Source: Planctomycetota bacterium
GTDB taxonomy: Bacteria; Planctomycetota; Phycisphaerae; Phycisphaerales; SM1A02
DNA length: 64,000 nucleotides
Direction: 5' to 3'
Assembly (NCBI GenBank): GCA_022574595.1
Contig: JACZRS010000009.1
Coordinates: 62,001 to 126,000 of the forward strand
A program made the position numbers and the translations under genes. Of the stretch, positions 1 through 64,000 are shown piece by piece. Positions within the stretch are counted from its first letter, which is position 1. Each line of letters starts with the position of its first letter. Below the pieces are notes generated by a model that saw only the letters and a program-made list of their open reading frames with translations, did not search any database and was not told where the DNA came from.

Positions 1-3000
1 CGCATCATGGCTGCCGGCAATATTTTCCAAGATCACTCGATCAGGCAAGAAGGTGACTTTTGATTCTTCTTCCAAAGTTACTACAAGCTGCGTTTCATTT
101 AGTACAAACTTGACATCTTGGGGCTTTATAGCACATAAGAAGCTTGCGGGTTCTTTGCCAACAGGCGATTGATAATTAAAATCGGCCGAAAAAGTACCGC
201 TGGGCTTGTAACTTATATATCGTTTAGCCGGCGCTTTAGCTCCGATGAGATCCATAATCTCAGCGATAAGCGCGGTTTCCAAGCGACCGTCCGACCATTT
301 CCCGTGCAATTTCAGTGGTTGATCCGGCTCGGTTATGCCATAAGAACCTTCTAGAGTAATTAATCCGTCATCTCTATCACTCGTCTTCAACCGAATCGCA
401 AGGTCCTTAAATACTACTTTGCCATCAACTAGTCCAAGCTCTCCCTTTTCGCAAATAAGATCTATATCTTCATTGTTAACAACAATCCCCAGCTCTTTAG
501 GTTGCACGACAAGGTGGGGCTGCGGCTTTTCTCCATCTATGGCAACATAGCGCAGTTGAGCATCGTAAGTGCCATGGGGCTGGTAACGATCCCAAAGCTC
601 TGCAACCTTAGTATCACCCTCACCTGGCAGAAGATTGACCAAGTATTGCTCAACAGCCAGATTTTCAAATCGCGCATTAATATCTGTTTCATTGGATTTT
701 TTCCCAATACCAATTATGCCATCAACCGTTATGCGCCCATCGCCTCTTGTTCCCGTTACATTATTAATTCGAATGGCTGAAGATGTAACTTGAAATTCGC
801 CTCGTACGTTTTCAAGCGAAAACCCAGGTGGCCATAACATTCCTGACTCTTTCAATACTTCAACGAGATCATCGCCCGGTGCAGCTCCGCCATCTACAAG
901 CTGTACTGTAAAGTCGAACTCATCAATACCTTGCTCATTTGCAGAAACTGTCCCACTATAATTTATTTGCCCTGTAATTCCCAATGCCTGAAGAATGCGA
1001 CCGGCTACAGAATTGCTTTTATGCCCTGGATTTATTGATAATTCCTTGGGAGAATCAAGCAACTCAATTTCAGGTATGGCAGCAAACAGTAGCTCATTGA
1101 GTTCATCGCCCTGGACGCTAATGTGCAAATTAGGCCTTGTTCGTTTATCTCGGTCGCCACTGCCAAGCATTACTTCGCCTGTAACTAAACCTTCGCCAAA
1201 TCCCGCAGTGGTGATTTTCAATCCATCACCCATAGAGACTCGGTCGCGCTCAATTACAATGGTGCTTTGATTCACAGAAATTGGATAAGGAAAACGCGAA
1301 TAAAGCACACCGGCTGAATGAACTAATACATTACCTGTCACCGTGGATCGTTTATCTTCCCCTAGAGGCCTTTGAATCATTAGATCAAGATCAACTAAAC
1401 CTCCCAGCTTAAATGGGCCTGCTGCTATTAGTTCTTGTAATCTGCTGATCTTTTTACGCAGTACTTCAGCAGATTCATCTGTTGATTTTGTTGAGCCACT
1501 ATTAATAATTTCATCTAATGCAAATTGAGCTTCAATAAGTTCGCGATCAGCTCTTTTAATAGTATGTTCATCAACCAAAGATCCAGCTTCAGCAAGTGCA
1601 TCATACGATGGCTGATGAAGCATCGAATCAAATGTTGTCCGTTCGTGACCTTTTAGTGCAGCACGAAAGCGAGAGTCAAGAGGAACGTTTATTGCGGTAA
1701 GGTTTAAAGTTACAGCTGCATCTTTACCTGGCGGGGAAATAGTTCCAGATATACTAACTTGAGCGCCATCTGACCCACGGCCGTTCATTTCGACAATAGT
1801 CACCTTTTCATTATCAAACTCCAATAAGCCATTAATCCCATCAAGAGCATATGGGAATTTGTGATAAGCCCCTGATGCTTGAGTAATGGTTGCATTCCCC
1901 TTAGTTAATATTGGGCTAGCTTGAACATCACCATTGCTATCAAACGTAGATGGCTCGCGGGATATATCTATTTCCGTACTCATCCCCCAGCCTTTAAGCT
2001 CAAATCGCGCCATAAGTGATGCGATTTGATATGGAAGATCAACGGCTGGCTCTACACCATCTTCCGGATCGGGCAATATAAATTCATCAGTCCAAATGCG
2101 CATGTGAAATGGTGCAGAGCTTATTACATTCTCCAGCCATTTCTCTTTTTCTTTCCACTGTAGAGTAGGTAACTCCTCTGTGGTAAGCTCAATGCGATAA
2201 GGAACGCTGACTAGGTGATGGCTTTCATCTTCGCCCCCTATGTGACCTGTAAGGTTCCTAAATGTCAGACGGTCCCCATGCAGTTTGATTTGTCCGCTTT
2301 TAACGCGCATTCTTGGTTTAGTCACAATTCTTTCAATTCTTCCGTTTCGGATTCGAGCCCAGAAATCCTTCGGACTAAGCGGCAGAGTCATCCCCACATC
2401 TTCAACATTCAATTCAACGGTCATTATCCCGTCATCCCCGCGTTGTATCGTCGCATATTCAACACGTCCCTCCAATCCCATCTTCTCGCACCATATTCTG
2501 GCCATTAGTGGGCACATGGCAAAGGCTCGTTCATCAAGTTCAAGACCATCAATGCGCGCACTATGTGATAGCGTTTGCACATTCCACTTCCCCTTTATGA
2601 CTAAGCCATCACTACCAAGATACTTGTTGGTCTCGTCCAGTTCTTGAAGTTCGAATGCATATGTTGCTTCTTCATCTAAAAGTGGAATCATATATCCAGC
2701 AACATGTCGCTTGCCGACTTGGGTGTATGCATCGCGCACATGCATTCCCAGCTCTACTACCGCACTATTTATCTTCACATGCGGCAGCGCCGGAGCAATT
2801 TCAGTTTCATCATCTAAAGACCAATCAGGTGTCAGCGAGTGGTAATTAAAAACGCCGGGCATTGTTGCGCTTTCGCTTATACGAAAAACAACATTATCTA
2901 GCTCGATATCCTTAATTAGAACTTCGCCATTGGACAAAAGCGTTTCGTCAACAATGATAACTGTGCGACCTATTGAAAGGATCTCAGCGGCCATACCTGA

Positions 3001-3264
3001 TTGATCAGGCGCTTTTAGTGTGAAATTGCGAAGCTCTATTCTTCCCTCACCCAGATAAGCAGCTTTCTGAATCGATACGTCACCGCCCAGCTTTGCTTCT
3101 AGTTGTGGAGTTACTTTACTGATTATGTATGAAGAGCCAGTTAAGTATTTCCACGTTCCAGCTACAAGCAGCGCCAAGCCTAAGCTAATTCCAACAAGTA
3201 CGCGGATGACCGTTCGAAGCCGCCTTGGTGAGGATTTTGATGATGATTCGATAGATTCTGTCAT
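1..3264 (-). CDS. Large AsmA/YhdP-like envelope protein, C-terminus beyond the left edge
   Basis: An uninterrupted reading frame of 1088 codons starts at the ATG read leftward from 3264 and runs off the window, so the C-terminus is missing. After a short Ser/Arg-rich cytoplasmic stretch there is one membrane segment (about residues 24-43, VLVGISLGLALLVAG). The rest is a long, mostly beta-predicted periplasmic region with repeated phrases of the type 'xxGxIxxxGxxxxxG' and a short charged helical stretch near residue 590 (RKKISRLQELI). This layout (N-terminal anchor, very long beta-rich body) is typical of AsmA, YhdP and TamB relatives, which bridge inner and outer membranes and take part in lipid transport or outer-membrane assembly. 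The family assignment is from general architecture only, with no diagnostic motif. It is divergent from the epimerase gene at 3424. Confidence 0.6.
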   Translation of the reverse strand, partial: MTESIESSSKSSPRRLRTVIRVLVGISLGLALLVAGTWKYLTGSSYIISKVTPQLEAKLGGDVSIQKAAYLGEGRIELRNFTLKAPDQSGMAAEILSIGRTVIIVDETLLSNGEVLIKDIELDNVVFRISESATMPGVFNYHSLTPDWSLDDETEIAPALPHVKINSAVVELGMHVRDAYTQVGKRHVAGYMIPLLDEEATYAFELQELDETNKYLGSDGLVIKGKWNVQTLSHSARIDGLELDERAFAMCPLMARIWCEKMGLEGRVEYATIQRGDDGIMTVELNVEDVGMTLPLSPKDFWARIRNGRIERIVTKPRMRVKSGQIKLHGDRLTFRNLTGHIGGEDESHHLVSVPYRIELTTEELPTLQWKEKEKWLENVISSAPFHMRIWTDEFILPDPEDGVEPAVDLPYQIASLMARFELKGWGMSTEIDISREPSTFDSNGDVQASPILTKGNATITQASGAYHKFPYALDGINGLLEFDNEKVTIVEMNGRGSDGAQVSISGTISPPGKDAAVTLNLTAINVPLDSRFRAALKGHERTTFDSMLHQPSYDALAEAGSLVDEHTIKRADRELIEAQFALDEIINSGSTKSTDESAEVLRKKISRLQELIAAGPFKLGGLVDLDLMIQRPLGEDKRSTVTGNVLVHSAGVLYSRFPYPISVNQSTIVIERDRVSMGDGLKITTAGFGEGLVTGEVMLGSGDRDKRTRPNLHISVQGDELNELLFAAIPEIELLDSPKELSINPGHKSNSVAGRILQALGITGQINYSGTVSANEQGIDEFDFTVQLVDGGAAPGDDLVEVLKESGMLWPPGFSLENVRGEFQVTSSAIRINNVTGTRGDGRITVDGIIGIGKKSNETDINARFENLAVEQYLVNLLPGEGDTKVAELWDRYQPHGTYDAQLRYVAIDGEKPQPHLVVQPKELGIVVNNEDIDLICEKGELGLVDGKVVFKDLAIRLKTSDRDDGLITLEGSYGITEPDQPLKLHGKWSDGRLETALIAEIMDLIGAKAPAKRYISYKPSGTFSADFNYQSPVGKEPASFLCAIKPQDVKFVLNETQLVVTLEEESKVTFLPDRVILENIAGSHDA

Positions 3265-3423
3265 ATGTGGGATTGTCAGCTGATTTCAATAGCCGGCATT
3301 GTATTCCTATGATGACTGGCGACCGCCTAGCCGCCGAAAAAGCCCTTTTTGGCCTTAAATTCCAATCGGACATTAGACTAAGCAGTGCTCAGCAGCAATT
3401 TCAGCCTTCTAAGGAATCTCTAT

Positions 3424-4314
3424 ATGCACATTGCCCTTACAGGAATTTCAGGTTTTATCGGCTCAAAGGTGGCGCAAGTCCTGCACAGGGAAGGACATTC
3501 AATAACAGGCTTGGTGCGCAAAACCAGCCGGTGCGACCATATCCAGCCATTTGTGCAAAATCTAGTGGTTGGAGATCAGAACGATGAATCGGTTTGGCCT
3601 GACCTTTTGCAGGATGCCGACTGCGTGGTCCACAATTCCGTGGATTGGCAACCGCTAAAGGAGCCAGTGGATTTAGACCAGCATCTAAAGAGTAATTTAC
3701 TAGGTTCAATTCGCTTGCTTCATGCAGCTGCTCCCAGGCAGTTCGTATTCATCAGTACGGTCGCGGTTCACCACGATATGCGTCCTCGTTGGCAAGGGCA
3801 GATTGATGAGGATCATCCACTAAGGCCGGGCAGTCTTTATGGTGCATACAAAGCAGCAGTCGAAACACATCTTTGGGATGCGCATTATCGCTTGGGACAA
3901 CATACCTGCGCACTGCGCCCTTGTGCGGTATATGGAATTGATCCTAAACTTGATCGCACAATTGGATATCCAATAGTCAAGCGAATTATGAAAGGCAAGA
4001 ATTTTAGTAGATCAGGTGGGGGAAAATTCGTGCATGTTGATGATGTTGCGGCTGCGGTATTAGCAACGCTGGGCAATCCAGATGCTGCGGGCAAGGCATA
4101 CAACATGGCTGATTGCTATGCACGCTGGGCGGACTTGGCGAAAATCACTTGCGATTTATTAAATGTAGAGGTCGAAATAGATTTCTCAAGCCCCAACCAA
4201 GCGAAAAATACATTCACAAAAGATCAAATCAAAACTCTGGGAGTAAATCTCGATCGCGGCCACGATGGAATTCGCAAACATTTAAGTGAATTGATTGCGT
4301 TGATGCGAGACTAA
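3424..4314 (+). CDS. NAD(P)-dependent epimerase/dehydratase (extended SDR)
   Basis: This is a 296-residue extended short-chain dehydrogenase/reductase. The N-terminal Rossmann motif TGISGFIG matches GxxGxxG. A serine sits in FISTVAVH, and SLYGAYKAAVE supplies the catalytic YxxxK. Such enzymes use NAD(P) to epimerise, dehydrate or reduce nucleotide sugars or related substrates; the specific substrate cannot be read from the sequence. An upstream GTG at 3385 would add 13 residues, but AAGGAA ends 7 bases before ATG 3424 and the Rossmann strand begins right there, so I use 3424. It is monocistronic and divergent from the AsmA-like gene. A strong inverted repeat follows before the convergent trpE. 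Confidence 0.85.
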   Translation: MHIALTGISGFIGSKVAQVLHREGHSITGLVRKTSRCDHIQPFVQNLVVGDQNDESVWPDLLQDADCVVHNSVDWQPLKEPVDLDQHLKSNLLGSIRLLHAAAPRQFVFISTVAVHHDMRPRWQGQIDEDHPLRPGSLYGAYKAAVETHLWDAHYRLGQHTCALRPCAVYGIDPKLDRTIGYPIVKRIMKGKNFSRSGGGKFVHVDDVAAAVLATLGNPDAAGKAYNMADCYARWADLAKITCDLLNVEVEIDFSSPNQAKNTFTKDQIKTLGVNLDRGHDGIRKHLSELIALMRD

Positions 4315-4356
4315 ACACGCATGCAGCTCCAGCATCGTGTGTGCAAATTCGCACAA

Positions 4357-4415
4357 GGTCCGCACAGCGGACCCTACAAGAACGTCACCCTTCCGTAGGG
4401 TCCGCTGTGCGGACC
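4357..4415. repeat. Nested palindrome between convergent genes
   Basis: Two perfect 21-bp inverted arms (4357-4377 and 4395-4415) flank a 17-base spacer. Each arm is itself a palindrome: GGTCCGC, three bases, GCGGACC. The element sits between the 3' ends of the epimerase and trpE. It could act as a bidirectional terminator-like hairpin, although neither side has a clean T-tract, or be an REP-like mobile palindrome. Confidence 0.75.
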
Positions 4416-4464
4416 ATTCTTGCGGACGGGCTTACATTTTTTCCCCTTATTATTTATCTGCCTA

Positions 4465-6033
4465 TCACTCGCCGAACGCGGTTTCAGCGAGATCTATTGC
4501 TCTACCTAGCGCTGCGGCTTTATTCACAGTCTCTTGATACTCATTTACCGGAATCGAATCTGCGACAATCCCGGCACCGGCTTGAAGATGCACCGTCCAA
4601 TTTGGCTTTATATCTGGACTATTAAGGGGAATGACCATGGTGCGTAGTGCTAGAGCGATGTCCATATCGCCATTGAAGCCAACCGCACCGATCCCGCCGG
4701 CATACGGTCCGCGGCGCGACGGCTCAAGCTCATCTATAATTTGCATTGCTCTGACCTTGGGGGCGCCGCTGACGGTTCCGACGGGTAATGTCGCTCGCAA
4801 TGCATCCCAACTATCAAGATCCTTGCGTAACGGGCCTGTTACTGTGGAGCTTAAATGCATAACGTGACTGTAGCGCTCAACTTCAAATATTTTGTCAATA
4901 CTAACCTTACCGGCCTGGGCCACCCTTCCAACATCGTTTCGCCCCAAATCAACGAGCATTATATGCTCCGCCCGTTCCTTTTCATCAGCTAAAAGTTCCT
5001 TTTCCAGTGCAAGGTCTTCCTCAGCAGTCTTTCCTCGTTTTCGAGTGCCTGCTAAGGGTCTATTGGTTACTAAACCATCCTCGACACGCACAAGAATCTC
5101 AGGGCTTGCCCCAACAAGTATAGAACCGGCTGCCTGCAGATAGATCATATAGGGGCTGGGATTAACAATACGCAAAGCTCTATAAATCTCAAAGGGGTCA
5201 GCAGTTGTTTGTCGCTCAAAACGCTGACTAATAACAATTTGAAAAGCATCGCCCGCAGCAATGTATTCCTTGCACCTAATTACCGCTGCTTCGAACTCCT
5301 TTCGCTCCATATTGGAAGGCATATCAGCTGAGGGAGAAGCTGCTAAATCCAGGTCAATGAAACCCGCAGGCAGCGGAGAGCTATCCGTCATCAATCGCTG
5401 CGTAAACTTTTCTAGATTTTCCCGGCCGGCTTTGTAGGCATCTTCAACAGAATCATGCTCATCAAGTAACACATGGCTTATGGCATATAGAACTTTGTCT
5501 ACATGATCGAAGATTGCAACTTGTCGGTATAGACCAAAGTGCATATCCGGAAGCTGCCTGTCATCGGTTGGCGCACTATCAAACGAAAGTTTTTCCGGCT
5601 CAGAGTATCTAACCGTGTCGTAACCGGCATATCCGACCCATCCACCTGTGAATCCCGCTGTCAATCCTCGGTTGGATGCTGACTTTTCAGTAGCAAGCTT
5701 CCAGCACTTGGTAATTCGCTTGGGTACAGCAAGTGGATCTTGCTCGGTTGTTGTCTTAGAAGTTCCTTTTACGTTATCGATAATTGTCACTTGATCCTGC
5801 TTAGCGATCACCTCGATGGCTGGCTGCGCTCCTAGGAATGAATGTCGCCCTAGAGTGTTGCCGTTTTCTACAGACTCAAATAGGAAGCTTGGAGCAGTCC
5901 GCTCATCTGCTGAGACCAATCTGCGGTAGGCAAGTACCGGAGTCAGATGATCGCTCATCAGCCTACGAACAAGGGGCACAAGATTGCCCTGTTGTGCCAG
6001 TTTGCCAAATGATTTAAGGTCCATACAGGTCAT
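4465..6033 (-). CDS. trpE: Anthranilate synthase component I
   Basis: TrpE (522 residues) converts chorismate to anthranilate using ammonia supplied by the TrpG glutaminase, the first committed step of tryptophan synthesis. Core chorismate-binding motifs are present: PLAGTRKRG (about residue 330), HIMLVDLGRNDVGRV (about 355) and SGAPKVRAM (about 420), then AGGIGAVGFNG. The N-terminal motif LFES (about residue 51) corresponds to the LLES tryptophan-feedback site, so allosteric inhibition is likely. The frame opens at 6033, and a second ATG lies three codons in. Aminodeoxychorismate synthase (PabB) is the main alternative, but overall length and the N-terminal feedback motif favour TrpE. No trpG or other trp gene is adjacent. 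Confidence 0.9.
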   Translation of the reverse strand: MTCMDLKSFGKLAQQGNLVPLVRRLMSDHLTPVLAYRRLVSADERTAPSFLFESVENGNTLGRHSFLGAQPAIEVIAKQDQVTIIDNVKGTSKTTTEQDPLAVPKRITKCWKLATEKSASNRGLTAGFTGGWVGYAGYDTVRYSEPEKLSFDSAPTDDRQLPDMHFGLYRQVAIFDHVDKVLYAISHVLLDEHDSVEDAYKAGRENLEKFTQRLMTDSSPLPAGFIDLDLAASPSADMPSNMERKEFEAAVIRCKEYIAAGDAFQIVISQRFERQTTADPFEIYRALRIVNPSPYMIYLQAAGSILVGASPEILVRVEDGLVTNRPLAGTRKRGKTAEEDLALEKELLADEKERAEHIMLVDLGRNDVGRVAQAGKVSIDKIFEVERYSHVMHLSSTVTGPLRKDLDSWDALRATLPVGTVSGAPKVRAMQIIDELEPSRRGPYAGGIGAVGFNGDMDIALALRTMVIPLNSPDIKPNWTVHLQAGAGIVADSIPVNEYQETVNKAAALGRAIDLAETAFGE

Positions 6034-6133
6034 ATTGAATAAGTTAAGTTATGCATCGGATTTGGTTAACACCGGTATATGCCGATCGGTAGAATCACTG
6101 GTAAGCTTGTCTCGAACCGTGCGAGCCTCCTAT

Positions 6134-6880
6134 ATGAGTACCTCTAGTCCTACATCCAATGGCAGAAAAGCTGTCGCAGATCTGACCAAGATCGATAAGT
6201 TCTATTACAAGCCAGATGGCTCGATAATGGTCGAGGCTCTACGTGGCCTTGATCTTCGCATTGAAGAGGGTGAGTATATCGCGATTATGGGAGCATCAGG
6301 GTCTGGTAAAAGTACCCTGATGAATATCCTAGGCTGCCTGGATCAGGCTACTGATGGAACCTATCTACTGGATGGGCGCGACGTTTCGACCATGGATGAT
6401 GATGAACTGAGCCGAGTTCGCCGCGAGAAAATCGGCTTCATCTTCCAAGCGTTTAATCTCATAAGCCAACTGAATATGATAGAAAATGTCGAAGTTCCGC
6501 TGTTTTATCATGGTGTTCATCGCCATGAACGTCATCGCCGTGCCAAAGAACAGCTTGAAATGGTGGGTCTGGGCGACCGCCTCTCGCATAGGCCTGCAGA
6601 ACTATCCGGTGGCCAGCAGCAGCGCGTAGCTATTGCTCGAGCACTCGTCAATAACCCTTCGATAATCATGGCCGATGAGCCTACCGGAAATTTGGACACC
6701 AAAACCGGTGCGGAAATCCTGAATCTGATGGCTGAGCTTCACAAAAAGGGGCTAACCATCATCGTTGTAACACATGATAATAGAGTGGCGGATCACTGCG
6801 AGCGCATCATCCGTCTTTCTGATGGCGAAATTGAAAGCGACGTAGTCCAAAGGCGTATTCAACGCACAAGCAGCCGCTGA
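6134..6880 (+). CDS. ABC transporter ATPase, LolD/MacB type
   Basis: This 248-residue ATP-binding subunit has Walker A GASGSGKST (residues 53-61), Q-loop FQAFNLI, signature LSGGQQQRVAIARAL (about 157), Walker B SIIMADEPTGNLD (about 175) and switch histidine VVTHD. The GNLDTKTG stretch and the short single-domain form are typical of the LolD/MacB/FtsE-like group, which drives MacB-fold permeases (lipoprotein release or efflux) rather than substrate import. The frame extends upstream to 5984, but that part overlaps divergent trpE and has no family similarity; ATG 6134 gives the usual N-terminus. No permease gene is adjacent, and ruvC begins 18 bases after the stop. Confidence 0.88.
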   Translation: MSTSSPTSNGRKAVADLTKIDKFYYKPDGSIMVEALRGLDLRIEEGEYIAIMGASGSGKSTLMNILGCLDQATDGTYLLDGRDVSTMDDDELSRVRREKIGFIFQAFNLISQLNMIENVEVPLFYHGVHRHERHRRAKEQLEMVGLGDRLSHRPAELSGGQQQRVAIARALVNNPSIIMADEPTGNLDTKTGAEILNLMAELHKKGLTIIVVTHDNRVADHCERIIRLSDGEIESDVVQRRIQRTSSR

Positions 6881-6898
6881 TCCGATATCCTTAAATCA

Positions 6899-7384
6899 AT
6901 GCGCGTACTTGGTATCGATCCCGGTTTAAGTATCACCGGCTACGGTTGTGTTGAGCTTGTCGATGGTGAAATAGAACCAAAACTAATTGAAGGTGGCGTG
7001 CTTCGCTTAAAAGCAAGATCGTCGATGGCTTATCGCCTTGCACAACTACATGATGATCTGGGCGAATTATTGGATCAACTCAAACCTGATCTTATGGTGG
7101 TTGAGCAATTATTCTCACACTACAAGCACGTACGAACATCAATTTTAATGGGTCACGCCCGTGGAGTAGTTCTGTTAGCGGCTCAGCTAAAGGGTGTAGA
7201 GCTTGATGAGCTTATGCCTACGGAAGTTAAAAAAGCCATTACCGGGCACGGACATGCAACCAAAGCACAAATGCAACAGGCGGTAATGAGCCAATGCAGG
7301 TTACAAGAACTGCCAACTCCACATGATGTTGCAGACGCAATAGCCATTGCGTTATGCGCTACCAGGCGATTGGCAACTACTTAA
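6899..7384 (+). CDS. ruvC: Crossover junction endodeoxyribonuclease RuvC
   Basis: RuvC (161 residues; E. coli has 173) is the dimeric Holliday-junction resolvase that works with RuvAB. The four acidic catalytic residues can be placed: D7 in GIDPG, E69 in VVEQLF, and D143 and D146 in PHDVADAIAIA. It lies just behind the orphan ABC ATPase and is probably co-transcribed with it; no ruvA or ruvB is adjacent. Its TAA shares the palindrome TTAA (7381-7384) with the stop of the convergent lipoprotein gene. Confidence 0.95.
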   Translation: MRVLGIDPGLSITGYGCVELVDGEIEPKLIEGGVLRLKARSSMAYRLAQLHDDLGELLDQLKPDLMVVEQLFSHYKHVRTSILMGHARGVVLLAAQLKGVELDELMPTEVKKAITGHGHATKAQMQQAVMSQCRLQELPTPHDVADAIAIALCATRRLATT

Positions 7385-8061
7385 TTCGCTTGTCGAATGA
7401 TCAGAGTTACCTCGGTTCCAAGTGGTGGAATGCTATCGGTATTCACTTCCCACTGTGGAGCGTGGACAGTTTCCTGATCTGAAATAATGCGCTTAAAACC
7501 AATTACTTCATCACCGAAGGTAACAAGACCAATTATTGAACCTGTAAAATCTGCGACATAATGTTGGCCCGGCCCCATTGATTCAGTATTTTGACGAAAC
7601 TCGGACCCGCCGAACACCCAAGGCTCATTTGGAAATTTGTTTTGATTAACCGGATTGCGAATCCACTCAGCAATAGGCTCTTGTATCTTTCTGCCATCGC
7701 TGGTTGTGTAACGAGCCTGAATTGTCAAACTAGTTCCGGTTGGCTGCTTGAATTTAAGCTCGCCATCTTGGTAATACCAATTGCCAGGCGAACCTGAATC
7801 AAACCCTGCTAATAATAGTGCAGCATGAATATCGCTAGGCACTGATTCTACAACAACCAACGTTTCATGCTCACGGCTATTTGGGCTGCACGCAATCTGC
7901 TCAAGCCATCCTGCTTCAAGGCAAGTCCATGCTTTTATTTCTACTACATGACTATTGCGGTAAACAGTAATGCCTTTGTAATTAAGTGCAGAATCCCCAG
8001 CACAACCGAAAACCAATACAGCAAGAAATAGAACACAAATAAATCGTAAATTGTTAATCAT
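7381..8061 (-). CDS. YdjY-domain lipoprotein
   Basis: A lipoprotein signal peptide opens the protein (MINNLRFICVLFLAVLVFGC, lipobox VFGC), predicting attachment to a membrane on the outer face. The 226-residue mature region follows the YdjY pattern: HAALLLAGFDSGSPG, then a beta-rich segment with DGRKIQEPIAEWI, then EPWVFGGSEF and a closing FTGSIIGLVTFGDEVIGF. YdjY proteins are common in planctomycetes and their biochemical role is not established. The frame extends 22 codons upstream, but ATG 8059-8061 starts directly at the signal peptide and is preceded by GAAAG. It converges on ruvC with shared stop bases. Confidence 0.75.
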   Translation of the reverse strand: MINNLRFICVLFLAVLVFGCAGDSALNYKGITVYRNSHVVEIKAWTCLEAGWLEQIACSPNSREHETLVVVESVPSDIHAALLLAGFDSGSPGNWYYQDGELKFKQPTGTSLTIQARYTTSDGRKIQEPIAEWIRNPVNQNKFPNEPWVFGGSEFRQNTESMGPGQHYVADFTGSIIGLVTFGDEVIGFKRIISDQETVHAPQWEVNTDSIPPLGTEVTLIIRQAN

Positions 8062-8151
8062 GTCTTTCAGGTAGCTTAAACGCGATGCATTAATCTTGTG
8101 ATTAAAACGGAAACTCCGCAGCAGCATTTTAAGCTCTCAATTATCTTGCAG

Positions 8152-8189
8152 AAAAAAGGCCCGGCAGAGGGTAAACCTCATACCGAGCC
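8152..8189 (-). terminator. Rho-independent-type hairpin on the minus strand, no gene directly upstream
   Basis: Read on the minus strand, arms 8183-8189 and 8158-8164 (seven pairs, one G-U) and an inner GAGG/CCTC pairing form a hairpin followed by six U (8152-8157). The nearest minus-strand coding sequence upstream is kilobases away. The hairpin could therefore end a short RNA or a leader of the lipoprotein gene, whose start is about 90 bases further on. Confidence 0.6.
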
Positions 8190-8353
8190 CTTCCGGGGGC
8201 AAAATTAGTTAACAAAAGTATACCAGAGGCTCTGGCTCATGCAAGCAATTGCAATTGGTGTCAATATATTAAAAAAATACTACTTCGATAGGGTTTCGTT
8301 CGGGTAAAACTCTTATCGACCACTGCTAAGCATTAGCTACGATAATTTTGATC

Positions 8354-9169
8354 ATGTATGAATTAACCCGCCGAGTGAGGTTCTGCGTAAGTAGCTCCTC
8401 TTTTGATTCAAAGGAAGAAGAGGTACGAAGACCTCGCAGTGCTTATGCAGGCTGGCCAACTATGAAGGGAATCGGAACCTTTTGGGAGATTGAGGTCAGC
8501 TACCGTGGTGATGTTGATCCACAAACTGGCTACTTGCTCAACATCTCTATTATCGATCAGGCGGTACACAAAGTGGCGATTGGCCTGCTGGTTGATGCAA
8601 TGCGAAATAAGCCTGAGACTCATCCAGGACTGGTATTGCTTAATGTGCTGCCAGCACTGCAAGAATACCTAGGAGATTCTGTTTCGGGTGTATGCTGGAA
8701 GTTGACCCCCTACTATTGGGTTGCTGTGAGATCTCACGCTATGGATCGAGTACTTATAAGCCAACAATTCGAGTTTTCAGCCGCCCATAGGCTGCATATT
8801 GGTCAGCTAAGCGAAGAGGAAAACCGCAATACTTTTGGCAAATGCAACAATCCGCATGGTCATGGCCACAACTACCGTATAGAAGCGGTTGTTTCTGCGC
8901 CTATTCCGGACACGGATGATCTGGACCTTTTTTGTGTCAGTAAGCTCGAGCGAATCGTTGATGAGCAAATAATTAAGCGATTTGATCACACGAATCTAAA
9001 TCTCGACACATCTGAGTTTGCCCAGCTTAATCCCTCTGTCGAGCATATTGCCAAGGTATGTTACGGCTTGCTGTCTGAGCCAATAAATGAGGCTGGAGCC
9101 CAACTAGCTAGGGTTACGATCTGGGAGACTGAAAAATCCAGCTGCACCTATCCCGCAACAACCATTTAG
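8354..9169 (+). CDS. Two-domain 6-pyruvoyl-tetrahydropterin synthase/QueD-like protein
   Basis: The C-terminal half is a full PTPS-fold domain: FSAAHRL (about residue 140) and HGHGHNY (about 168) supply the three zinc histidines, the cysteine of GKCNNPHGHG is the usual nucleophile, and VTIWETEKSS gives the substrate-binding glutamate. The N-terminal half resembles a second copy (FWEIEVSYRGDVDPQTGYLLN) but lacks zinc histidines and cysteine. The family uses dihydroneopterin triphosphate, either for queuosine (6-carboxytetrahydropterin) or for pterin cofactors. The protein is about twice the usual 120-150 residues. The frame opens at TTG 8348, but ATG 8354 is the first good start; no clear Shine-Dalgarno was seen. 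No other queuosine gene is nearby. Confidence 0.8.
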   Translation: MYELTRRVRFCVSSSSFDSKEEEVRRPRSAYAGWPTMKGIGTFWEIEVSYRGDVDPQTGYLLNISIIDQAVHKVAIGLLVDAMRNKPETHPGLVLLNVLPALQEYLGDSVSGVCWKLTPYYWVAVRSHAMDRVLISQQFEFSAAHRLHIGQLSEEENRNTFGKCNNPHGHGHNYRIEAVVSAPIPDTDDLDLFCVSKLERIVDEQIIKRFDHTNLNLDTSEFAQLNPSVEHIAKVCYGLLSEPINEAGAQLARVTIWETEKSSCTYPATTI

Positions 9170-9270
9170 TTAATTACCAGGGTGTTAGCTGGGTACTGGC
9201 CGAACCCGCTGGGACTGCTACCCTATCTGTCTGGGGATATTACAAGAATTTCTTTAGGAAACAAAGACCT

Positions 9271-10506
9271 ATGTTCAAGATAGCTGCAACACTCACCTTA
9301 TCAATGCCATTGCTCTTAGGATTAACTGCGCAAAATTCTCCAGACGATGTTTCAGTTAATTCCACTCTCACATCAGAAGCTGACAAGGAGCTTAAGGCGC
9401 TTCGTCAGAAATTCACCAACTTGAATAAGTCTCTCCTGGCTCTTGGCGGTATTTCTGATGCGTCCCATAAATTCATAGAAAACTTACGTGAGCAATTCGC
9501 TAGTTTTAACAATAAGCATCCAAGGAATCGCGCAGGAATTGCAAACGAACTGCAACTTGCGATGTGGCTTGGTGATGATAAAATTATCGATTCGCTTTAT
9601 ACCAAACTCATTGATGTAGCTGATGAGCGTCAACCGCTTCGAACCGCTTGGGCGACAATTCATAAGAAGAAGAACAACTACTTGCTAGCAATCGATATCC
9701 TTGAGGCTGAGCCTTATGACCCAGAAAAGGATCCAAGAGCTGCCTTATTATACTCGGACTGTTTGTTTGCTGAGAATCGCTTCCAAGAGGCTGTTGATGT
9801 TTTAGATGCAATCCCCAGTGGAGCAACACTCGGCGCTCCACTGCTAATGGTTCTTGGCACCCAAATATCAAGAGTCTTAAATGAACGTGAAAGTACACTT
9901 CAGTTTTGGGTAAAAGAAGAAGAAATTCGTGCGACTGAACTCTTTGAAGACGATCTGCCTCGGGTTGAACTAATAACTGATAAAGGTCGAATTGTTGTCG
10001 AACTCTTTGAGAATGAAGCTCGCTACACAGTGGCAAACTTCATCACGTTGGTCGAAGCAGGTTTTTATGATCTAAGTAAATTCCACCGGGTTATTCCTGA
10101 TTTTATGGCCCAAGGCGGAGATCCAAATACCAAGCCCGGAGGTACCGGAGAACCAGGCAAAGGTAGTCCCGGTTACCGTATTGCTGATGAACACAATTTG
10201 AGTAACTCAAGAAATCACTTTGCTGGCAGTCTCTCAATGGCTAAGTCTCCAGCACCTGATACAGCAGGTTGCCAATTCTTCCTTACGCATAGACCAACCA
10301 TTGATCTCAACGGCAAGCACACGGTTTTCGGACGTATCCTTGAGGGATTGGACGTTGCTCGCAGCTTGGAAGTTGATGATGTGCTGCAATCTGCCAAGGT
10401 ATTGCGTAAACGTGATCACGAGTACCTTTTCAAGACGCTTGATGATCCAACCGCTTCTTCTTCAACAGGATCCTCATTGGGCTTACCGATTAATATTGAT
10501 AAATGA
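9271..10506 (+). CDS. Secreted cyclophilin-type peptidyl-prolyl cis-trans isomerase
   Basis: A 411-residue protein with an N-terminal signal sequence (MFKIAATLTLSMPLLLGLTA) starts behind AGGAAAC. Residues about 35-225 are helical and TPR-like (for example DPRAALLYSDCLFAENRFQEAVDVLD) and may bind clients. A cyclophilin domain follows from about 228: VELITDKGRIVVELF, FHRVIPDFMAQGGDP (catalytic Arg, about 272), AGSLSMAKSPAPDTAGCQFFLTH and the closing KHTVFGRILEGLDV. It should catalyse proline isomerisation of proteins outside the cytoplasm. The CDGSH gene follows 27 bases downstream and may share the transcript. Confidence 0.9.
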   Translation: MFKIAATLTLSMPLLLGLTAQNSPDDVSVNSTLTSEADKELKALRQKFTNLNKSLLALGGISDASHKFIENLREQFASFNNKHPRNRAGIANELQLAMWLGDDKIIDSLYTKLIDVADERQPLRTAWATIHKKKNNYLLAIDILEAEPYDPEKDPRAALLYSDCLFAENRFQEAVDVLDAIPSGATLGAPLLMVLGTQISRVLNERESTLQFWVKEEEIRATELFEDDLPRVELITDKGRIVVELFENEARYTVANFITLVEAGFYDLSKFHRVIPDFMAQGGDPNTKPGGTGEPGKGSPGYRIADEHNLSNSRNHFAGSLSMAKSPAPDTAGCQFFLTHRPTIDLNGKHTVFGRILEGLDVARSLEVDDVLQSAKVLRKRDHEYLFKTLDDPTASSSTGSSLGLPINIDK

Positions 10507-10533
10507 TGCGATTATCTATTTTGGAGAGTAAAT

Positions 10534-10743
10534 ATGGCCCGTATGGTGCGACATGAAGCTACAAAGCCGCTAAAAGTAGACCCACAGGAAAAACCTGTTT
10601 TCATCTGCGCTTGTGGATTAAGCCAGAATCTCCCTCTCTGTGATGGCTCTCATTCTAAATGCCGCGATGAAGCTGCTGGGACGCTATATACCTACGATGC
10701 CAAGCGCCAATCCGTTGTAGATCAGCAGTCTGATCCCGGCTGA
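10534..10743 (+). CDS. CDGSH iron-sulfur domain protein
   Basis: This is a 69-residue protein made almost entirely of one CDGSH motif: CACGLSQNLPLCDGSH supplies the three cysteines and one histidine that bind a 2Fe-2S cluster. It is preceded by GGAGAG at a good distance from ATG 10534. Bacterial CDGSH proteins are small redox or iron-sulfur-handling proteins with largely unknown partners. It probably shares a transcript with the cyclophilin gene upstream. Confidence 0.9.
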   Translation: MARMVRHEATKPLKVDPQEKPVFICACGLSQNLPLCDGSHSKCRDEAAGTLYTYDAKRQSVVDQQSDPG

Positions 10744-11004
10744 TCACTCCCACCTTGCCGAGCCATTATGTTTTCATGGCAATTTTGCTTAGCGAACCGG
10801 TGCAAGTGCGCGCAGCTTGTACCGATAAATACGTTTTTTTTCACGATTTCCTATAAGGTCTGATTTGAAGCACTATGAAAGCCGATGTTGGTCGGTCATT
10901 CGGTCTAATTAGCCGAAGTGGACGTTATTTTGCCCTACTGCTCGCGAAGGTGTTTTGTAACATTCGCGACTAATGGGCCAGGCAAGCGTAGGAGAGAATC
11001 AACT

Positions 11005-11571
11005 ATGCCGAACAATAGCAAATCACCTTTCGGACCTTCATTTAACTCAGCCATCAAAAGCGGCACCCCATGTGGTGTTGCGATCGCCAACATTGCCAAA
11101 CGATGTGGCAAAAGCCCCAGCGTCGTTGGAAATTCACTATGGCGAGCAGGCATGTGCTTCCGTCAGAAGTTCAACAGCCATTTCGTCTTCTGGCCAGTAA
11201 ACGGCAAGAAGTGTGCATCAGCCAAATGGAAACCATGTCACACTGATATGTGGCAATGCTTCGTTGACTGGATCATCTGCAATGGATGGTGCAAGCCCGA
11301 GCAAATGCACAAACACTGCTCCAGCCAGAAGGAGTTCATGACTTGGTGCCGTAAGTTCTTCGCCAAGCAGTTCGGCCCAGCAACTGCTTCAAAGAGCAAG
11401 AGCAAACGAAAGACCGCCAAGAGGAAAACCACTGCACGCAAGCGCAAAACGACAACCGCTCGTAAGCGTAAATCCACTGCAGCCAGCAGACGTCGCAAGA
11501 CCAGCAGTGCACGCGTCTACAAGTTCCCACGCAGCAGCCGCAGCCGCACGGCTCGTCGTCGAGCTGCCTGA
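11005..11571 (+). CDS. Histone-H1-like basic protein with a Cys/Trp-rich N-terminal domain
   Basis: This 188-residue protein has two parts. Residues 1 to about 125 form a compact Cys- and Trp-rich region (GTPCGVAIANIAKRCGKS, then WKPCHTDMWQCFVDWIICNGW) that I do not recognise. Residues about 126-188 are an extremely basic tail of KRKTTARKRK-type repeats ending in RTARRRAA, as in bacterial histone-H1-like and AlgP-like proteins that bind DNA without sequence specificity. ATG 11005 follows AGGAGAG; the longer frame from 10918 lacks such a site. A strong terminator follows, so the gene is probably a single, well-expressed unit. The DNA-binding role is inferred from composition only. Confidence 0.75.
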   Translation: MPNNSKSPFGPSFNSAIKSGTPCGVAIANIAKRCGKSPSVVGNSLWRAGMCFRQKFNSHFVFWPVNGKKCASAKWKPCHTDMWQCFVDWIICNGWCKPEQMHKHCSSQKEFMTWCRKFFAKQFGPATASKSKSKRKTAKRKTTARKRKTTTARKRKSTAASRRRKTSSARVYKFPRSSRSRTARRRAA

Positions 11572-11603
11572 TCGCGTTTTACTTGTAAAAGCGAAAAGAA
11601 AAT

Positions 11604-11636
11604 AACGCCGGCCATTTGGTCGGCGTTTTTATTTTT
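11604..11636 (+). terminator. Rho-independent terminator of the histone-like gene
   Basis: Stem AACGCCG/CGGCGTT with three further pairs (one G-U) encloses an ATTT loop (11604-11627) and is followed by a T-rich run to 11636. It sits 33 bases after the histone-like stop, before the convergent ACT-domain gene. Confidence 0.9.
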
Positions 11637-11670
11637 GCTTCAATAAGTAACTTAATGATCTTGCAAACAA

Positions 11671-12141
11671 CTAAGGCAAATCGCCTTCACCTAGCAAACG
11701 AAAGTTTTTCTTGCGAAGAACCTGGCCAGCTAAAACCTGATCATCTACCGCTAGTGCAATCGTCGGCGTGCCGTCAGGCCGCAGCATCAATGGATAAGCA
11801 AAGCGAATGCTTAGCTCCGCACCCAGAAGGTAAAGACACATACTCGTGAGATTGTGATCAGATACAAGCTCAACGATCAGCAAATCAAACTCTGAAAACG
11901 CCAGGGAGTTTTTCCTTAGCAACCCTCTAGCAGCATCTGCGTTGTTGGGGATAATCCTCACGACCGCGTGATCAGAGGATTCCAGAACACTAAACGCACA
12001 TAAATGTACGTTGGGAGCCTCATCGAAAAGACCGACCAACTCCAGCAGCTTTCCGACTTTGTTATCGAGAAAGACACTGAATTGCCTTACTGTCGGTGGG
12101 CTGTAGCCCTGTGTTGTCTCCAGAGGAACAAGTTCGTTCAT
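11671..12141 (-). CDS. Tandem ACT-domain protein
   Basis: A 156-residue protein consists of two ACT-type ligand-binding modules. The first is recognisable in VRQFSVFLDNKVGKLLELVGLFDEA with HAVVRIIPNN; the second is a degenerate copy around VSDHNLTSMCLYLLGAELSI. Free-standing double-ACT proteins usually sense amino acids and regulate transport or metabolism. AAGGA lies at proper spacing before the ATG. It lies about 130 bases downstream of the MqnD-like gene on the same strand. Confidence 0.75.
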   Translation of the reverse strand: MNELVPLETTQGYSPPTVRQFSVFLDNKVGKLLELVGLFDEAPNVHLCAFSVLESSDHAVVRIIPNNADAARGLLRKNSLAFSEFDLLIVELVSDHNLTSMCLYLLGAELSIRFAYPLMLRPDGTPTIALAVDDQVLAGQVLRKKNFRLLGEGDLP

Positions 12142-12270
12142 GAAAATCCTTGCTGGACTCCCCTCCTACTTACCTTAATTGGCTATTTTGGCCGAGTCCA
12201 GCGGCCTAACTATACTAGGATAACCAAAGTTACCTCACTAAAGCAAGAGAAAAATCACCTATCTTCACAG

Positions 12271-13191
12271 CTATTTGTCTGCTGCTACCTCTTTTTCAGT
12301 AATTGGATCAATAAAATCAATTTCATCCACCTCCGGGGCAAGCCCAGCATCATGCATTTGGCCCAAAAATGTCCGCACAGCTTCCCTGCCACGCAGCCCG
12401 AAGTCCAGAGTCCATTTATTCACATACATAGCCACAAACTTGTCCGCCAAATCAGCAGATGTATCACCTGCAAACTGCATCGCATACGCCAGAGCTTCTT
12501 CTCGATGCGCTAATGCGAACTCTAGTGATCTTAAAAGAACCGAGGTAATTAGCGATTTTGTCCTTGGGCCAAACCTCTCATCAAGATCGCGCCTAATCGT
12601 ATTTACACCCAAAGGCAGTGGTAAGCCTTGGTGTTGACTGACCCACCATTGGCCCAAATCTACTATTTGTGCCAATCCCACAGATTCGTACGTCAACTGC
12701 CCTTCGTGAATTACCAGGCCTGCATCGAATTCGCCCGCAGCGACACGATCTATAATCGCCTTAAAATCAACCACTTCATGCTTAAAACTGCCCGGCCCAA
12801 GTAGTAAATTAGTAGCTGCAAATGCGCTGGTTCGCTCTCCTGGGATTGCAATAACGGCCTCGCCTCGTTTTAGATCATCAAGCTGAATTCCTTTTCGCCC
12901 AACAAGCTTAGGGCCATATGCATCGCCCATAGATGATCCACAAGCGGTAATCGCATAATGATCGCTTACAAATGGATATTGAGCGCAGCTCATAGCAGTG
13001 ATTTCTAAATCACCGATTATTGATCTCTGATTAAGCGATTCAATATCACTGATTACAGCTTCATATTGAAATTCGCCTGTATCAAATTCCCCAGCTGAAC
13101 CTTCGCAAGTAACCAAGGCCCACCACATGAATGCATCATCCGGGTCCGGACTGAATCCTATGCGAAGTGTTGGTCGATTATCAGCTTCCAT
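12271..13191 (-). CDS. mqnD: MqnD-type menaquinone biosynthesis enzyme (futalosine pathway)
   Basis: The protein (306 residues from ATG 13191) has a periplasmic-binding-protein-like fold: LRIGFSPDPDDAFMWWAL at the N-terminus, DIESLNQRSIIGDLEITAMS, then IPGERTSAFAATNLLLG and a FDAGLVIHEGQLTYE segment with the catalytic-region histidine. These features match 1,4-dihydroxy-6-naphthoate synthase (MqnD), which acts on cyclic dehypoxanthine futalosine in the alternative menaquinone pathway. MqnA is a relative, but the IHEGQLTYE stretch favours MqnD. The frame runs back to 13476, overlapping the divergent malic enzyme, and that extension is not family-like, so I start at 13191. No other mqn gene is in the window. 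Confidence 0.85.
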   Translation of the reverse strand: MEADNRPTLRIGFSPDPDDAFMWWALVTCEGSAGEFDTGEFQYEAVISDIESLNQRSIIGDLEITAMSCAQYPFVSDHYAITACGSSMGDAYGPKLVGRKGIQLDDLKRGEAVIAIPGERTSAFAATNLLLGPGSFKHEVVDFKAIIDRVAAGEFDAGLVIHEGQLTYESVGLAQIVDLGQWWVSQHQGLPLPLGVNTIRRDLDERFGPRTKSLITSVLLRSLEFALAHREEALAYAMQFAGDTSADLADKFVAMYVNKWTLDFGLRGREAVRTFLGQMHDAGLAPEVDEIDFIDPITEKEVAADK

Positions 13192-13305
13192 GGCAAGCGA
13201 TTCTAGCTCAGCATTTTCGTAAGGGCATTTCAGAGATATTTCCGGCCGTAGTTGCCAAGATCTGCATTTCCTGCGAACCTTAGCCCAGAGGAATGGAATA
13301 CGTCT

Positions 13306-14691
13306 ATGAAAAAAACTCTCCCAAACTGGCAAGAACGATATAATGCGAAATTCATCATCACCCTGCGCATACGCGTGCTTGATGCACCAGGCAATCTCGC
13401 CAGCGTACTTAATGTAATAGCAGATGTTGGTGCAATGGTCGGCGATATCCGAATTGTTGGAGCTGACCGCCAACACAAAATTCGTGATATTCAGCTATTT
13501 CTCGTAGAAGAAGAACACCTCGACGTAGCTGTCGATGCTCTTAGGGAATTGCCTGAGATAGAGATTTTATCAATCACCGATGAAGTTCTGGAAATTCATC
13601 GCCACGGTGCAATCGAAACCAAAGCTTGTGTTCCGCTAAATACAATGATGGACTTGCGCATGGTTTATACGCCCGGCGTGGCAAGTGTCTGTCAACTTAT
13701 TGCAGATAAACCAGAGCAGGCGTGGAAATATACCAGCAAAGGGAACCGTATCGCCATCGTAACCAACGGAACCGCGGTGTTGGGGCTGGGCGATATTGGT
13801 CCACTTGCATCTCTGCCCGTAATGGAAGGTAAGGCTGCGATTCTCGCGCACTTTGTGGGAGTTTCTGCTGACCCCATACTTATCGACTCCAAAGATACAG
13901 ATGAGATCATCAGCATAGTTGCTAAGCTTGCATGCTATTATGGAGCTATACAACTTGAAGATATTGCTGCGCCCGCTTGCTTTGAGATCGAAGACAGACT
14001 CCAGGAAATGCTGGATGTTCCAGTCTTTCACGATGATCAACATGGTACCGCAACCGTTGTAGTGGCTGGGCTGATAAATGCGCTTAAGCAAACTCACCGC
14101 AAAGCTAGCGATTGTAATGCTGTAATTTTAGGTGCGGGTGCAGCAGGTTTGGCGATCACGAAATTTCTAATTGACTTTGGAATTGGCAATGTTGTTGTCT
14201 GTGATAGTCAAGGTGCAATTTACCGAGGACGAACCAAACGTATGAATCCCTGGAAAGTTAAAATTGCTGAAGTTACTAACAAGGAAAATGAGCAAGGCTC
14301 GCTTGAGCAAATCATTAAAGGCAAGAATCTCTTTATAGGCGTAGCTCGACCAAGAGTCGTCAGCAAGAAAATGGTTGCATCCATGTCTAAGGATTCAATA
14401 GTATTCGCACTGGCAAATCCTGTAAGCGAAATATCCGTTGAAGATGCCACCGAAGCCGGTGCAGCTGTGGCTGTCGATGGGCGCGGCATGAATAACGCAC
14501 TGGCATATCCAGGAATTTTCAAAGGCACTTTAGATGCAAGAGCCAAACGCATTACGCCCCAGATGAAAAACGCCGCTGCACAAGCACTCGCTGATGCTGC
14601 TAAAGAGCAGCTATTGCCGGACATGCTCGATCAAACAATGCACACAAGAGTCGCAAAGGCAGTGGCTGAGGCGTGGAAAGAATCACAATAA
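13306..14691 (+). CDS. NAD(P)-dependent malic enzyme with N-terminal ACT domain
   Basis: This 461-residue enzyme decarboxylates malate to pyruvate with NAD(P) reduction. An ACT module covers about residues 14-90 (ITLRIRVLDAPGNLASVLNVI). The malic enzyme core follows: MVYTPGVA with the catalytic Tyr (about 119), MEGKAAIL with the catalytic Lys (about 175), metal ligands in LEDIAAPACFEIEDRL, FHDDQHGTA, and the dinucleotide motif GAGAAGLA. The ACT domain suggests control by an amino acid. GAGG lies 14 bases before ATG 13306; TTG 13252 is the alternative start. It is divergent from the MqnD-like gene and ends 6 bases from the convergent methyltransferase stop. Confidence 0.93.
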   Translation: MKKTLPNWQERYNAKFIITLRIRVLDAPGNLASVLNVIADVGAMVGDIRIVGADRQHKIRDIQLFLVEEEHLDVAVDALRELPEIEILSITDEVLEIHRHGAIETKACVPLNTMMDLRMVYTPGVASVCQLIADKPEQAWKYTSKGNRIAIVTNGTAVLGLGDIGPLASLPVMEGKAAILAHFVGVSADPILIDSKDTDEIISIVAKLACYYGAIQLEDIAAPACFEIEDRLQEMLDVPVFHDDQHGTATVVVAGLINALKQTHRKASDCNAVILGAGAAGLAITKFLIDFGIGNVVVCDSQGAIYRGRTKRMNPWKVKIAEVTNKENEQGSLEQIIKGKNLFIGVARPRVVSKKMVASMSKDSIVFALANPVSEISVEDATEAGAAVAVDGRGMNNALAYPGIFKGTLDARAKRITPQMKNAAAQALADAAKEQLLPDMLDQTMHTRVAKAVAEAWKESQ

Positions 14692-14697
14692 CAATTA

Positions 14698-15273
14698 TTA
14701 AATTGGTTTTAGAAGCACCATCCCATAGTGATATGGTGGAAAATCAATAACTCCATCACTACCTAAAACAAAGCCAGCTTCCTTTGACCAATTCATTATT
14801 TGCTCGGGCTTTGAGCGCATGTGCATCTGCGGTCCGCGCGGAGTCGATGCATCATAATTCCAGTGCATCACCCCTACTAGCCCCCCACTACGCAAATTGC
14901 GATACGCTTCAGCCAATAGTACAACTGGATTTTCACCATGCAACAAGTTTAATAGTAAAGCGTAATCGCATAAGCCATCTGCAAGACCTGTACCCTTATC
15001 AACAAAGTCACGCTCAGCAAATACTACATTAGATAGCTTTGTTTCAATTACACGGGCTTTGGTTGCAGCTATCATTTCTGGTTCAATATCAAATGTATAA
15101 ACACATCCTGAAATTATCTGCGCAGCTGGAATTGTAAATGTTCCAAAGCCGCAACCGAACTCCACAAGGTCGCTGCATTTATTAGTTAAACCCAACTGTT
15201 GCAGCGTTTTCAGTGGATCAAAGAACGACTCCCACACTTCCTCTTGCGGCATGCCACTATCACGAATTTTCAT
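14698..15273 (-). CDS. Class I SAM-dependent methyltransferase
   Basis: A 191-residue Rossmann-fold methyltransferase. Motif I is VEFGCGFGTFTIPAA, the acidic residue after strand 2 lies in YTFDIEPEM, motif post-II is VVFAERDFVD, and motif IV is CDYALLLNLLHGENP. The substrate is not evident; the form resembles UbiE/Methyltransf-25 small-molecule enzymes. Its start lies 16 bases downstream of the cysteine desulfurase stop on the same strand, so the two are probably co-transcribed. Confidence 0.85.
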   Translation of the reverse strand: MKIRDSGMPQEEVWESFFDPLKTLQQLGLTNKCSDLVEFGCGFGTFTIPAAQIISGCVYTFDIEPEMIAATKARVIETKLSNVVFAERDFVDKGTGLADGLCDYALLLNLLHGENPVVLLAEAYRNLRSGGLVGVMHWNYDASTPRGPQMHMRSKPEQIMNWSKEAGFVLGSDGVIDFPPYHYGMVLLKPI

Positions 15274-15289
15274 AGCTTACTGCACATAA

Positions 15290-16453
15290 TTACACCGATG
15301 CCAAGCTTCGTCGCAGTTTTGTAACTACACCGATAACAATCTCAGCAGCTTCTTGCATTTCACTTTCAGTTGTCTCGCGCGAAAGGCTAAAGCGAAGTGA
15401 GCCATAAGCAATGGACGGATCTATGCCCATAGCTAGCAGCACAGCAGAAGGCTCGATTGAACCAGAGGAACAAGCTGCACCCGCTGATGCACATACTCCT
15501 TGTTCAGACAACATCATCAAAATAGCCTCCGCTTCTAATCTCGCAAATCCTATATTCGTAACATCCCACATTCTCGGTGCAGAATAACCGTTTATTGATG
15601 CCCCATCACTTGCGTTAACAATTGCCTGCTCAAATATATCTCTCAATAATGCAACTTGCTCGCGGCCATTGGTTTCTAGCCATTGCTTTGCCAGTTTTGC
15701 TGCAACCGCCATGCCAACAATGCCTGCAACATTTTCCGTACCCGCGCGCAAGCCTCGTTCATGCCCGCCACCAAATATCTGTGGTTCAATCCTCACACCG
15801 CGCTTAATAAATAATCCACCAGCACCTAAAGGCCCATGAAATTTATGCGCTGCAAATGAAAGTAAATCTATCGGCAAAGATGACAAGTCGGTGGGCATCT
15901 TGCCCACCCATTGCGTCGCATCTGTATGAAAATGTACGCCCAACTCCTGGCAAATTGAACCAATCTCAGCAATCGGTTGGATCACTCCGGTCTCATTGTT
16001 GGCCCACATAATTGAAACAAGAGCGATCTCATCACTTCGCGCGGATAAGAGTTCTTTAAGGCAATTAAGATCAATTAAGCCGTTATTAGCATTTTTAAGC
16101 CAAACTACTTCGGTGCCATTTTTTTCTAGTTTCTCTGCCAGATCGCGCACTGAACTATGCTCTAAGCGACTGGTTACAAATACTTTCTTTCTTCGATGCG
16201 CTTCTAATGAACCACGAATTGCAAGATTGACGGACTCAGTTCCGCCGCTTGTGAAAACCAGTTCCCGATCTTCGCATCCAATTAAATCGCAAATTGTTTG
16301 GCGGGCCAGATCAACTTGCCTTCGCGCTGCTTGACCAACTCGGTGAATGCTTGATGGATTGCCCCACGCATTTTGCACAGCCTCGGCCATCGCAGAAATA
16401 ACCTGCGAATCAAGCTCAGTCGTGGCATTGTTGTCAAGGTAGATCAAGTTCAT
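15290..16453 (-). CDS. Cysteine desulfurase, NifS/IscS type
   Basis: This 387-residue PLP enzyme removes sulfur from cysteine for iron-sulfur clusters, thiolated tRNA or other sulfur acceptors. It opens with IYLDNNATTELD. GGTESVNLAIRG is a cofactor-binding segment, SFAAHKFHGPLGAGG contains the PLP lysine, and the catalytic loop cysteine is in GAACSSGSIEPS, the group I (NifS/IscS) signature. Start ATG 16453 begins at the conserved N-terminus; the upstream extension to 16477 is not needed. No iscU or nifU is adjacent. The methyltransferase follows 16 bases later. Confidence 0.93.
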   Translation of the reverse strand: MNLIYLDNNATTELDSQVISAMAEAVQNAWGNPSSIHRVGQAARRQVDLARQTICDLIGCEDRELVFTSGGTESVNLAIRGSLEAHRRKKVFVTSRLEHSSVRDLAEKLEKNGTEVVWLKNANNGLIDLNCLKELLSARSDEIALVSIMWANNETGVIQPIAEIGSICQELGVHFHTDATQWVGKMPTDLSSLPIDLLSFAAHKFHGPLGAGGLFIKRGVRIEPQIFGGGHERGLRAGTENVAGIVGMAVAAKLAKQWLETNGREQVALLRDIFEQAIVNASDGASINGYSAPRMWDVTNIGFARLEAEAILMMLSEQGVCASAGAACSSGSIEPSAVLLAMGIDPSIAYGSLRFSLSRETTESEMQEAAEIVIGVVTKLRRSLASV

Positions 16454-16495
16454 TGCCAAACATTTTAGGCTCGACAATCAGTAATCACCAATGCC

Positions 16496-17791
16496 CTATT
16501 TTGATTCTGTTGTAAAGGCAAGCCGCCTAAGCTTAAAGAGAAAGAACGCAGCTCCTACTAACATCATGATGGCGCTGAGAATAAAGATCCGTTGCGGCGC
16601 ATTACCAAATAGGGGCTTAATTACCCAATATAAAAGTGATGCAGCAGCGAGAAACATGAATGAAACGCCGTTTGCTGTTCCAAGAAATCGCCCTCGCTCA
16701 TCATCCGGCGAAAGCTTTTGCAACAATGCCTGTAATGGAACAATATAAAAGCCCGCAAAGAAGCCCGCGCCTAATAAAAATAACGAAACATTTGAAAGTG
16801 CTACCTGAAGCTTTGTTGGATCCGGTGGAACACTTGGCTTAACAATTCCCAGTAGGAAAAAGAACACCGACAATCCTAAGGCACCGATGGGAATTAGCCT
16901 CGGTTCAATTTTGTGACCAGATATCAAACCCGCAACAACACTTCCCAGCCCAATGGAAAGACCAAGAATTCCCATTAGTACGCTTGCTTGACTTCTATCT
17001 ATATTTAGAACGACGGTGTACTCGGGAACTATGAATAAGGCCAAGCCTGCTAATAGATAGAAATAACCCCATGCAAGCATCACCATAAGTAGTGGTGTTT
17101 GTGACATTTCCTTAATAGCTGCGATATAAGTTTTAAATGGATTTGCTGTGTATCGCAAATTCTTATCACCCGGTTCTAATTTCACTAAGAATATTACAGC
17201 AATCAGTCCGGCGCATGCGAGCAGCACCATTGCAACACCTGGAAGCCAGGGCAAAGCGTCAACAACTGAACCGTCACTGCTGGGGAGCGGGTTATATCGA
17301 TCGGCAATTTCACCTGCTAGTAAAGTTCCTGCAATGACTGCGATATTTGTCATCATGTTGATGAAACCGTTGGCGCGACTTAGATCACCCTCATCAACAA
17401 GTTCTGGGATCATGCCATATTTTGCCGGGCCAAAGAATGCGCTTTGACAACTCAATGCTATGAGAGCTCCCAAAGTGATCCAAAGGTTACCAGTCCAGAA
17501 CCCCAGCAATGCTATGGCTGCGATTGGAATTTCTATGACCTTTACGAGAACGCTTACGTAACGTTTGCTATTGCGATCTGCGAATTGTCCGGCATATCCT
17601 GAAAGCAAAATGAATGGCAAAGTAAATAGCAAGCCGACCAGGCCTTGACCACCATCACCAAGTTTTCCGCGCCATACGCCATCAATCACCATAAAGGTCA
17701 GTACGCCCTTCAGGAGATTATCATTTGCTGCACCAAAGAATTGTGTGCAGATGAGTGAAATGTAGCCGCGTTTTAATAGTTTACTTTTCAT
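16496..17791 (-). CDS. MFS transporter, LplT-like
   Basis: A 431-residue integral membrane protein with about 12 hydrophobic segments. The N-terminal CTQFFGAANDNLLKGVL and SGYAGQFADRNSKR (the MFS loop-2 motif) and SCQSAFFGPAKYGMIPEL match the lysophospholipid-transporter (LplT) branch of the major facilitator superfamily, which flips lysophospholipids across the inner membrane for reacylation. In many bacteria this domain is fused or linked to an acyltransferase (Aas); none is fused or adjacent here, so substrate assignment is tentative. The tRNA-Leu gene lies upstream on the same strand. Confidence 0.83.
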   Translation of the reverse strand: MKSKLLKRGYISLICTQFFGAANDNLLKGVLTFMVIDGVWRGKLGDGGQGLVGLLFTLPFILLSGYAGQFADRNSKRYVSVLVKVIEIPIAAIALLGFWTGNLWITLGALIALSCQSAFFGPAKYGMIPELVDEGDLSRANGFINMMTNIAVIAGTLLAGEIADRYNPLPSSDGSVVDALPWLPGVAMVLLACAGLIAVIFLVKLEPGDKNLRYTANPFKTYIAAIKEMSQTPLLMVMLAWGYFYLLAGLALFIVPEYTVVLNIDRSQASVLMGILGLSIGLGSVVAGLISGHKIEPRLIPIGALGLSVFFFLLGIVKPSVPPDPTKLQVALSNVSLFLLGAGFFAGFYIVPLQALLQKLSPDDERGRFLGTANGVSFMFLAAASLLYWVIKPLFGNAPQRIFILSAIMMLVGAAFFLFKLRRLAFTTESK

Positions 17792-17855
17792 GGCAATTCA
17801 TCGTGCAATGAAAAGCCGTCCCACGTAATTGAGACGGCAATAATAATAAAAATAA

Positions 17856-17940
17856 TGCGGCTGAGAGGATTCGAACCTCCACGGGATTAACTCCCACTAG
17901 ATTCTGAGTCTAGCGCGTCTACCAATTTCGCCACAGCCGC
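17856..17940 (-). tRNA. tRNA-Leu (anticodon CAG)
   Basis: Read on the minus strand, the 7-bp acceptor stem GCGGCTG/CAGCCGC pairs perfectly with discriminator A. The anticodon stem CTAGA/TCTAG encloses loop CTCAGAA, so the anticodon is CAG. A long variable arm (class II) precedes the T arm with TTCGAAT. CCA is not encoded. Length is 85 bases. Confidence 0.97.
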
Positions 17941-18020
17941 GAAACTGCGACGAATGATACCCGCGTTACTGTTAAATGAAAGTATTGGTCTGTGGAAGAC
18001 ACTTTGCTGCTTGCTGCTCT

Positions 18021-18254
18021 GAGACCCGGACTCCGCCATAGGCGGATCTGCGATTTCGCAATGCCTTAGACCCGGACTCCTCCACAAGCGGATCTACGAC
18101 TTCGCAAAGCCTCAGGTCCGGCGTGCTTTGATAGTGAATCTACGTCTTCGCAATCCGACGTGGTCTGATTGTGGAACTGCGCCGTCGCGCGACCTGCCTC
18201 TGACCCGGACCCCGCCATAGGTGGATCAGCGACTTCGCAAAGCCTCAGGTCCGG
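18021..18254. repeat. Array of degenerate about 50-bp REP-like units
   Basis: At least three recognisable copies of a unit begin GACCCGGACTCCGCC, continue with AGGCGGATCTGCGA and TTCGCAAAGCCT, and end CAGGTCCGG (near 18022, 18068 and 18200). A more degraded copy lies near 18122-18170. The unit starts CCGGAC and ends GTCCGG, so each can fold on itself, and it contains an inner CCGCC/GGCGG hairpin. The array lies in the 400-base gap between tRNA-Leu and the 3' end of recA. No gene was seen here. Confidence 0.75.
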
Positions 18255-18280
18255 CTTGGCTTACGATTTTTTACCATCCT

Positions 18281-18308
18281 GCGTAGGGTCAAGCCCTACG
18301 GCTAAACG
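18281..18308. repeat. Short palindromic element downstream of recA
   Basis: GTAGGG and CCCTAC flank TCAAG, followed by GGCTAAACG. A related copy with different stem bases but the same TCAAG loop and GGCTAAACG tail is at 31140-31164. It lies 36 bases past the recA stop. Confidence 0.65.
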
Positions 18309-18343
18309 TATTTCTACCACTGAACTATGCAAGGTTTTTATTC

Positions 18344-19411
18344 TTATGCCTTCTGGGTTTCTGTCTCCTTAACTTCTGCTTCGTCTTTGTCATCCTTGGG
18401 AATTAGACCTCGCTCTTTCATTACCTGCTGGCGAATTTCATCAAACAAATCCGGGTTCTCTCGAAGGAACAGCTTGACGTTTTCACGTCCCTGGCCGAGC
18501 CTTACTTCACCATAACTGAACCATGATCCTGCCTTTTCGATTATTTTGTCATCGACGGCTAAGTCCACAAGATCTCCTGTGATACTGATCCCTTCATCGA
18601 ACATGATGTCAAATTCGGTATCCCTAAAAGGTGGTGCGACCTTGTTCTTTACCACTCGCACGCGAACACGGTTACCAATATTGTTTTCCGCATCCTTTAT
18701 TGCGCCAATTCTGCGAATATCAAGACGTATTGAAGAATAGAATTTCAAGGCCCGTCCGCCTGGGGTAGTTTCAGGTGAGCCAAACATCACGCCAATCTTC
18801 TCGCGGAGTTGATTGATAAAGATGACTATGGTCTTGCTCTTAGAAATAGCGCCGGCTAGTTTGCGCAGAGCTTGACTCATAAGCCTAGCTTGAAGTCCCA
18901 TATGCGAATCACCCATATCACCTTCAATTTCCGCACGCGGGATGAGTGCAGCCACCGAATCGATGACAATCACATCAACTGCGTTTGATCGCACAAGCAG
19001 TTCACAGATTTCCAGGGCCTGCTCGCCGGTATCTGGCTGCGAAACCAGCATCTCTTCTAGATTGACGCCGATCTTTCGCGCCCATGTTGGATTTAGAGCA
19101 TGTTCCGCATCAATGAATGCTGCCACTCCGCCGTCCTTCTGAGCGTTTGCGACTACAGTTAGAGCGAGTGTGGTTTTGCCGGATGCTTCGGGGCCAAAGA
19201 TTTCAACCACGCGGCCACGCGGCAAGCCTCTGCCACCGAGGGCTATATCCAGGCTCAATGCACCGGTTGATATTCCTGGAATTGCCAGCGTTGCAGCTTC
19301 ATCCAGACGCATGATGGAACCCTTGCCGAAGTTCTTTTCAATCTGCCCTAGAGCACTTTCCAGTGCCTGGAGGCGGCCCTTGTCTTCAATTACGGCTTTG
19401 GCCTTAGGCAT
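18344..19411 (-). CDS. recA: Recombinase RecA
   Basis: RecA (355 residues; E. coli has 352) forms filaments on single-stranded DNA for recombination and SOS induction. It has [17 protein letters not shown] near the N-terminus, Walker [22 protein letters not shown] (Walker B region), the L2-adjacent [14 protein letters not shown] and an acidic C-terminal tail. The frame opens at 19498, but ATG 19411 has GGGAGA seven bases upstream and gives the family length, so I choose it. It has its own transcription unit. A possible promoter on the minus strand has TTGACA (19536-19541) and TATCAT (19509-19514), with an overlong 21-base spacer. No clear LexA box was recognised. Confidence 0.97.
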
Positions 19412-19893
19412 ATTTCGGTCTCCCTTGCCGTTTAAGGTAGTTTTCGAGTTTCTTCGTACTGTTGCTGACACCATAGCTAAATCCTCTTTTAAGGTCAATG
19501 TTCGGTTTATGATAGGATTGCGATTTCATCGGCTTTGTCAAGGGGATGTTAGGAGAATTTTAGGTATTTTTTCCAAAATTGTCAATTTTCTTGTTTTTTG
19601 AGCGGTTCCAGGCACAAACGTGTACGTTTTGGTGTGGCGAGAAGAATTTAGGTTGCTCGGAATCCGCTGAGGCGGGAGTCAGAAGATAGCAGTCAGCATT
19701 CATCCATCAGCCGTCAGATGAATAGGGACGCCTGTAATAGGCTGGTGGCAAGGCGAGTCGGTGGCATATGCGAAGCTGCCAAAGGCACGATAACTTAAGG
19801 AGACTTGCCTGTGAAAGAAATGTCAATAAAGCATCCTGGCACATTATCCAGCCCGCATGCGCCAACCCTAGTACTTTACGGCGCTGGGAGTTC
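19412..19893. other. Intergenic region upstream of recA
   Basis: Apart from the possible recA promoter near 19509-19541, nothing convincing was found. Short open frames here have no signal sequence, ribosome-binding site or recognisable motif. Confidence 0.5.
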
Positions 19894-21309
19894 TTATCCC
19901 CAATGACTGAAGAGTATGAGCAAATCGCTTGTACCAACCGTACAGTTTTGATCAAGATCCCACGCACAATCGACGCAGTCTTGACATTGGCCCCAATAAA
20001 AGAGCAACAGAGCTAGGTCCTGGATATCCACTGTTCCATCACAATTCACGTCTCCGATACAAGGCGGTGTTGTAAGGTCGAAGACAAACGCTTCACCCCC
20101 ATTCTCAAATGTCGTATTCTCCCAGTAGGCACCTACTATGGCTACGTTGCCTTCAGGAGAGATAGCGACGGCTTGGCCGTAGAAGCTAAAGACTTCACCT
20201 TTGCAACGCTGAATAGGAGATACTTCAGACCATTGTTCATCTTGCCACTCAAAGACGTAGGCTGAACCGGAAAACTGCGGAACGCCAGCTTCGAGATCTG
20301 CTGATATCACGGCCGTCACACCGTCGTTAGAAAGATCTACTCTCGTACCAAAATGGGCACTTGGACGATTGCCCAACGGTATGACTTGCGCCCGTTCGGT
20401 CCACAATGATCCGTTTCGAGTGAACAGGTAGGCAGATCCACCGGGATCATTGGCATCTGCCCCAACCACGGCGAGCGATCCATCTCCTGAGATCGAAACA
20501 GACCATCCGAAGTGGTCTCCCGCTTCCGCATCACTGGCGTTGAGCTTCGCTTGTTGTATCCAGTTGGAGGTCTCGGGTGACCATACGAATATGTATGCTG
20601 CACCTGATACAAAGCCGCCGTCCTGATGTCATTTTGCGCCGACAATGACCGCTGATCCGTCCGCTGAGATATCAACAGACCATCCAAAATTATCGCCGGC
20701 CGCTCCATCATTCGCCAGGAGTTTTTGTTGGTGCGTCCACTTCGTTCCCACTCGAACGAAAATATGGGCGGCACCTGCATAATCATCGATTTCACCATCG
20801 CGATAATTATTCAAGATCGCGATGTTGCCGTCCGCCGAGAGGCTCAGTTTTGATCCTGAGAAAGCTCCGGGTTCTGCATCTGACACACTGAGCTTTGTTT
20901 GTTGGCTCCAGGTTGAGCCTGTGCGGACAAACACGTATGCAGCACCACGCACTTCGTCAGCTCGGTACGCTCCGATCAGAACTGTATTGCCGTCGGCGGA
21001 GATGGATGCGGAGGCCCCAAGGTAATCTCCGTATAATGTATCTGAACCGATTAATTTGGCCTGCACAATCCAGGATTTGCCATCACGCACCCAGATATAC
21101 CCCGCACCAGCGACACCGGCAGCGTCATTATCCTGACGCGCACCAATCACGATCGTGTCACCGTTGAGTGAGGATGACACCGATGCTCCAAAGAGTTGCC
21201 AAAAGTGAGTATCCGAAGGATAGAGCTCTATTGGGAGGCATTGGCCGGCCGCAGCAGAGGTGAGCAAGAAGTAACAACCCAACAAAAGGACTCGAAGATA
21301 TGGCATCAT
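19894..21309 (-). pseudogene. FG-GAP-type seven-bladed propeller protein with dockerin-like tail, interrupted by an in-frame TGA
   Basis: Start ATG 21309 follows GGAGAATC and opens a signal peptide (MMPYLRVLLLGCYFLLTSAAAG). Repeats of the form SxSxDGNxxxIGA...GAAYVF follow. After blade 4 (VDISADGSAVIVGAK) a TGA at 20629-20631 stops the frame. The same frame continues without shift (HQDGGFVSGAAYIF) through blades 5-7 and a dockerin-like tail (DVNCDGTVDIQDLALLLFYW, then DLDQNCTVGTSDLLILF) to TAA 19894. With readthrough the propeller has exactly seven blades. It is probably a recent nonsense mutation, but a sequencing error or recoding cannot be excluded. Its intact paralogues are at 25943-28976. 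Confidence 0.8.
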
Positions 21310-21762
21310 AATGATTCTCCAGTTGCAGCCTGCAGAACGATGTAAAATCATAACACTCATTATACATCTTGAGAATCGGTCAGCCGAGGTCTTGTACCCG
21401 AATAAAGACATTTGTGTGTAAACTATAAGAAAAAGTGTTAGAAAAATTATCCGCTTACTGAGTGGGTGGAGCGAAAAGATAGGAGGGGACGGGGGTCTCA
21501 CCTGAACTCAAGGAATTAAGAGAGAAGGCCCTAATCCTAGCCCTCTCTACGGCAAAAGGGGATAAGAAGAATGTTAGCTTACTATGATGCCAAGGTTCCC
21601 TGCCGCCTTTTTCATCCATACAAGGCTGTAGGCTTAAGATAGACAGCTAAACGAGTTTACTCTTTGTGCCGCGATTGCGCGAAGCTGCGAGCGGTGATTG
21701 GGTTAATTTTTGGAATTGGTTGGGTTTTAGTTTTTGGGGTGGATGGTGTTGTCATCTTCAAG
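21310..21762. other. Intergenic stretch without recognisable genes
   Basis: Nothing supported was found between the interrupted propeller gene and the palindrome downstream of the BNR gene. The part near 21690-21750 is rich in G and T on the plus strand. Confidence 0.5.
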
Positions 21763-21798
21763 AACCCAATGGATTGCTATCCATTGGCGTCGGGGGAG
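21763..21798. repeat. REP-like palindrome, copy 1
   Basis: Perfect 9-bp arms CCAATGGAT/ATCCATTGG enclose TGCT, flanked by AACC and GCGTCGGGG. The identical core and flanks recur at 31215-31248. This copy ends 3 bases from the stop of the minus-strand BNR gene. Confidence 0.85.
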
Positions 21799-21800
21799 AA

Positions 21801-23249
21801 TCATCCCCAATTGCTGAATAGTAGCAATAGATCAGCTGTTGAAACAGAGCAGTCATCGTTGAGGTCCGCAGGGCAATCGTTGCAATCAGCGCACGGCCCC
21901 CAATTTGCAAGCAGAATAAGTAGATCGTTAATATCAACCGTTCCGTTTCCATCTAGATCAGCAAAAACGGGAATGATGATTACGTTTGTATAAATATCTC
22001 CATCACCGTTATGGGTATCAAGATAGATTGGATAAATACGATTCCCGCCTGCCGCCAGGCCCAAGTAATCACCAATGAAAGTTCCGTTACCAGCTAATGC
22101 ACTATCCCATGGCTTGGGTGTCAAGCGAAATTCCAACCAATTGTCGCCACCATCTTCGCTAAAGATGTAGTAAACATCGAACATGCCATGCAGTACATCA
22201 TCATCCTGCACGGTGTTACGTGAATCAATATAGACGATGTGGAGCCTTCCTTCTTCATCTACTTCTATCCAGGGAAAGAACTGATCGCCAGGGATTGCAG
22301 CATCTTGATTAATTACAATTGGCGTGGTCCATGTATCTCCGCGATCTTCAGATTTTGTAAAATACAGATCGACATTGGCATTGCCGAATACGATGTTGGT
22401 GGTATCAAAATAGACTGCATAAAGCACGCCTGTGTTGTCATCGACATCCAAGTAGCAATTCGCTGGAACTCTAAATTGACCGGGAAATCTCGAACCGTCT
22501 TGTACCGGCCAAACATCCATTCGCGTAGCAATAGTTCGAGTAACAAATGAAGCTCCTCCGTTGAGGCTGCGCTTGAGCATCATGCCTGTCCCGAGATCCC
22601 AATACGCTACATAGACTTCACCTCCAGGGCCAATTCGAGGTAGAAAGCCAATACCGAATCCAAGACTTACAGGATCAGTCCAACTGTCTCCCATGTTGTT
22701 TGATTGAATGACGCCGAAGTTGTAAGTAATATAAAGTCGTGTTGTTTCTAGATCATCTGGGGTTGGTCCTGTAACCATCCAAGCCTTATCCACATCACCA
22801 TCAATATCAGCCATTACTGGAGTATTAAGCTGAGTTTCACCTGGGTCTAGTCTAGCTACGTAAAGGCCTCCGTTGTTGCCGAAGCTGATTGCTCCAGCCC
22901 AGAGTGTTCCAGTTCGATCATCGAAGGCTGTGAATGGATCTCCCTCAATAGCAGATTGAAATTGAGCTGGCGGCCTCAAGATGAAATCACTCCAGGTCTT
23001 ACCACCATCGAATGTAGTGCTGAAGGCAGCTAGGATAAAACTAGGATCTCGATAGTCATTCCAGCCCGCAATAGCCACGTTGGGGTCGAGCTTACTCAGG
23101 CTACAGGTTGTTTCATTTGCTGCAGCTGTTCCCCCGCCAATATCAATTCGTATTTGAGGGCCAACGATAGGTTTTTCACCCGCCACAGCAAAAGAAACCG
23201 GCATAATGGCAAGGAGTGCTACTGCATAATGACTAAACTTGCGTCCCAT
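21801..23249 (-). CDS. Secreted BNR/sialidase-fold protein with dockerin-like tail
   Basis: A 482-residue protein starts behind AAGGACAG with signal peptide MGRKFSHYAVALLAIMPVSFAVAG. The body carries repeated Asp-box-like phrases (TTFDGGKTWSDF, SNNMGDSWTDP, SEDRGDTWTTP, SEDGGDNWLEF), characteristic of BNR/sialidase-type beta-propellers; catalytic sialidase residues were not established. The C-terminus has two calcium-loop repeats, DLDGNGTVDINDLLILL and DLNDDCSVSTADLLLLF, separated by a Cys-rich linker, which is dockerin-like. It probably binds or displays on the cell surface or is exported; the cohesin-like partner is not in the window. A REP-like palindrome follows the stop. Confidence 0.8.
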   Translation of the reverse strand: MGRKFSHYAVALLAIMPVSFAVAGEKPIVGPQIRIDIGGGTAAANETTCSLSKLDPNVAIAGWNDYRDPSFILAAFSTTFDGGKTWSDFILRPPAQFQSAIEGDPFTAFDDRTGTLWAGAISFGNNGGLYVARLDPGETQLNTPVMADIDGDVDKAWMVTGPTPDDLETTRLYITYNFGVIQSNNMGDSWTDPVSLGFGIGFLPRIGPGGEVYVAYWDLGTGMMLKRSLNGGASFVTRTIATRMDVWPVQDGSRFPGQFRVPANCYLDVDDNTGVLYAVYFDTTNIVFGNANVDLYFTKSEDRGDTWTTPIVINQDAAIPGDQFFPWIEVDEEGRLHIVYIDSRNTVQDDDVLHGMFDVYYIFSEDGGDNWLEFRLTPKPWDSALAGNGTFIGDYLGLAAGGNRIYPIYLDTHNGDGDIYTNVIIIPVFADLDGNGTVDINDLLILLANWGPCADCNDCPADLNDDCSVSTADLLLLFSNWG

Positions 23250-23506
23250 ACTCTGTCCTTTAATATAAATCGCTTCCAGGGCCTATTGGCAGGTTTAAGT
23301 GGCTTTACCCCACCTTTGCCGCGGGCATTAGCTCCCAGCATACACGCCAAAGAGCTTGAGGCGAGTTTGAAAACTATCTATGAGCAAAATTATTTGTCAA
23401 CTGGAAATAGTTATTAACAATTTATGCAGTCGTAAACTGATTTCCGTGGTAAAGTTAGCCTATTCTATACGCCGTAAGACTAATTCTGGGAATTTGGAGA
23501 AGTTCA

Positions 23507-24193
23507 GTGAGTTCGATTTATCGTAAAATGGCCTGTTTATGCAGCTTCTTTAGTTTTGCAGTAATCGCTGTTAGTTGCCAATCTACCCAGATTACCTCGT
23601 CGGATAGTGGAGGTACAAGGCCGCCTGATACTGTTGAAAACGTTAAGGAAGCTCGTTTTCATGAGGCGATTCAAGGCCTTTCGTTTGATACAGGCTTAGT
23701 CGTTGTTGAACCCAACAGGCGAAGATCAAACACCAAGTTAGGTAAGGAATTTTACGAGCAAGGGCTAGAAGCCTTCTCTGTAAATCGTGTAATAGATTCG
23801 CTTACCCTGTTTAATAAAGCTGTTCATGCCGCTCCAGATTTGGCGGTTGCATACAACAGTTTAGGCAAAGCCTTACTTGCAGAAGGTGAAGCAGACTACG
23901 CCTCGGCGTCTTATCGCACAGCTCTAGCGCTAGATGAGAATCTAATTGAAGCGAAATACAACATCGCGCTTCATCTTGGTATGACGGGAAATAGAGTCGA
24001 GGCAATCGAGCTTATGAATGAGGTGCTTGAAACTGATACGGAAAACACCATTGGCCATGAACGTATTGCGGTTTGGAGTTATTACCTTGGTGATTACCAA
24101 ACATCGTGGCAACACACCAACGCAGCAGAAGCGCTGGGCCATAAAATGCCGCCACAATTTATCGCGCTGCTTGAAAAACAATCACCTAAATAA
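23507..24193 (+). CDS. TPR-repeat lipoprotein
   Basis: A 228-residue protein starts at GTG 23507, eight bases after GGAGA. The N-terminus is a signal peptide ending SFAVIAVSC, a plausible lipobox. After a Ser/Gly-rich linker there are about three TPR units (GLEAFSVNRVIDSLTLFNKAV, then AYNSLGKALLAEGEADYASAS, then AKYNIALHLGMTGNRVEAIEL). Such proteins are usually scaffolds at the membrane; no specific partner can be named. It stands alone on the plus strand in a minus-strand neighbourhood. Confidence 0.75.
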   Translation: MSSIYRKMACLCSFFSFAVIAVSCQSTQITSSDSGGTRPPDTVENVKEARFHEAIQGLSFDTGLVVVEPNRRRSNTKLGKEFYEQGLEAFSVNRVIDSLTLFNKAVHAAPDLAVAYNSLGKALLAEGEADYASASYRTALALDENLIEAKYNIALHLGMTGNRVEAIELMNEVLETDTENTIGHERIAVWSYYLGDYQTSWQHTNAAEALGHKMPPQFIALLEKQSPK

Positions 24194-24207
24194 GTAATTC
24201 AAACTTG

Positions 24208-25038
24208 TTAAGGATCATTCTTAAGCGCTTGTAATGTTATGGCATTTGAGCCGTAGTCTTTGAGATCTTCAAGTGCAAGTCCGCCGATTGGTTGTGTGAA
24301 AATAAAGTTTGATCCTGCTGGCCCATCAAGTTCGCGCACATGAACAAGGCCATCCGGGCCGACATCCACAGCATTGATTTGAATTCGTGCATTATTCTCA
24401 ATGCTTTGGCTGGCCTGGACACCAGTTTGTTTTGTAAAAGAGTTGAACGCATTAATGATACTTGCCTGAGTTGTACCGCTTGCAAGAGTGAATTGATGCG
24501 CGCCTTGATTGCCAGCTAAGCTTATAGTAAGAGCGCCATTATTAGAACTGCCACCATTAAAGGTACTTCCAGTTGAAAGGAATGCAACTGCAGAATCTTC
24601 AGGCGTTGCGCACATACTAAACATTGCGCCATCTGCAATGCGTCTTGTTGGAACGCTTGATATGCGATTAAAGACTTGGAGGCTTCTTGCGATTGTTCTA
24701 GCACGTTTTAGTGCATTTTCCCGCTCAGGGCCTGCGCTTGAAGGAGTATTTCGTATTTGTTGAACTAACTCATTGAGAAGTTGCTGAGTATTTAACAATC
24801 TACTGCGTGTAGAGTCTAGTTTTGTATTACTTGAAGCGTTTCTTGGCGGTGCCAGGTATGGAGATGATGAATCAGAAACCCTTAGGCCTTTAGATGCGCC
24901 ATCAATCGAATGTGCTATTCGAGAAATGGCAACAGTTGCTGCAAATCCTATTACTAACACCGAAGTTGCGATTTGTTGCAATCTCGATGTTAGAGTGTTT
25001 TGCTTTGAGATGTATTTAGGTTTGGCAAGATTACTCAT
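24208..25038 (-). CDS. Membrane-anchored protein with flagellin IN-like segment, paralogue 2
   Basis: A 276-residue protein has one N-terminal membrane segment (about residues 25-45, ATSVLVIGFAATVAIS). A helical region (TRSRLLNTQQLLNELVQQI) follows, then a beta segment matching the flagellin/hook-associated 'IN' motif: LTISLAGNQGAHQFTLASG and TTQASIINAFNSFTKQTGVQA. It ends GSNAITLQALKNDP. ATG 25038 begins two bases after the stop of paralogue 1, without an obvious Shine-Dalgarno, so translation is probably coupled. No flagellar gene is nearby. The function is unknown: it may be a surface or filament-like component. Confidence 0.6.
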   Translation of the reverse strand: MSNLAKPKYISKQNTLTSRLQQIATSVLVIGFAATVAISRIAHSIDGASKGLRVSDSSSPYLAPPRNASSNTKLDSTRSRLLNTQQLLNELVQQIRNTPSSAGPERENALKRARTIARSLQVFNRISSVPTRRIADGAMFSMCATPEDSAVAFLSTGSTFNGGSSNNGALTISLAGNQGAHQFTLASGTTQASIINAFNSFTKQTGVQASQSIENNARIQINAVDVGPDGLVHVRELDGPAGSNFIFTQPIGGLALEDLKDYGSNAITLQALKNDP

Positions 25039-25040
25039 AG

Positions 25041-25865
25041 TTAATCTGAAATATTCTGCAAAGTTATGGCATTCTTTCCGTAGTCTTTGAAATCATTGGA
25101 GAATTGACCTCCCATAGGAGAAGTAAATACATATACCCCGCCTGTAAGTCTTGACATCTGAACAAATTCATCTGCACCAACTTCTAATGAATGTATTTCA
25201 ACACGATGAGGATTTAGATTGCTCTGCTCTGCTTCGACACCAAGAGTTTTGCTAAAACTGTTAATGGCTTGAATTAGCCCTGCCTGTGATGTTCCTGATG
25301 CAAAACTAAAATCATGTGACCCACTTGTGCCCTGGATTCCAATTGCAGCTCCATTTGCCAAACTCCCGATTGTCGCGGAAAGATATAGCACAGCCGCTTC
25401 CGCCGATTGGGCGCAGAAACCTTGCGCAGGAAATGATCGATTTCGGTAAGGTGTAGTAGGCACAATACGGGCAATAACCGATAAGGATCGGGCAATATTA
25501 CGAGCTTGCATCTGTAATTGTTGCTTGTCCTCACTTGAAGAATCGTTCATTAACTCGATTGTATTGCGCAACTCAAGAAGTAACCCGCGCGTCTTTTGTA
25601 ATTGCATTTGAGCATTAGTAGTTGAGCTTGAATCTGCAACAAATGTTTGTGAAGCAACACCTAAATCAGAAGTCAATGGCCTATGCTTAACATTAGCGCC
25701 ACTAGTTGCGCCAAGTAAACGAGTTGCGACAATAGCCCCGGTGAATCCGGTAATAAATATGCTCGTGGCAAGGTTTTGTAGCCTTATTGCCAGAGCTGAA
25801 TCACGTTTCTTGGCTTTTAACCTCGCTGTTTTCTTACCAACAATAGAGCGTTTCTGAGTAGTCAA
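25041..25865 (-). CDS. Membrane-anchored protein with flagellin IN-like segment, paralogue 1
   Basis: A 274-residue paralogue of the next gene. The start is TTG 25865, six bases after GGGAGA; there is no nearby ATG. A strongly basic N-terminus (KKTARLKAKKRD) precedes a membrane segment (ATSIFITGFTGAIVATRL). Helices follow, then an IN-like segment, AIGIQGTSGSHDFSFASG and TSQAGLIQAINSFSKTLGVEA. The C-terminus, KDYGKNAITLQNISD, matches the paralogue's KDYGSNAITLQ. The gene begins 78 bases after the dockerin-propeller stop at 25943 and may belong to the same transcript. Confidence 0.6.
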   Translation of the reverse strand: MTTQKRSIVGKKTARLKAKKRDSALAIRLQNLATSIFITGFTGAIVATRLLGATSGANVKHRPLTSDLGVASQTFVADSSSTTNAQMQLQKTRGLLLELRNTIELMNDSSSEDKQQLQMQARNIARSLSVIARIVPTTPYRNRSFPAQGFCAQSAEAAVLYLSATIGSLANGAAIGIQGTSGSHDFSFASGTSQAGLIQAINSFSKTLGVEAEQSNLNPHRVEIHSLEVGADEFVQMSRLTGGVYVFTSPMGGQFSNDFKDYGKNAITLQNISD

Positions 25866-25942
25866 TGTTTATCTCCCTGCGTTGTGGGATGCAAAGCAGA
25901 CACGGAATAAAACTAATTAATACTTTCCCTTTACCTATGATT

Positions 25943-27433
25943 TCAACCCCAATTTGCCAGCAGAACAAGTAGATCTTGAGTATTAACAATTCCATCACTA
26001 AATAGATCTGCTTGACATTCGATTGGCGGATAGGGACATGGCCCCCAAAATCCCAATAGAATCAACAAATCAGACTCGTTAGTGATTCCGTCAGAATTAA
26101 GATCTGCGAAACCAATTTCACAGGAATCTATTATGCCGTTGCCGTTAATATCTTCATTGTCGAGAACATCAAATATATGTGCAGCTCCCGCAGTATTGCC
26201 TGCTTCACCATTGTACTGATCAGAAACTATCCCTATGCCATTGCTTATAGCAACTCGCGCCCCAATACCGTGTTGCCAGTCGAGATCATTTGCAAGAAGT
26301 TTTCCATGGCTAAGCCAAGATTGACTTTTGATACTATAACGGTATACATATGCAGCACCATTGCCGTATGATGGCAGATCATGTTCAGGCGCTCCAACTA
26401 TAATTACATCATCTTCTATAGCTACTCTACCGAAATGATCATGCGCAAAACCATCAAATGGAAGTAACTTACATTCCTCCAACCATTGTTCATTTACAGA
26501 GTCGTAATGAAATAGATATGCTGCTCCCGCATTCATGCCGAGCATATTGGTATCTCTGGTTGCGCCTACTACGACATTGTCTCCGCTTATTGCAACAGAC
26601 ACCCCAAACCTATCGCCAGCATCACCGTCTTGAGGTGTCAACACACTCTGTTCAAGCCACAACATGTCAATTTCATTCACACCCTTTCTAAATGCATAGG
26701 CTGCACCTGAATCCTCTCCATTAGCATCAACGCCTCTAGCTCCAACGATTACGATATCACCACAGATATCTACTGACACGCCAAAAAGATCATCACCATA
26801 TGAAGTTGCTGATGACAATAGCTTACTGCGATAGTCCCACAATTGGGTAACGCTGTTTAAGTCAAATGCATATGCAGCCCCACGAAAGCTAGGATTATAA
26901 TATTGATATGGAGCACCGATTACTGCTAGGTTAGAACTGATTGAAACAGAAAAGCCAAACCTTGCTTCTTCAAAGCCATCAGGCGCAAGCAGCTTTTGTA
27001 GCAGTATCCATTCATCAGCTGCAGAAAAGTATCTAAATATGTATGCTGCACCATTGTTTATACTGCCTTGATCACTTTTCCATGCGCCTACGATTGCAAT
27101 GTCTCCGCTTATATCAACTGAGAATCCGAACTCATCATATGCTTTTGCGTCATAAGCTAGGAGCTTTTGTTCTTCAATCCAATGATTGCCTTGGCGCTTA
27201 AAAACATAAGCTGCGCCAGAGCTATATCCGTTATCATCATTGCGGCTGGCACCAACGATTAGTCTGTTTCCATCAATAGCAACTGAACGACTGAAAATAT
27301 CTTCCTGATAAGCATCTGATGCAATCAATTTCTCTGTCACGCACTGAGCTTGCACGTTACCATTAACTAGAAATGTTGTAACCAAACAGGCTAGAGCATA
27401 TGTTCGAAATTTGTATAGTTTTATTGATATCAC
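25943..27433 (-). CDS. Secreted seven-bladed FG-GAP-type propeller with dockerin-like tail (A)
   Basis: The start is GTG 27433: GGAGGTGAT lies just upstream and overlaps the previous gene's stop, and the signal peptide (YALACLVTTFLVNGNVQAQ) follows. Seven repeats of the form SxxISGDxxIVGA...GAAYxF can be counted (IDGNRLIVGAS; ISGDIAIVGAW; ISSNLAVIGAP; ICGDIVIVGAR; ISGDNVVVGAT; IEDDVIIVGAP; ISNGIGIVSD), a closed seven-bladed propeller of the integrin-alpha/FG-GAP kind. The tail has DLNSDGITNESDLLILL and DLFSDGIVNTQDLLVLL calcium-loop repeats. It is about 70% similar by eye to its upstream neighbour, hence a tandem duplicate. The ligand is unknown. Confidence 0.8.
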   Translation of the reverse strand: MISIKLYKFRTYALACLVTTFLVNGNVQAQCVTEKLIASDAYQEDIFSRSVAIDGNRLIVGASRNDDNGYSSGAAYVFKRQGNHWIEEQKLLAYDAKAYDEFGFSVDISGDIAIVGAWKSDQGSINNGAAYIFRYFSAADEWILLQKLLAPDGFEEARFGFSVSISSNLAVIGAPYQYYNPSFRGAAYAFDLNSVTQLWDYRSKLLSSATSYGDDLFGVSVDICGDIVIVGARGVDANGEDSGAAYAFRKGVNEIDMLWLEQSVLTPQDGDAGDRFGVSVAISGDNVVVGATRDTNMLGMNAGAAYLFHYDSVNEQWLEECKLLPFDGFAHDHFGRVAIEDDVIIVGAPEHDLPSYGNGAAYVYRYSIKSQSWLSHGKLLANDLDWQHGIGARVAISNGIGIVSDQYNGEAGNTAGAAHIFDVLDNEDINGNGIIDSCEIGFADLNSDGITNESDLLILLGFWGPCPYPPIECQADLFSDGIVNTQDLLVLLANWG

Positions 27434-27437
27434 AACA

Positions 27438-28976
27438 TCACCTCCAGCTAGCAAAAAGGATTAGAAGATCTTGTGTATTTACAATCCCATCACTGAATAG
27501 ATCAGCTTGGCATTCGATGGGTGGATTCGGGCAAGGGCCCCAAAATCCCAGAAGAATAATAAGATCAGACAGATCTACAACACCATCAGCATTAAGATCT
27601 GCAAATCCAATTTCACAAGCATCTATGACACCGTTGGCGTTGTTGTCTTGATTGGCCAAAACATCAAACACAAATGCTGCACCCGCAGAATTCTCAGGCT
27701 CATCATGCCGTGGAGCAGAAACTATCCCTATGCCATTACAAATGTCAACTCGCGCGCCGAAATCGTCTCCCCAACTGATGTTGGGTGCAATAAGTTTGCC
27801 ATGATAAATCCATGAATTACTCTCGGCAATATATTGGTAGGCGTATGCACCACCTCCATTGTCTACCGGCAGATCATGGTCCGGAGCTCCAACAATAATT
27901 ATGTCGTCTTCTATAGCAACTCTACCGAAATGATCATGTGCAGTACCATCAAATGCAACTAGCTTTGCTTGCTCAATCCATTGTTCAGAATTAGCGTCGT
28001 AATGAAATACATAAGCCGAACCTGCATGCACTCCTCCACTTAAGCTTAGGATGTCATCAAAGACTGCTCCAACGACTAGTTTGTCTCCGCTTATTGCTAC
28101 GGACACTCCAAACCAATCGTCTTCCTCGCCATCAGATGGTGCTAGCATACTCTGTTCAAGCCAGAAGAATTCAAACTCATTCACATGCTCTTGAAAAACG
28201 TAGGCCGCACCAGAATCAGGTCCGTAAACGAAAGCGCCAATGGCACCTACGAGTATGTGATCGCCATCGATATCGACAGACCAGCCAAATAAGTCCCCAC
28301 TAAAACCCGTTGTTGCAATCAGCTTGGCACGAAAATTCCATGTTGCAGCATCATCATCGCTGAATTGAAATGCATACGCTGCTCCAGTGCTGACAGTGCC
28401 GTGTAGCTGTTTGGGGGCGCCTATAATCGCAAGGTTATTTTTGATGGCAACAGAGGCGCCAAATTCTGCACCTGTATGGCTATCAGGGGCTAAAAGCTTT
28501 TGCTGGAGTTGTTGTACCCATTCATCGAGATCTTCATCATACCTAAAAATGTAGGCAGCTCCAGCATTATATCCTCCTTGATCATTGTGGTATGCACCTA
28601 CGATCGCAAAGTCTCCACTGATATCAACTGAATACCCGAACTTATCAAAACCTTCTGAGTCAGCAGCCAATAACTTCGTCTCTTCAATCCAGTTATTGCC
28701 TTGGCGTTTATATATATAAGCTGCGCCGGAGCTACTTCCGTTGCCATCATGGCCGGGTGCACCAACGATCATCCTGACTCCGTCAATTGCAACCGAACGA
28801 CTGAAGTTATCTCCTTGCGCTGCATCTGATGCTAGCAGTTTCTCTAAGTCGCACTGAGCTTGAGCATTACCCACAACCAACAATGTTGTAGCTATGCAAA
28901 CAGGAGCAATGGCTCGAAGTATATTTAGTTGAATTGGCAATCTGAAATGTTTCACTTGTAAATAAATTAACTTCAC
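27438..28976 (-). CDS. Secreted seven-bladed FG-GAP-type propeller with dockerin-like tail (B)
   Basis: The start is GTG 28976. GGGAGTGAT, formed by the last codons and stop of the upstream gene, is the likely ribosome-binding site. A signal peptide (IAPVCIATTLLVVGNAQAQ) is followed by seven propeller repeats (for example ISGDFAIVGAY, IDGDHILVGAI, ISGDKLVVGAV). The dockerin-like pair is DLNADGVVDLSDLIILL and DLFSDGIVNTQDLLILF, ending FASWR. Its terminal TGG AGG TGA codons in turn form the Shine-Dalgarno for propeller A. It is a duplicate of A and a relative of the interrupted gene at 19894-21309. Confidence 0.8.
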   Translation of the reverse strand: MKLIYLQVKHFRLPIQLNILRAIAPVCIATTLLVVGNAQAQCDLEKLLASDAAQGDNFSRSVAIDGVRMIVGAPGHDGNGSSSGAAYIYKRQGNNWIEETKLLAADSEGFDKFGYSVDISGDFAIVGAYHNDQGGYNAGAAYIFRYDEDLDEWVQQLQQKLLAPDSHTGAEFGASVAIKNNLAIIGAPKQLHGTVSTGAAYAFQFSDDDAATWNFRAKLIATTGFSGDLFGWSVDIDGDHILVGAIGAFVYGPDSGAAYVFQEHVNEFEFFWLEQSMLAPSDGEEDDWFGVSVAISGDKLVVGAVFDDILSLSGGVHAGSAYVFHYDANSEQWIEQAKLVAFDGTAHDHFGRVAIEDDIIIVGAPDHDLPVDNGGGAYAYQYIAESNSWIYHGKLIAPNISWGDDFGARVDICNGIGIVSAPRHDEPENSAGAAFVFDVLANQDNNANGVIDACEIGFADLNADGVVDLSDLIILLGFWGPCPNPPIECQADLFSDGIVNTQDLLILFASWR

Positions 28977-28980
28977 CGCA

Positions 28981-30135
28981 TCACTCCCAACTTGCAAATA
29001 GGATTAGAAGATCGCTTGTGTTGACAATGCCATCGCCATTTAGGTCGGGCGCACACGGGTTGGGTTGCTCGGGGCATGGCCCCCAATATCCTAGAAGAAT
29101 AAGTAGATCAGAAGTATTGACTACACCGTCGCCGTTAAAATCGGCTGGCAATATTGTAAGAATCGTTGCGGTGTAATCTGATTCGCATGCGCCTTCATCC
29201 TGGAAAAATGGAGCAACATAGAACCACCATGTACCTTCATCAAGTTGAGTTGAAACATAGCTCGGCTGACAGGCTGCGGATTCAGTAAACGTGAGGAAGC
29301 AGCTTGCTGCTTCGCAGTCGGCAACTCCACCGGTATCGATGATTCCAAATTGAGTGCGGAATTCTGCACTTACTATCCAGGTAACTATGCGAGTTTCTGT
29401 TAATACCAACTCATACCAATCTGTATCGCGTGCTCCGGTTACTGGATTGGAAGCTATTGAACCACAGATAGTTTCGCCATCAACCATTGACATGAAGATA
29501 GGAATTTCAGAGTTACATCCGCCGTTAATAAAATCATCGGGTAGGCCGTCTTCACCTAACCCGCAGTTAGGTTCATTCTCGAGCGTTGCTCCATCGATGC
29601 AGCTGCCACAATCTGATGAATCCATTGTTATCACATATAAGCCGCGCTCATCGAGATAGCCATCTATCACGATGTAATAGGTGATGCCTGCGGATAGCTC
29701 CACGTTGGCTATGTGTGCATTGAAGTTTCTGCCATCAGGTCCGAATGCGTCATCATCACTGCATGCGATTGGCAAATCTTCATCGGGGCATGCTCCTTCA
29801 AATACATAAAGCTCGGTATCGTAAGCTGACCCACTGAGGCTTATGGATACAGATTCATCCTGTTTGGGTGTGTATTTGTACACCACATCGCGCGCGTTTG
29901 AATCTCCTGCTTCTCCGAAAACGCATGTAAGCTGATAATCGTTAGCGAAGAAGTTTGTATCACCCGCATCTATAAAAGGCAGGGCTGTGATTACCGCAGC
30001 ATTATCGCAATTTTCGCCGCCATCCGCATAGGCCCTGCTTTGCCCTATACATATGGCTCCAGCAGCAATTAGTCCTATTAGCGCTAAACGCTGCGCACTT
30101 ACAGCATCACGCCCGCACGGTAGTAGTGTGGCCAT
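28981..30135 (-). CDS. Secreted PPC-like protein with dockerin-like tail
   Basis: A 384-residue protein from ATG 30135 (GGAGAG eight bases upstream) has a long signal peptide ending IGQSRAYADGG. The first domain has the look of a bacterial pre-peptidase C-terminal/DUF-type beta-sandwich: GDSNARDVVYKYTPKQDESV, YDTELYVFEGAC, CSDDDAFGPDGRN and ITYYIVIDGY. A second, partial copy follows (ARDTDWYELVL, STQLDEGTWWFYVAPF). Two canonical calcium-loop repeats close the protein: DFNGDGVVNTSDLLILL and DLNGDGIVNTSDLLILF. It is the first gene of the run to 25943 and ends in TGG GAG TGA, which serves the next gene as ribosome-binding site. Confidence 0.78.
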   Translation of the reverse strand: MATLLPCGRDAVSAQRLALIGLIAAGAICIGQSRAYADGGENCDNAAVITALPFIDAGDTNFFANDYQLTCVFGEAGDSNARDVVYKYTPKQDESVSISLSGSAYDTELYVFEGACPDEDLPIACSDDDAFGPDGRNFNAHIANVELSAGITYYIVIDGYLDERGLYVITMDSSDCGSCIDGATLENEPNCGLGEDGLPDDFINGGCNSEIPIFMSMVDGETICGSIASNPVTGARDTDWYELVLTETRIVTWIVSAEFRTQFGIIDTGGVADCEAASCFLTFTESAACQPSYVSTQLDEGTWWFYVAPFFQDEGACESDYTATILTILPADFNGDGVVNTSDLLILLGYWGPCPEQPNPCAPDLNGDGIVNTSDLLILFASWE

Positions 30136-30170
30136 TAAAGCTCTCCAATTTGAGATCATTAGGCTCGAAT

Positions 30171-30260
30171 AAAAAGGCCCCCAGACAGGAACACAGTTAG
30201 ATCAACTGAGAAGCTTCGGCTTAAGAACCCATTTAGCTATAAATTTTTGGGGCGAGACAG
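30171..30260 (-). promoter_or_regulatory. Possible structured leader of the dockerin operon
   Basis: On the minus strand, CGCCCC near 30250 could pair with GGGGGC at about 30177-30183, followed by five U (30171-30175). Inside lies a small hairpin, AAGC/GCTT with a four-base loop. This looks like a terminator or attenuator about 40 bases before the start of the PPC-like gene. The long loop makes it uncertain. Confidence 0.3.
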
Positions 30261-30353
30261 GTAAAACACCTCTGAAGGCAAGACAGAGACATTTCCCTAT
30301 TAAGATATGGTTCATAGTGATTTAGAACCGATTGTGCGAAAAATTCCTGCAAC

Positions 30354-31025
30354 TTACCTTCGACGTCGGCGTGTGGTGGTTAAGGCCACAATTCCAAGTA
30401 GCGCAGCCGCGCTGGGAGCGGGAATATTGTCCACCGAAAACGGTGTGTTATTTTCGTCCCCAACGTCCTTCCAGGCGATGCTGCCGCTTAGATGAAAGCC
30501 TACTCCTTTATCAATGGTAAACTGAGCAATAACTACATCAAACGTTTCATTATCGGGGATGATGTCAAAGAAACCAACCGGTGGTGGATCTCCAATGTAA
30601 AACCAGCCGCCAAGTCCGCTAAAAGAACTACCCGCAATGACATTTCCATCCCAATCGGCGAAGTCACCAGTAAACTGAGTATTTGCAGGAAATATCGTTG
30701 CGCCTGTTGTAGCGTAGCTATCATACAGCTCGCCGCCTAGCCCTCCTGCAGAAGGAAAATCGTTGAATGGTAAACCTGAATACAGAGCTTGGTTATAGAG
30801 TTCACCACCGCCGGTAGTAAAGTCTATAGATAATATCCCTTGTCCACCAACACCTAGCAATCTGTCATTTTCATCATCGAATATTGCAATGACCTGCCAG
30901 GTGTCATGCATGCCATCGGGGTGCTGGTTGGCCCCTGCAATAATCTCAACACTGATGAGCGACGCGTGGGAATTGGAGGCTAAAGCTACTGCTGCTATCG
31001 ACCAGAGAAGATTGTTGATAGACAT
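30354..31025 (-). CDS. PEP-CTERM-like sorted surface protein
   Basis: A 223-residue protein starts behind AAAGGACG with a signal peptide (INNLLWSIAAVALASNSHA). The body is beta-rich and Gly-rich, with no recognised enzymatic domain. The C-terminus PAPSAAALLGIVALTTT followed by five arginines is a sorting tail of the kind processed by exosortase: a Pro-containing motif, a hydrophobic helix and a basic end. The motif is PAP rather than the usual PEP, as is common in this bacterial group. No exosortase gene is in the window. The protein is probably displayed at the cell surface or in extracellular polymer. Confidence 0.72.
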   Translation of the reverse strand: MSINNLLWSIAAVALASNSHASLISVEIIAGANQHPDGMHDTWQVIAIFDDENDRLLGVGGQGILSIDFTTGGGELYNQALYSGLPFNDFPSAGGLGGELYDSYATTGATIFPANTQFTGDFADWDGNVIAGSSFSGLGGWFYIGDPPPVGFFDIIPDNETFDVVIAQFTIDKGVGFHLSGSIAWKDVGDENNTPFSVDNIPAPSAAALLGIVALTTTRRRRR

Positions 31026-31139
31026 GATGCGTCCTTTCGATTTGCCGCATTATAGCTAGAAGTACAGCTTTGCAAGAGGCAAATCAGCTTGATTTTCCGA
31101 ATTATTCACTTTGTACTGGCACGAAGTTTGCTTGACGCT

Positions 31140-31164
31140 GCGGGTCAAGCCCGCCGGCTAAACG
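31140..31164. repeat. Short palindromic element, second copy
   Basis: GCGGG, TCAAG and CCCGC are followed by CGGCTAAACG, matching the loop and tail of 18281-18308 with compensating stem changes. It also overlaps a GCTTGAC/GTCAAGC inverted repeat beginning near 31130. Confidence 0.6.
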
Positions 31165-31214
31165 GGGTTAAACTTGATGCCTCCCAGCTGATGCTTGGTG
31201 CCTTCTACCGTTGC

Positions 31215-31248
31215 AACCCAATGGATTGCTATCCATTGGCGTCGGGGA
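31215..31248. repeat. REP-like palindrome, copy 2
   Basis: The core and flanks are identical to 21763-21798 (9-bp arms around TGCT, then GCGTCGGGG). It ends 8 bases from the stop of the minus-strand decarboxylase gene, so both copies sit directly 3' of a gene. Confidence 0.85.
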
Positions 31249-31255
31249 GCCATCA

Positions 31256-32227
31256 TTAATAATTCGGCGTGGGGGCACGATATTGCGATATGTCGATACT
31301 CTTAAACCAATCGATGGTCTTGGCTAACCCCTCTTTGAGGGCTATTTGCGGTTCCCAACCGAGTTTTTCCTTCGCCAGGGTAATATCAGGACATCTCTGC
31401 TTGGGATCATCCTGTGGCTGAGGCCGATCACTGATTATCTTCGACGTTGAGCCTGTAAGCTCTACAACCAATTCCGCTAGCTCGCGTATTGTAAACTCAC
31501 CCGGATTGCCGAGATTTATCGGGCCACAAAGTTCATCAGGTGCATTCATCATCTTTAGCAATCCATCTATAAGATCATCTACGAAACAAAAAGATCTTGA
31601 TTGTGAGCCGTCGCCGTAGATTGTTATATCTTCACCTGCCATTGCCTGCCGGATAAAATTGCTAACAACGCGGCCATCATATGGATGCATACGCGGGCCA
31701 TAGGTATTAAAAATTCTCACCACTCGAATGTTAACTTTGTTTTGTCGGCGGTAATCGAACATCAAGGTTTCAGCAGCGCGTTTGCCTTCATCGTAACAAG
31801 CACGAGGGCCGATGGGATTTACGTTGCCTCGATACGATTCAGGTTGCGGGTGAACATCGGGGTCGCCATATATTTCGCTAGTGGATGTGTGAAGTATCTT
31901 GGCTTTAACGCGCTTTGCCAGGCCCAGCATATTTATGGCGCCCATTACGGATGTCTTTGTGGTCTTGATGGGATTGAACTGGTAGTGGCCTGGGGCTGCG
32001 GGACAGGCGAGGTTATAAATCTCATCCACTTCCAAGAACAGTGGATAAATTACATCATGGCGAATTAGTTCGAAATTCGGCTCATCCAGCAGATGTTTGA
32101 TATTTGATTTCTGCGATGTGAAGAAATTATCCACGCAGATAACATCCTGTTCGGCTTTGACCAGCCGATCACAGAGATGTGAGCCGAGAAAGCCCGCTCC
32201 GCCGGTAATGAGTATTCGTTTGATCAT
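31256..32227 (-). CDS. UDP-glucuronate decarboxylase (UDP-xylose synthase) type SDR
   Basis: A 323-residue extended SDR. The NAD motif is [11 protein letters not shown], the family-specific stretch [19 protein letters not shown] is characteristic of UXS enzymes, [10 protein letters not shown] carries the catalytic Ser/Thr, and [11 protein letters not shown] gives Yxxx[13 protein letters not shown] and [15 protein letters not shown] complete the family pattern. It converts UDP-glucuronate to UDP-xylose for surface polysaccharide. It is monocistronic and divergent from anmK. Confidence 0.92.
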
Positions 32228-32315
32228 GGATGGGGAAGGGGTCAGGATTAAGGAGTCGGGATTCAGGGTAGGATAAGATTGTGATGATACGCTCTTTGAT
32301 GGATTCGACGATTAT

Positions 32316-33470
32316 ATGGATGATCTTGACATGTCATTAAGTTCTAAACAACAACGGCTGGTGGTTGGAGCGATGACCGGCACAAGTATTGATGGTATAG
32401 ACGTTGCCTTGGTAAGGGTGTTTGGTTGTGGGCTTGGCATGGATATTGAGCTACTAGCCCATTCTGGGATGAGTTTAGGGCCGTTGGCGGCTGATCTTCG
32501 TCGTGCAGCTAATGGGGAAGCGATGAACGCTGAGCAATTTGCCAAGCTTGCACTAATTCTGGGAGAGTTGCATGTTGAGGCTATTGAGCAATTATCTGTA
32601 CTTGGAAAAACCATCGATCTTATAACGGTTCATGGACAAACAATTTTTCATCAACCGCCTATCTCCTGGCAGCTTATCAATCCAACGCCGATTGCGCGAC
32701 GATTCAGTGTTCCTGTAATTAGTGACTTACGCCAAGCCGACCTAGCAGCAGGCGGACAGGGGGCACCAATTACGCCACTTGCAGATTGGATTGCGTTTCG
32801 TGATGCTAATAAAAGGCGCGCGATTGTAAATCTTGGCGGATTCTGCAACGTAACGATTCTTCCTTGCAGTGAGATGGATGATCCGCTTTCTCAAATAGAA
32901 GGCTTCGATGTTTGTGCGTGCAACCATGTGCTTGATGAAGTTGCAAGGACATTGCTTGATAAACCATATGATGACGGTGGCAAAGCTGCACTGGCAGGTC
33001 AAGCAAATTCAACACTAACTGAAGAACTTAAAAGCAAGTTGTTATTGCAGTCTAATGCTAATAGATCGCTAGGTAGTGGTGATGAACTTACAGCATGGGC
33101 AAGAGCGCACTGCGATGAAGTTAAGGTGAATGATCTGGCAGCAACGGCTGTATCTGCGATCACGCAATGTATCAGCGAGAAGCTAAACAAATCGAGTATA
33201 CATGAAGTAATCTTAGCTGGCGGAGGAGTGCTAAATGCTGCAATGGTGAATGAGCTATCAAATTGCTGCGATGCGTCTGTAATAACAAGCGACCGATTAG
33301 GTGTTGCTGCTCAGGCACGAGAAGCCATGGCCATTGCGGTGCTTGGAGTCCTATGTGCTGATGGAATCGCTATTACACTCCCTCAGGTAACAGGCTGCAC
33401 AGCGCCGGCTCCAGTTGCGGGGCGATGGACCTTGCCACAGGTTCCACGCGTCCAAACTGAACAAGTCTGA
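32316..33470 (+). CDS. anmK: Anhydro-N-acetylmuramic acid kinase
   Basis: AnmK (384 residues) phosphorylates and opens 1,6-anhydroMurNAc during peptidoglycan recycling. It has the ATP-binding GAMTGTSIDGIDVALV at the N-terminus, VHGQTIFHQPP, the catalytic-region FDVCACNHVLDEVA (the usual form is D-x-GPGN), GKAALAG and a C-terminal ILAGGGVLNAAMVNEL. The replacement of GPGN by CACN is unusual. ATG 32331, five codons in, is an alternative start. It shows that this organism handles muropeptides, so a peptidoglycan wall is likely. Confidence 0.9.
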   Translation: MDDLDMSLSSKQQRLVVGAMTGTSIDGIDVALVRVFGCGLGMDIELLAHSGMSLGPLAADLRRAANGEAMNAEQFAKLALILGELHVEAIEQLSVLGKTIDLITVHGQTIFHQPPISWQLINPTPIARRFSVPVISDLRQADLAAGGQGAPITPLADWIAFRDANKRRAIVNLGGFCNVTILPCSEMDDPLSQIEGFDVCACNHVLDEVARTLLDKPYDDGGKAALAGQANSTLTEELKSKLLLQSNANRSLGSGDELTAWARAHCDEVKVNDLAATAVSAITQCISEKLNKSSIHEVILAGGGVLNAAMVNELSNCCDASVITSDRLGVAAQAREAMAIAVLGVLCADGIAITLPQVTGCTAPAPVAGRWTLPQVPRVQTEQV

Positions 33471-33533
33471 GAATAAAACCGCTAGAACCCCCCACCACTA
33501 ACCGATATCGTTGAGACACTGATAGAGGATCGT

Positions 33534-34067
33534 ATGAGTTCTTTTAAGCTATTTTGGAATTTACATAAATGGACCGGCTTAATTGCTGCTTCATTCTTTG
33601 CAGTTACCGCAACGACCGGTTTTATGCTGCTGATTAAAAAGAGAGTTGCGTGGATTCAACCGCCAACCATGGATGGTGGTGAAGGTGGGATCGAAAGCTT
33701 TATAACTAATCAAGAGCTTTTTGAAATTGTGTTTTCACAAGATCATGCAGATTTTCAATCGATAGAAGATATTAACCGCGTTGATTTTCGTCCTAATCAG
33801 CAAGTCTTTAAGGTGCGATCCGAGCATAACCATAGCGAACTTCAAATTTCCGCAGTTACTGGCGAAATGCTAAATAGCTCGTGGCGGCCATCGGATCTAA
33901 TTGAGCAAATCCATGATGGATCGTTTTGGAGTGATTGGATACACGATTGGGTAATGCCGTTTGTCAGTTTCGCACTTCTATTTATGGTTTTTAGTGGTTT
34001 GTGGCTTTGGATAGAACCGAGCATTCGTAAACGAAGACGTAAGAAGCACAAAGCAACCGTTATGTAA
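33534..34067 (+). CDS. PepSY-associated membrane protein
   Basis: A 177-residue protein starts behind AGAGGATCG. The N-terminal FWNLHKWTGLIAASFFAVTATTGFMLL is the characteristic PepSY-TM helix with a His. An extracytoplasmic PepSY-like segment follows (VDFRPNQQVFKVRSEHNHSELQISAVTGEML), and a second membrane helix near the C-terminus (MPFVSFALLFMVFSGLWLWI) ends in a basic tail. Such proteins are found with iron-uptake or reductase systems, but no partner is adjacent. Its stop abuts the stop of the convergent anti-sigma gene with no spacer. Confidence 0.8.
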   Translation: MSSFKLFWNLHKWTGLIAASFFAVTATTGFMLLIKKRVAWIQPPTMDGGEGGIESFITNQELFEIVFSQDHADFQSIEDINRVDFRPNQQVFKVRSEHNHSELQISAVTGEMLNSSWRPSDLIEQIHDGSFWSDWIHDWVMPFVSFALLFMVFSGLWLWIEPSIRKRRRKKHKATVM

Positions 34068-34499
34068 TCAATCTGAAGATCTGGCTAGTGCCACTAGTGA
34101 ACGGGCTAAGCTGGAATCGCTTGGGTGTTCGGAATATCGTTTAGCGAATTTTAGTTGCCAATCGCTTACGTTTGACGTGTTGTTCTGCTGTACTAATTGG
34201 GGTTGCACAGTTTGCGGACCGCGCACCAGGTAGCCACCGACAAAAGCGAATACTAGTACAGCTGCGTAACGAAGCAGGCTAGGCATAATTGCAGGTCGAG
34301 CTGCTTTATCCTGTTTTACTATCGCTACTACAGGCTCATCCAACGAACGTATCGTTTGCAGTGTCTGTCTTAAACCATCCACCTCAGCAGCAAACTCTGG
34401 ATCAATATCAAGTGCAGCTTCAAATTGTTGGCGTTGCTCGGCATTTAATTCATCGCCGAGATAATCAGCTAACATTGGCTTTAGTTCATCGTGTGTCAT
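34068..34499 (-). CDS. Probable anti-sigma factor
   Basis: A 143-residue protein. An acidic N-terminal helical region (HDELKPMLADYLGDELNAEQRQQFEAAL), typical of zinc-less anti-sigma domains, is followed by one membrane segment (about residues 75-92, SLLRYAAVLVFAFVGGYLV) and a short outer domain. It starts 12 bases after the ECF sigma stop on the same strand, the usual sigma/anti-sigma pairing, so it most likely holds that sigma factor at the membrane. The Cys-His zinc motif of ZAS-type anti-sigmas is absent. Confidence 0.75.
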   Translation of the reverse strand: MTHDELKPMLADYLGDELNAEQRQQFEAALDIDPEFAAEVDGLRQTLQTIRSLDEPVVAIVKQDKAARPAIMPSLLRYAAVLVFAFVGGYLVRGPQTVQPQLVQQNNTSNVSDWQLKFAKRYSEHPSDSSLARSLVALARSSD

Positions 34500-34511
34500 T
34501 TATTAATCCTT

Positions 34512-35033
34512 TTAGTTCTCCCATCGATTCCCTAGGCGATGGCGCATAGTGGTTAATGCGCGCAAATAATGTGTCTTGGCTGTAGATACCGCTATCTCCA
34601 TCTCTGCTGCGATTCGTGCAAACGTAAGACCATCAAATACCTTTGCAATCAAAACGCTTCTCTGCATATCACTAAGTTTATCAAGCGCGGCTACGAGATC
34701 AGCTCGCAATTCATCTTGTTGAGTTTGATCCGTGAAACTACCAACTTCGCTCTTTGCGGATTTGCGTTCGCGTTTGCGATCAGCACTTCGGGATCGAGCG
34801 AAATCGATAGCCCGATGTATCGTAACACGACGCAGCCAGGCCCGTGGATTACGCAATGTTGATCTATCATCGTTCTGAATCCAGCGCAGAAACACATCCT
34901 GCACAACATCAAGCGCATCATGGTGTCGGCCAACCAATCTATATGCCCAGGTATAGATCTCACCCCTATACAGTTCAAACGCAGTATCTCGATCCTTTGA
35001 TTGGGTAGTTGACATAAGAAACATTTTACTCAC
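34512..35033 (-). CDS. ECF-type RNA polymerase sigma factor
   Basis: A 173-residue sigma-70-family factor. Region 2 is seen in FELYRGEIYTWAYRLVGRHHDALDVVQDVFLRWI, with NPRAWLRRVTIHRAIDFARS continuing it. Region 4 is DKLSDMQRSVLIAKVFDGLTFARIAAEME and AVSTAKTHYLRALTTMRHRL, a helix-turn-helix that contacts the -35 element. GTG 35033 overlaps the upstream lipoprotein stop (GTGA); ATG 35024 or 35015 are alternative starts. It forms an operon with the lipoprotein (upstream) and the anti-sigma (downstream). Confidence 0.92.
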   Translation of the reverse strand: MSKMFLMSTTQSKDRDTAFELYRGEIYTWAYRLVGRHHDALDVVQDVFLRWIQNDDRSTLRNPRAWLRRVTIHRAIDFARSRSADRKRERKSAKSEVGSFTDQTQQDELRADLVAALDKLSDMQRSVLIAKVFDGLTFARIAAEMEIAVSTAKTHYLRALTTMRHRLGNRWEN

Positions 35034-36055
35034 TGGAATAAGCGTGATGTCACCATTAGTTCCAAATCGCGATCTCGGATCTGTGTGCCATCGAATTTCC
35101 AGGTTGCCTCGTTGCCCTTGACTGAATCCGCATTACTAGCAACTATCTGGCCAGGCATTTCGACGGTGATCTCAAATGTATCATCGCCCAAATCCTCTGT
35201 AATTTTATAGTAGCGGCTGTGCCAGTTGTATCGCTGCATAAAAGTTTTTATTTGCGAGCCACCCAAATAACAATGCTCTCTTAACGCCTTGCGTAGCCTG
35301 TTAATTGTTGCCAGCTCCCACTGCTCGGCTTCCTCCTCAATTGCCTCGTCGCGCTCCTCCTTATCAGGAATTTCCATTAAAGTTAATAGCCGATCGTAAT
35401 TCACCTCATTCTTGAATTGATTCATGCTTTGATGAACGTTCAGCCAGGAGTCCTGTGGCAAGTCTGGCAATACTTCCAGGAAAGCTTTTCGAGCAAAGGT
35501 TATAAGCTTAGCGGATTCAAAATCGACAAAAGCTTTTAACAGTTTACTTCGATCATTCTTAGCGAGATCCTCAATACCCTTTCCTTCGAGTTCTTTTAGA
35601 GGGTCATTTAGAAGTTGTTTTTTTAGTGTTTCAAGGTTAGCCCAGGATCGCCTTTCATATTTGCGGTGAAAATGGTAGTAGGTTCCATCATCACGCTGCT
35701 CAATCTTTAGCGTAGTAGGAAATTGCAGATACAGATCGGGATTCATATCGTCGAATGCGGCATAATTACGCGGAAGCTCAACATTAGGAGGAAAGATTGC
35801 CAGCGCACTAATGCGGAATGTCTTTTTGCCTTTGTCATCCTCTTCGACCGAGTCTTCAGCAAGCCAACCTGCCTGGATAGATGGAAGCGCATCACCTTCC
35901 AAAAGCTCGTTGATAGAATCCGTTGAGAAGTCAGCCTGGATTACCACAGTTGCGTCAGCTTTAACGGTGATATGCTCCTTGCGCTCAAGACAGCCGAGCA
36001 GCAAAAGTGCTATCCCAATAGTTAAAGCGATTGCGAAATGATTTTTCATGGTCAT
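35030..36055 (-). CDS. Hypothetical lipoprotein in the ECF sigma operon
   Basis: A protein of about 341 residues with a lipoprotein signal (MTMKNHFAIALTIGIALLLLGC, lipobox LLGC) starts at ATG 36055 behind GGGAGGT. The frame extends further up to 36115, but that part lacks a signal. The mature part begins with a beta segment resembling a repeated-strand domain (HITVKADATVVIQADFS), then a long charged helical region (KEERDEAIEEEAEQWELATINRLRKAL). I do not recognise the family. Its position as first gene of a sigma/anti-sigma operon suggests an envelope component or stress sensor. Confidence 0.75.
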   Translation of the reverse strand: MTMKNHFAIALTIGIALLLLGCLERKEHITVKADATVVIQADFSTDSINELLEGDALPSIQAGWLAEDSVEEDDKGKKTFRISALAIFPPNVELPRNYAAFDDMNPDLYLQFPTTLKIEQRDDGTYYHFHRKYERRSWANLETLKKQLLNDPLKELEGKGIEDLAKNDRSKLLKAFVDFESAKLITFARKAFLEVLPDLPQDSWLNVHQSMNQFKNEVNYDRLLTLMEIPDKEERDEAIEEEAEQWELATINRLRKALREHCYLGGSQIKTFMQRYNWHSRYYKITEDLGDDTFEITVEMPGQIVASNADSVKGNEATWKFDGTQIRDRDLELMVTSRLFQ

Positions 36056-36258
36056 AGTGTGACCTCCCGCTAGAAAAAGTTGAAAGCTCACAAGGATGAC
36101 GGTCACGGTAGCCAAATGGATGACACGAAACTTGCTAGTTCTTGATCACAAAATCAATAAAGTGATTAAATTCACTCAAATAGTCACCGCTTGTGCGAGA
36201 TCCGCAGGCACACTGATTTCTATGAAGCGAAGGGCCATGCACACTTTCTAACCGAGCG

Positions 36259-38028
36259 GTGGCAATTGGACAACTTGGCTCTGCTTTCGAGTCCTTTATT
36301 GGCAGTTGCCGATTAACGTATGTGGACCTTTGGAACTCATTACTTGATGTGATTATTTTGCTCGCAGCAGCCCTGGTCCTAGGGGCTATCTTCGAGCGAT
36401 TTCGCCAGAGTGCGATACTGGGCTATCTCCTTGCAGGCACACTGCTTGGGCCTAATGCGCTGCACTGGATCTCCAATGAAGAAAGCGTGAAGACTCTGGC
36501 AGAACTGGGTGTTGCCCTGCTGCTATTCACCATCGGCCTCGAGTTTTCCTGGGGACGCTTAAGGCGAATGGGAAGAACAGCTTTGGGAGGAGGAATTGCA
36601 CAAGTAATCATAACAATGCTAGTGGCTTGCGGGGCAGCCTATGGACTGGGGTTAGATATAAAGCCAGCTCTGACAATCGGTGCAGTGATTGCCCTTAGTA
36701 GTACCGCAAGCGTGCTGCGCATTTTAATGGCAAGATCTGAAATTGAAAGCGTTCATGGACGCTTCGCACTTGGCATATTGCTGGTTCAAGATATGGCTGT
36801 GGTCCCGCTTGTGATAATGGTGAGTCTGATGAGTGGAGGCGGAGGCAGCGGCAGCGCATCAGGGAATATCCTGCTAATGATCCTGCTTGGGGCAGTTTTG
36901 CTTAGTGGCTTTTACTTGCTGTTTAATTACATCGTGCCCGCAGTTCTTGGCACGCACATGATGCAAAAGAATCGTGATCTGCCGATTCTGCTAGCTATTG
37001 TTGTGGGCTTGGGATCTGCATGGACTGCACATAATTTGGGCTTCTCCCCTGCACTTGGCGCATTTATCGCAGGAATGTTGCTGGGAGAATCTCCATTTGC
37101 AACACAAATTCGATCCGATATCTCTTCGCTGAGAACCGTATTGCTAACACTATTCTTCAGCTCGATCGGTATGCTCGGCAATCCAGCATGGATGCTGAAC
37201 AATTGGTTTTCGATCGTCGCACTTGTATTTGCGATTATTGTGGGTAAAGCAACAATCGTTTGGTTAGTATTACGATTCTTCAAGAAAACACACACCAACG
37301 CTATCCGCAGCGGCTTATGTTTAGCACAAGTTGGTGAGTTTTCATTTGTGCTTCTAGCAGCTGCAACAATAGCTACAGCCGACGGCGCAAGCACCAGCAT
37401 TATCACCGCTGAAGTATTTAACCTGATCGTATCGGCAACATTATTATCGCTGTTCTTAACACCTTATCTAATTGCGGGCGCTACGCCTATCTCAACGACA
37501 ATTGTTAAATTCCTTGAGAAAACTGGTTTAGCTAAACGCTCATTGCCTGAGCCGCCGCACCCTACATTGATATTGCAGGAACATATTATCGTGGTGGGGT
37601 TTGGGCCTGCGGGTAAAGAGATCTGTGAAACTCTTAATGAGCAGCGATCTTCGGTTACGATTATTGACCTTAATTCCAACGCCATACATTCCGCACGCAG
37701 TCGCGGCTTCAATGCACACATCGGTGATGCACGACAAGCAGAAGTGCTGCAGCACGCTCATATTACAACGGCTGCTACGATTGTGATAACGCTGCCTGAT
37801 CCTACTGCTGTGCGCAGCATTGTTGAGTTAGCACGTGGTCTGGCGCCTGGTGTACACATTATCGCCAGAGCGAGATACCACATTTATCGTTGGGAACTTC
37901 AAATAGCCGGCGCTGATGTTGTGGTCGATGAAGAACAACAAGTTGGTTTGCAATTAGCCAAAGAGCTTGGCGAGCATATGCAGATAGCTACTCAACAAGA
38001 CAACATTAATAATCAACACGATTCTTGA
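36259..38028 (+). CDS. Kef-type monovalent cation/proton antiporter with RCK domain
   Basis: A 589-residue membrane protein. About 12 hydrophobic segments make up a CPA2 Na+/H+-exchanger domain: AILGYLLAGTLLGP, LAELGVALLLFTIGLEFSW, ALSSTASVLRIL, LGILLVQDMAVVPLV and GFSPALGAFIAGMLLGES. A RCK/TrkA-N domain follows from about residue 440 (IIVVGFGPAGKEICETLN, then GDARQAEVL), which binds NAD(H). It should exchange K+ or Na+ for protons. The start is uncertain: GTG 36259 has no clear Shine-Dalgarno, and GTG 36322 is possible. It converges on metH with 3 bases between stops. Confidence 0.9.
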   Translation: MAIGQLGSAFESFIGSCRLTYVDLWNSLLDVIILLAAALVLGAIFERFRQSAILGYLLAGTLLGPNALHWISNEESVKTLAELGVALLLFTIGLEFSWGRLRRMGRTALGGGIAQVIITMLVACGAAYGLGLDIKPALTIGAVIALSSTASVLRILMARSEIESVHGRFALGILLVQDMAVVPLVIMVSLMSGGGGSGSASGNILLMILLGAVLLSGFYLLFNYIVPAVLGTHMMQKNRDLPILLAIVVGLGSAWTAHNLGFSPALGAFIAGMLLGESPFATQIRSDISSLRTVLLTLFFSSIGMLGNPAWMLNNWFSIVALVFAIIVGKATIVWLVLRFFKKTHTNAIRSGLCLAQVGEFSFVLLAAATIATADGASTSIITAEVFNLIVSATLLSLFLTPYLIAGATPISTTIVKFLEKTGLAKRSLPEPPHPTLILQEHIIVVGFGPAGKEICETLNEQRSSVTIIDLNSNAIHSARSRGFNAHIGDARQAEVLQHAHITTAATIVITLPDPTAVRSIVELARGLAPGVHIIARARYHIYRWELQIAGADVVVDEEQQVGLQLAKELGEHMQIATQQDNINNQHDS

Positions 38029-38031
38029 AGA

Positions 38032-41000
38032 TTATACGTTAAAATACTTGGCTTCAGGGTGGTGGACGATTATGGCGCTGGTGCTTTGTTCGGGGTCGAT
38101 CTGCCAATTCTCTGTTAGAATGCAGCCAATGCGCTGTGGTTGTAGCAATCTAAACAGCTTCTCCTGATCACTCAATTCCGGACATGCGGGGTAACCAAAA
38201 CTATAGCGGCTTCCTCGATATTTCTGCGTGAATAGCTTGCGGATAACCGGCGAATCATCGTTTCCAATACCCATCTCCGCTCTCATGCGTTTGTGCCAAA
38301 TCTCCGCAAGAGCCTCTGCGCCTTCAACGCCAATCCCGTGTAAGTAGAGATATTCTGTGTACTCGTTTCGCTCAAATAATTGCCTGGCCCTGTGACTTAT
38401 TTCCGCGCCCATAGTTACACACGAAAAACCAATCACATCTCCCTCACCTGAGTCTACACTGCGAAAATAATCACTGATACATAATCGACGTCGATCTTCC
38501 TGTCTGGGGAAACTGAATCTCTCAATTTCCTTATCATGATCCTCAGCATCAAAGATAATAAGATCATCGCCCTGGGAATTGCAAGGCCAATACCCATAAA
38601 CAAGCTGTGGACGCAGGATTTTCTCATCCTTGCACTGAGCTTTTATACGATCAAAGATCGGCTCAACTGTATCTTTAATTAAGATTTCATATTCATCTCG
38701 CGATGAAGCCCCTTTCTTAAACCCCCACTGCCCCCGGAATAGAGCGACAGTATTTACGTAAGGGTAGATTTCATCAAGCTCAATATCTTCGATTAATCGA
38801 TCTCCGAAGAACGGCACTTTGGGGATAATAACTTCAGTACTAACACTTGATCGCTCAGCAACGGCAACTTGCTTACTTGCTTTACCTTTATCAGCGCCCT
38901 TCTTTGCTTCACTCTTGGCAGCGCTTTCTGCGCGTTTTGTAAGGCGAGTATCTATCTCATTATCTATGGTGTCAAGCTGCTTGTCCGCTAAGTGATCACA
39001 AATGCGCAGCCCTTCAAAAGCATCACGGCCGTAATAAAGTGGGCCGTTATATATTGACCGTAAATGTGATTCGCCATAGTGGCGTGTTAAAGCTGCCCCA
39101 CCCAGCAGGATAGGAACTTTGATATTAAGTGCATTAAGTTCTTTGAGATTCTGCTCCATTACTGTAACTGATTTCACTAACAGCCCCGACATACCGATCG
39201 CATCAGCTTTGATGTCATTATATGCTTCTATGATCTTATGAATGTGCTGCTTGATTCCCAGGTTATGTACTTCATAACCGTTATTAGTCAGGATGATATC
39301 AACAAGATTCTTGCCAATATCGTGAACATCACCGGCTACGGTTGCAATAATGATCTTCGCCTTGGCGCTTGCCTCGCCTTCGCCTTTGGCCATGTGCGGC
39401 TCTAAATATGCAACCGCTTTTTTCATAACCTCTGCGGATTGTAAAACGAAGGGAAGCTGCATTTGACCTGAGCCAAATAAGTCGCCGACAGTTTTCATTC
39501 CCATAAGCAAATGCTCGTTTATGATTTCAAGCGGGGAGTATTTACCCATCGCTAGATCGAGATGATCATTGAGATTTTTATCTTCACCATCAACAATGTG
39601 CCGCTGAAGCTGTTCTTCTAATGAAAGAGTCTCGATATCAACTTCATCTTTGGTTTCATCATCATCAGAAAAAAGACTGATGAAATGTAGTAACGGATCA
39701 AAATCCGCGGGCATATTTTCAGGCCGATCATCGCCGCGTTTATCGAAGATTAGCCACTGAGCTGCATCCCATTTTTCATCTTCAATTTTATTGCGTGGAA
39801 GAATCTTGCTGGCATGAACGATGGCCGCGGTAAGGCCTCTCTTCATTGCTTCATGCAGGAAGGCTGAATTTAGTACAACCCGAGAAGGCTGTTTCAAACC
39901 GAAACTTATATTCGATAGTCCCAGCAATATTCCGCAGTTAGGAAAACGCTCGCTAATAAGTCTAATCCCCTCTAGTGTTTCATGCCCTAGCTTACGATCA
40001 TCCTCAATACCCGTAGCTACAGTAAATGTAAGCGGATCAAAGAGCATATCCTGTTCATCAAGACCCCATTTGTTAGTAAACAGGTCGTGCATGCGCTCAG
40101 CTATTTCAAGCTTGCGCACTGCGGTCTTGGCCATTCCCGCTTGTGGATCTTCATCAATAGTTAAGGCGACGCAAGCAGCGCCGTAGCGCTTAAGTAAAGG
40201 ACAAACATCATCAAAACGCTTCTCGCCATCTTCGAGATTGATAGAGTTAACAATGCACTTACCGCCTGCTATTTTTAGTGCTGCTTCAAGTACCGGCGTT
40301 TCGGTCGAATCAATCATGATTGGTACGTTTACTTGGCGAACATATCTGCTAACGACTTCACTGATATCTTTAACACCATCGCGTCCAACATAATCAACAC
40401 AAACATCCAGTAGATGCGAACCGTGCTTTACTTCATCACGGGCCATGGAAACCAGTCCATCGTAATCTTCTTCATCTAGTAAACGTTTGAATTTGCGCGA
40501 ACCATTTGCATTTGTGCGCTCAGCTATTATTAGAAAAGACTTATCCTGCTTGAAATCAACCTGGCTGTATAAGCTCGAACATCCAGCGTTGGGTTTTACC
40601 ACTACACGTTTTGCAGGAGCGCGATCGCCTACTGCTTCGGCTAGTAGTTTGATATGTTCAGGCGTTGTGCCGCAGCAACCACCTACTATATTTACGCCAA
40701 ACTCTTCGACGAATCGCATCATCGCTTCGACGAATGGCTGGGGTCCAAGTGGATATTCAGTTCGCCCTTCTACTAAAACAGGCAAACCCGCATTTGGAAT
40801 TACCGAAACTGGACCATTCCAATGTTTAGTAAGCCACGCAAGATGTTCACCCATTTCCGTTGGGCCTGTTGCGCAGTTTAAGCCGAGCGAAGCTATGGGG
40901 AACATGGAAAGTGCGTTGGCTGCTGCCTCGATTTCAGTTCCAAGCAGCATGGTATCTGTAGTTTCAATAGTAACGCTGACTAGGATTGGAATATCATCAG

Positions 41001-41559
41001 TAGTCTTGTTCTTTTGAGATAACGCATCTAAACATGAATTGATTGCACATTTAACTTGTAGTAAGTCTTGACAAGTTTCGAGTAATAGTGCATCGACCCC
41101 GCCATCGATTAGGCCTCGCGCTTGCTCTTGATAACTATCATGCATTTCATCCCAAGTTGTCTGACCCAAACTGACAAGCTTAGTGCCCGGCCCAAATGAT
41201 CCAATTACAAATCGCGGCTTATCATTTGATGAAAATCGCGCGCAAGCAGCTCGGGCGATTTCAGCTGCATTTTTATTTATTTCATATGTCCAACTAACCA
41301 CATCAGCATCAAATTCACTGAAGACGAGCTTGTTGGCCCCAAAAGTATTGGTTTCAACACAATCGGCCCCCACAGAAAGGAATGATTCGTGGATTTCCTG
41401 GATTAGCTCAGGACGAGATTTAACCAGAAGATCAACACAGTTTTCATGCCCCAGATAATCTCGCTCAATATCCAGAGGCATGGCCTGAATCGTCGCACCC
41501 ATAGACCCGTCAAAGACGAGCAATCGGCGATCAAGCTCTTGAAGAAAGCGGCATGTCAT
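38032..41559 (-). CDS. metH: Cobalamin-dependent methionine synthase
   Basis: Full-length MetH (1175 residues) transfers methyl from methyltetrahydrofolate through cobalamin to homocysteine. The domains are in the usual order. The homocysteine-binding barrel has [12 protein letters not shown] and the zinc cysteines GLNCATGP and [11 protein letters not shown] (about residue 295). The pterin-binding barrel runs about 335-620. The B12 cap and binding domain has [11 protein letters not shown] (His ligand, about 745). The AdoMet-dependent reactivation domain runs about 920-1175 ([12 protein letters not shown]). A Lys/Ala/Glu-rich linker ([20 protein letters not shown]) before the last domain is unusual. 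No cobalamin riboswitch was recognised upstream. Confidence 0.97.
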
Positions 41560-41727
41560 GGCAGCATTATACCCTTCGGCTTGATTTCATTCAACACTTA
41601 ATCCGGATGAACGGATAAATAGCGTCTTTATATTGCCCTATCGCGTCTGGGTGCCATCTTAACTGTCTTACGAGGTCTATGATCGGACCTTATCGAGCCT
41701 GATTATGTATATATAATAGAGGTAAGA

Positions 41728-42681
41728 ATGAACGAAAATGCCATCAATCTCAAGAAGGTAAATAAGCTATTTGGCTCAACCCATGCGGTGCGTGATCTTG
41801 ATCTGACCGTTCCTAAGGGCAGTTTATGCGGCTTTCTTGGCCCAAATGGTGCGGGCAAGACAACCACTATCCGCATGATAATGTCCATTATCTATCCGGA
41901 TCATGGCTCAATTGAAGTTCTTGGTGGTAACGCACTTAGCTCAAAGGACCGCATTGGTTATCTACCTGAAGAACGAGGCCTATACCGCAAGATGCGCGTG
42001 GGAGATTTTCTGGAATATATGGCCACCCTCAAAGGAATCACAAGACCTGATCTGCGAACTTATATAAAAGGATGGCTCAAGCGAATTGATCTGCCTGATG
42101 TTTTCTCAAAAAAATGTGAGGAACTATCCAAAGGTATGCAGCAGAAAATTCAGTTCCTGACATCAATCCTTCACGAGCCAGAGTTACTGATCCTTGATGA
42201 ACCGTTTTCTGGCTTGGATCCAGTTAATACAGAACTGCTTAACAAGCTTATTAGAGAGCTGAGCCAACAAGGTACGACAATTATTTTCTCAACACATGTC
42301 TTGCATCAGGCAGAGCAAATTTGTGACCGAATCTTCTTAATCAATAAAGGTGTAAAAATTCTCGACGCAACACTTGAACAAATACGTGAGCGTTTTGATC
42401 CAAGAACTATACTTGCTGAGCCGTTTGATGATAATCCGCCCAGCAATAATATTCCGGGTATAAAATCATCTCGCAAACTCCCGCACTCGGCTGCGTATGA
42501 ATTAGAAATTGATATTGGAGCAAATCCCCAAATTATAATGCAATGCGTGCTCTCAGAGAAACCTATGCGATCTGTTGAACTTCGACGTTTAAGTTTGGAT
42601 GAAGTATTTATTCAGGTGGTGCAGCAAGATGTTGGTAAAGAGGCTGCTGAACTTGCGCGCGAGGAGTTGAGCCTTGTCTAA
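41728..42681 (+). CDS. ABC exporter ATP-binding protein, NatA-like
   Basis: A 317-residue ATPase with Walker A GPNGAGKTTT, Q-loop YLPEERGLY, signature LSKGMQQKIQFL, Walker B LLILDEPFSGLDP and switch His FSTHV. The DUF4162-type C-terminal extension (about residues 225-300) is common in NatA/CcmA-like exporters. A TATAAT at 41712-41717 precedes the gene very closely, with AGAGG between it and the ATG. Its 3' end overlaps the permease gene by 8 bases, so the pair forms an exporter of unknown substrate. Confidence 0.92.
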   Translation: MNENAINLKKVNKLFGSTHAVRDLDLTVPKGSLCGFLGPNGAGKTTTIRMIMSIIYPDHGSIEVLGGNALSSKDRIGYLPEERGLYRKMRVGDFLEYMATLKGITRPDLRTYIKGWLKRIDLPDVFSKKCEELSKGMQQKIQFLTSILHEPELLILDEPFSGLDPVNTELLNKLIRELSQQGTTIIFSTHVLHQAEQICDRIFLINKGVKILDATLEQIRERFDPRTILAEPFDDNPPSNNIPGIKSSRKLPHSAAYELEIDIGANPQIIMQCVLSEKPMRSVELRRLSLDEVFIQVVQQDVGKEAAELAREELSLV

Positions 42682-44074
42682 AACCATTATAATTGCCTGG
42701 CGTGAGTTTAAACTGACTGTATTTCGCAAGGTTTTCATCCTCGGCGTACTTGGTATCCCGGTGCTAATTGTAGGAGTAATGATTCTTGCTGGTTACATGA
42801 TGGTTCAGCACGAAGAGCCACCATTGGTTGGAACCATCGCTATAGTTGATAGTACCGGAGAAGTTGTGAAGGCTGCGAAGATTGAATTTGACGCTGAGCG
42901 CATTCGCCGAGATCAACAGCTTCAGTTAAAGCAAATGCAGGAACAATCTCTTGATGCAATGAAAGGCGGCGTCGCTTCACCAGGAAATATAGGCTCTATG
43001 CCTCAGATGCCTACGCGTGGTGATGTAGATATTACGGTTGAAAGTATTGATGCATCCAACGAACAGCTTGTTAGTGAACTAAACGATCGGGTTAGGGTAG
43101 GTGATTTTATTGCAGCCGTTATAATTACTCCAGAAACTATTTCCACAGCAAAGATTGGGGATGAAAATTCGGGTGATGTTCGCAGCACATTCGATCTTTC
43201 TGTTGGTGAAGAACTTGACTCAGATCATGTTGGTCTTATTGAGAGGCGCATTGGTGCAGCTGTAGTTCGAGTAAGAGCTGAGCGGGCAGGATACGATCCA
43301 GATGTTGCTATTGCGATGCTCAAGTACCCGACCGCCAAGACTACGCGCACATTAAAGGATGGCGAAGATGCTAGTGAGTCCAAAGTAGTTCGCAAACTAA
43401 AACAAATGATTCCCTTAGTTTTCATGATGCTCATTTGGATGGGGACAATGGTATCAAGCCAACACTTGATGATGTCCACAATTGAAGAAAAATCCAACCG
43501 CGTAATGGAAGTGTTGCTTAGTGCTGTAAGTCCTCTGCAACTAATGACAGGGAAAATTCTAGGCCACGGTGGTGTGGGGCTATTAATCGTAGGTATTTAT
43601 TCATCTGTCGCAATAGCTGGACTAATAGCGTCTTCGTTTTTTCACCTTATAGATCCAATGGATCTTGTATATCTAGCTGTCTTCTACTTCATGGCTTATT
43701 TTATGATTGCATCAATAATGGCTGCGGTAGGAAGTGCTGTCAGCGATATTAGAGAAGCCAACACACTTGTTACGCCAATAATGATGATTCTAATGATTCC
43801 ATTGATGCTTTGGATGCCCATAATTCAGGATCCAAACGGCACTATCGCAACAGCATTTTCGTTCATTCCCCCAGCCATTCCCTTTGCAATGATTCTTCGC
43901 CTCGCAGCAGAAGAGGCGGTCCCATTATGGCAAATCCCAGTCAGCATTATTTGGGGATATTTCTGCGTATTCGCCATGATCTGGTTAGCAGCAAAGATCT
44001 TCCGTGTAGGTGTGTTGATGTACGGCAAACCCCCATCGCCGCTTCAGCTAATAAAATGGATTAGATATTCATAG
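42674..44074 (+). CDS. ABC-2 type permease, NatB-like
   Basis: A 466-residue permease whose TTG start 42674 lies seven bases after GAGGAG, inside the ATPase gene's 3' end. An N-terminal membrane helix (KVFILGVLGIPVLIVGVMI) is followed by a large extracytoplasmic domain (about residues 45-245), then about five C-terminal membrane helices with the conserved EEKSNRVMEVLLSAVSPLQLMTGKILG. This is the NatB/ABC-2 family, usually exporting Na+, drugs or polysaccharide. The stop overlaps the 3' end of the convergent Lgt-like gene by 14 bases. Confidence 0.9.
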   Translation: MSKTIIIAWREFKLTVFRKVFILGVLGIPVLIVGVMILAGYMMVQHEEPPLVGTIAIVDSTGEVVKAAKIEFDAERIRRDQQLQLKQMQEQSLDAMKGGVASPGNIGSMPQMPTRGDVDITVESIDASNEQLVSELNDRVRVGDFIAAVIITPETISTAKIGDENSGDVRSTFDLSVGEELDSDHVGLIERRIGAAVVRVRAERAGYDPDVAIAMLKYPTAKTTRTLKDGEDASESKVVRKLKQMIPLVFMMLIWMGTMVSSQHLMMSTIEEKSNRVMEVLLSAVSPLQLMTGKILGHGGVGLLIVGIYSSVAIAGLIASSFFHLIDPMDLVYLAVFYFMAYFMIASIMAAVGSAVSDIREANTLVTPIMMILMIPLMLWMPIIQDPNGTIATAFSFIPPAIPFAMILRLAAEEAVPLWQIPVSIIWGYFCVFAMIWLAAKIFRVGVLMYGKPPSPLQLIKWIRYS

Positions 44075-44804
44075 CAGTTTTAAGACTGTTGTCTTGCACA
44101 AGATCATGGCTTTGCGTTTTTCGACGTTGTAAATATCTAATTGTTCCAAATGTTAGCAGCAGCAAGGCTAAGAAATGATAGCCACTAAGTGGGCCGATGA
44201 TTTTCGAATCAGCGCGCAGAAACTCGTGGCTAAATCTAAACAGGCCATACGCCATAAGATAGATGTGAAATCGATTACCAGTTTGCCAATTAAATCGTGT
44301 TGCGGGAAGCGCCCATGCAAGGAACGCGAGATTAAATAGAAATTCGATGGGTACAGCCGGCCAACGCGCAAGTCCTTCGCCATCTATCAAAGTCCACCAA
44401 TTTTGCTCACAAATAATTCCTTTACAGCAACCTGCAAAAAGGCATCCAATCCTGCCAAGCGCAAGACCAATTGGGGCAATGATTGCAAACACATCGCCGG
44501 TTGTTCGTGTGTACTTAAGGTATCTTTTTGCAATCTCGACCGCGATATATCCACCCAGCAAACCTCCAGTAACACTTCGTCCACTAATTAATGCAAGCCA
44601 ATCGTTACGGTAGAACCAACCTTCCGCAATAAGAAAAGCAAGTTTGGCACCGACCAACGCTCCAAATAAGCCACAGAAATAGATAATTGTTAGTCTACTA
44701 TCATGTCGGCCGTCTTTGCTGTTGATTTTGCCCCATACATAAGCAGTAATCAAAATCCCAATAAGTGCCATCGCTCCATAGATATTTACAAGCTGCCAAT
44801 TCAT
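44061..44804 (-). CDS. Lgt-like membrane protein (prolipoprotein diacylglyceryl transferase family, atypical)
   Basis: A 247-residue protein with about seven membrane helices. Family marks include SGRSVTGGLLGGY, GLALGRIGCLFAGCCKG (the 'GR-G' signature that binds phosphatidylglycerol) and PVEFL-like PAVPIEFLFNLAFL. In the first motif a Thr stands where E. coli Lgt has the essential His103 (usually HGGL), and the asparagines of the second signature are replaced by Cys. It may therefore be a paralogue acting on another acceptor rather than the housekeeping Lgt. Its ATG overlaps the stop of the radical SAM gene (ATGA), so the two are tightly coupled. Confidence 0.75.
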   Translation of the reverse strand: MNWQLVNIYGAMALIGILITAYVWGKINSKDGRHDSRLTIIYFCGLFGALVGAKLAFLIAEGWFYRNDWLALISGRSVTGGLLGGYIAVEIAKRYLKYTRTTGDVFAIIAPIGLALGRIGCLFAGCCKGIICEQNWWTLIDGEGLARWPAVPIEFLFNLAFLAWALPATRFNWQTGNRFHIYLMAYGLFRFSHEFLRADSKIIGPLSGYHFLALLLLTFGTIRYLQRRKTQSHDLVQDNSLKTAMNI

Positions 44805-46171
44805 TTAAGTCCTAGACCGGACGCACCACCATTAAGGTAGTAGTGACAGAATGAATCTAGCTTTCCATCCGGACGAATGACATGAGTGCAGCAGCGGTCG
44901 ATTCGATCCTGATCGTAAGTTGATGCATCCATAAAGGGTTTAATGAAGATGCGGAACGGCTGATCGGGGCCGATCTCGAATTGTTTTAAAATTTCACCTA
45001 AAGGTTCAGTCTCACATCCGCACTTGGCTAAATCTTCAATGTTGAAGTTGATGCGATTCTTTAGAAAACCCTGCATTGAAGGTAGATCAATCAACTTGCT
45101 AACACCAACTGGGCCGTTTGGCGTGCGCAGCAGGTAGCCGATAGTGTGACAATTTGGATCTGCGCAGGGTAAAGGCGTGAAGTCTTCATACGACATCAAT
45201 CCCTCTGCCTGCTCAACTAAATTGAGGATCACGTCTCCGACAGATATCGGTGATGCGGATTCGTTTGCCATGGGCAACGATGATTCGACGTTAGGACTCC
45301 GGCCTGAGTTGAACATGGGTTGAAAAACGATGCCTCGACAATGTGGGCGCTGCAAGCCAAAACGAAATGCCTCGCCTAGATATGGAATGGTTTGTGGAGT
45401 AACAACCATAACTAAAGTAGTTGGAACCCCTAGCTTGCCGATCGAATCAATTGCCTGGCGTCGAGTTTGCCGTAGGTCCGCACCACGAAGTTCAACCTGA
45501 CCTAGTTCTTGAATCCCATCAAATTGCGCATATAGCTCAAATTTCCCCTGGCATTGGCGCATTTTGCCAAGAATGTTTCGAAACTCCTCATCCTTAGCAA
45601 TTCGTACCAGGTTGGTGTTAACAAGGACATAACCGATCTCTTTATTATCAAGCGACCATTGAAGTATCTCGATAAATTGAGGGTGAATGGTTGGCTCGCC
45701 ACCGGATAGTTGGAGGATATCGATAAAACCCTTTCGATCTATAACGCCTTGCACTCGCCCCCGGAAATTCTCGAAACTAATGCAATCTACTTTGTCATCT
45801 ATACCCCAAGGTGAAGCTGCGTAGCAAGTTGGACATTTGAGATTACAAGAATCAACGATCTCTATTAGAGCTACACAGGATGAGAGGACTTCAAAGGGAT
45901 CGTGGTCTTGATCTGCTTGTTGCGTTGATGAACAATCGCATGTTGATTCGCAACATGCAGCGTTATCAGGTGAGCCTTGTGATAGATGATAAAACCTTGG
46001 ATCATTTGCGAGTACAGTTTCGAATCTACCGTGATCATTGCACTTCTTGAGCATTACAACTTGACCATCGCGCTGAATCACTTCAGCAGGTATTGATGCC
46101 AAGCACTTCGGACATCTGCTGATGGTTCGTTTTAATAATGTTGATGTGTTAAGAAGGTCTAGTGGTGTCAT
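44801..46171 (-). CDS. Radical SAM enzyme related to the tetraether synthase (Tes/MJ0619) family
   Basis: A 456-residue protein. The N-terminal Cys-rich part (C20, C23, C44 and H47 in RCPKC and KKCNDHGRF) looks like a metal-binding module. The radical SAM core has CNLKCPTC (C109, C113, C116), LQLSGGEPTIHP (155-164) and YAQFDGI. The C-terminal region adds C336, C341, C384, C386, C427, C428 and C442, including CTHVIRPDGKLDSFCHYY, an arrangement shared by MJ0619-type enzymes that join lipid chains in archaea using several iron-sulfur clusters. Bacterial members may form membrane-spanning lipids or modify other lipids. ATG 46171 overlaps the upstream stop (ATGA). The family placement is from motif memory, not a search. 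Confidence 0.7.
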   Translation of the reverse strand: MTPLDLLNTSTLLKRTISRCPKCLASIPAEVIQRDGQVVMLKKCNDHGRFETVLANDPRFYHLSQGSPDNAACCESTCDCSSTQQADQDHDPFEVLSSCVALIEIVDSCNLKCPTCYAASPWGIDDKVDCISFENFRGRVQGVIDRKGFIDILQLSGGEPTIHPQFIEILQWSLDNKEIGYVLVNTNLVRIAKDEEFRNILGKMRQCQGKFELYAQFDGIQELGQVELRGADLRQTRRQAIDSIGKLGVPTTLVMVVTPQTIPYLGEAFRFGLQRPHCRGIVFQPMFNSGRSPNVESSLPMANESASPISVGDVILNLVEQAEGLMSYEDFTPLPCADPNCHTIGYLLRTPNGPVGVSKLIDLPSMQGFLKNRINFNIEDLAKCGCETEPLGEILKQFEIGPDQPFRIFIKPFMDASTYDQDRIDRCCTHVIRPDGKLDSFCHYYLNGGASGLGLK

Positions 46172-46692
46172 GAAGCTAATCCAAACATTATGAGCGTGCA
46201 CCCACCTCCGATTACAAGTGGAAGCACAACCATCATATAGAACATTAATATAACAAGACCGCCAACAAAACCCATGCGCTTGTTCAAACCGACAAGATGT
46301 GATCTATCGTGTGGCAAGTGCCGTTTAAGAAGCCAGATCGTCACTATCCCGCCGTTAAAGGCCGACCCTGCGAAAATGAAAAGACAAATAATCATCCACC
46401 CAAGAGGTGCGTAAGGATCATTGCTGGTATCAATTAGCATTCCAAATGAAAGGGTAAGCGCCAATAGAGGCCAACCATATAACAAACAGATTTTAAGTGC
46501 AGATGGCTTTGCGCGCATGGGTAGCTCAGATTGGCTAGCGTATTTTTTCCCACACTCAGGACAGATACCTGGGACGGGCTGACCCTTTAGCTCGTACCCG
46601 CAAATTGGACAGACGCCTTCCCCAATAGTTCTTGTTGGCGACTGGGGAGGAGCAGATTCGTTGCTTGGCTCTATGTCTTTCTCTTCGTCCAC
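46168..46692 (-). CDS. Zinc-ribbon membrane protein, paralogue 2
   Basis: A protein of about 174 residues. A zinc ribbon (CPICGYELKGQPVPGICPECG) near the N-terminus is followed by about four membrane helices. The frame opens at TTG 46737 inside the previous gene, but GTG 46692, 17 bases after that gene's stop and ten bases after GGGA, is the likelier start. The CPxCGYxLKG ribbon on a small membrane protein is frequent in Phycisphaerae and of unknown function. Its stop overlaps the radical SAM start, so it belongs to that operon. Confidence 0.65.
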   Translation of the reverse strand: MDEEKDIEPSNESAPPQSPTRTIGEGVCPICGYELKGQPVPGICPECGKKYASQSELPMRAKPSALKICLLYGWPLLALTLSFGMLIDTSNDPYAPLGWMIICLFIFAGSAFNGGIVTIWLLKRHLPHDRSHLVGLNKRMGFVGGLVILMFYMMVVLPLVIGGGCTLIMFGLAS

Positions 46693-46709
46693 AATATCGG
46701 TCCCACTAC

Positions 46710-47252
46710 TTAATAATTCGAGAGCATAATAAGGCAAGCCACACTAATACCTAGTGGTCCGCCAATAAATACAAGGAGGATGATTACACAGATTGTTGTT
46801 CCAATCTTGCGCCAGATCGCAACTGGTCCTTTTGTTCGGATCTGCTCAGGTAGGCTTCGGCGCAGCATTGACCTCACTTGGAAGTAGCTGTTTATAGCTA
46901 TCGCCACGGCCATAAAGTAACCAAAGCCCATTACCCAGCCCTGAAGATCATAACTGTCTGTGGACACAGTCAAGATACCCGATATGACTAATCCAACAAT
47001 GGGCCAACCAAGCCTCAGGCAAATCACATATGCGCTTGGCCAGGGTTGAAGTCGCGCCGCAGATTTTGCAGTATAAGCTTTACCACACTCCGGACATTTG
47101 CCGTATGTGCCACATTCCGGACATTCGCCAAGAATAGGTAGGCCTTTTAGTTGATAGCCACACCAATGACAACGGCCTGAAGTTGACATTGACGTAGACA
47201 AAGGAGGGACATTTGAACCGGCCGATGGTTTAGGATTTTCCAAGTCAGCCAT
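46710..47252 (-). CDS. Zinc-ribbon membrane protein, paralogue 1
   Basis: A 180-residue protein, first gene of the operon that leads into the radical SAM and Lgt-like genes. A zinc ribbon pair (CHWCGYQLKG, then CPECG and KCPECGKAY) precedes a linker and about four membrane helices (ICLRLGWPIVGLVISGILT, MGFGYFMAVAIAINSY, then ICVIILLVFIGGPLGISVAC). It resembles paralogue 2 in order and length. Function unknown. It is divergent from the acyl-CoA synthetase gene. Confidence 0.65.
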   Translation of the reverse strand: MADLENPKPSAGSNVPPLSTSMSTSGRCHWCGYQLKGLPILGECPECGTYGKCPECGKAYTAKSAARLQPWPSAYVICLRLGWPIVGLVISGILTVSTDSYDLQGWVMGFGYFMAVAIAINSYFQVRSMLRRSLPEQIRTKGPVAIWRKIGTTICVIILLVFIGGPLGISVACLIMLSNY

Positions 47253-47385
47253 AGCTGATAGTTTACCAACTTAAGCCAAATGAGTTCAAACCTTGTTCTG
47301 AGCTATTAGCAGCCATTTAAGACTTCTAAAGCAACAACATGGCCCTAGCGTGTATCCTATTGCGATTCTATTTTGAGATATTGAC

Positions 47386-49434
47386 ATGACTACGAACCAG
47401 TCCTCTTTAATACAAGATGAACTTTTGGCAATAGGCCTTGCAGGCGAGGCGGCAGCTACATTATCTGAAGCTATTCTAACCCATCGAGCTAATAGTGATC
47501 TGCAAATAGGCTGGGATCGTATTTGCCGTGAATTGCTCAACCCTGATCAGCCGTTTGCGGTACACAAGCGCGCCCATGAATTATTATTTGCTAAATGGGA
47601 TGAAGCATCCGGGCCTGCGCCAGTGTGGTCTCCATCAGAAGAATCTATAAAGCACACAAATCTCGGTTCATTGATGCGCGAGTGTGGGATTGGTAATTAC
47701 GATGAATTATATAAGTGGTCGATTACTGAGCGCTTTAGCTTTTGGGAAAAGATGATTAAGCAACTTGGTATTTGCTTTGATAAGGAACCTGAGAAAATCG
47801 TTGGTGATGATAATGAAATCGAAACACCAGTCTGGCTTCCGGGGGCAAAGTTAAATATCGCAGATAGCTGCTTTGAGATGGATAGTGGTAGAACTGCAAT
47901 TGTTTATGCCAGCGATGATGGCGCAATTAAGAAAGTACCTGTAGGCGAACTTTTTGCACTTACAAACCGCGTTGCCAACGGATTGGTTGAATTAGGATTA
48001 AAGCCAGGCGATGCGGTTGCGGTTGATATGCTGATGACCGTCGAGTCTGTAGCGATTTATTTAGGCATCATCAAGGCTGGTTGCGTTGTGGTTTCGATTG
48101 CGGACAGCTTCGCGCCACAGGAGATTGCAACTCGACTGCGCATAGCCAATGCCAAGGCTATTTTCACACAAGATTTTATATCGCGAGGTGGTAAGCAGTT
48201 ACCGTTGTATGAAAAAGTCGTAGAGGCAGATGCGTTAAAAGCAATCGTTCTACCTGCTGCTGATATATTAAGTATTGTACTTCGAGATTGTGATTTACAC
48301 TGGTCGGATTTTCTTAGTGATAATGAATCGTTTGATTCAATCAGTTGCCAACCACATGATCCGTGCAACATACTTTTTTCTTCAGGTACAACTGGCGAAC
48401 CTAAGGCAATTCCCTGGACGCACACTACTCCTATAAAATGCGCTGCGGACGGTTGGCTGCATCATGATATTAAACCGGGCGATGTCGTTGCCTGGCCAAC
48501 GAATCTTGGTTGGATGATGGGGCCTTGGCTTATTTATGCATCACTAATAAATAAAGCGACAATCGCACTGTATGAAGGTGCGCCTAACACGCAAGGATTT
48601 TGTAAGTTTGTACAAGACGCAAAGGTAACGATGCTTGGAGTTGTGCCCAGCCTTGTTAGCGCCTGGCGAACTAACGATCTCATTAATGGTCTTGATTGGT
48701 CATCAATACGAGCTTTCAGCTCGACCGGTGAATGCTCCAACGCTGATGATATGTTTTGGCTCATGTCGCGGGCTGGCTACAAGCCAATTATTGAATATTG
48801 TGGCGGCACGGAAATCGGGGGTGGGTATATCACAGGCACCATGGTTCAGCCAGCTTCTCCCGCTACATTTTCCACACCAGCTCTTGGGTTAGGGTTAGTG
48901 ATACTTGATGAGCAAGGTGAACAAGCGGAGGCTGGGGAGCTTTTTCTAATTGGCCCATCTATTGGGCTGTCCAACGAATTGCTGAACCTCGACCATCACG
49001 AGGTGTACTTTAAGGGTACGCCTACTGGACCAAACGGTGAACTCCTACGCCGTCATGGTGATGAAATAAGAAGGCTGGCCGGAGAATACTTCCAGGCTCA
49101 AGGTCGCGCGGATGACACGATGAATCTTGGTGGGATCAAGACCAGTTCCGCAGAAATAGAAAGGGTGCTAAATGGGATGCCGGGCGTTACCGAGACAGCT
49201 GCAATAACCGTCACCCCAGAAGGTGGCGGCCCAGAACGCTTGGTGATATTTGCTGTTATAAAGGATGGAGCTTCGAGCGATCCCGGCCAACTCCAAATAG
49301 CAATGCAGGAATCCATCAAACAGCGGCTCAACCCTCTTTTTCGCATCTTTGAGGTACGGTGCATCGATACTTTGCCCCGAACTGCTTCCAATAAAGTTAT
49401 GCGGCGGACTCTTAGAGCGAAATACAGTAAATAG
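47386..49434 (+). CDS. Acyl-CoA synthetase with long N-terminal extension (AAE17/18-like)
   Basis: A 682-residue AMP-forming ligase activates a carboxylic acid to its CoA thioester. The first about 150 residues form an extra helical domain (TLSEAILTHRANSDLQIGW), as in plant acyl-activating enzymes 17/18 and acetoacetyl-CoA-synthetase-like proteins. The catalytic part has the P-loop ILFSSGTTGEPKAIPWTH, YCGGTEIGGGYITG, the hinge DTMNLGGIKTSSAEIE and the catalytic lysine near NKVMRRTLRAKY at the C-terminus. The substrate is unknown. It is divergent from the zinc-ribbon operon and has no clear partner downstream. Confidence 0.88.
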   Translation: MTTNQSSLIQDELLAIGLAGEAAATLSEAILTHRANSDLQIGWDRICRELLNPDQPFAVHKRAHELLFAKWDEASGPAPVWSPSEESIKHTNLGSLMRECGIGNYDELYKWSITERFSFWEKMIKQLGICFDKEPEKIVGDDNEIETPVWLPGAKLNIADSCFEMDSGRTAIVYASDDGAIKKVPVGELFALTNRVANGLVELGLKPGDAVAVDMLMTVESVAIYLGIIKAGCVVVSIADSFAPQEIATRLRIANAKAIFTQDFISRGGKQLPLYEKVVEADALKAIVLPAADILSIVLRDCDLHWSDFLSDNESFDSISCQPHDPCNILFSSGTTGEPKAIPWTHTTPIKCAADGWLHHDIKPGDVVAWPTNLGWMMGPWLIYASLINKATIALYEGAPNTQGFCKFVQDAKVTMLGVVPSLVSAWRTNDLINGLDWSSIRAFSSTGECSNADDMFWLMSRAGYKPIIEYCGGTEIGGGYITGTMVQPASPATFSTPALGLGLVILDEQGEQAEAGELFLIGPSIGLSNELLNLDHHEVYFKGTPTGPNGELLRRHGDEIRRLAGEYFQAQGRADDTMNLGGIKTSSAEIERVLNGMPGVTETAAITVTPEGGGPERLVIFAVIKDGASSDPGQLQIAMQESIKQRLNPLFRIFEVRCIDTLPRTASNKVMRRTLRAKYSK

Positions 49435-49606
49435 CCTTTAGAGTACGCCAGGGCTGTTTATTAACTCTAGGAAGGTCCTACAACCGGTACAAATAGTTTA
49501 TTTGAGCTTGCCCAGTCATCCATATCTGCACAAATCGCGAGGAAGTATGGAATTCATGCCATAAAACTCCGCCTGCTACGTTCAACTGCGGTAGGTATTT
49601 AAAAAA

Positions 49607-49630
49607 CCCTGTGGGATTTCCCCACATAGG
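49607..49630. promoter_or_regulatory. Hairpin in the leader of the secreted helical protein gene
   Basis: TGTGGG/CCCACA (49610-49615 and 49621-49626) encloses a five-base loop, with CC/GG closing pairs. On the plus strand it lies just before the ribosome-binding site. On the minus strand it is followed by six U (49601-49606), so it could also be an antisense terminator. Confidence 0.45.
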
Positions 49631-49657
49631 CAAAAATTGGTCCAAGGAGATGTTGTA

Positions 49658-50995
49658 ATGAGAGTTTCAAGACAAATCGTTCGCAGGATGGCATTCAGCC
49701 TAGGGGCATTGGCATTGGCTGCGACATTTTCGCTCACTGACGCTGCCTCAGCTCAATTAGGACTTAGAGGTCCAGGACAGGGTCAGCCCAGCTTCACTAG
49801 CCGCGATATTCAGGTCGCGGTCGATGCTTTGCAGTTAGATGATACGCAAGGCTACATTGTTAGCACACTTTTTGAGGACTATGAAAACGCGCTTAAAGAT
49901 AGTCAGGCGAACTTAAGTCGCAAGATTGAGGATATGCGTGAAGAAATAATGGCCAAGGGTAAAAGCGGCGAGAATGTATTGGTACTTATTCTCAAACCCT
50001 TTAATGAGTGGCAAGTTGAGAATGAACAGCTTGCTGATCGCTTCTTTGACGACTTAAAGAGCGTACTTAACGAAGAGCAAATAAAGCTTTGGCCATCGTT
50101 TGATCGGCGATTGTTCCGCCTTAAGCAGCTAAAGAATGCCAAACTTACCGGCGAGCGACTAGATCTTCTGGTTGTGCTTCGTGAGTTAAATCTGTCTGAA
50201 GGTCAAACTGAAGAAATATCCTCACTAATGGAATCTTATGAAATCGAACTGGATAATGCTCTTAGGAAACGAGAAGATTATATAAAGAGTTCACAGGGCA
50301 GAATTGGACCTTCTTTGGATGGTGAAACTCCTGAGTCCATTATTTCTCAAAAAGAGCGTGAACTAGTATTGCGTAAAGGTATTCGTGATGTCAACGAACG
50401 CTATACAGCAGAATTCTCCGCTGCTTTGCCGGAGGATTTACAAGAGAGCTTTGTCGAAAAAGTGCAAATGCGGACATTTGCGCGTGTGTATCGTCCTACT
50501 CGTGGACAGCGCACAATAAAAGCGGCTAAAGAAATTAAGGGACTTGAAGCTGAAAACCTTCAAGCTATTGAAAGTTTGGAAGTTGATTTTCTTGTAGAAC
50601 TCAGGATCATCAATGAGGATCTGGTTCGTTTAATCAAAGCGCAAGAACCTGTGGATCTTCTGTACAAGGTTAAAGCCACACAGGCTCGATCAACTGGCGA
50701 AAAGCTCGAAAAACCAGAAAACCAAACTAACAGTAAGTTCAGCAAAAGACGTGATCTTGATCTACGTTACATCGTGATGCTTGAAAACCTTTTAACTCCT
50801 GAGCAGTACGCATCGCTTCCAGGTGTTGGTATCGGTGGCCCAGCGAGTTTTAGTGGCATTGCTAGAAAAGACAATCCGAAAAACAGAGCTATTGATGCTT
50901 CTCGACGCAAGAAAATTGAAGCACTGCGAAGAGGCAGTAGAAACTTAGGCACGGGTGGCGATGAGTCGAAAGATGACAGCACAGACGGTTCTTAA
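49658..50995 (+). CDS. Secreted helical protein of unknown function
   Basis: A 445-residue protein starts at ATG 49658 behind AAGGAGAT. The signal peptide (MAFSLGALALAATFSLTDAASAQ) is followed by a long, charged, mostly helical body with periodic hydrophobic residues, suggesting coiled coils (DYENALKDSQANLSRKIEDM, EEISSLMESYEIELDNAL). A Ser/Asp/Gly-rich end (GGDESKDDSTDGS) closes it. No known domain was recognised; the repeat of LNEEQ/LTPEQ phrases recalls periplasmic Spy/CpxP-like chaperone helices. The T2SS operon begins 180 bases downstream, so it may be a separate unit. Confidence 0.7.
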   Translation: MRVSRQIVRRMAFSLGALALAATFSLTDAASAQLGLRGPGQGQPSFTSRDIQVAVDALQLDDTQGYIVSTLFEDYENALKDSQANLSRKIEDMREEIMAKGKSGENVLVLILKPFNEWQVENEQLADRFFDDLKSVLNEEQIKLWPSFDRRLFRLKQLKNAKLTGERLDLLVVLRELNLSEGQTEEISSLMESYEIELDNALRKREDYIKSSQGRIGPSLDGETPESIISQKERELVLRKGIRDVNERYTAEFSAALPEDLQESFVEKVQMRTFARVYRPTRGQRTIKAAKEIKGLEAENLQAIESLEVDFLVELRIINEDLVRLIKAQEPVDLLYKVKATQARSTGEKLEKPENQTNSKFSKRRDLDLRYIVMLENLLTPEQYASLPGVGIGGPASFSGIARKDNPKNRAIDASRRKKIEALRRGSRNLGTGGDESKDDSTDGS

Positions 50996-51065
50996 GAGGA
51001 GATTTATTACCAATAGCGTATGAAGCCTGAAATGAATCTCTCAGGTTAGAAAAACACATTCGGCT

Positions 51066-51118
51066 CTTGAGCCTGCGCTTGATTGCAGCAAACAGTTGAG
51101 TCCAGCGCAGGTTTCAAG
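51066..51118. other. Stem-loop between the secreted helical protein gene and gspE
   Basis: Perfect CCTGCGCT/AGCGCAGG arms (51072-51079 and 51104-51111) are extended by CTTGA/TCAAG across a small bulge. The T-run lies about 20 bases further on (near 51141), so a classical terminator is not certain; a leader structure for the secretion operon is also possible. Confidence 0.5.
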
Positions 51119-51175
51119 ACCAATTTCGAATAATAATTTCTTTTTTATTACTCCAAGAATGACAGCAACTTCAAC

Positions 51176-52813
51176 ATGGTCCAGGAATCTTCAGCCAATC
51201 TAGATGCAAGCATAATCGAAATATCTAACCACTCTAAAGTGGCAAGCTCATCGTTGCGTGAAAGGTGCGCTTTGCTTGGGATAGATTGGATTGAAGAAAT
51301 ACCCACTGTTTCAGAAGATGCTATTTCGCTGTTAGATCCTGAAAGCGCAGTCAGGCTGCACGTTGTTCCTCTAGTGATCTCAGATGGTCGTCTGATTGTT
51401 GCGATGATCGATCCACTTGATATTGCCGCGGCGGATGAGGTCTCCACAATTACAGGCCACGCTATAAGTCGTGTTGGCTTGGAACAGCAACCGTTTTCGG
51501 AATTAATGCGGGCACACTACGGCACTACTGCTGCTCGTATTGCTGAAAGCCTGGCAGGCGATGTAGATGAGTCCGCTACTGATATTGAACACAATCTCGA
51601 TACAATCGAGGCTGCTGATATCCACCGCATGGCTGAGCAGCCAACGCTTATCAACCTGGTAAACCTGATCCTTTTAGAGGCTATTCAATCGCGCGCATCT
51701 GATGTTCACGTTGAACCATTTGAAAACGAACTCAAAATCAAGTTCAGGATTGATGGTGTTCTAGTCGAACAGACTCCACCTCCCAAGCATTTGCAACCCG
51801 CACTTACTGGCCGACTGAAAATCATGGCTGGTATGAATATCGCTGAGCGTTACATTCCTCAAGATGGGCATATAACTTTGCGCTTCGAAGGGCGAAAGGT
51901 TGATATGCGCGTTTCAACAATCCCCACGCTGTATGGCGAATCGGTTGTGATGCGAATTCTTGATAAGAGCGCAATGCAGCTTGACTTTGATACGCTGGGA
52001 ATGAGTAAGCCTCTTCAATCTCAACTTGATTTGCTAATAGACACGCCGCATGGGCTTGTTCTTGTAACTGGACCTACCGGTTCGGGCAAAACCACAACCC
52101 TTTATGCAGCTCTAAGTAAGCTTTATGATCCCAGAAAGAAAATCATAACCATCGAAGATCCCATCGAATATGAATTATCTGGAATCAATCAAATACCGGT
52201 AAATCCCAAGCGAGGTTTGACCTTTGCGACAGGCTTGCGACACATTCTTCGTCAGGACCCGGATGTGATTTTCGTTGGGGAAATTCGAGATCCAGAAACC
52301 GCAGAGATTGCCATACGCTCAGCTTTAACAGGTCACCTCATCTTTTCCACCTTGCATACAAACGATTCTATCAGCTCGATAGGACGACTTATCGATATGG
52401 GTGTTGAACCCTATCTGCTTGCATCGGTTCTTGAAGGCGCGCTAGCTCAGCGACTCGGTCGCAGAGTCTGTCCACATTGTTTACAGAAACACCCAATTAC
52501 TGAAGATATTAGCCATCGCCTATCTGCTAAAGAGTTGGAACTATTTAGCGGAGAAGTTGCGCGAGGCTCAGGCTGCTCTAAGTGCAACGAATCCGGATAC
52601 TTTGGACGAATCGGATTCTTTGAACTGGTCAAGATTACATCTTCTCTTCGCAAAGCAATTTCAGAAAACCGCCCAATTGCAGAACTTACTGCAGCATTAA
52701 ATGACTCTTTCACAAATATGCGAACTGATGGACTTGCAAAAGCAGCAGCAGGACAGACTACGATCGAAGAAGTGCTTCGAGCAACACAAGATACAGACGA
52801 TTTTGGTGATTAA
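51176..52813 (+). CDS. gspE: Type II secretion/type IV pilus ATPase GspE
   Basis: A 545-residue traffic ATPase that powers pseudopilus assembly. The N-terminal T2SSE-N domain includes LRERCALLGIDWIEEIPTV. The ATPase core has RASDVHVEPFENE, Walker A GPTGSGKTTT (about residue 299), the Asp-box ITIEDPIEYE, Walker B DPDVIFVGEIRDPETA and the His box TGHLIFSTLHTND. A zinc-binding tetracysteine domain (CPHC, then CSKC, about 431-467) marks GspE/PilB enzymes. It is the first gene of the secretion operon, and gspF follows 6 bases later. Confidence 0.95.
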   Translation: MVQESSANLDASIIEISNHSKVASSSLRERCALLGIDWIEEIPTVSEDAISLLDPESAVRLHVVPLVISDGRLIVAMIDPLDIAAADEVSTITGHAISRVGLEQQPFSELMRAHYGTTAARIAESLAGDVDESATDIEHNLDTIEAADIHRMAEQPTLINLVNLILLEAIQSRASDVHVEPFENELKIKFRIDGVLVEQTPPPKHLQPALTGRLKIMAGMNIAERYIPQDGHITLRFEGRKVDMRVSTIPTLYGESVVMRILDKSAMQLDFDTLGMSKPLQSQLDLLIDTPHGLVLVTGPTGSGKTTTLYAALSKLYDPRKKIITIEDPIEYELSGINQIPVNPKRGLTFATGLRHILRQDPDVIFVGEIRDPETAEIAIRSALTGHLIFSTLHTNDSISSIGRLIDMGVEPYLLASVLEGALAQRLGRRVCPHCLQKHPITEDISHRLSAKELELFSGEVARGSGCSKCNESGYFGRIGFFELVKITSSLRKAISENRPIAELTAALNDSFTNMRTDGLAKAAAGQTTIEEVLRATQDTDDFGD

Positions 52814-52819
52814 GAAATT

Positions 52820-54106
52820 ATGGCTTCATTTCAATATCAAAGCATGACCAACGAAGGCCAGGTTCAGCAAGGAGTGATCACTGCTGATAGCCGAGCTGCG
52901 GCTGTAAGATTGCTTTTAGGTAGAGGTGAAACGGCGACAAAAATTAATCCCCTCGATCAAGGAAAAAGTCCGCAGTCAAGAAAGAATTCCAACAATGGTT
53001 TAGCAAAGGCAGCGACCTCTGCAAATCTATCGCAAAGCAAATTGCCCGCATTCTTGCAGCTTAGTGTCCGCAAGGGTTCAGTTAGCCGTGCTGAGATGGC
53101 TACACTAATTCGAGAACTAGCAACCGTCATTGAAGCTGGACTACCTATCATGCAGGGTTTGCGTACTGTGCGTAGACAGTGTTCCAGCAAGTCACTTGAA
53201 CATGTTCTTGATCATCTCATCGCGCGAGTTGAAGCAGGCGCGCCACTATACCAGGCGGCTGCGGAATATGGTGACCCCTTTGATGATTTGATAGTCGGAA
53301 TGTTGCGTGCAGCTGATGCATCAGGCGAAATGACTGAGGTTCTTCATCAATTAGCGGATCTTCTTGATCGCTCCCTGGAACTTCGTCGTGAAATTTTAGG
53401 CGCCACGATGTATCCCATGATCCTGGCCGGCTTAATCGCAGTCAGCGTGGTTATTCTAGTTACGGTTCTAGTTCCACGACTCATTGAACCAATGGCTGGG
53501 ACAATGACAATGCCCCTGCCTACTCAGATTCTTCTAAGTATGGCTACCTTCCTTGGAAGCTATTGGCTGATTTGCATTATTGGTATAGCTGCGATTTGGC
53601 TTAGCTGGAAACTGTGGGTAGATGTTCCGCAGAATCGTATCAGGTACGATACATTCAAACTTCGATCACCAATACTTGGGCGATTACTCCGCGATGTTGC
53701 GGTTGCCAGGTTTACCAGAACCCTAGGCACACTAGTAACATCTGGCATACCAATTCTTGATGCTCTAAAAGTAACAAGAGACACACTAGGCAATAAAGCA
53801 TTACAACAAGAAATTGATTTAGTAAGTGAAAGTGTGGCGGCAGGAAAATCACTTGCCGAACCGCTAGAGCGATCTGGATTGTTCCCCCCACTACTTATCC
53901 AAGTAGTAAATCTTGGCGAACGATCAGGTCGCCTTGAAAGTATGCTGTTGCACGCGGCCGGTGCGTTTGATCGGCAAGTTAATAGCTCAATAAAATTGTT
54001 CACCAAAGCCTTGCCACCCGTTTTAATAATAATCATGGCAGCAATCGGTGGGTTTGTGTTATCTGCTGTTCTTTTACCGCTACTTGAACTTCAGGCAGCG
54101 TTCTAA
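52820..54106 (+). CDS. gspF: Type II secretion inner-membrane platform GspF
   Basis: A 428-residue platform protein with two T2SSF repeats: ELATVIEAGLPIMQGLRTVRRQ with AAEYGDPFDDLIVGMLRAADASGEM, and FTRTLGTLVTSGIPILDALKVTRDTLGN with PPLLIQVVNLGERSGRLESML. Three membrane helices are visible (MILAGLIAVSVVILVTVLV, then WLICIIGIAAIWLSW, then PPVLIIIMAAIGGFVLSAVLL). It anchors the ATPase and the pseudopilus base at the inner membrane. It is in operon between gspE and gspG. Confidence 0.95.
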   Translation: MASFQYQSMTNEGQVQQGVITADSRAAAVRLLLGRGETATKINPLDQGKSPQSRKNSNNGLAKAATSANLSQSKLPAFLQLSVRKGSVSRAEMATLIRELATVIEAGLPIMQGLRTVRRQCSSKSLEHVLDHLIARVEAGAPLYQAAAEYGDPFDDLIVGMLRAADASGEMTEVLHQLADLLDRSLELRREILGATMYPMILAGLIAVSVVILVTVLVPRLIEPMAGTMTMPLPTQILLSMATFLGSYWLICIIGIAAIWLSWKLWVDVPQNRIRYDTFKLRSPILGRLLRDVAVARFTRTLGTLVTSGIPILDALKVTRDTLGNKALQQEIDLVSESVAAGKSLAEPLERSGLFPPLLIQVVNLGERSGRLESMLLHAAGAFDRQVNSSIKLFTKALPPVLIIIMAAIGGFVLSAVLLPLLELQAAF

Positions 54107-54156
54107 TTGAATAAATACATGCTGATAGATGATCAGCAACAATCGGAGATCTTCAA

Positions 54157-54588
54157 ATGAAGACTAGAAACCAAATGCGTAAAAATCGTCCCGTTAGACG
54201 AGCATTTACCTTAATAGAAATAATCGTTGTCGTAACGATTATTGCTTTGTTGGCTGCGGTTATTGCACCACGTTTATTCGGACGAATTGATTGGGCCAAG
54301 GAGAACGCAGCTAGAGCAGACGTAAAATCAATTGCCCTGGCAGTTACCGCATACACAATGGATGCAAGCATACAACTTAACGATGGATTCGATTTGAATG
54401 ATCTCTTGCTTCCCCCTGATGATGGAGGAGGCCCTGAGGGACCATACCTTAAAAAGAATGATGATCTATTTGATCCTTGGAAAAATGCATATGTAATTCG
54501 CATCCCAGGTGAAGTTAATTATGACTTTGACATTATCTCGATCGGCAAAGATGGACAATTTGGAACTGAAGACGACATTACAAATTGA
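54157..54588 (+). CDS. gspG: Major pseudopilin GspG
   Basis: A 143-residue type IV pilin-like protein. The leader VRR-A precedes FTLIEIIVVVTIIALLAAVIAPRLFG, with Glu at position 5 of the mature chain; the residue before F is Ala rather than the usual Gly. The C-terminal DLLLPPDDGGGPEGPYLKKNDDLFDPWKNAYV and GKDGQFGTEDD match the calcium-binding GspG end, which identifies the major pseudopilin rather than a minor one. Confidence 0.93.
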   Translation: MKTRNQMRKNRPVRRAFTLIEIIVVVTIIALLAAVIAPRLFGRIDWAKENAARADVKSIALAVTAYTMDASIQLNDGFDLNDLLLPPDDGGGPEGPYLKKNDDLFDPWKNAYVIRIPGEVNYDFDIISIGKDGQFGTEDDITN

Positions 54589-54597
54589 TATTACTAA

Positions 54598-55185
54598 ATG
54601 AATCTATCCAGCAAACCAATTCCAAGAGCATTCACACTGATCGAACTCGTAGTCGTAATGATTGTTATGTCGATCATCATGGCTATCACACTGCCTCGAT
54701 TGAGTAACTCAGATGGACGTAAATTGCAGAATGCAGCAGATGAACTTGCAGACATGTTGACAATGTTTGCGCATCATGCCGCGACAGAACACAGACCAAT
54801 TGCCATTTGGCATGATTATGATCGCAACTGGATTGTTCTATTAGTTATGGATATTGATCCCGCAACTCCAAACGATCCACCCCAATGGCAAATCGATCGC
54901 TTTGTGCAACCTATTAAACTTCCAGATTCTGTCGATAGAACAACCGTCTTTGGTATGCAAGATGGAGAAGCGGTTGACTTTCAACGCTGGCCTATTGCAA
55001 CAAGGCCCGGCCAACCTCGAACTGAAATCCAGATTTCATTTACTGATGATACTGGACGAACCAAAACCTTGTTACTGAAAGGCCACTCGCTTACACCGGT
55101 GCAGCTTGATAATGCTGCGGAGACTAGCGCAATCAGACTGGCAATTGATCTTGATGCAACAGGCAGACGACAGGAGGATTGGTAA
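54598..55185 (+). CDS. gspH: Minor pseudopilin GspH
   Basis: A 195-residue pilin-like protein: PRAFTLIELVVVMIVMSIIMAITLPRLSN at the N-terminus, again with Ala before the cleavage Phe, then a beta-rich domain (HRPIAIWHDYDRNWIVLLV). Length and order in the operon favour GspH. Its terminal codons include the AGGAGG that serves the next gene, whose start follows immediately after the TAA. Confidence 0.85.
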   Translation: MNLSSKPIPRAFTLIELVVVMIVMSIIMAITLPRLSNSDGRKLQNAADELADMLTMFAHHAATEHRPIAIWHDYDRNWIVLLVMDIDPATPNDPPQWQIDRFVQPIKLPDSVDRTTVFGMQDGEAVDFQRWPIATRPGQPRTEIQISFTDDTGRTKTLLLKGHSLTPVQLDNAAETSAIRLAIDLDATGRRQEDW

Positions 55186-55671
55186 GTGATGTATCAGTAC
55201 GCTAGACATAGTCGCATGCATCGACCAAATGCGCGCAAAGGCTTTGCGCTTATGGATGTTCTTATCGGTGGTGTAATGCTAGGCATAGGTCTTGCCGTAA
55301 CGCTATCCATTGCTTCACGATCAATTACTGCACAATCAAACGGTGAGAAACAAATGACCGCTGCCTGGCTTTTAGATGAATTGCTGAGCATGGTCTTGGT
55401 TGAAGGGCCGGTAGAGTTTTCACATGTTCAAGCTACACGCGGGAAATTTGATCCACCATTTGATAGTTATGAGTTCGATGTCAATCTTGAAGATTTAGGT
55501 ATAGGCCAACCATTTCTAGTTACTGCTACCGTTCGTTGGGCGATGGGACATAGTACTCGACAAGTACAGGCTCAGACTTACATTGCTTTGCGCAATGATG
55601 AGCCATATGAAGATCGATTGCCGTTAGAACCAATTGATCGTATTTCAAGGTGGTACGATGATGAAGAATAA
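55186..55671 (+). CDS. gspI: Minor pseudopilin GspI
   Basis: A 161-residue pilin-like protein. A basic leader (RPNARKG) precedes FALMDVLIGGVMLGIGLAVTLSIASRS; Asp replaces the usual Glu at mature position 5. The GspI-like remainder holds ADEL-type DELLSMVLVEGPV. GTG 55186 and ATG 55189 are both possible starts, with AGGAGG just upstream. It overlaps gspJ by 14 bases. The assignment within the minor pseudopilins rests mainly on gene order. Confidence 0.8.
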   Translation: MMYQYARHSRMHRPNARKGFALMDVLIGGVMLGIGLAVTLSIASRSITAQSNGEKQMTAAWLLDELLSMVLVEGPVEFSHVQATRGKFDPPFDSYEFDVNLEDLGIGQPFLVTATVRWAMGHSTRQVQAQTYIALRNDEPYEDRLPLEPIDRISRWYDDEE

Positions 55672-56611
55672 TCTCACATCACATCACCGAGGGATCCGGG
55701 GGATCCGGGATATCCGGGGGTTCACCCTGATTGAAATGCTGATCGCGGGCTTGATCACTTCATTTGTGCTTGGTTCGTTGAGCTTGAGCTTGTCGCAATT
55801 AACCAGCGCAAAGTCATCGACAAAGTCACGTTTAGCTGCGCACATGCGCGCAAACGCTGCACTTGAAGCCATACGTCAAGATATCGCATCAGTAATACGA
55901 GACCCTGATCTATTTTGGACAAGATTCTTGCTCAATGATGATTCGGCGGCAAGTTCGCTTGGGACGCTTGATCGCGATAACTTACTTCTTTTTAGTACAA
56001 AGTTAAGGCCTATTCACCCTATTAACTTCACGGGCGAAGGAATCGAATACGAAACGCAATATCGTATTGATGATGACAGTAGCGGCCCGGTGCTATGGCA
56101 ACGTCGGGATGCTTCGCCTGACGAATTCCCAAGAGGTGGAGGAACGGCAACTCCAATCGTTGAAGGGATTTTAGCTCTTAACTTTGAAGTTTATGACGGT
56201 CAGTTGTGGTATGAAAAATGGGATTCTGATCGCGATGGCTTGCCCGTTGCTGTGCGCATAACTGTTACTGCAAGTGGGCATGCTCTTGGAACAGATGCGT
56301 ACGATAAATATATACCTATTGCCATTATGAGAACTGTTGTAGCAATAGACAGAGTCTTATTGCCAACGGATATTCCAGAGGATAATGCGCTACCAGCCGC
56401 AGATATGGGTGGAGCGCTACTCGATGATGGTACAAGTGGCATTGGATCAACAGGCTCACAAGGAGACGGGGCCACTGACCCGCTAAGGCCCCCCACACGT
56501 GGTGGTTCTAGTACCGGCGGTAGAGGCAATTCTAATACAGGTAGCGGTCGTGGAAATTCCACTGGTAATAGAAACACAGGAACATCAACGTTTGGAGTAG
56601 GAAATAATTGA
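55658..56611 (+). CDS. gspJ: Minor pseudopilin GspJ
   Basis: A protein of about 317 residues from ATG 55658, behind AAGGTGG. The leader HHRGIRGIRDIRG contains a 9-base tandem repeat and ends at the cleavage Gly before FTLIEMLIAGLITSFVLGSL. A middle GspJ-like domain (LAAHMRANAALEAIRQDIASV, LALNFEVYDGQLWYEKW) is followed by a low-complexity Gly/Ser/Asn/Thr tail (GNSNTGSGRGNSTGNRNTGT), which is unusually long for the family. The stop overlaps the gspK TTG start. Confidence 0.85.
   Translation: MMKNNLTSHHRGIRGIRDIRGFTLIEMLIAGLITSFVLGSLSLSLSQLTSAKSSTKSRLAAHMRANAALEAIRQDIASVIRDPDLFWTRFLLNDDSAASSLGTLDRDNLLLFSTKLRPIHPINFTGEGIEYETQYRIDDDSSGPVLWQRRDASPDEFPRGGGTATPIVEGILALNFEVYDGQLWYEKWDSDRDGLPVAVRITVTASGHALGTDAYDKYIPIAIMRTVVAIDRVLLPTDIPEDNALPAADMGGALLDDGTSGIGSTGSQGDGATDPLRPPTRGGSSTGGRGNSNTGSGRGNSTGNRNTGTSTFGVGNN
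55692..55718 (+). repeat. 9-bp tandem repeat in the gspJ leader
   Basis: Two exact copies of GGATCCGGG and a third, altered copy (ATATCCGGG), in phase with the gspJ frame and encoding Ile-Arg-Gly/Asp units directly before the prepilin cleavage site. Confidence 0.8.
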
Positions 56612-57978
56612 TTACATCTAGGCACATATCTTATTCTCCTGATCGACGTGGCTCTGTCATAGTCGTTGTGCTGTGGGCTATCGGTATTTCTGCACTAATT
56701 GTTAGTTCAGTACAATTAGTTGGATACCGCCAAAAAGTTATCGGGACCGAAACCCTTGCGAAAGTCCAATCACGTTGGGCAGCACGTGGGGGTATTGAAT
56801 ACATAATTGCTGTAATGGCGGATCACACAAAGAATCCCGTACCCGATGATGCATTTGCCATGATTCGTGATATGGAATACGTCTCAACAAGCATTCCCGG
56901 CGATCTGCTAAACGCAAGTTATGACATTCGCCATCATACTGACGGTCACGACAGGCCCGGTCCTACTGATGAACATTCAAAGTTTAACATTAACAGGACG
57001 CCGAGTGAACAACAGATTCTCATATCGCTCTATGACATGACCATCGATGTTGTTGCTGCGATAATTGATTGGCTGGATGAGGATGATGATCCACAACCCT
57101 TTGGGGCAGAACGGGATTATTATCTGAGCCTGTCGAATCCTTATGAACCAAGAAACGGTTTTATGAGAAATACCGCTGAGATCGAACTTGTTGCGGGTAT
57201 ATGGCCAGAGTATTTGCGCGGTGAAGATTGGAATCTCAACGGCAGACTTGATGCAAATGAGAATGATGCAGATCTCTCCTGGCCTGATGATGAACCTGAT
57301 AACGTCCTTGATGCCCGATGGTCGGCATACCTCACAGCCTCATCTACTCAGAATAATATGGGGTTGCTGGGATTACCAAAGATTCGATTAGGTGAAGCAG
57401 ACCTGGTGGAATTGCAAGAACGAGTAGGAGTTGATGAAGTTCTAGCGCAGGAGCTAATCAACTTCGGAAGAAACCAAAACAGTGATATGGTGCAGCTTTT
57501 AGAGGCATATGCACAATCGCAAGATATCAATAGTGGCAGCAACAATGGCACGCAAAATCCGACTGGCGGCACCACAGTTCCATTATTAGATGAAGATCAA
57601 CTGCGCGCAGTATTGGCAGAGACCTCTATTAATAATTTGGCCCTTCGCCTTCCAGGGAAAATAAATATCAATACGGTTTCCGAACAGTTGCTGGAGCAGA
57701 TTTTCTTTGAGAATCCGCATTTTGTAGATGAAATAATCTTTCAGCGTAATAGCAGAAAAGAAGGCATCACAAGCATGGTTGATCTTGTAGACATCCCTGT
57801 TTTCCAAGAAGATCCCGATACATTGAGCTTTGTTGCGAGATCAATGGATACAACAAGCAGCGTATACAGCATCACTGCAGTCGGAAGATCTGCTTCGGGT
57901 GGCGTAGAAACTGAAATAACTGTGGTGGTTGATCGTTCAACTTTACCCATACGAATACTTGAGTACAGAGAACAGTGA
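56608..57978 (+). CDS. gspK: Type II secretion minor pseudopilin GspK
   Basis: A 456-residue protein starts at TTG 56608, overlapping the gspJ stop. The N-terminus RRGSVIVVVLWAIGISALIV is the prepilin helix lacking Glu5, as in GspK, the tip pseudopilin. WAARGGIEYIIA, FNINRTPSEQ, IIDWLDEDDDPQPFGAE, NGFMRNTAEIELVAGI and the later KININTVSEQLL are typical of the GspK SAM-like domains. A Gly/Asn-rich insert (INSGSNNGTQNPTGGT) lies near residue 310. Confidence 0.92.
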   Translation: MITSRHISYSPDRRGSVIVVVLWAIGISALIVSSVQLVGYRQKVIGTETLAKVQSRWAARGGIEYIIAVMADHTKNPVPDDAFAMIRDMEYVSTSIPGDLLNASYDIRHHTDGHDRPGPTDEHSKFNINRTPSEQQILISLYDMTIDVVAAIIDWLDEDDDPQPFGAERDYYLSLSNPYEPRNGFMRNTAEIELVAGIWPEYLRGEDWNLNGRLDANENDADLSWPDDEPDNVLDARWSAYLTASSTQNNMGLLGLPKIRLGEADLVELQERVGVDEVLAQELINFGRNQNSDMVQLLEAYAQSQDINSGSNNGTQNPTGGTTVPLLDEDQLRAVLAETSINNLALRLPGKININTVSEQLLEQIFFENPHFVDEIIFQRNSRKEGITSMVDLVDIPVFQEDPDTLSFVARSMDTTSSVYSITAVGRSASGGVETEITVVVDRSTLPIRILEYREQ

Positions 57979-59909
57979 AACAACGAGCAAACAGACAATC
58001 TAACGGCATAACTGGTGTACTCTTCCGTGCAGGCAAGAAGTGGCGCGGATTGATCGCTGAAATTAACGGTAAAAAGCCTCGATTACTTGCCTGGGAAGAG
58101 TTTGATGCTTCGAGACTTAGTCAAATAGATACTTGGCTGGCTAAGCACGGGGCAACAAGCGTCATAGGCGTCCTCCCCGCATCGACTGTGATTTGCAGAA
58201 CATGTTCCCTGCCTGATACCGACAAAACCCAGCTCGAGCTAGCATTACAATTACAGGCTGAATCGCATTTGCCAGATTCATCAGCAACCTACCGTCAAGC
58301 AATGGCTGTTCTTGAAAACGCTCCAGGTGACGCCAACAGAACAGGCATTATGGTCTCGTGGCCAGAATCTGCACAATTTACAATTCCAAAGATCAATCTC
58401 CCGGTTTGTTACGCACCAGATATTGCTGCACTTGCAGCACTACTTGATGAACATCGTCCGTCAAAACCATTGCTTTGGCTTGATCAAACTGATGGATCAG
58501 TAGCAATAGCAATCACCCACGCAGCGGGAGCAGCATTTCGAGCAACACGCGAACTAGCTAGATATACCGAGCAGTGGCAAAATGGCGTTGAACGTGTTCT
58601 TGCAGAAACTGCCCTTGATGCAGGGCACACCGCGCAATTCACCGAGGAATTAGTAGATTCGACTAAGGCCTTTATTAAAGGTCTTGATAACGACTCCGCT
58701 GCATTATTAGCACCTAATGAAATATTTGACCACGCTGAGTTAAGAGTACGAGGCGCACCTGTTGAAGATAGTTGGTGGCAAACCTACGGCTTAGGTGTCG
58801 GTATCCTGCTTGCCAATTCAAGTCAATTATCACCGCTAACTAAACTGTTGCAAGAAGCTCCTGTGCAAACTCCTTCTATTGCCAGCAGAGTCGCTAATCA
58901 TTTTTCAAACAAAAAAACTGCGACTGCAATTATTACTTCGTGTTTGGTTATCGCCATGATTTGGCCACTTGTTGCAGCACGTATACGCCTAACTGCATTA
59001 GAGCTGAAATTCCCATATCATGAACTTAAGCAACTCGAATCTCAGGCTCGCCAAGAAAAGGCCAAGCTTGAGATGTATCAAGAATTAAAAAAACACGCTT
59101 GGCCAATGACAAAGTTATTGTCAGACATAGCTTGCAATACGCCGCGCAGCATAAATATTCAAATGATCGATCTTAAGCACGTAGGTGAAATGCTTACTAT
59201 ATCAGGCACTGCCAAACCAAACGATGATCTTTCTGCACATGAAGTGGTGGCGCTGATGCAAGAGAATTTGCTCAACACTGGTATTTTCTCTGACATTTAT
59301 CTTACAGTGGATAATCCAAATAATTTTGGAACCTACGAGTTCTCATTCTCCAGCAAAATCGTCCAACCTTACAATATCTATGATTATCCTATTGAATTAG
59401 ATTTCGGTGCATGGACGCTTAGAGATCGTTTGTATAAACCCAATTTCCAACCAGGCGAATTAGACGATACCGAAGATTTGGCGTCTGCTTCAATTGACGA
59501 AGCTGACGGAGCACTTCCAGATACGACACCACCAATCGAAGTTGCTTCTAAAGATCCAGTTACAATTGAAACTCCAACTATTGAACAACCCAGCGGGGCT
59601 GTGGCCAAAGGACCTAATCCTCGAAAAGGGCTACAGCGTCAAGAGCCTAGATTTCCACGACGCTCAAGACCTCCTGGTCTACTACCTGGTATTGATGATC
59701 GAGATGGTCCCTCAAGATCGCCATCTGGGCGCAATATTCCTGAGCCATTAAGTCCAGGACAGATCGAAGTATTAACTGTAGATGAAGTCAATGAGGCTAT
59801 CAGTCAGCGCGCAACTGCATTGCATCGAGGTCATCCTGATCCTGAAACCAAAACAAGATTGAAAGAAGAATTCAGTATTTTATGGGAACGCAAGAGGGCA
59901 CTGAAATGA
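57975..59909 (+). CDS. gspL: GspL/PilMN-like inner-membrane assembly protein with long C-terminal extension
   Basis: A 644-residue protein starts at GTG 57975 overlapping the gspK stop. Residues 1 to about 300 form a cytoplasmic actin-like (GspL/PilM) domain: VIGVLPASTVICRTCSLP and LLWLDQTDGSVAIAITH. A membrane helix (about 312-330, TATAIITSCLVIAMIWPLVAA) leads into a periplasmic PilN/GspL-C-like ferredoxin-fold region (LEMYQELKKHAWPMTKLLSDI). Residues about 500-640 are Pro/Ser/Arg-rich and low in complexity, an unusual tail. It links gspK to gspM with short overlaps. Confidence 0.8.
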   Translation: MKQRANRQSNGITGVLFRAGKKWRGLIAEINGKKPRLLAWEEFDASRLSQIDTWLAKHGATSVIGVLPASTVICRTCSLPDTDKTQLELALQLQAESHLPDSSATYRQAMAVLENAPGDANRTGIMVSWPESAQFTIPKINLPVCYAPDIAALAALLDEHRPSKPLLWLDQTDGSVAIAITHAAGAAFRATRELARYTEQWQNGVERVLAETALDAGHTAQFTEELVDSTKAFIKGLDNDSAALLAPNEIFDHAELRVRGAPVEDSWWQTYGLGVGILLANSSQLSPLTKLLQEAPVQTPSIASRVANHFSNKKTATAIITSCLVIAMIWPLVAARIRLTALELKFPYHELKQLESQARQEKAKLEMYQELKKHAWPMTKLLSDIACNTPRSINIQMIDLKHVGEMLTISGTAKPNDDLSAHEVVALMQENLLNTGIFSDIYLTVDNPNNFGTYEFSFSSKIVQPYNIYDYPIELDFGAWTLRDRLYKPNFQPGELDDTEDLASASIDEADGALPDTTPPIEVASKDPVTIETPTIEQPSGAVAKGPNPRKGLQRQEPRFPRRSRPPGLLPGIDDRDGPSRSPSGRNIPEPLSPGQIEVLTVDEVNEAISQRATALHRGHPDPETKTRLKEEFSILWERKRALK

Positions 59910-60526
59910 ATGATACTCCAACAATGTGGCAGAAATTTACCAATCTACCACGATGGATGCAGTGGGCAGTGATCGCTGCGGTTTCACTTATCACTTTCTT
60001 GGCTTATTCAGATTATGTATTGGTAAATGCGGATGTTTGGAACACCAAAGCAGATGCGATTGAAGCGCGAATAAAAAATGCACATAACAAGGGTAACCGG
60101 ACAAGAGGCATAATTGGTATGAGTTCGCTAATCAGAGGCTTAGGCCCTGTAGAGGAACCTCAAAAAGATATTGATGATGCAAACGCTGCTCTCACTCAAA
60201 CTATTAACACAATCTTAAAAGCCCATTCGGTAAAAGAAGATTTTAGAGCAAGTCCACCTACAAGGATGCCACCACAAACTTTAGCGAAGCTTACTGAAGG
60301 CACTGGCAATCGCGTAGAGAGCCTTTCAGTTGAATTGAAATTTGAAGCTAATGTCCAAACAGCTATGGCAATCATTTCCGAGTTAGAGAGCAGTCCTGAT
60401 ATTGAATCAATAAGCCACGTGCGTCTAACCAAATTGTCAGGAGCAAAAAAACTCAGTGTGCGCTTGACTATAGATTCATGGGTTTATACATCTGCTACTC
60501 GGCGAGGTGGAGGTATATTGCAATAA
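59906..60526 (+). CDS. gspM: GspM/PilO-like inner-membrane protein
   Basis: A 206-residue protein starts at ATG 59906 overlapping the gspL stop (ATGA), with GAGGG upstream. One N-terminal membrane helix (WMQWAVIAAVSLITFLAY) is followed by a helical and then ferredoxin-like periplasmic part (VESLSVELKFEANVQTAMAIISEL). Single-helix topology and the position after gspL indicate GspM/PilO, which pairs with GspL. The sequence itself is not strongly diagnostic. Confidence 0.75.
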   Translation: MNDTPTMWQKFTNLPRWMQWAVIAAVSLITFLAYSDYVLVNADVWNTKADAIEARIKNAHNKGNRTRGIIGMSSLIRGLGPVEEPQKDIDDANAALTQTINTILKAHSVKEDFRASPPTRMPPQTLAKLTEGTGNRVESLSVELKFEANVQTAMAIISELESSPDIESISHVRLTKLSGAKKLSVRLTIDSWVYTSATRRGGGILQ

Positions 60527-61161
60527 TGAGTCAAAAGCAAACCAATACAAGAACTCTAATAGGATTAGCCACTATTGCACTAGCAATTGGTTCACTATTA
60601 CTAACTGTGCCTTCTTTGGCTTCTGCTATTTTTGCATCGAGTCTTACTAGCCAAAGCGGTCAAGACAATTTAAACGCACTGTTGACTAGCCACGAAGAGG
60701 ATCTTGATACTTACCTTAACAGGTTTGAAGGTAGATCACTGTTTTTTCGTCCATCACCATTCCCAACACCTGCCCCACCACGCATAGACACTCCTGAGCC
60801 AATAGTAATACAACCAGACCTTGGCCCACCTAGTACATATAACGGTCCCAAGGTAATCGGAGTTTATGGAAACGAAGTGTGGTTTAAGGACAATCTTAAA
60901 ATCCCCGTTGGTGAAGAAAATGATGGTGTAAAAGTCCTGCAGATCAATGCGCCTTGGACAGTTAAATTGGCTCACAAAGACGGAGAATATGATGTACCTA
61001 TTTTCAGCGATCGACTTACAGACAGTGATGAATTTTCTAATCCCTTAAAGCTGAAGTCAATACCTGGAATTACTTATGATGATGACCCCGCAGACTCGGA
61101 GGATGCGGGGGATGCAGGGAATTCGAGGGATAAAGTAAAGAGAGAAAGAGTTCAGCAATAA
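60526..61161 (+). CDS. GspC/PilP-like periplasmic linker protein
   Basis: A 211-residue protein starts at ATG 60526, sharing one base with the gspM stop (TAATG). One N-terminal membrane helix (LIGLATIALAIGSLLLTVPS) precedes a Pro-rich linker (RPSPFPTPAPPRIDTPEP). A short beta domain follows (KVIGVYGNEVWFKDNLKIPV), similar to the HR/PilP domain that contacts the secretin N0. The C-terminal tail carries a 9-base tandem repeat. Its place directly before gspD supports the GspC/PilP role. Confidence 0.65.
   Translation: MSQKQTNTRTLIGLATIALAIGSLLLTVPSLASAIFASSLTSQSGQDNLNALLTSHEEDLDTYLNRFEGRSLFFRPSPFPTPAPPRIDTPEPIVIQPDLGPPSTYNGPKVIGVYGNEVWFKDNLKIPVGEENDGVKVLQINAPWTVKLAHKDGEYDVPIFSDRLTDSDEFSNPLKLKSIPGITYDDDPADSEDAGDAGNSRDKVKRERVQQ
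61101..61131 (+). repeat. 9-bp tandem repeat at the 3' end of the gspC-like gene
   Basis: GGATGCGGG, GGATGCAGG and GAATTCGAG follow each other in frame, encoding Asp-Ala-Gly type units. The consensus resembles the GGATCCGGG repeat at 55692-55718. Confidence 0.7.
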
Positions 61162-61246
61162 CAAGACGAATTGAACGTTTGTCTTTTATATCTGAACAAA
61201 GAGGAGTTGTATTAACTCCTTGGCAATAACGTAGAAAGGTGATATC

Positions 61247-63865
61247 GTGACAAGGCAATACCCAACACTTACAATAAAACTACTCAGCATAATAATACTG
61301 GGATTGACCATTGTTACCGCTCCCGCAGATGCGCAAAATGGTAGGCCAAGCCCATTACCCGCAAATGGACCAAGCCCAATACAAGATGATGATATTGAAC
61401 AGCCCCTATCTAAGGATAACGGATCAAACCGTCGCCTTGGGGATCCCACCAAGATTATGGTCAATCTTAACGATGTATCAGTTGAAGAAACATTGAAACT
61501 GATCGTCGAAGTAACTGGCAAGGTCGTTATCCCAATCGATTTAAATACCACGCTTAGGACAAAGAAAATTACGCTGATGGTTGATAGGCTGCTCGATCAA
61601 TCTCAAGCGTTGGATCTACTATTTCAGGCGTTTAGACTCAACGAAATAGGCGTCATCGAGAAAGAAGATCGAATCATCATCGCGCTTTTAAGTGAGATTT
61701 TGCAATTTGAGCCACCTGTGATTGGCGCAGATGTTGACATAATGGATGATACCAACCTCGGTACTATCATTACCAAGTTTTACCGCTTGAAATACGCAGA
61801 CGCTGCAACAGTATCTGAAAGTATAGATGAGATAAAGCCTGATTGGGCCACACTGACCGTGGATGCAAGCTCTAATCAAATCATTGTGCAAGGTGATATT
61901 GGATTATGCCAACGTATACAATTGATTGTTAATCAATTAGATCAAGTTTTCAAAAAGCCAAAAATGCAAACCTTCACCTTGGCGTTTGCAGACGCTAACG
62001 AAGTAATGCAACATATTTACGATTTATTTGAAGAGACTAATACTTCATCTAGCCGAAGCGGCAGCCGTAATCAATCGAGTTCACGCCGATCTTCAAGCCA
62101 GGCAGGAAGACGTAATCAAGCATTGCCGCGATCTTCGATCAAAGGTGGAACCGAGAGTCTCGGCGGTCAACCTTTAGAGCTTCGTGTTACAGTAGACGTC
62201 CAACAAAACTCAGTGACTGTAGTGGGTGAGCCAACGATAGTTGATCAAGTAGCAGTACTAATTTCCACACAATGGGATTTACCCCGCGCCGAAGGAACCG
62301 CAAAAGTCTATACACTTAAATATACCGATCCCGTAAAAATTCGTGATATGTTGCAGGACTTGTTGGGTGAAGGAGGCGGCAGTGGTAGAGGTCTCGGACA
62401 AGGACGAGGAAGAGCAGGTGGCGCTGCGGGGCCATCACAGGTTGGTGATCTTGTCAGCGGTATCTACCAAATACAGGCATATCCGGATTCCAACAGTCTG
62501 CTTGTAATTTGTAAGACAGAAGAGAATTTTAAATTCCTTGACAGCATTATTGAGCAGTTGGATCAGCCGGTAATTCCACAATTGCCTTTGGTTGTAGCGC
62601 TTAAGCACGCTGATGCTGAGGAGGTTGCTGACGAAGTAAATGTGCTTCTGGCACCTGCAGGAACGCGAGCCGACATTCGACGTAAGGATTCAGGCCTAAT
62701 AGGTTTCGATATTTCAGGGCCTACAGATGGTGGTGGTGCCGCTGAAAGTGGACGCGAGGGTGAGACTGGGACTAATATTACATTCCCCTGGCAACAAACC
62801 AGACAAACAGAAGACGAAACCCCACCTTCACCTCTTATTGGCAAGGTGCGCGTCGTTCCCATACATCGCCAGAATGCGGTAATGATTCTTGCGCCGCTTG
62901 AATATCGCGATGCTGTTCGTGACTTTATTGTGGATGTACTGGATAGCCCAGGCAGGCAAGTAATGATCTCGGCGATTATAGCAGAAATCGAGCTTAAAGA
63001 TGAGTTCGCATTTGGTTTACGCCTTTCTAACAGCGATTCCATCTTAAGTGGTACGCTTGTAGATAACCGTATTGGCGGCACATTCGGTTTTACGGGTCAA
63101 GAGGACCCACTGTTTGATAATCTTTTCGACACTTCTGTGCTTGATGTAAATATAAGCTTAACCGCAGTAATTCAAGCTCTTGACCAGAAAACAAATATTC
63201 GCATCCTTCAGGAACCGCGAATCTTCACTTCGGATAATCAAGAAGCAAGTTTCTTTGAAGGCCAGGATGTACCTATTCTTGAAACTGCCCAAACTACACC
63301 TCAAGGTGTTATCAACGAGACGATCGTATATCGACAGGTCGGAGTAGGTCTGAATGTACGCCCTCGAATTACTGAAGAAGGTGAAATTGATCTAGAACTA
63401 AACCTTGTAATATCAAATATCGTTCCCGGAGCCACACTGTTCAATTCGCCTATTTTCGATAGACGCGAAACAACTACACAGATAATCGTCAAAAACGGCC
63501 AAACCATTGTCCTTTCCGGAATAATGAAAGAACTGGAATCGAAGGTTACTCGAGGCCTGCCTCTACTTGGCGATATTCCAATTATTGGCGCACTGTTTCA
63601 ATCACACGAAACCACAACCATTAGGCGAGAGCTCATTGCATTTATCACTCCAATCATTGTTGCCAATCCTTCGGATAATGACGATAACTTCAACCGTCAG
63701 GACCTTGAACGCCTCAATGATCTAATGCTTCCGCTTGATGAACAAAAACGTAATCTACGCCTGCATAGTGATGATTTGCGATCAAGATTGTTAAACAAAC
63801 ACTATACTGAACCAGATAGTGGATCTGAGGCAGATGTAAATAACCTTAACGACAACGACGGGTGA
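61247..63865 (+). CDS. gspD: Type II secretion outer-membrane secretin GspD
   Basis: An 872-residue secretin starts at GTG 61247 behind AAAGGTGAT, with signal peptide LLSIIILGLTIVTAPADAQ. N-domains lie from about residue 70 to 530 (VNLNDVSVEETLKLIVEVTG; KFYRLKYADAATVSESI; KVYTLKYTDPVKIRDMLQDL; VALKHADAEEVADEVNVLL), with Ser/Arg-rich and Gly-rich inserts in two of them. The secretin barrel (about 555-815) has VMISAIIAEIELKDEFAFGL, VGVGLNVRPRI, IVKNGQTIVLSGIMKELESK and GLPLLGDIPIIGALFQ, the hallmark of the family. It forms the outer-membrane pore of the system. Confidence 0.95.
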   Translation: MTRQYPTLTIKLLSIIILGLTIVTAPADAQNGRPSPLPANGPSPIQDDDIEQPLSKDNGSNRRLGDPTKIMVNLNDVSVEETLKLIVEVTGKVVIPIDLNTTLRTKKITLMVDRLLDQSQALDLLFQAFRLNEIGVIEKEDRIIIALLSEILQFEPPVIGADVDIMDDTNLGTIITKFYRLKYADAATVSESIDEIKPDWATLTVDASSNQIIVQGDIGLCQRIQLIVNQLDQVFKKPKMQTFTLAFADANEVMQHIYDLFEETNTSSSRSGSRNQSSSRRSSSQAGRRNQALPRSSIKGGTESLGGQPLELRVTVDVQQNSVTVVGEPTIVDQVAVLISTQWDLPRAEGTAKVYTLKYTDPVKIRDMLQDLLGEGGGSGRGLGQGRGRAGGAAGPSQVGDLVSGIYQIQAYPDSNSLLVICKTEENFKFLDSIIEQLDQPVIPQLPLVVALKHADAEEVADEVNVLLAPAGTRADIRRKDSGLIGFDISGPTDGGGAAESGREGETGTNITFPWQQTRQTEDETPPSPLIGKVRVVPIHRQNAVMILAPLEYRDAVRDFIVDVLDSPGRQVMISAIIAEIELKDEFAFGLRLSNSDSILSGTLVDNRIGGTFGFTGQEDPLFDNLFDTSVLDVNISLTAVIQALDQKTNIRILQEPRIFTSDNQEASFFEGQDVPILETAQTTPQGVINETIVYRQVGVGLNVRPRITEEGEIDLELNLVISNIVPGATLFNSPIFDRRETTTQIIVKNGQTIVLSGIMKELESKVTRGLPLLGDIPIIGALFQSHETTTIRRELIAFITPIIVANPSDNDDNFNRQDLERLNDLMLPLDEQKRNLRLHSDDLRSRLLNKHYTEPDSGSEADVNNLNDNDG

Positions 63866-64000
63866 ATCGAACAATAACCATCAAAAGCATCTGTACCTCT
63901 TTGATAGCGCTCACCATCTGCGGGTGCGATGCGCCTCAACAATCTCAGCAATTGCACACAACTAACAGTCGAAGCAATCGAATAACCAGCTTGACTCTTG
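63862..64000 (+). CDS. Probable lipoprotein, C-terminus beyond the right edge
   Basis: A GTG at 63862 overlaps the gspD stop (GTGA) and opens a frame that stays open to the edge (46 codons). It encodes a basic N-terminus, a hydrophobic stretch (SICTSLIALTICGC) with a plausible lipobox and a Gln/Ser/Asn-rich start of the mature chain. It could be a secretin pilotin or another accessory lipoprotein of the secretion operon, but too little is visible to name it. Confidence 0.6.
   Translation, partial: MNRTITIKSICTSLIALTICGCDAPQQSQQLHTTNSRSNRITSLTL

Follow-up and report, generated by a model that had tools for sequence, protein, structure and literature searches.

The window analysed here, 64,000 nucleotides of a Planctomycetota genome of the order Phycisphaerales, carries on its forward strand a gene (11005..11571) that encodes a predicted winged-helix protein of 188 amino acids (21.4 kDa, pI 11.5). 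An alternative longer frame opens at a GTG at 10918, and the start at 11005 is favoured because of the position of the Shine-Dalgarno sequence and the starts of the family members. This sequence, AGGAG at 10990..10994 (+), ends 10 bases 5' of the ATG, and GGAG lies at most 20 bases upstream of the start in all 28 family members that were read. Downstream, a sequence scan detects an intrinsic terminator with a 10-bp stem and a T run at 11604..11637 (+); over 1.9 kb on both strands, 7 terminator-like sites were found vs 1.9 expected. Both the strong ribosome site and the terminator of the preliminary description are thus located. A search for a sigma-70-like promoter 5' of the gene found none, and an Rfam search gave no match. 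The upstream neighbour (9271..10506, +) resembles peptidyl-prolyl isomerases and the convergent downstream neighbour (11671..12141, −) is an ACT-domain-like gene, both named by eye. Directly upstream lies an ORF for a CDGSH-type iron-sulfur protein of 69 aa (10534-10743, +), its motif also read by eye.

The preliminary description, in which a Cys- and Trp-rich N-terminal domain is joined to a K/R tail, is accurate as to composition: the first 124 residues (hereafter, the N-domain) include 10 Cys and 7 Trp and are followed by a 64-residue tail. Across the family, the N-domains average 6.2% Cys and 4.8% Trp, compared with means of 1.3% and 1.4%, respectively, in the other ORFs used as background. 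The tail (residues 125-188; 11377..11568, +) consists largely of K, R, S and T, with 43% K/R and no Asp or Glu, and the model confidence (pLDDT) is under 50 throughout residues 124-188. The most basic 64-residue stretch of the protein has a net charge of +28, which ranks first among 94 ORFs of at least 100 aa taken from four stretches of the genome, the S10 ribosomal cluster included; the runner-up has +18. When the own genome was searched with the tail alone, no other protein with a comparable tail turned up (next match, E 0.08). In 28 members, the tails span 32-139 residues with 21-46% K/R and are free of D/E in all but one. Two short motifs recur within them: [YFL]xFP occurs in 19 of the 28 tails (YKFP at 11518..11529, +, in the window), and all 28 proteins end in [RK][AV]A (RRAA at 11557..11568, +), with AA as the last two residues in 23. 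A 29th member, from family f6, ends in RRYRRAA. The count of 28 leaves out L001 and L005 (the own gene again) as well as L009, L011 and L017 (duplicates of the records L002-L004), includes both L025 and L026, which are 99% identical, and relies on domain ends set by hand for L030, L032 and L038. In one member (L012, 1300-2010), an extra basic arm precedes the domain (residues 66-186 of 237) if the most upstream ATG is the start.

The structure was modelled with AlphaFold2 from four sequences, both for the whole protein (mean pLDDT 55.9) and for the N-domain alone (mean pLDDT 77.8, pTM 0.72). In the latter model, residues 8-66 (11026..11202, +) are predicted to form three helices (10-18, 23-34 and 38-47) followed by a beta-hairpin (strands 51-56 and 59-64), the order of elements of a winged helix, with a mean pLDDT of 75-92 per ten-residue block across residues 11-70. 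The predicted hairpin, or wing, corresponds to the family consensus RQKFNGQWxYWP (11155..11196, +). Its F56 and N57 are invariant in all 24 aligned N-domains, and KFNG is conserved at the hairpin tip, where the copy in the window has Asn-Ser in place of Asn-Gly; Asn-Gly is a usual tight turn at this position. The second part of the N-domain (residues 78-124; 11236..11376, +) is predicted to be helical (helices 82-92, 98-104 and 108-123). The PDB offers no strong structural match: the best Foldseek hit has an E-value of 0.12, with none at 0.001 or below; among the matches listed, query TM-scores do not exceed 0.33 and many rmsd values are over 10; and the best Z-score, 5.0 with the full model, drops to at most 3.5 when the N-domain model, which has the higher confidence, is used. 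Among the 50 matches listed for each PDB structure comparison, many are ArsR, MarR, MecI/BlaI, MntR, Zalpha, KAT6A WH and FtsK gamma entries, all presumably winged-helix DNA-binding proteins, and others are a 30S ribosomal chain, SelB, ESCRT-II, UFM1 ligase, MYST acetyltransferases and a designed helical protein. Entries for H1/H5 are missing from the matches listed in the structure searches, which is no evidence against the fold, and a search of predicted viral structures returned nothing significant (best E 0.077). Subthreshold sequence matches to HTH or winged-helix families include MecI (0.013), HTH_38 (0.026), TBPIP winged helix (0.14), Cbp1 (0.14) and Mnd1 (0.36), but each was obtained with a single member or with the profile only, and matches to unrelated families at similar E-values are more numerous. 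On these results, the assignment of the N-domain to the winged-helix fold is likely but unproven.

Searches of Pfam, NCBIfam, PHROGs and the PDB sequences gave no significant match for the protein family, only subthreshold ones, mostly with non-HTH families, and the Pfam scan of the own protein reported nothing besides Mtf2 at E 0.19. At the level of sequence families, the N-domain had therefore rightly been called unrecognised. Two candidate relatives, the Rubisco small chain (PDB sequence matches at E 0.069 and 0.35) and a phage tail protein (E 0.1, query coverage 31%), were taken as chance matches. The search for the N-domain across planctomycetes that the preliminary description had suggested recovers a real family, represented in 25 of 101 genomes when the own one is counted (18 of 61 in family f1, one in f3 and six in f4), always with a single match per carrier genome. 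A 24-row profile gave matches in 20 genomes of an order sample (301 genomes), two of them from f6; in four of 298 genomes of a class sample, all from the same order; and in five of 392 genomes of a phylum sample (the three samples overlap), four of them again from this order. The fifth, G721 (L047, E 9.3e-4 over 47 positions), resembles a generic HTH within an unrelated protein and was rejected; all confident members in the class and phylum samples thus fall within the order. Searches of phages, plasmids and viral contigs gave no significant relative. Three named relatives, from a Phycisphaeraceae, a Phycisphaerales and a Planctomycetota MAG, bear out the planctomycete origin proposed at the outset. 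The literature search, whose coverage excludes most subscription journals, found no description of the family, and carriers are perhaps annotated as hypothetical elsewhere. Apparently, then, this is a small, undescribed planctomycete family in which a strongly basic tail follows a domain predicted to bind DNA.

Identity between the N-domain and the 23 others aligned with it is 23-71%. In the resulting alignment of 24 members, F13, G20, L45, F56, N57, P98 and Q108 are invariant, and each N-domain has 13-22 K/R residues vs 1-6 D/E. The N-domain is under purifying selection, with dN/dS values of 0.00-0.30 in six pairs (in two of which the N-domain dS exceeds 1.6); for the tails of the same six pairs, the values are 0.13-0.50.

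Within f1, the surroundings of the gene are conserved. In 13 other f1 carrier loci (out of 19 other f1 carriers known), the isomerase-like gene is found in 11 and the ACT-like gene in 12, at a distance of no more than 0.4 kb from the N-domain in 10 of these loci; outside f1, the ACT-like gene is seen in none of the seven carrier stretches. The loci of non-carriers are correspondingly empty: the ACT-like gene lies near the isomerase or a QueD-like gene in 13 of 14 chosen f1 non-carriers, with no winged-helix gene there, and the gene is absent from all 16 non-carrier loci inspected (14 from f1, one from f2 and one from f5; about 3.4 kb each). Together, the stable synteny and the empty loci point to what is probably vertical inheritance within f1, with loss or gain at one place. 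Given that the gene was not found in 43 of the 61 f1 genomes, it is dispensable and hence no core part of the chromatin. The f1 carriers have larger genomes, with a completeness-corrected median of 4.1 vs 2.8 Mb (18 vs 43 genomes, p 5e-7), or 4.09 vs 2.7 Mb at a completeness of at least 90% (9 vs 35 genomes, p 3e-4), in a comparison that uses rounded sizes and statistics that ignore kinship.

Codon usage gives a further sign that the protein may be abundant. In two-fold pyrimidine sets, the use of C-ending codons is above that of the pooled neighbouring ORFs at 18 of 18 loci (of the 21 submitted, three are missing from the table) and takes first rank at 16, with p values from 1.1e-7 to 0.03 that are uncorrected for many tests and refer to a background of mechanically called ORFs. 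This measure was chosen after the codon adaptation index relative to ribosomal proteins had told little (six of 71 ORFs score higher, with about 7 kb of the background counted twice), because ribosomal proteins in this genome hardly differ from the background. The C-ending bias fits high expression of the gene. In the own genome, however, the fraction for the gene (27/37) is well above that of EF-Tu (35/76) and three Cpn60 genes (34/94, 36/87 and 32/78), so the bias may have a cause other than expression; the 18 ribosomal-cluster ORFs have 174/436, and the median over 84 ORFs is 0.34. The three chaperonin matches are located at G000:C23:529941-533601 (two side by side) and G000:C18:171687-173195.

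Other chromatin proteins are present as well. An Hc1-like gene (Pfam Hc1) is found, with one match each, in 96 of the 101 genomes, the own included, and in 41 of the 43 f1 non-carriers; HU is present in all 41 genomes searched, including all 14 f1 non-carriers covered, and the own genome has two HU matches, both on other contigs. Because this genome has both HU and Hc1-like genes, the winged-helix protein would add to the known packing proteins rather than replace them. The own Hc1-like protein (L102, G000:C10:1646-1807) is short, lacks a lysine-rich tail and is encoded on another contig. In three of the 16 carriers covered by the HU search, the winged-helix gene has a divergent HU gene with a K-rich start approximately 4.5-6.5 kb away (L059, L053 and L051 in G018, G019 and G020); the similar-looking HU with a K-rich start of the own genome, L104, is on another contig.

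On balance, these features make it fairly probable that the gene encodes an abundant nucleoid-associated protein that binds DNA non-specifically and acts in the manner of linker histone H1 or Sso10a, a reading built on the predicted model and on analogy. The small, very basic winged helix would dock on duplex DNA with little sequence preference, as its predicted fold and charge suggest; the helical module that follows (residues 82-123) may mediate self-association; and the disordered K/R/S/T tail, by analogy with H1 and the chlamydial Hc1 and Hc2, would neutralise the charge of DNA and condense or bridge neighbouring DNA. The DNA-compacting role proposed in the preliminary description, itself a prediction, is supported by the anatomy, with a predicted winged helix, a basic, acid-free tail of low pLDDT and signs of high expression.

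A close parallel in layout is linker histone H1/H5, which combines a winged-helix globular domain, a fold that is predicted here and has weak structure matches, with a long disordered basic tail such as the one found here. H1 is characterised by this globular domain, by a long disordered tail made of K, A and P, and by non-specific DNA binding, which is presumed for the present protein as well. The planctomycete family differs in having a K/R/S/T tail, an additional part of three helices, a fixed C-terminal tip and no detected sequence similarity: Linker_histone (PF00538) is absent among the 14 Pfam families that match at E 1 or below when 24 members are scanned, and a PDB profile search returned no H1 chain at E 10 or below. 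Like this protein, the chlamydial Hc1 and Hc2 are basic bacterial proteins with lysine-rich stretches; the own protein has no Pfam match to Hc1 (PF07432), and the single Hc1 match of its genome is the one on another contig. One report attributes variation in Hc2 length to lysine-rich pentamers (PMC2848022). The archaeal Sso10a and aDCP1/Sul12a are described, in an excerpt, as winged-helix chromatin proteins that dimerise through a helical C-terminal part (PMC11894785); they are archaeal, the excerpt mentions no basic tail, and the likeness is one of description. Another bacterial nucleoid protein is Rok of Bacillus. Its DNA-binding domain is a winged helix, and its layout differs from that of the present protein. 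Rok is reported to bind long A+T-rich regions of presumably acquired DNA (PMC2978689). Tailed HU proteins, such as L104 of the own genome with its K-rich start, have a DNA-binding domain and a K-rich arm, as is the case here, and no profile match to HU/IHF (PF00216) was obtained in the gene's family. The HU fold is unrelated to the winged helix.

Winged helices can also bind RNA or protein, and the protein might accordingly be an RNA- or ribosome-binding one, with an RNA-binding winged helix and a tail like those of ribosomal proteins, in which basic tails occur also. A 30S ribosomal chain indeed tops the structure matches (9fhl_c, Z 5.0), and the mRNA-binding domain of SelB is listed (2pjp, Z 4.1). 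The ribosomal part of this explanation fits poorly with a gene that was not found in most relatives, which excludes a general ribosome component, with a net charge that no ribosomal-cluster ORF of at least 100 aa reaches, and with nearest neighbours among which no translation gene was recognised by eye; overall, we consider the explanation unlikely. That many of the closest structure matches are bacterial repressors (ArsR, MecI and MarR) would suit a sequence-specific transcription regulator anchored by its basic tail. In the family, however, helix 3 varies more than the wing, no neighbour is constant outside f1, as the distribution of the ACT-like gene illustrates, and the signs of high expression are unusual for a specific regulator, all of which makes such a regulator rather unlikely.

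Proteins of polyhydroxyalkanoate granules with H1-like tails are known. The basic protein could, along these lines, bind another polyanion or build a particle, be it polyphosphate, storage granules (with PhaF/PhaM-like phasins) or a phage-derived structure, and its basic tail has weak PHROG matches to phage tail proteins (0.042 and 3.1). Those matches begin at residue 117 or later, the N-domain is not predicted to be a long amphipathic helix, phages, plasmids and viral contigs provide no significant relative, and the chromosomal synteny is stable within f1, so this alternative seems quite improbable. Least of all do the data suggest a Cys-based domain that depends on metal or disulfides. The high average Cys content of the N-domains, over four times that of other ORFs, would agree with it, and metal binding had been envisaged in the preliminary description. 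This idea fails on the alignment: no Cys or His is found among the invariant or nearly invariant columns of the 24 members, Cys positions vary, and the number of Cys per N-domain ranges from 0 to 16, with one member devoid of them. In the best column, Cys occurs in 18 of 24 members and is replaced by F, L, I or V in the others, a pattern suggestive of a buried residue. Being frequent without being held in place, the Cys residues are unlikely to form a metal site, and a domain of this kind is highly improbable.

Under the preferred reading as a nucleoid-associated protein, a more speculative scenario can be tentatively put forward, namely that some planctomycetes independently evolved an analogue of the linker histone, with a winged-helix globular domain and an H1-like tail. 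Alongside HU and the Hc1-like protein, it would condense the chromosome; it would be made in very large amounts, be retained chiefly by larger genomes and be handled via its fixed C-terminal [RK][AV]A tip, perhaps a signal for turnover or docking. Gemmata belongs to another class of planctomycetes, so this family would not explain its nucleoid. For that organism, an electron tomography study describes DNA bearing bead-like particles in a highly condensed nucleoid, and HU proteins are named as candidates (PMC3440768). For Phycisphaerales, the family provides a concrete candidate for a packing protein, with natural carriers and non-carriers within one family. If the proposed role is correct, bacteria would have converged on the design of H1.
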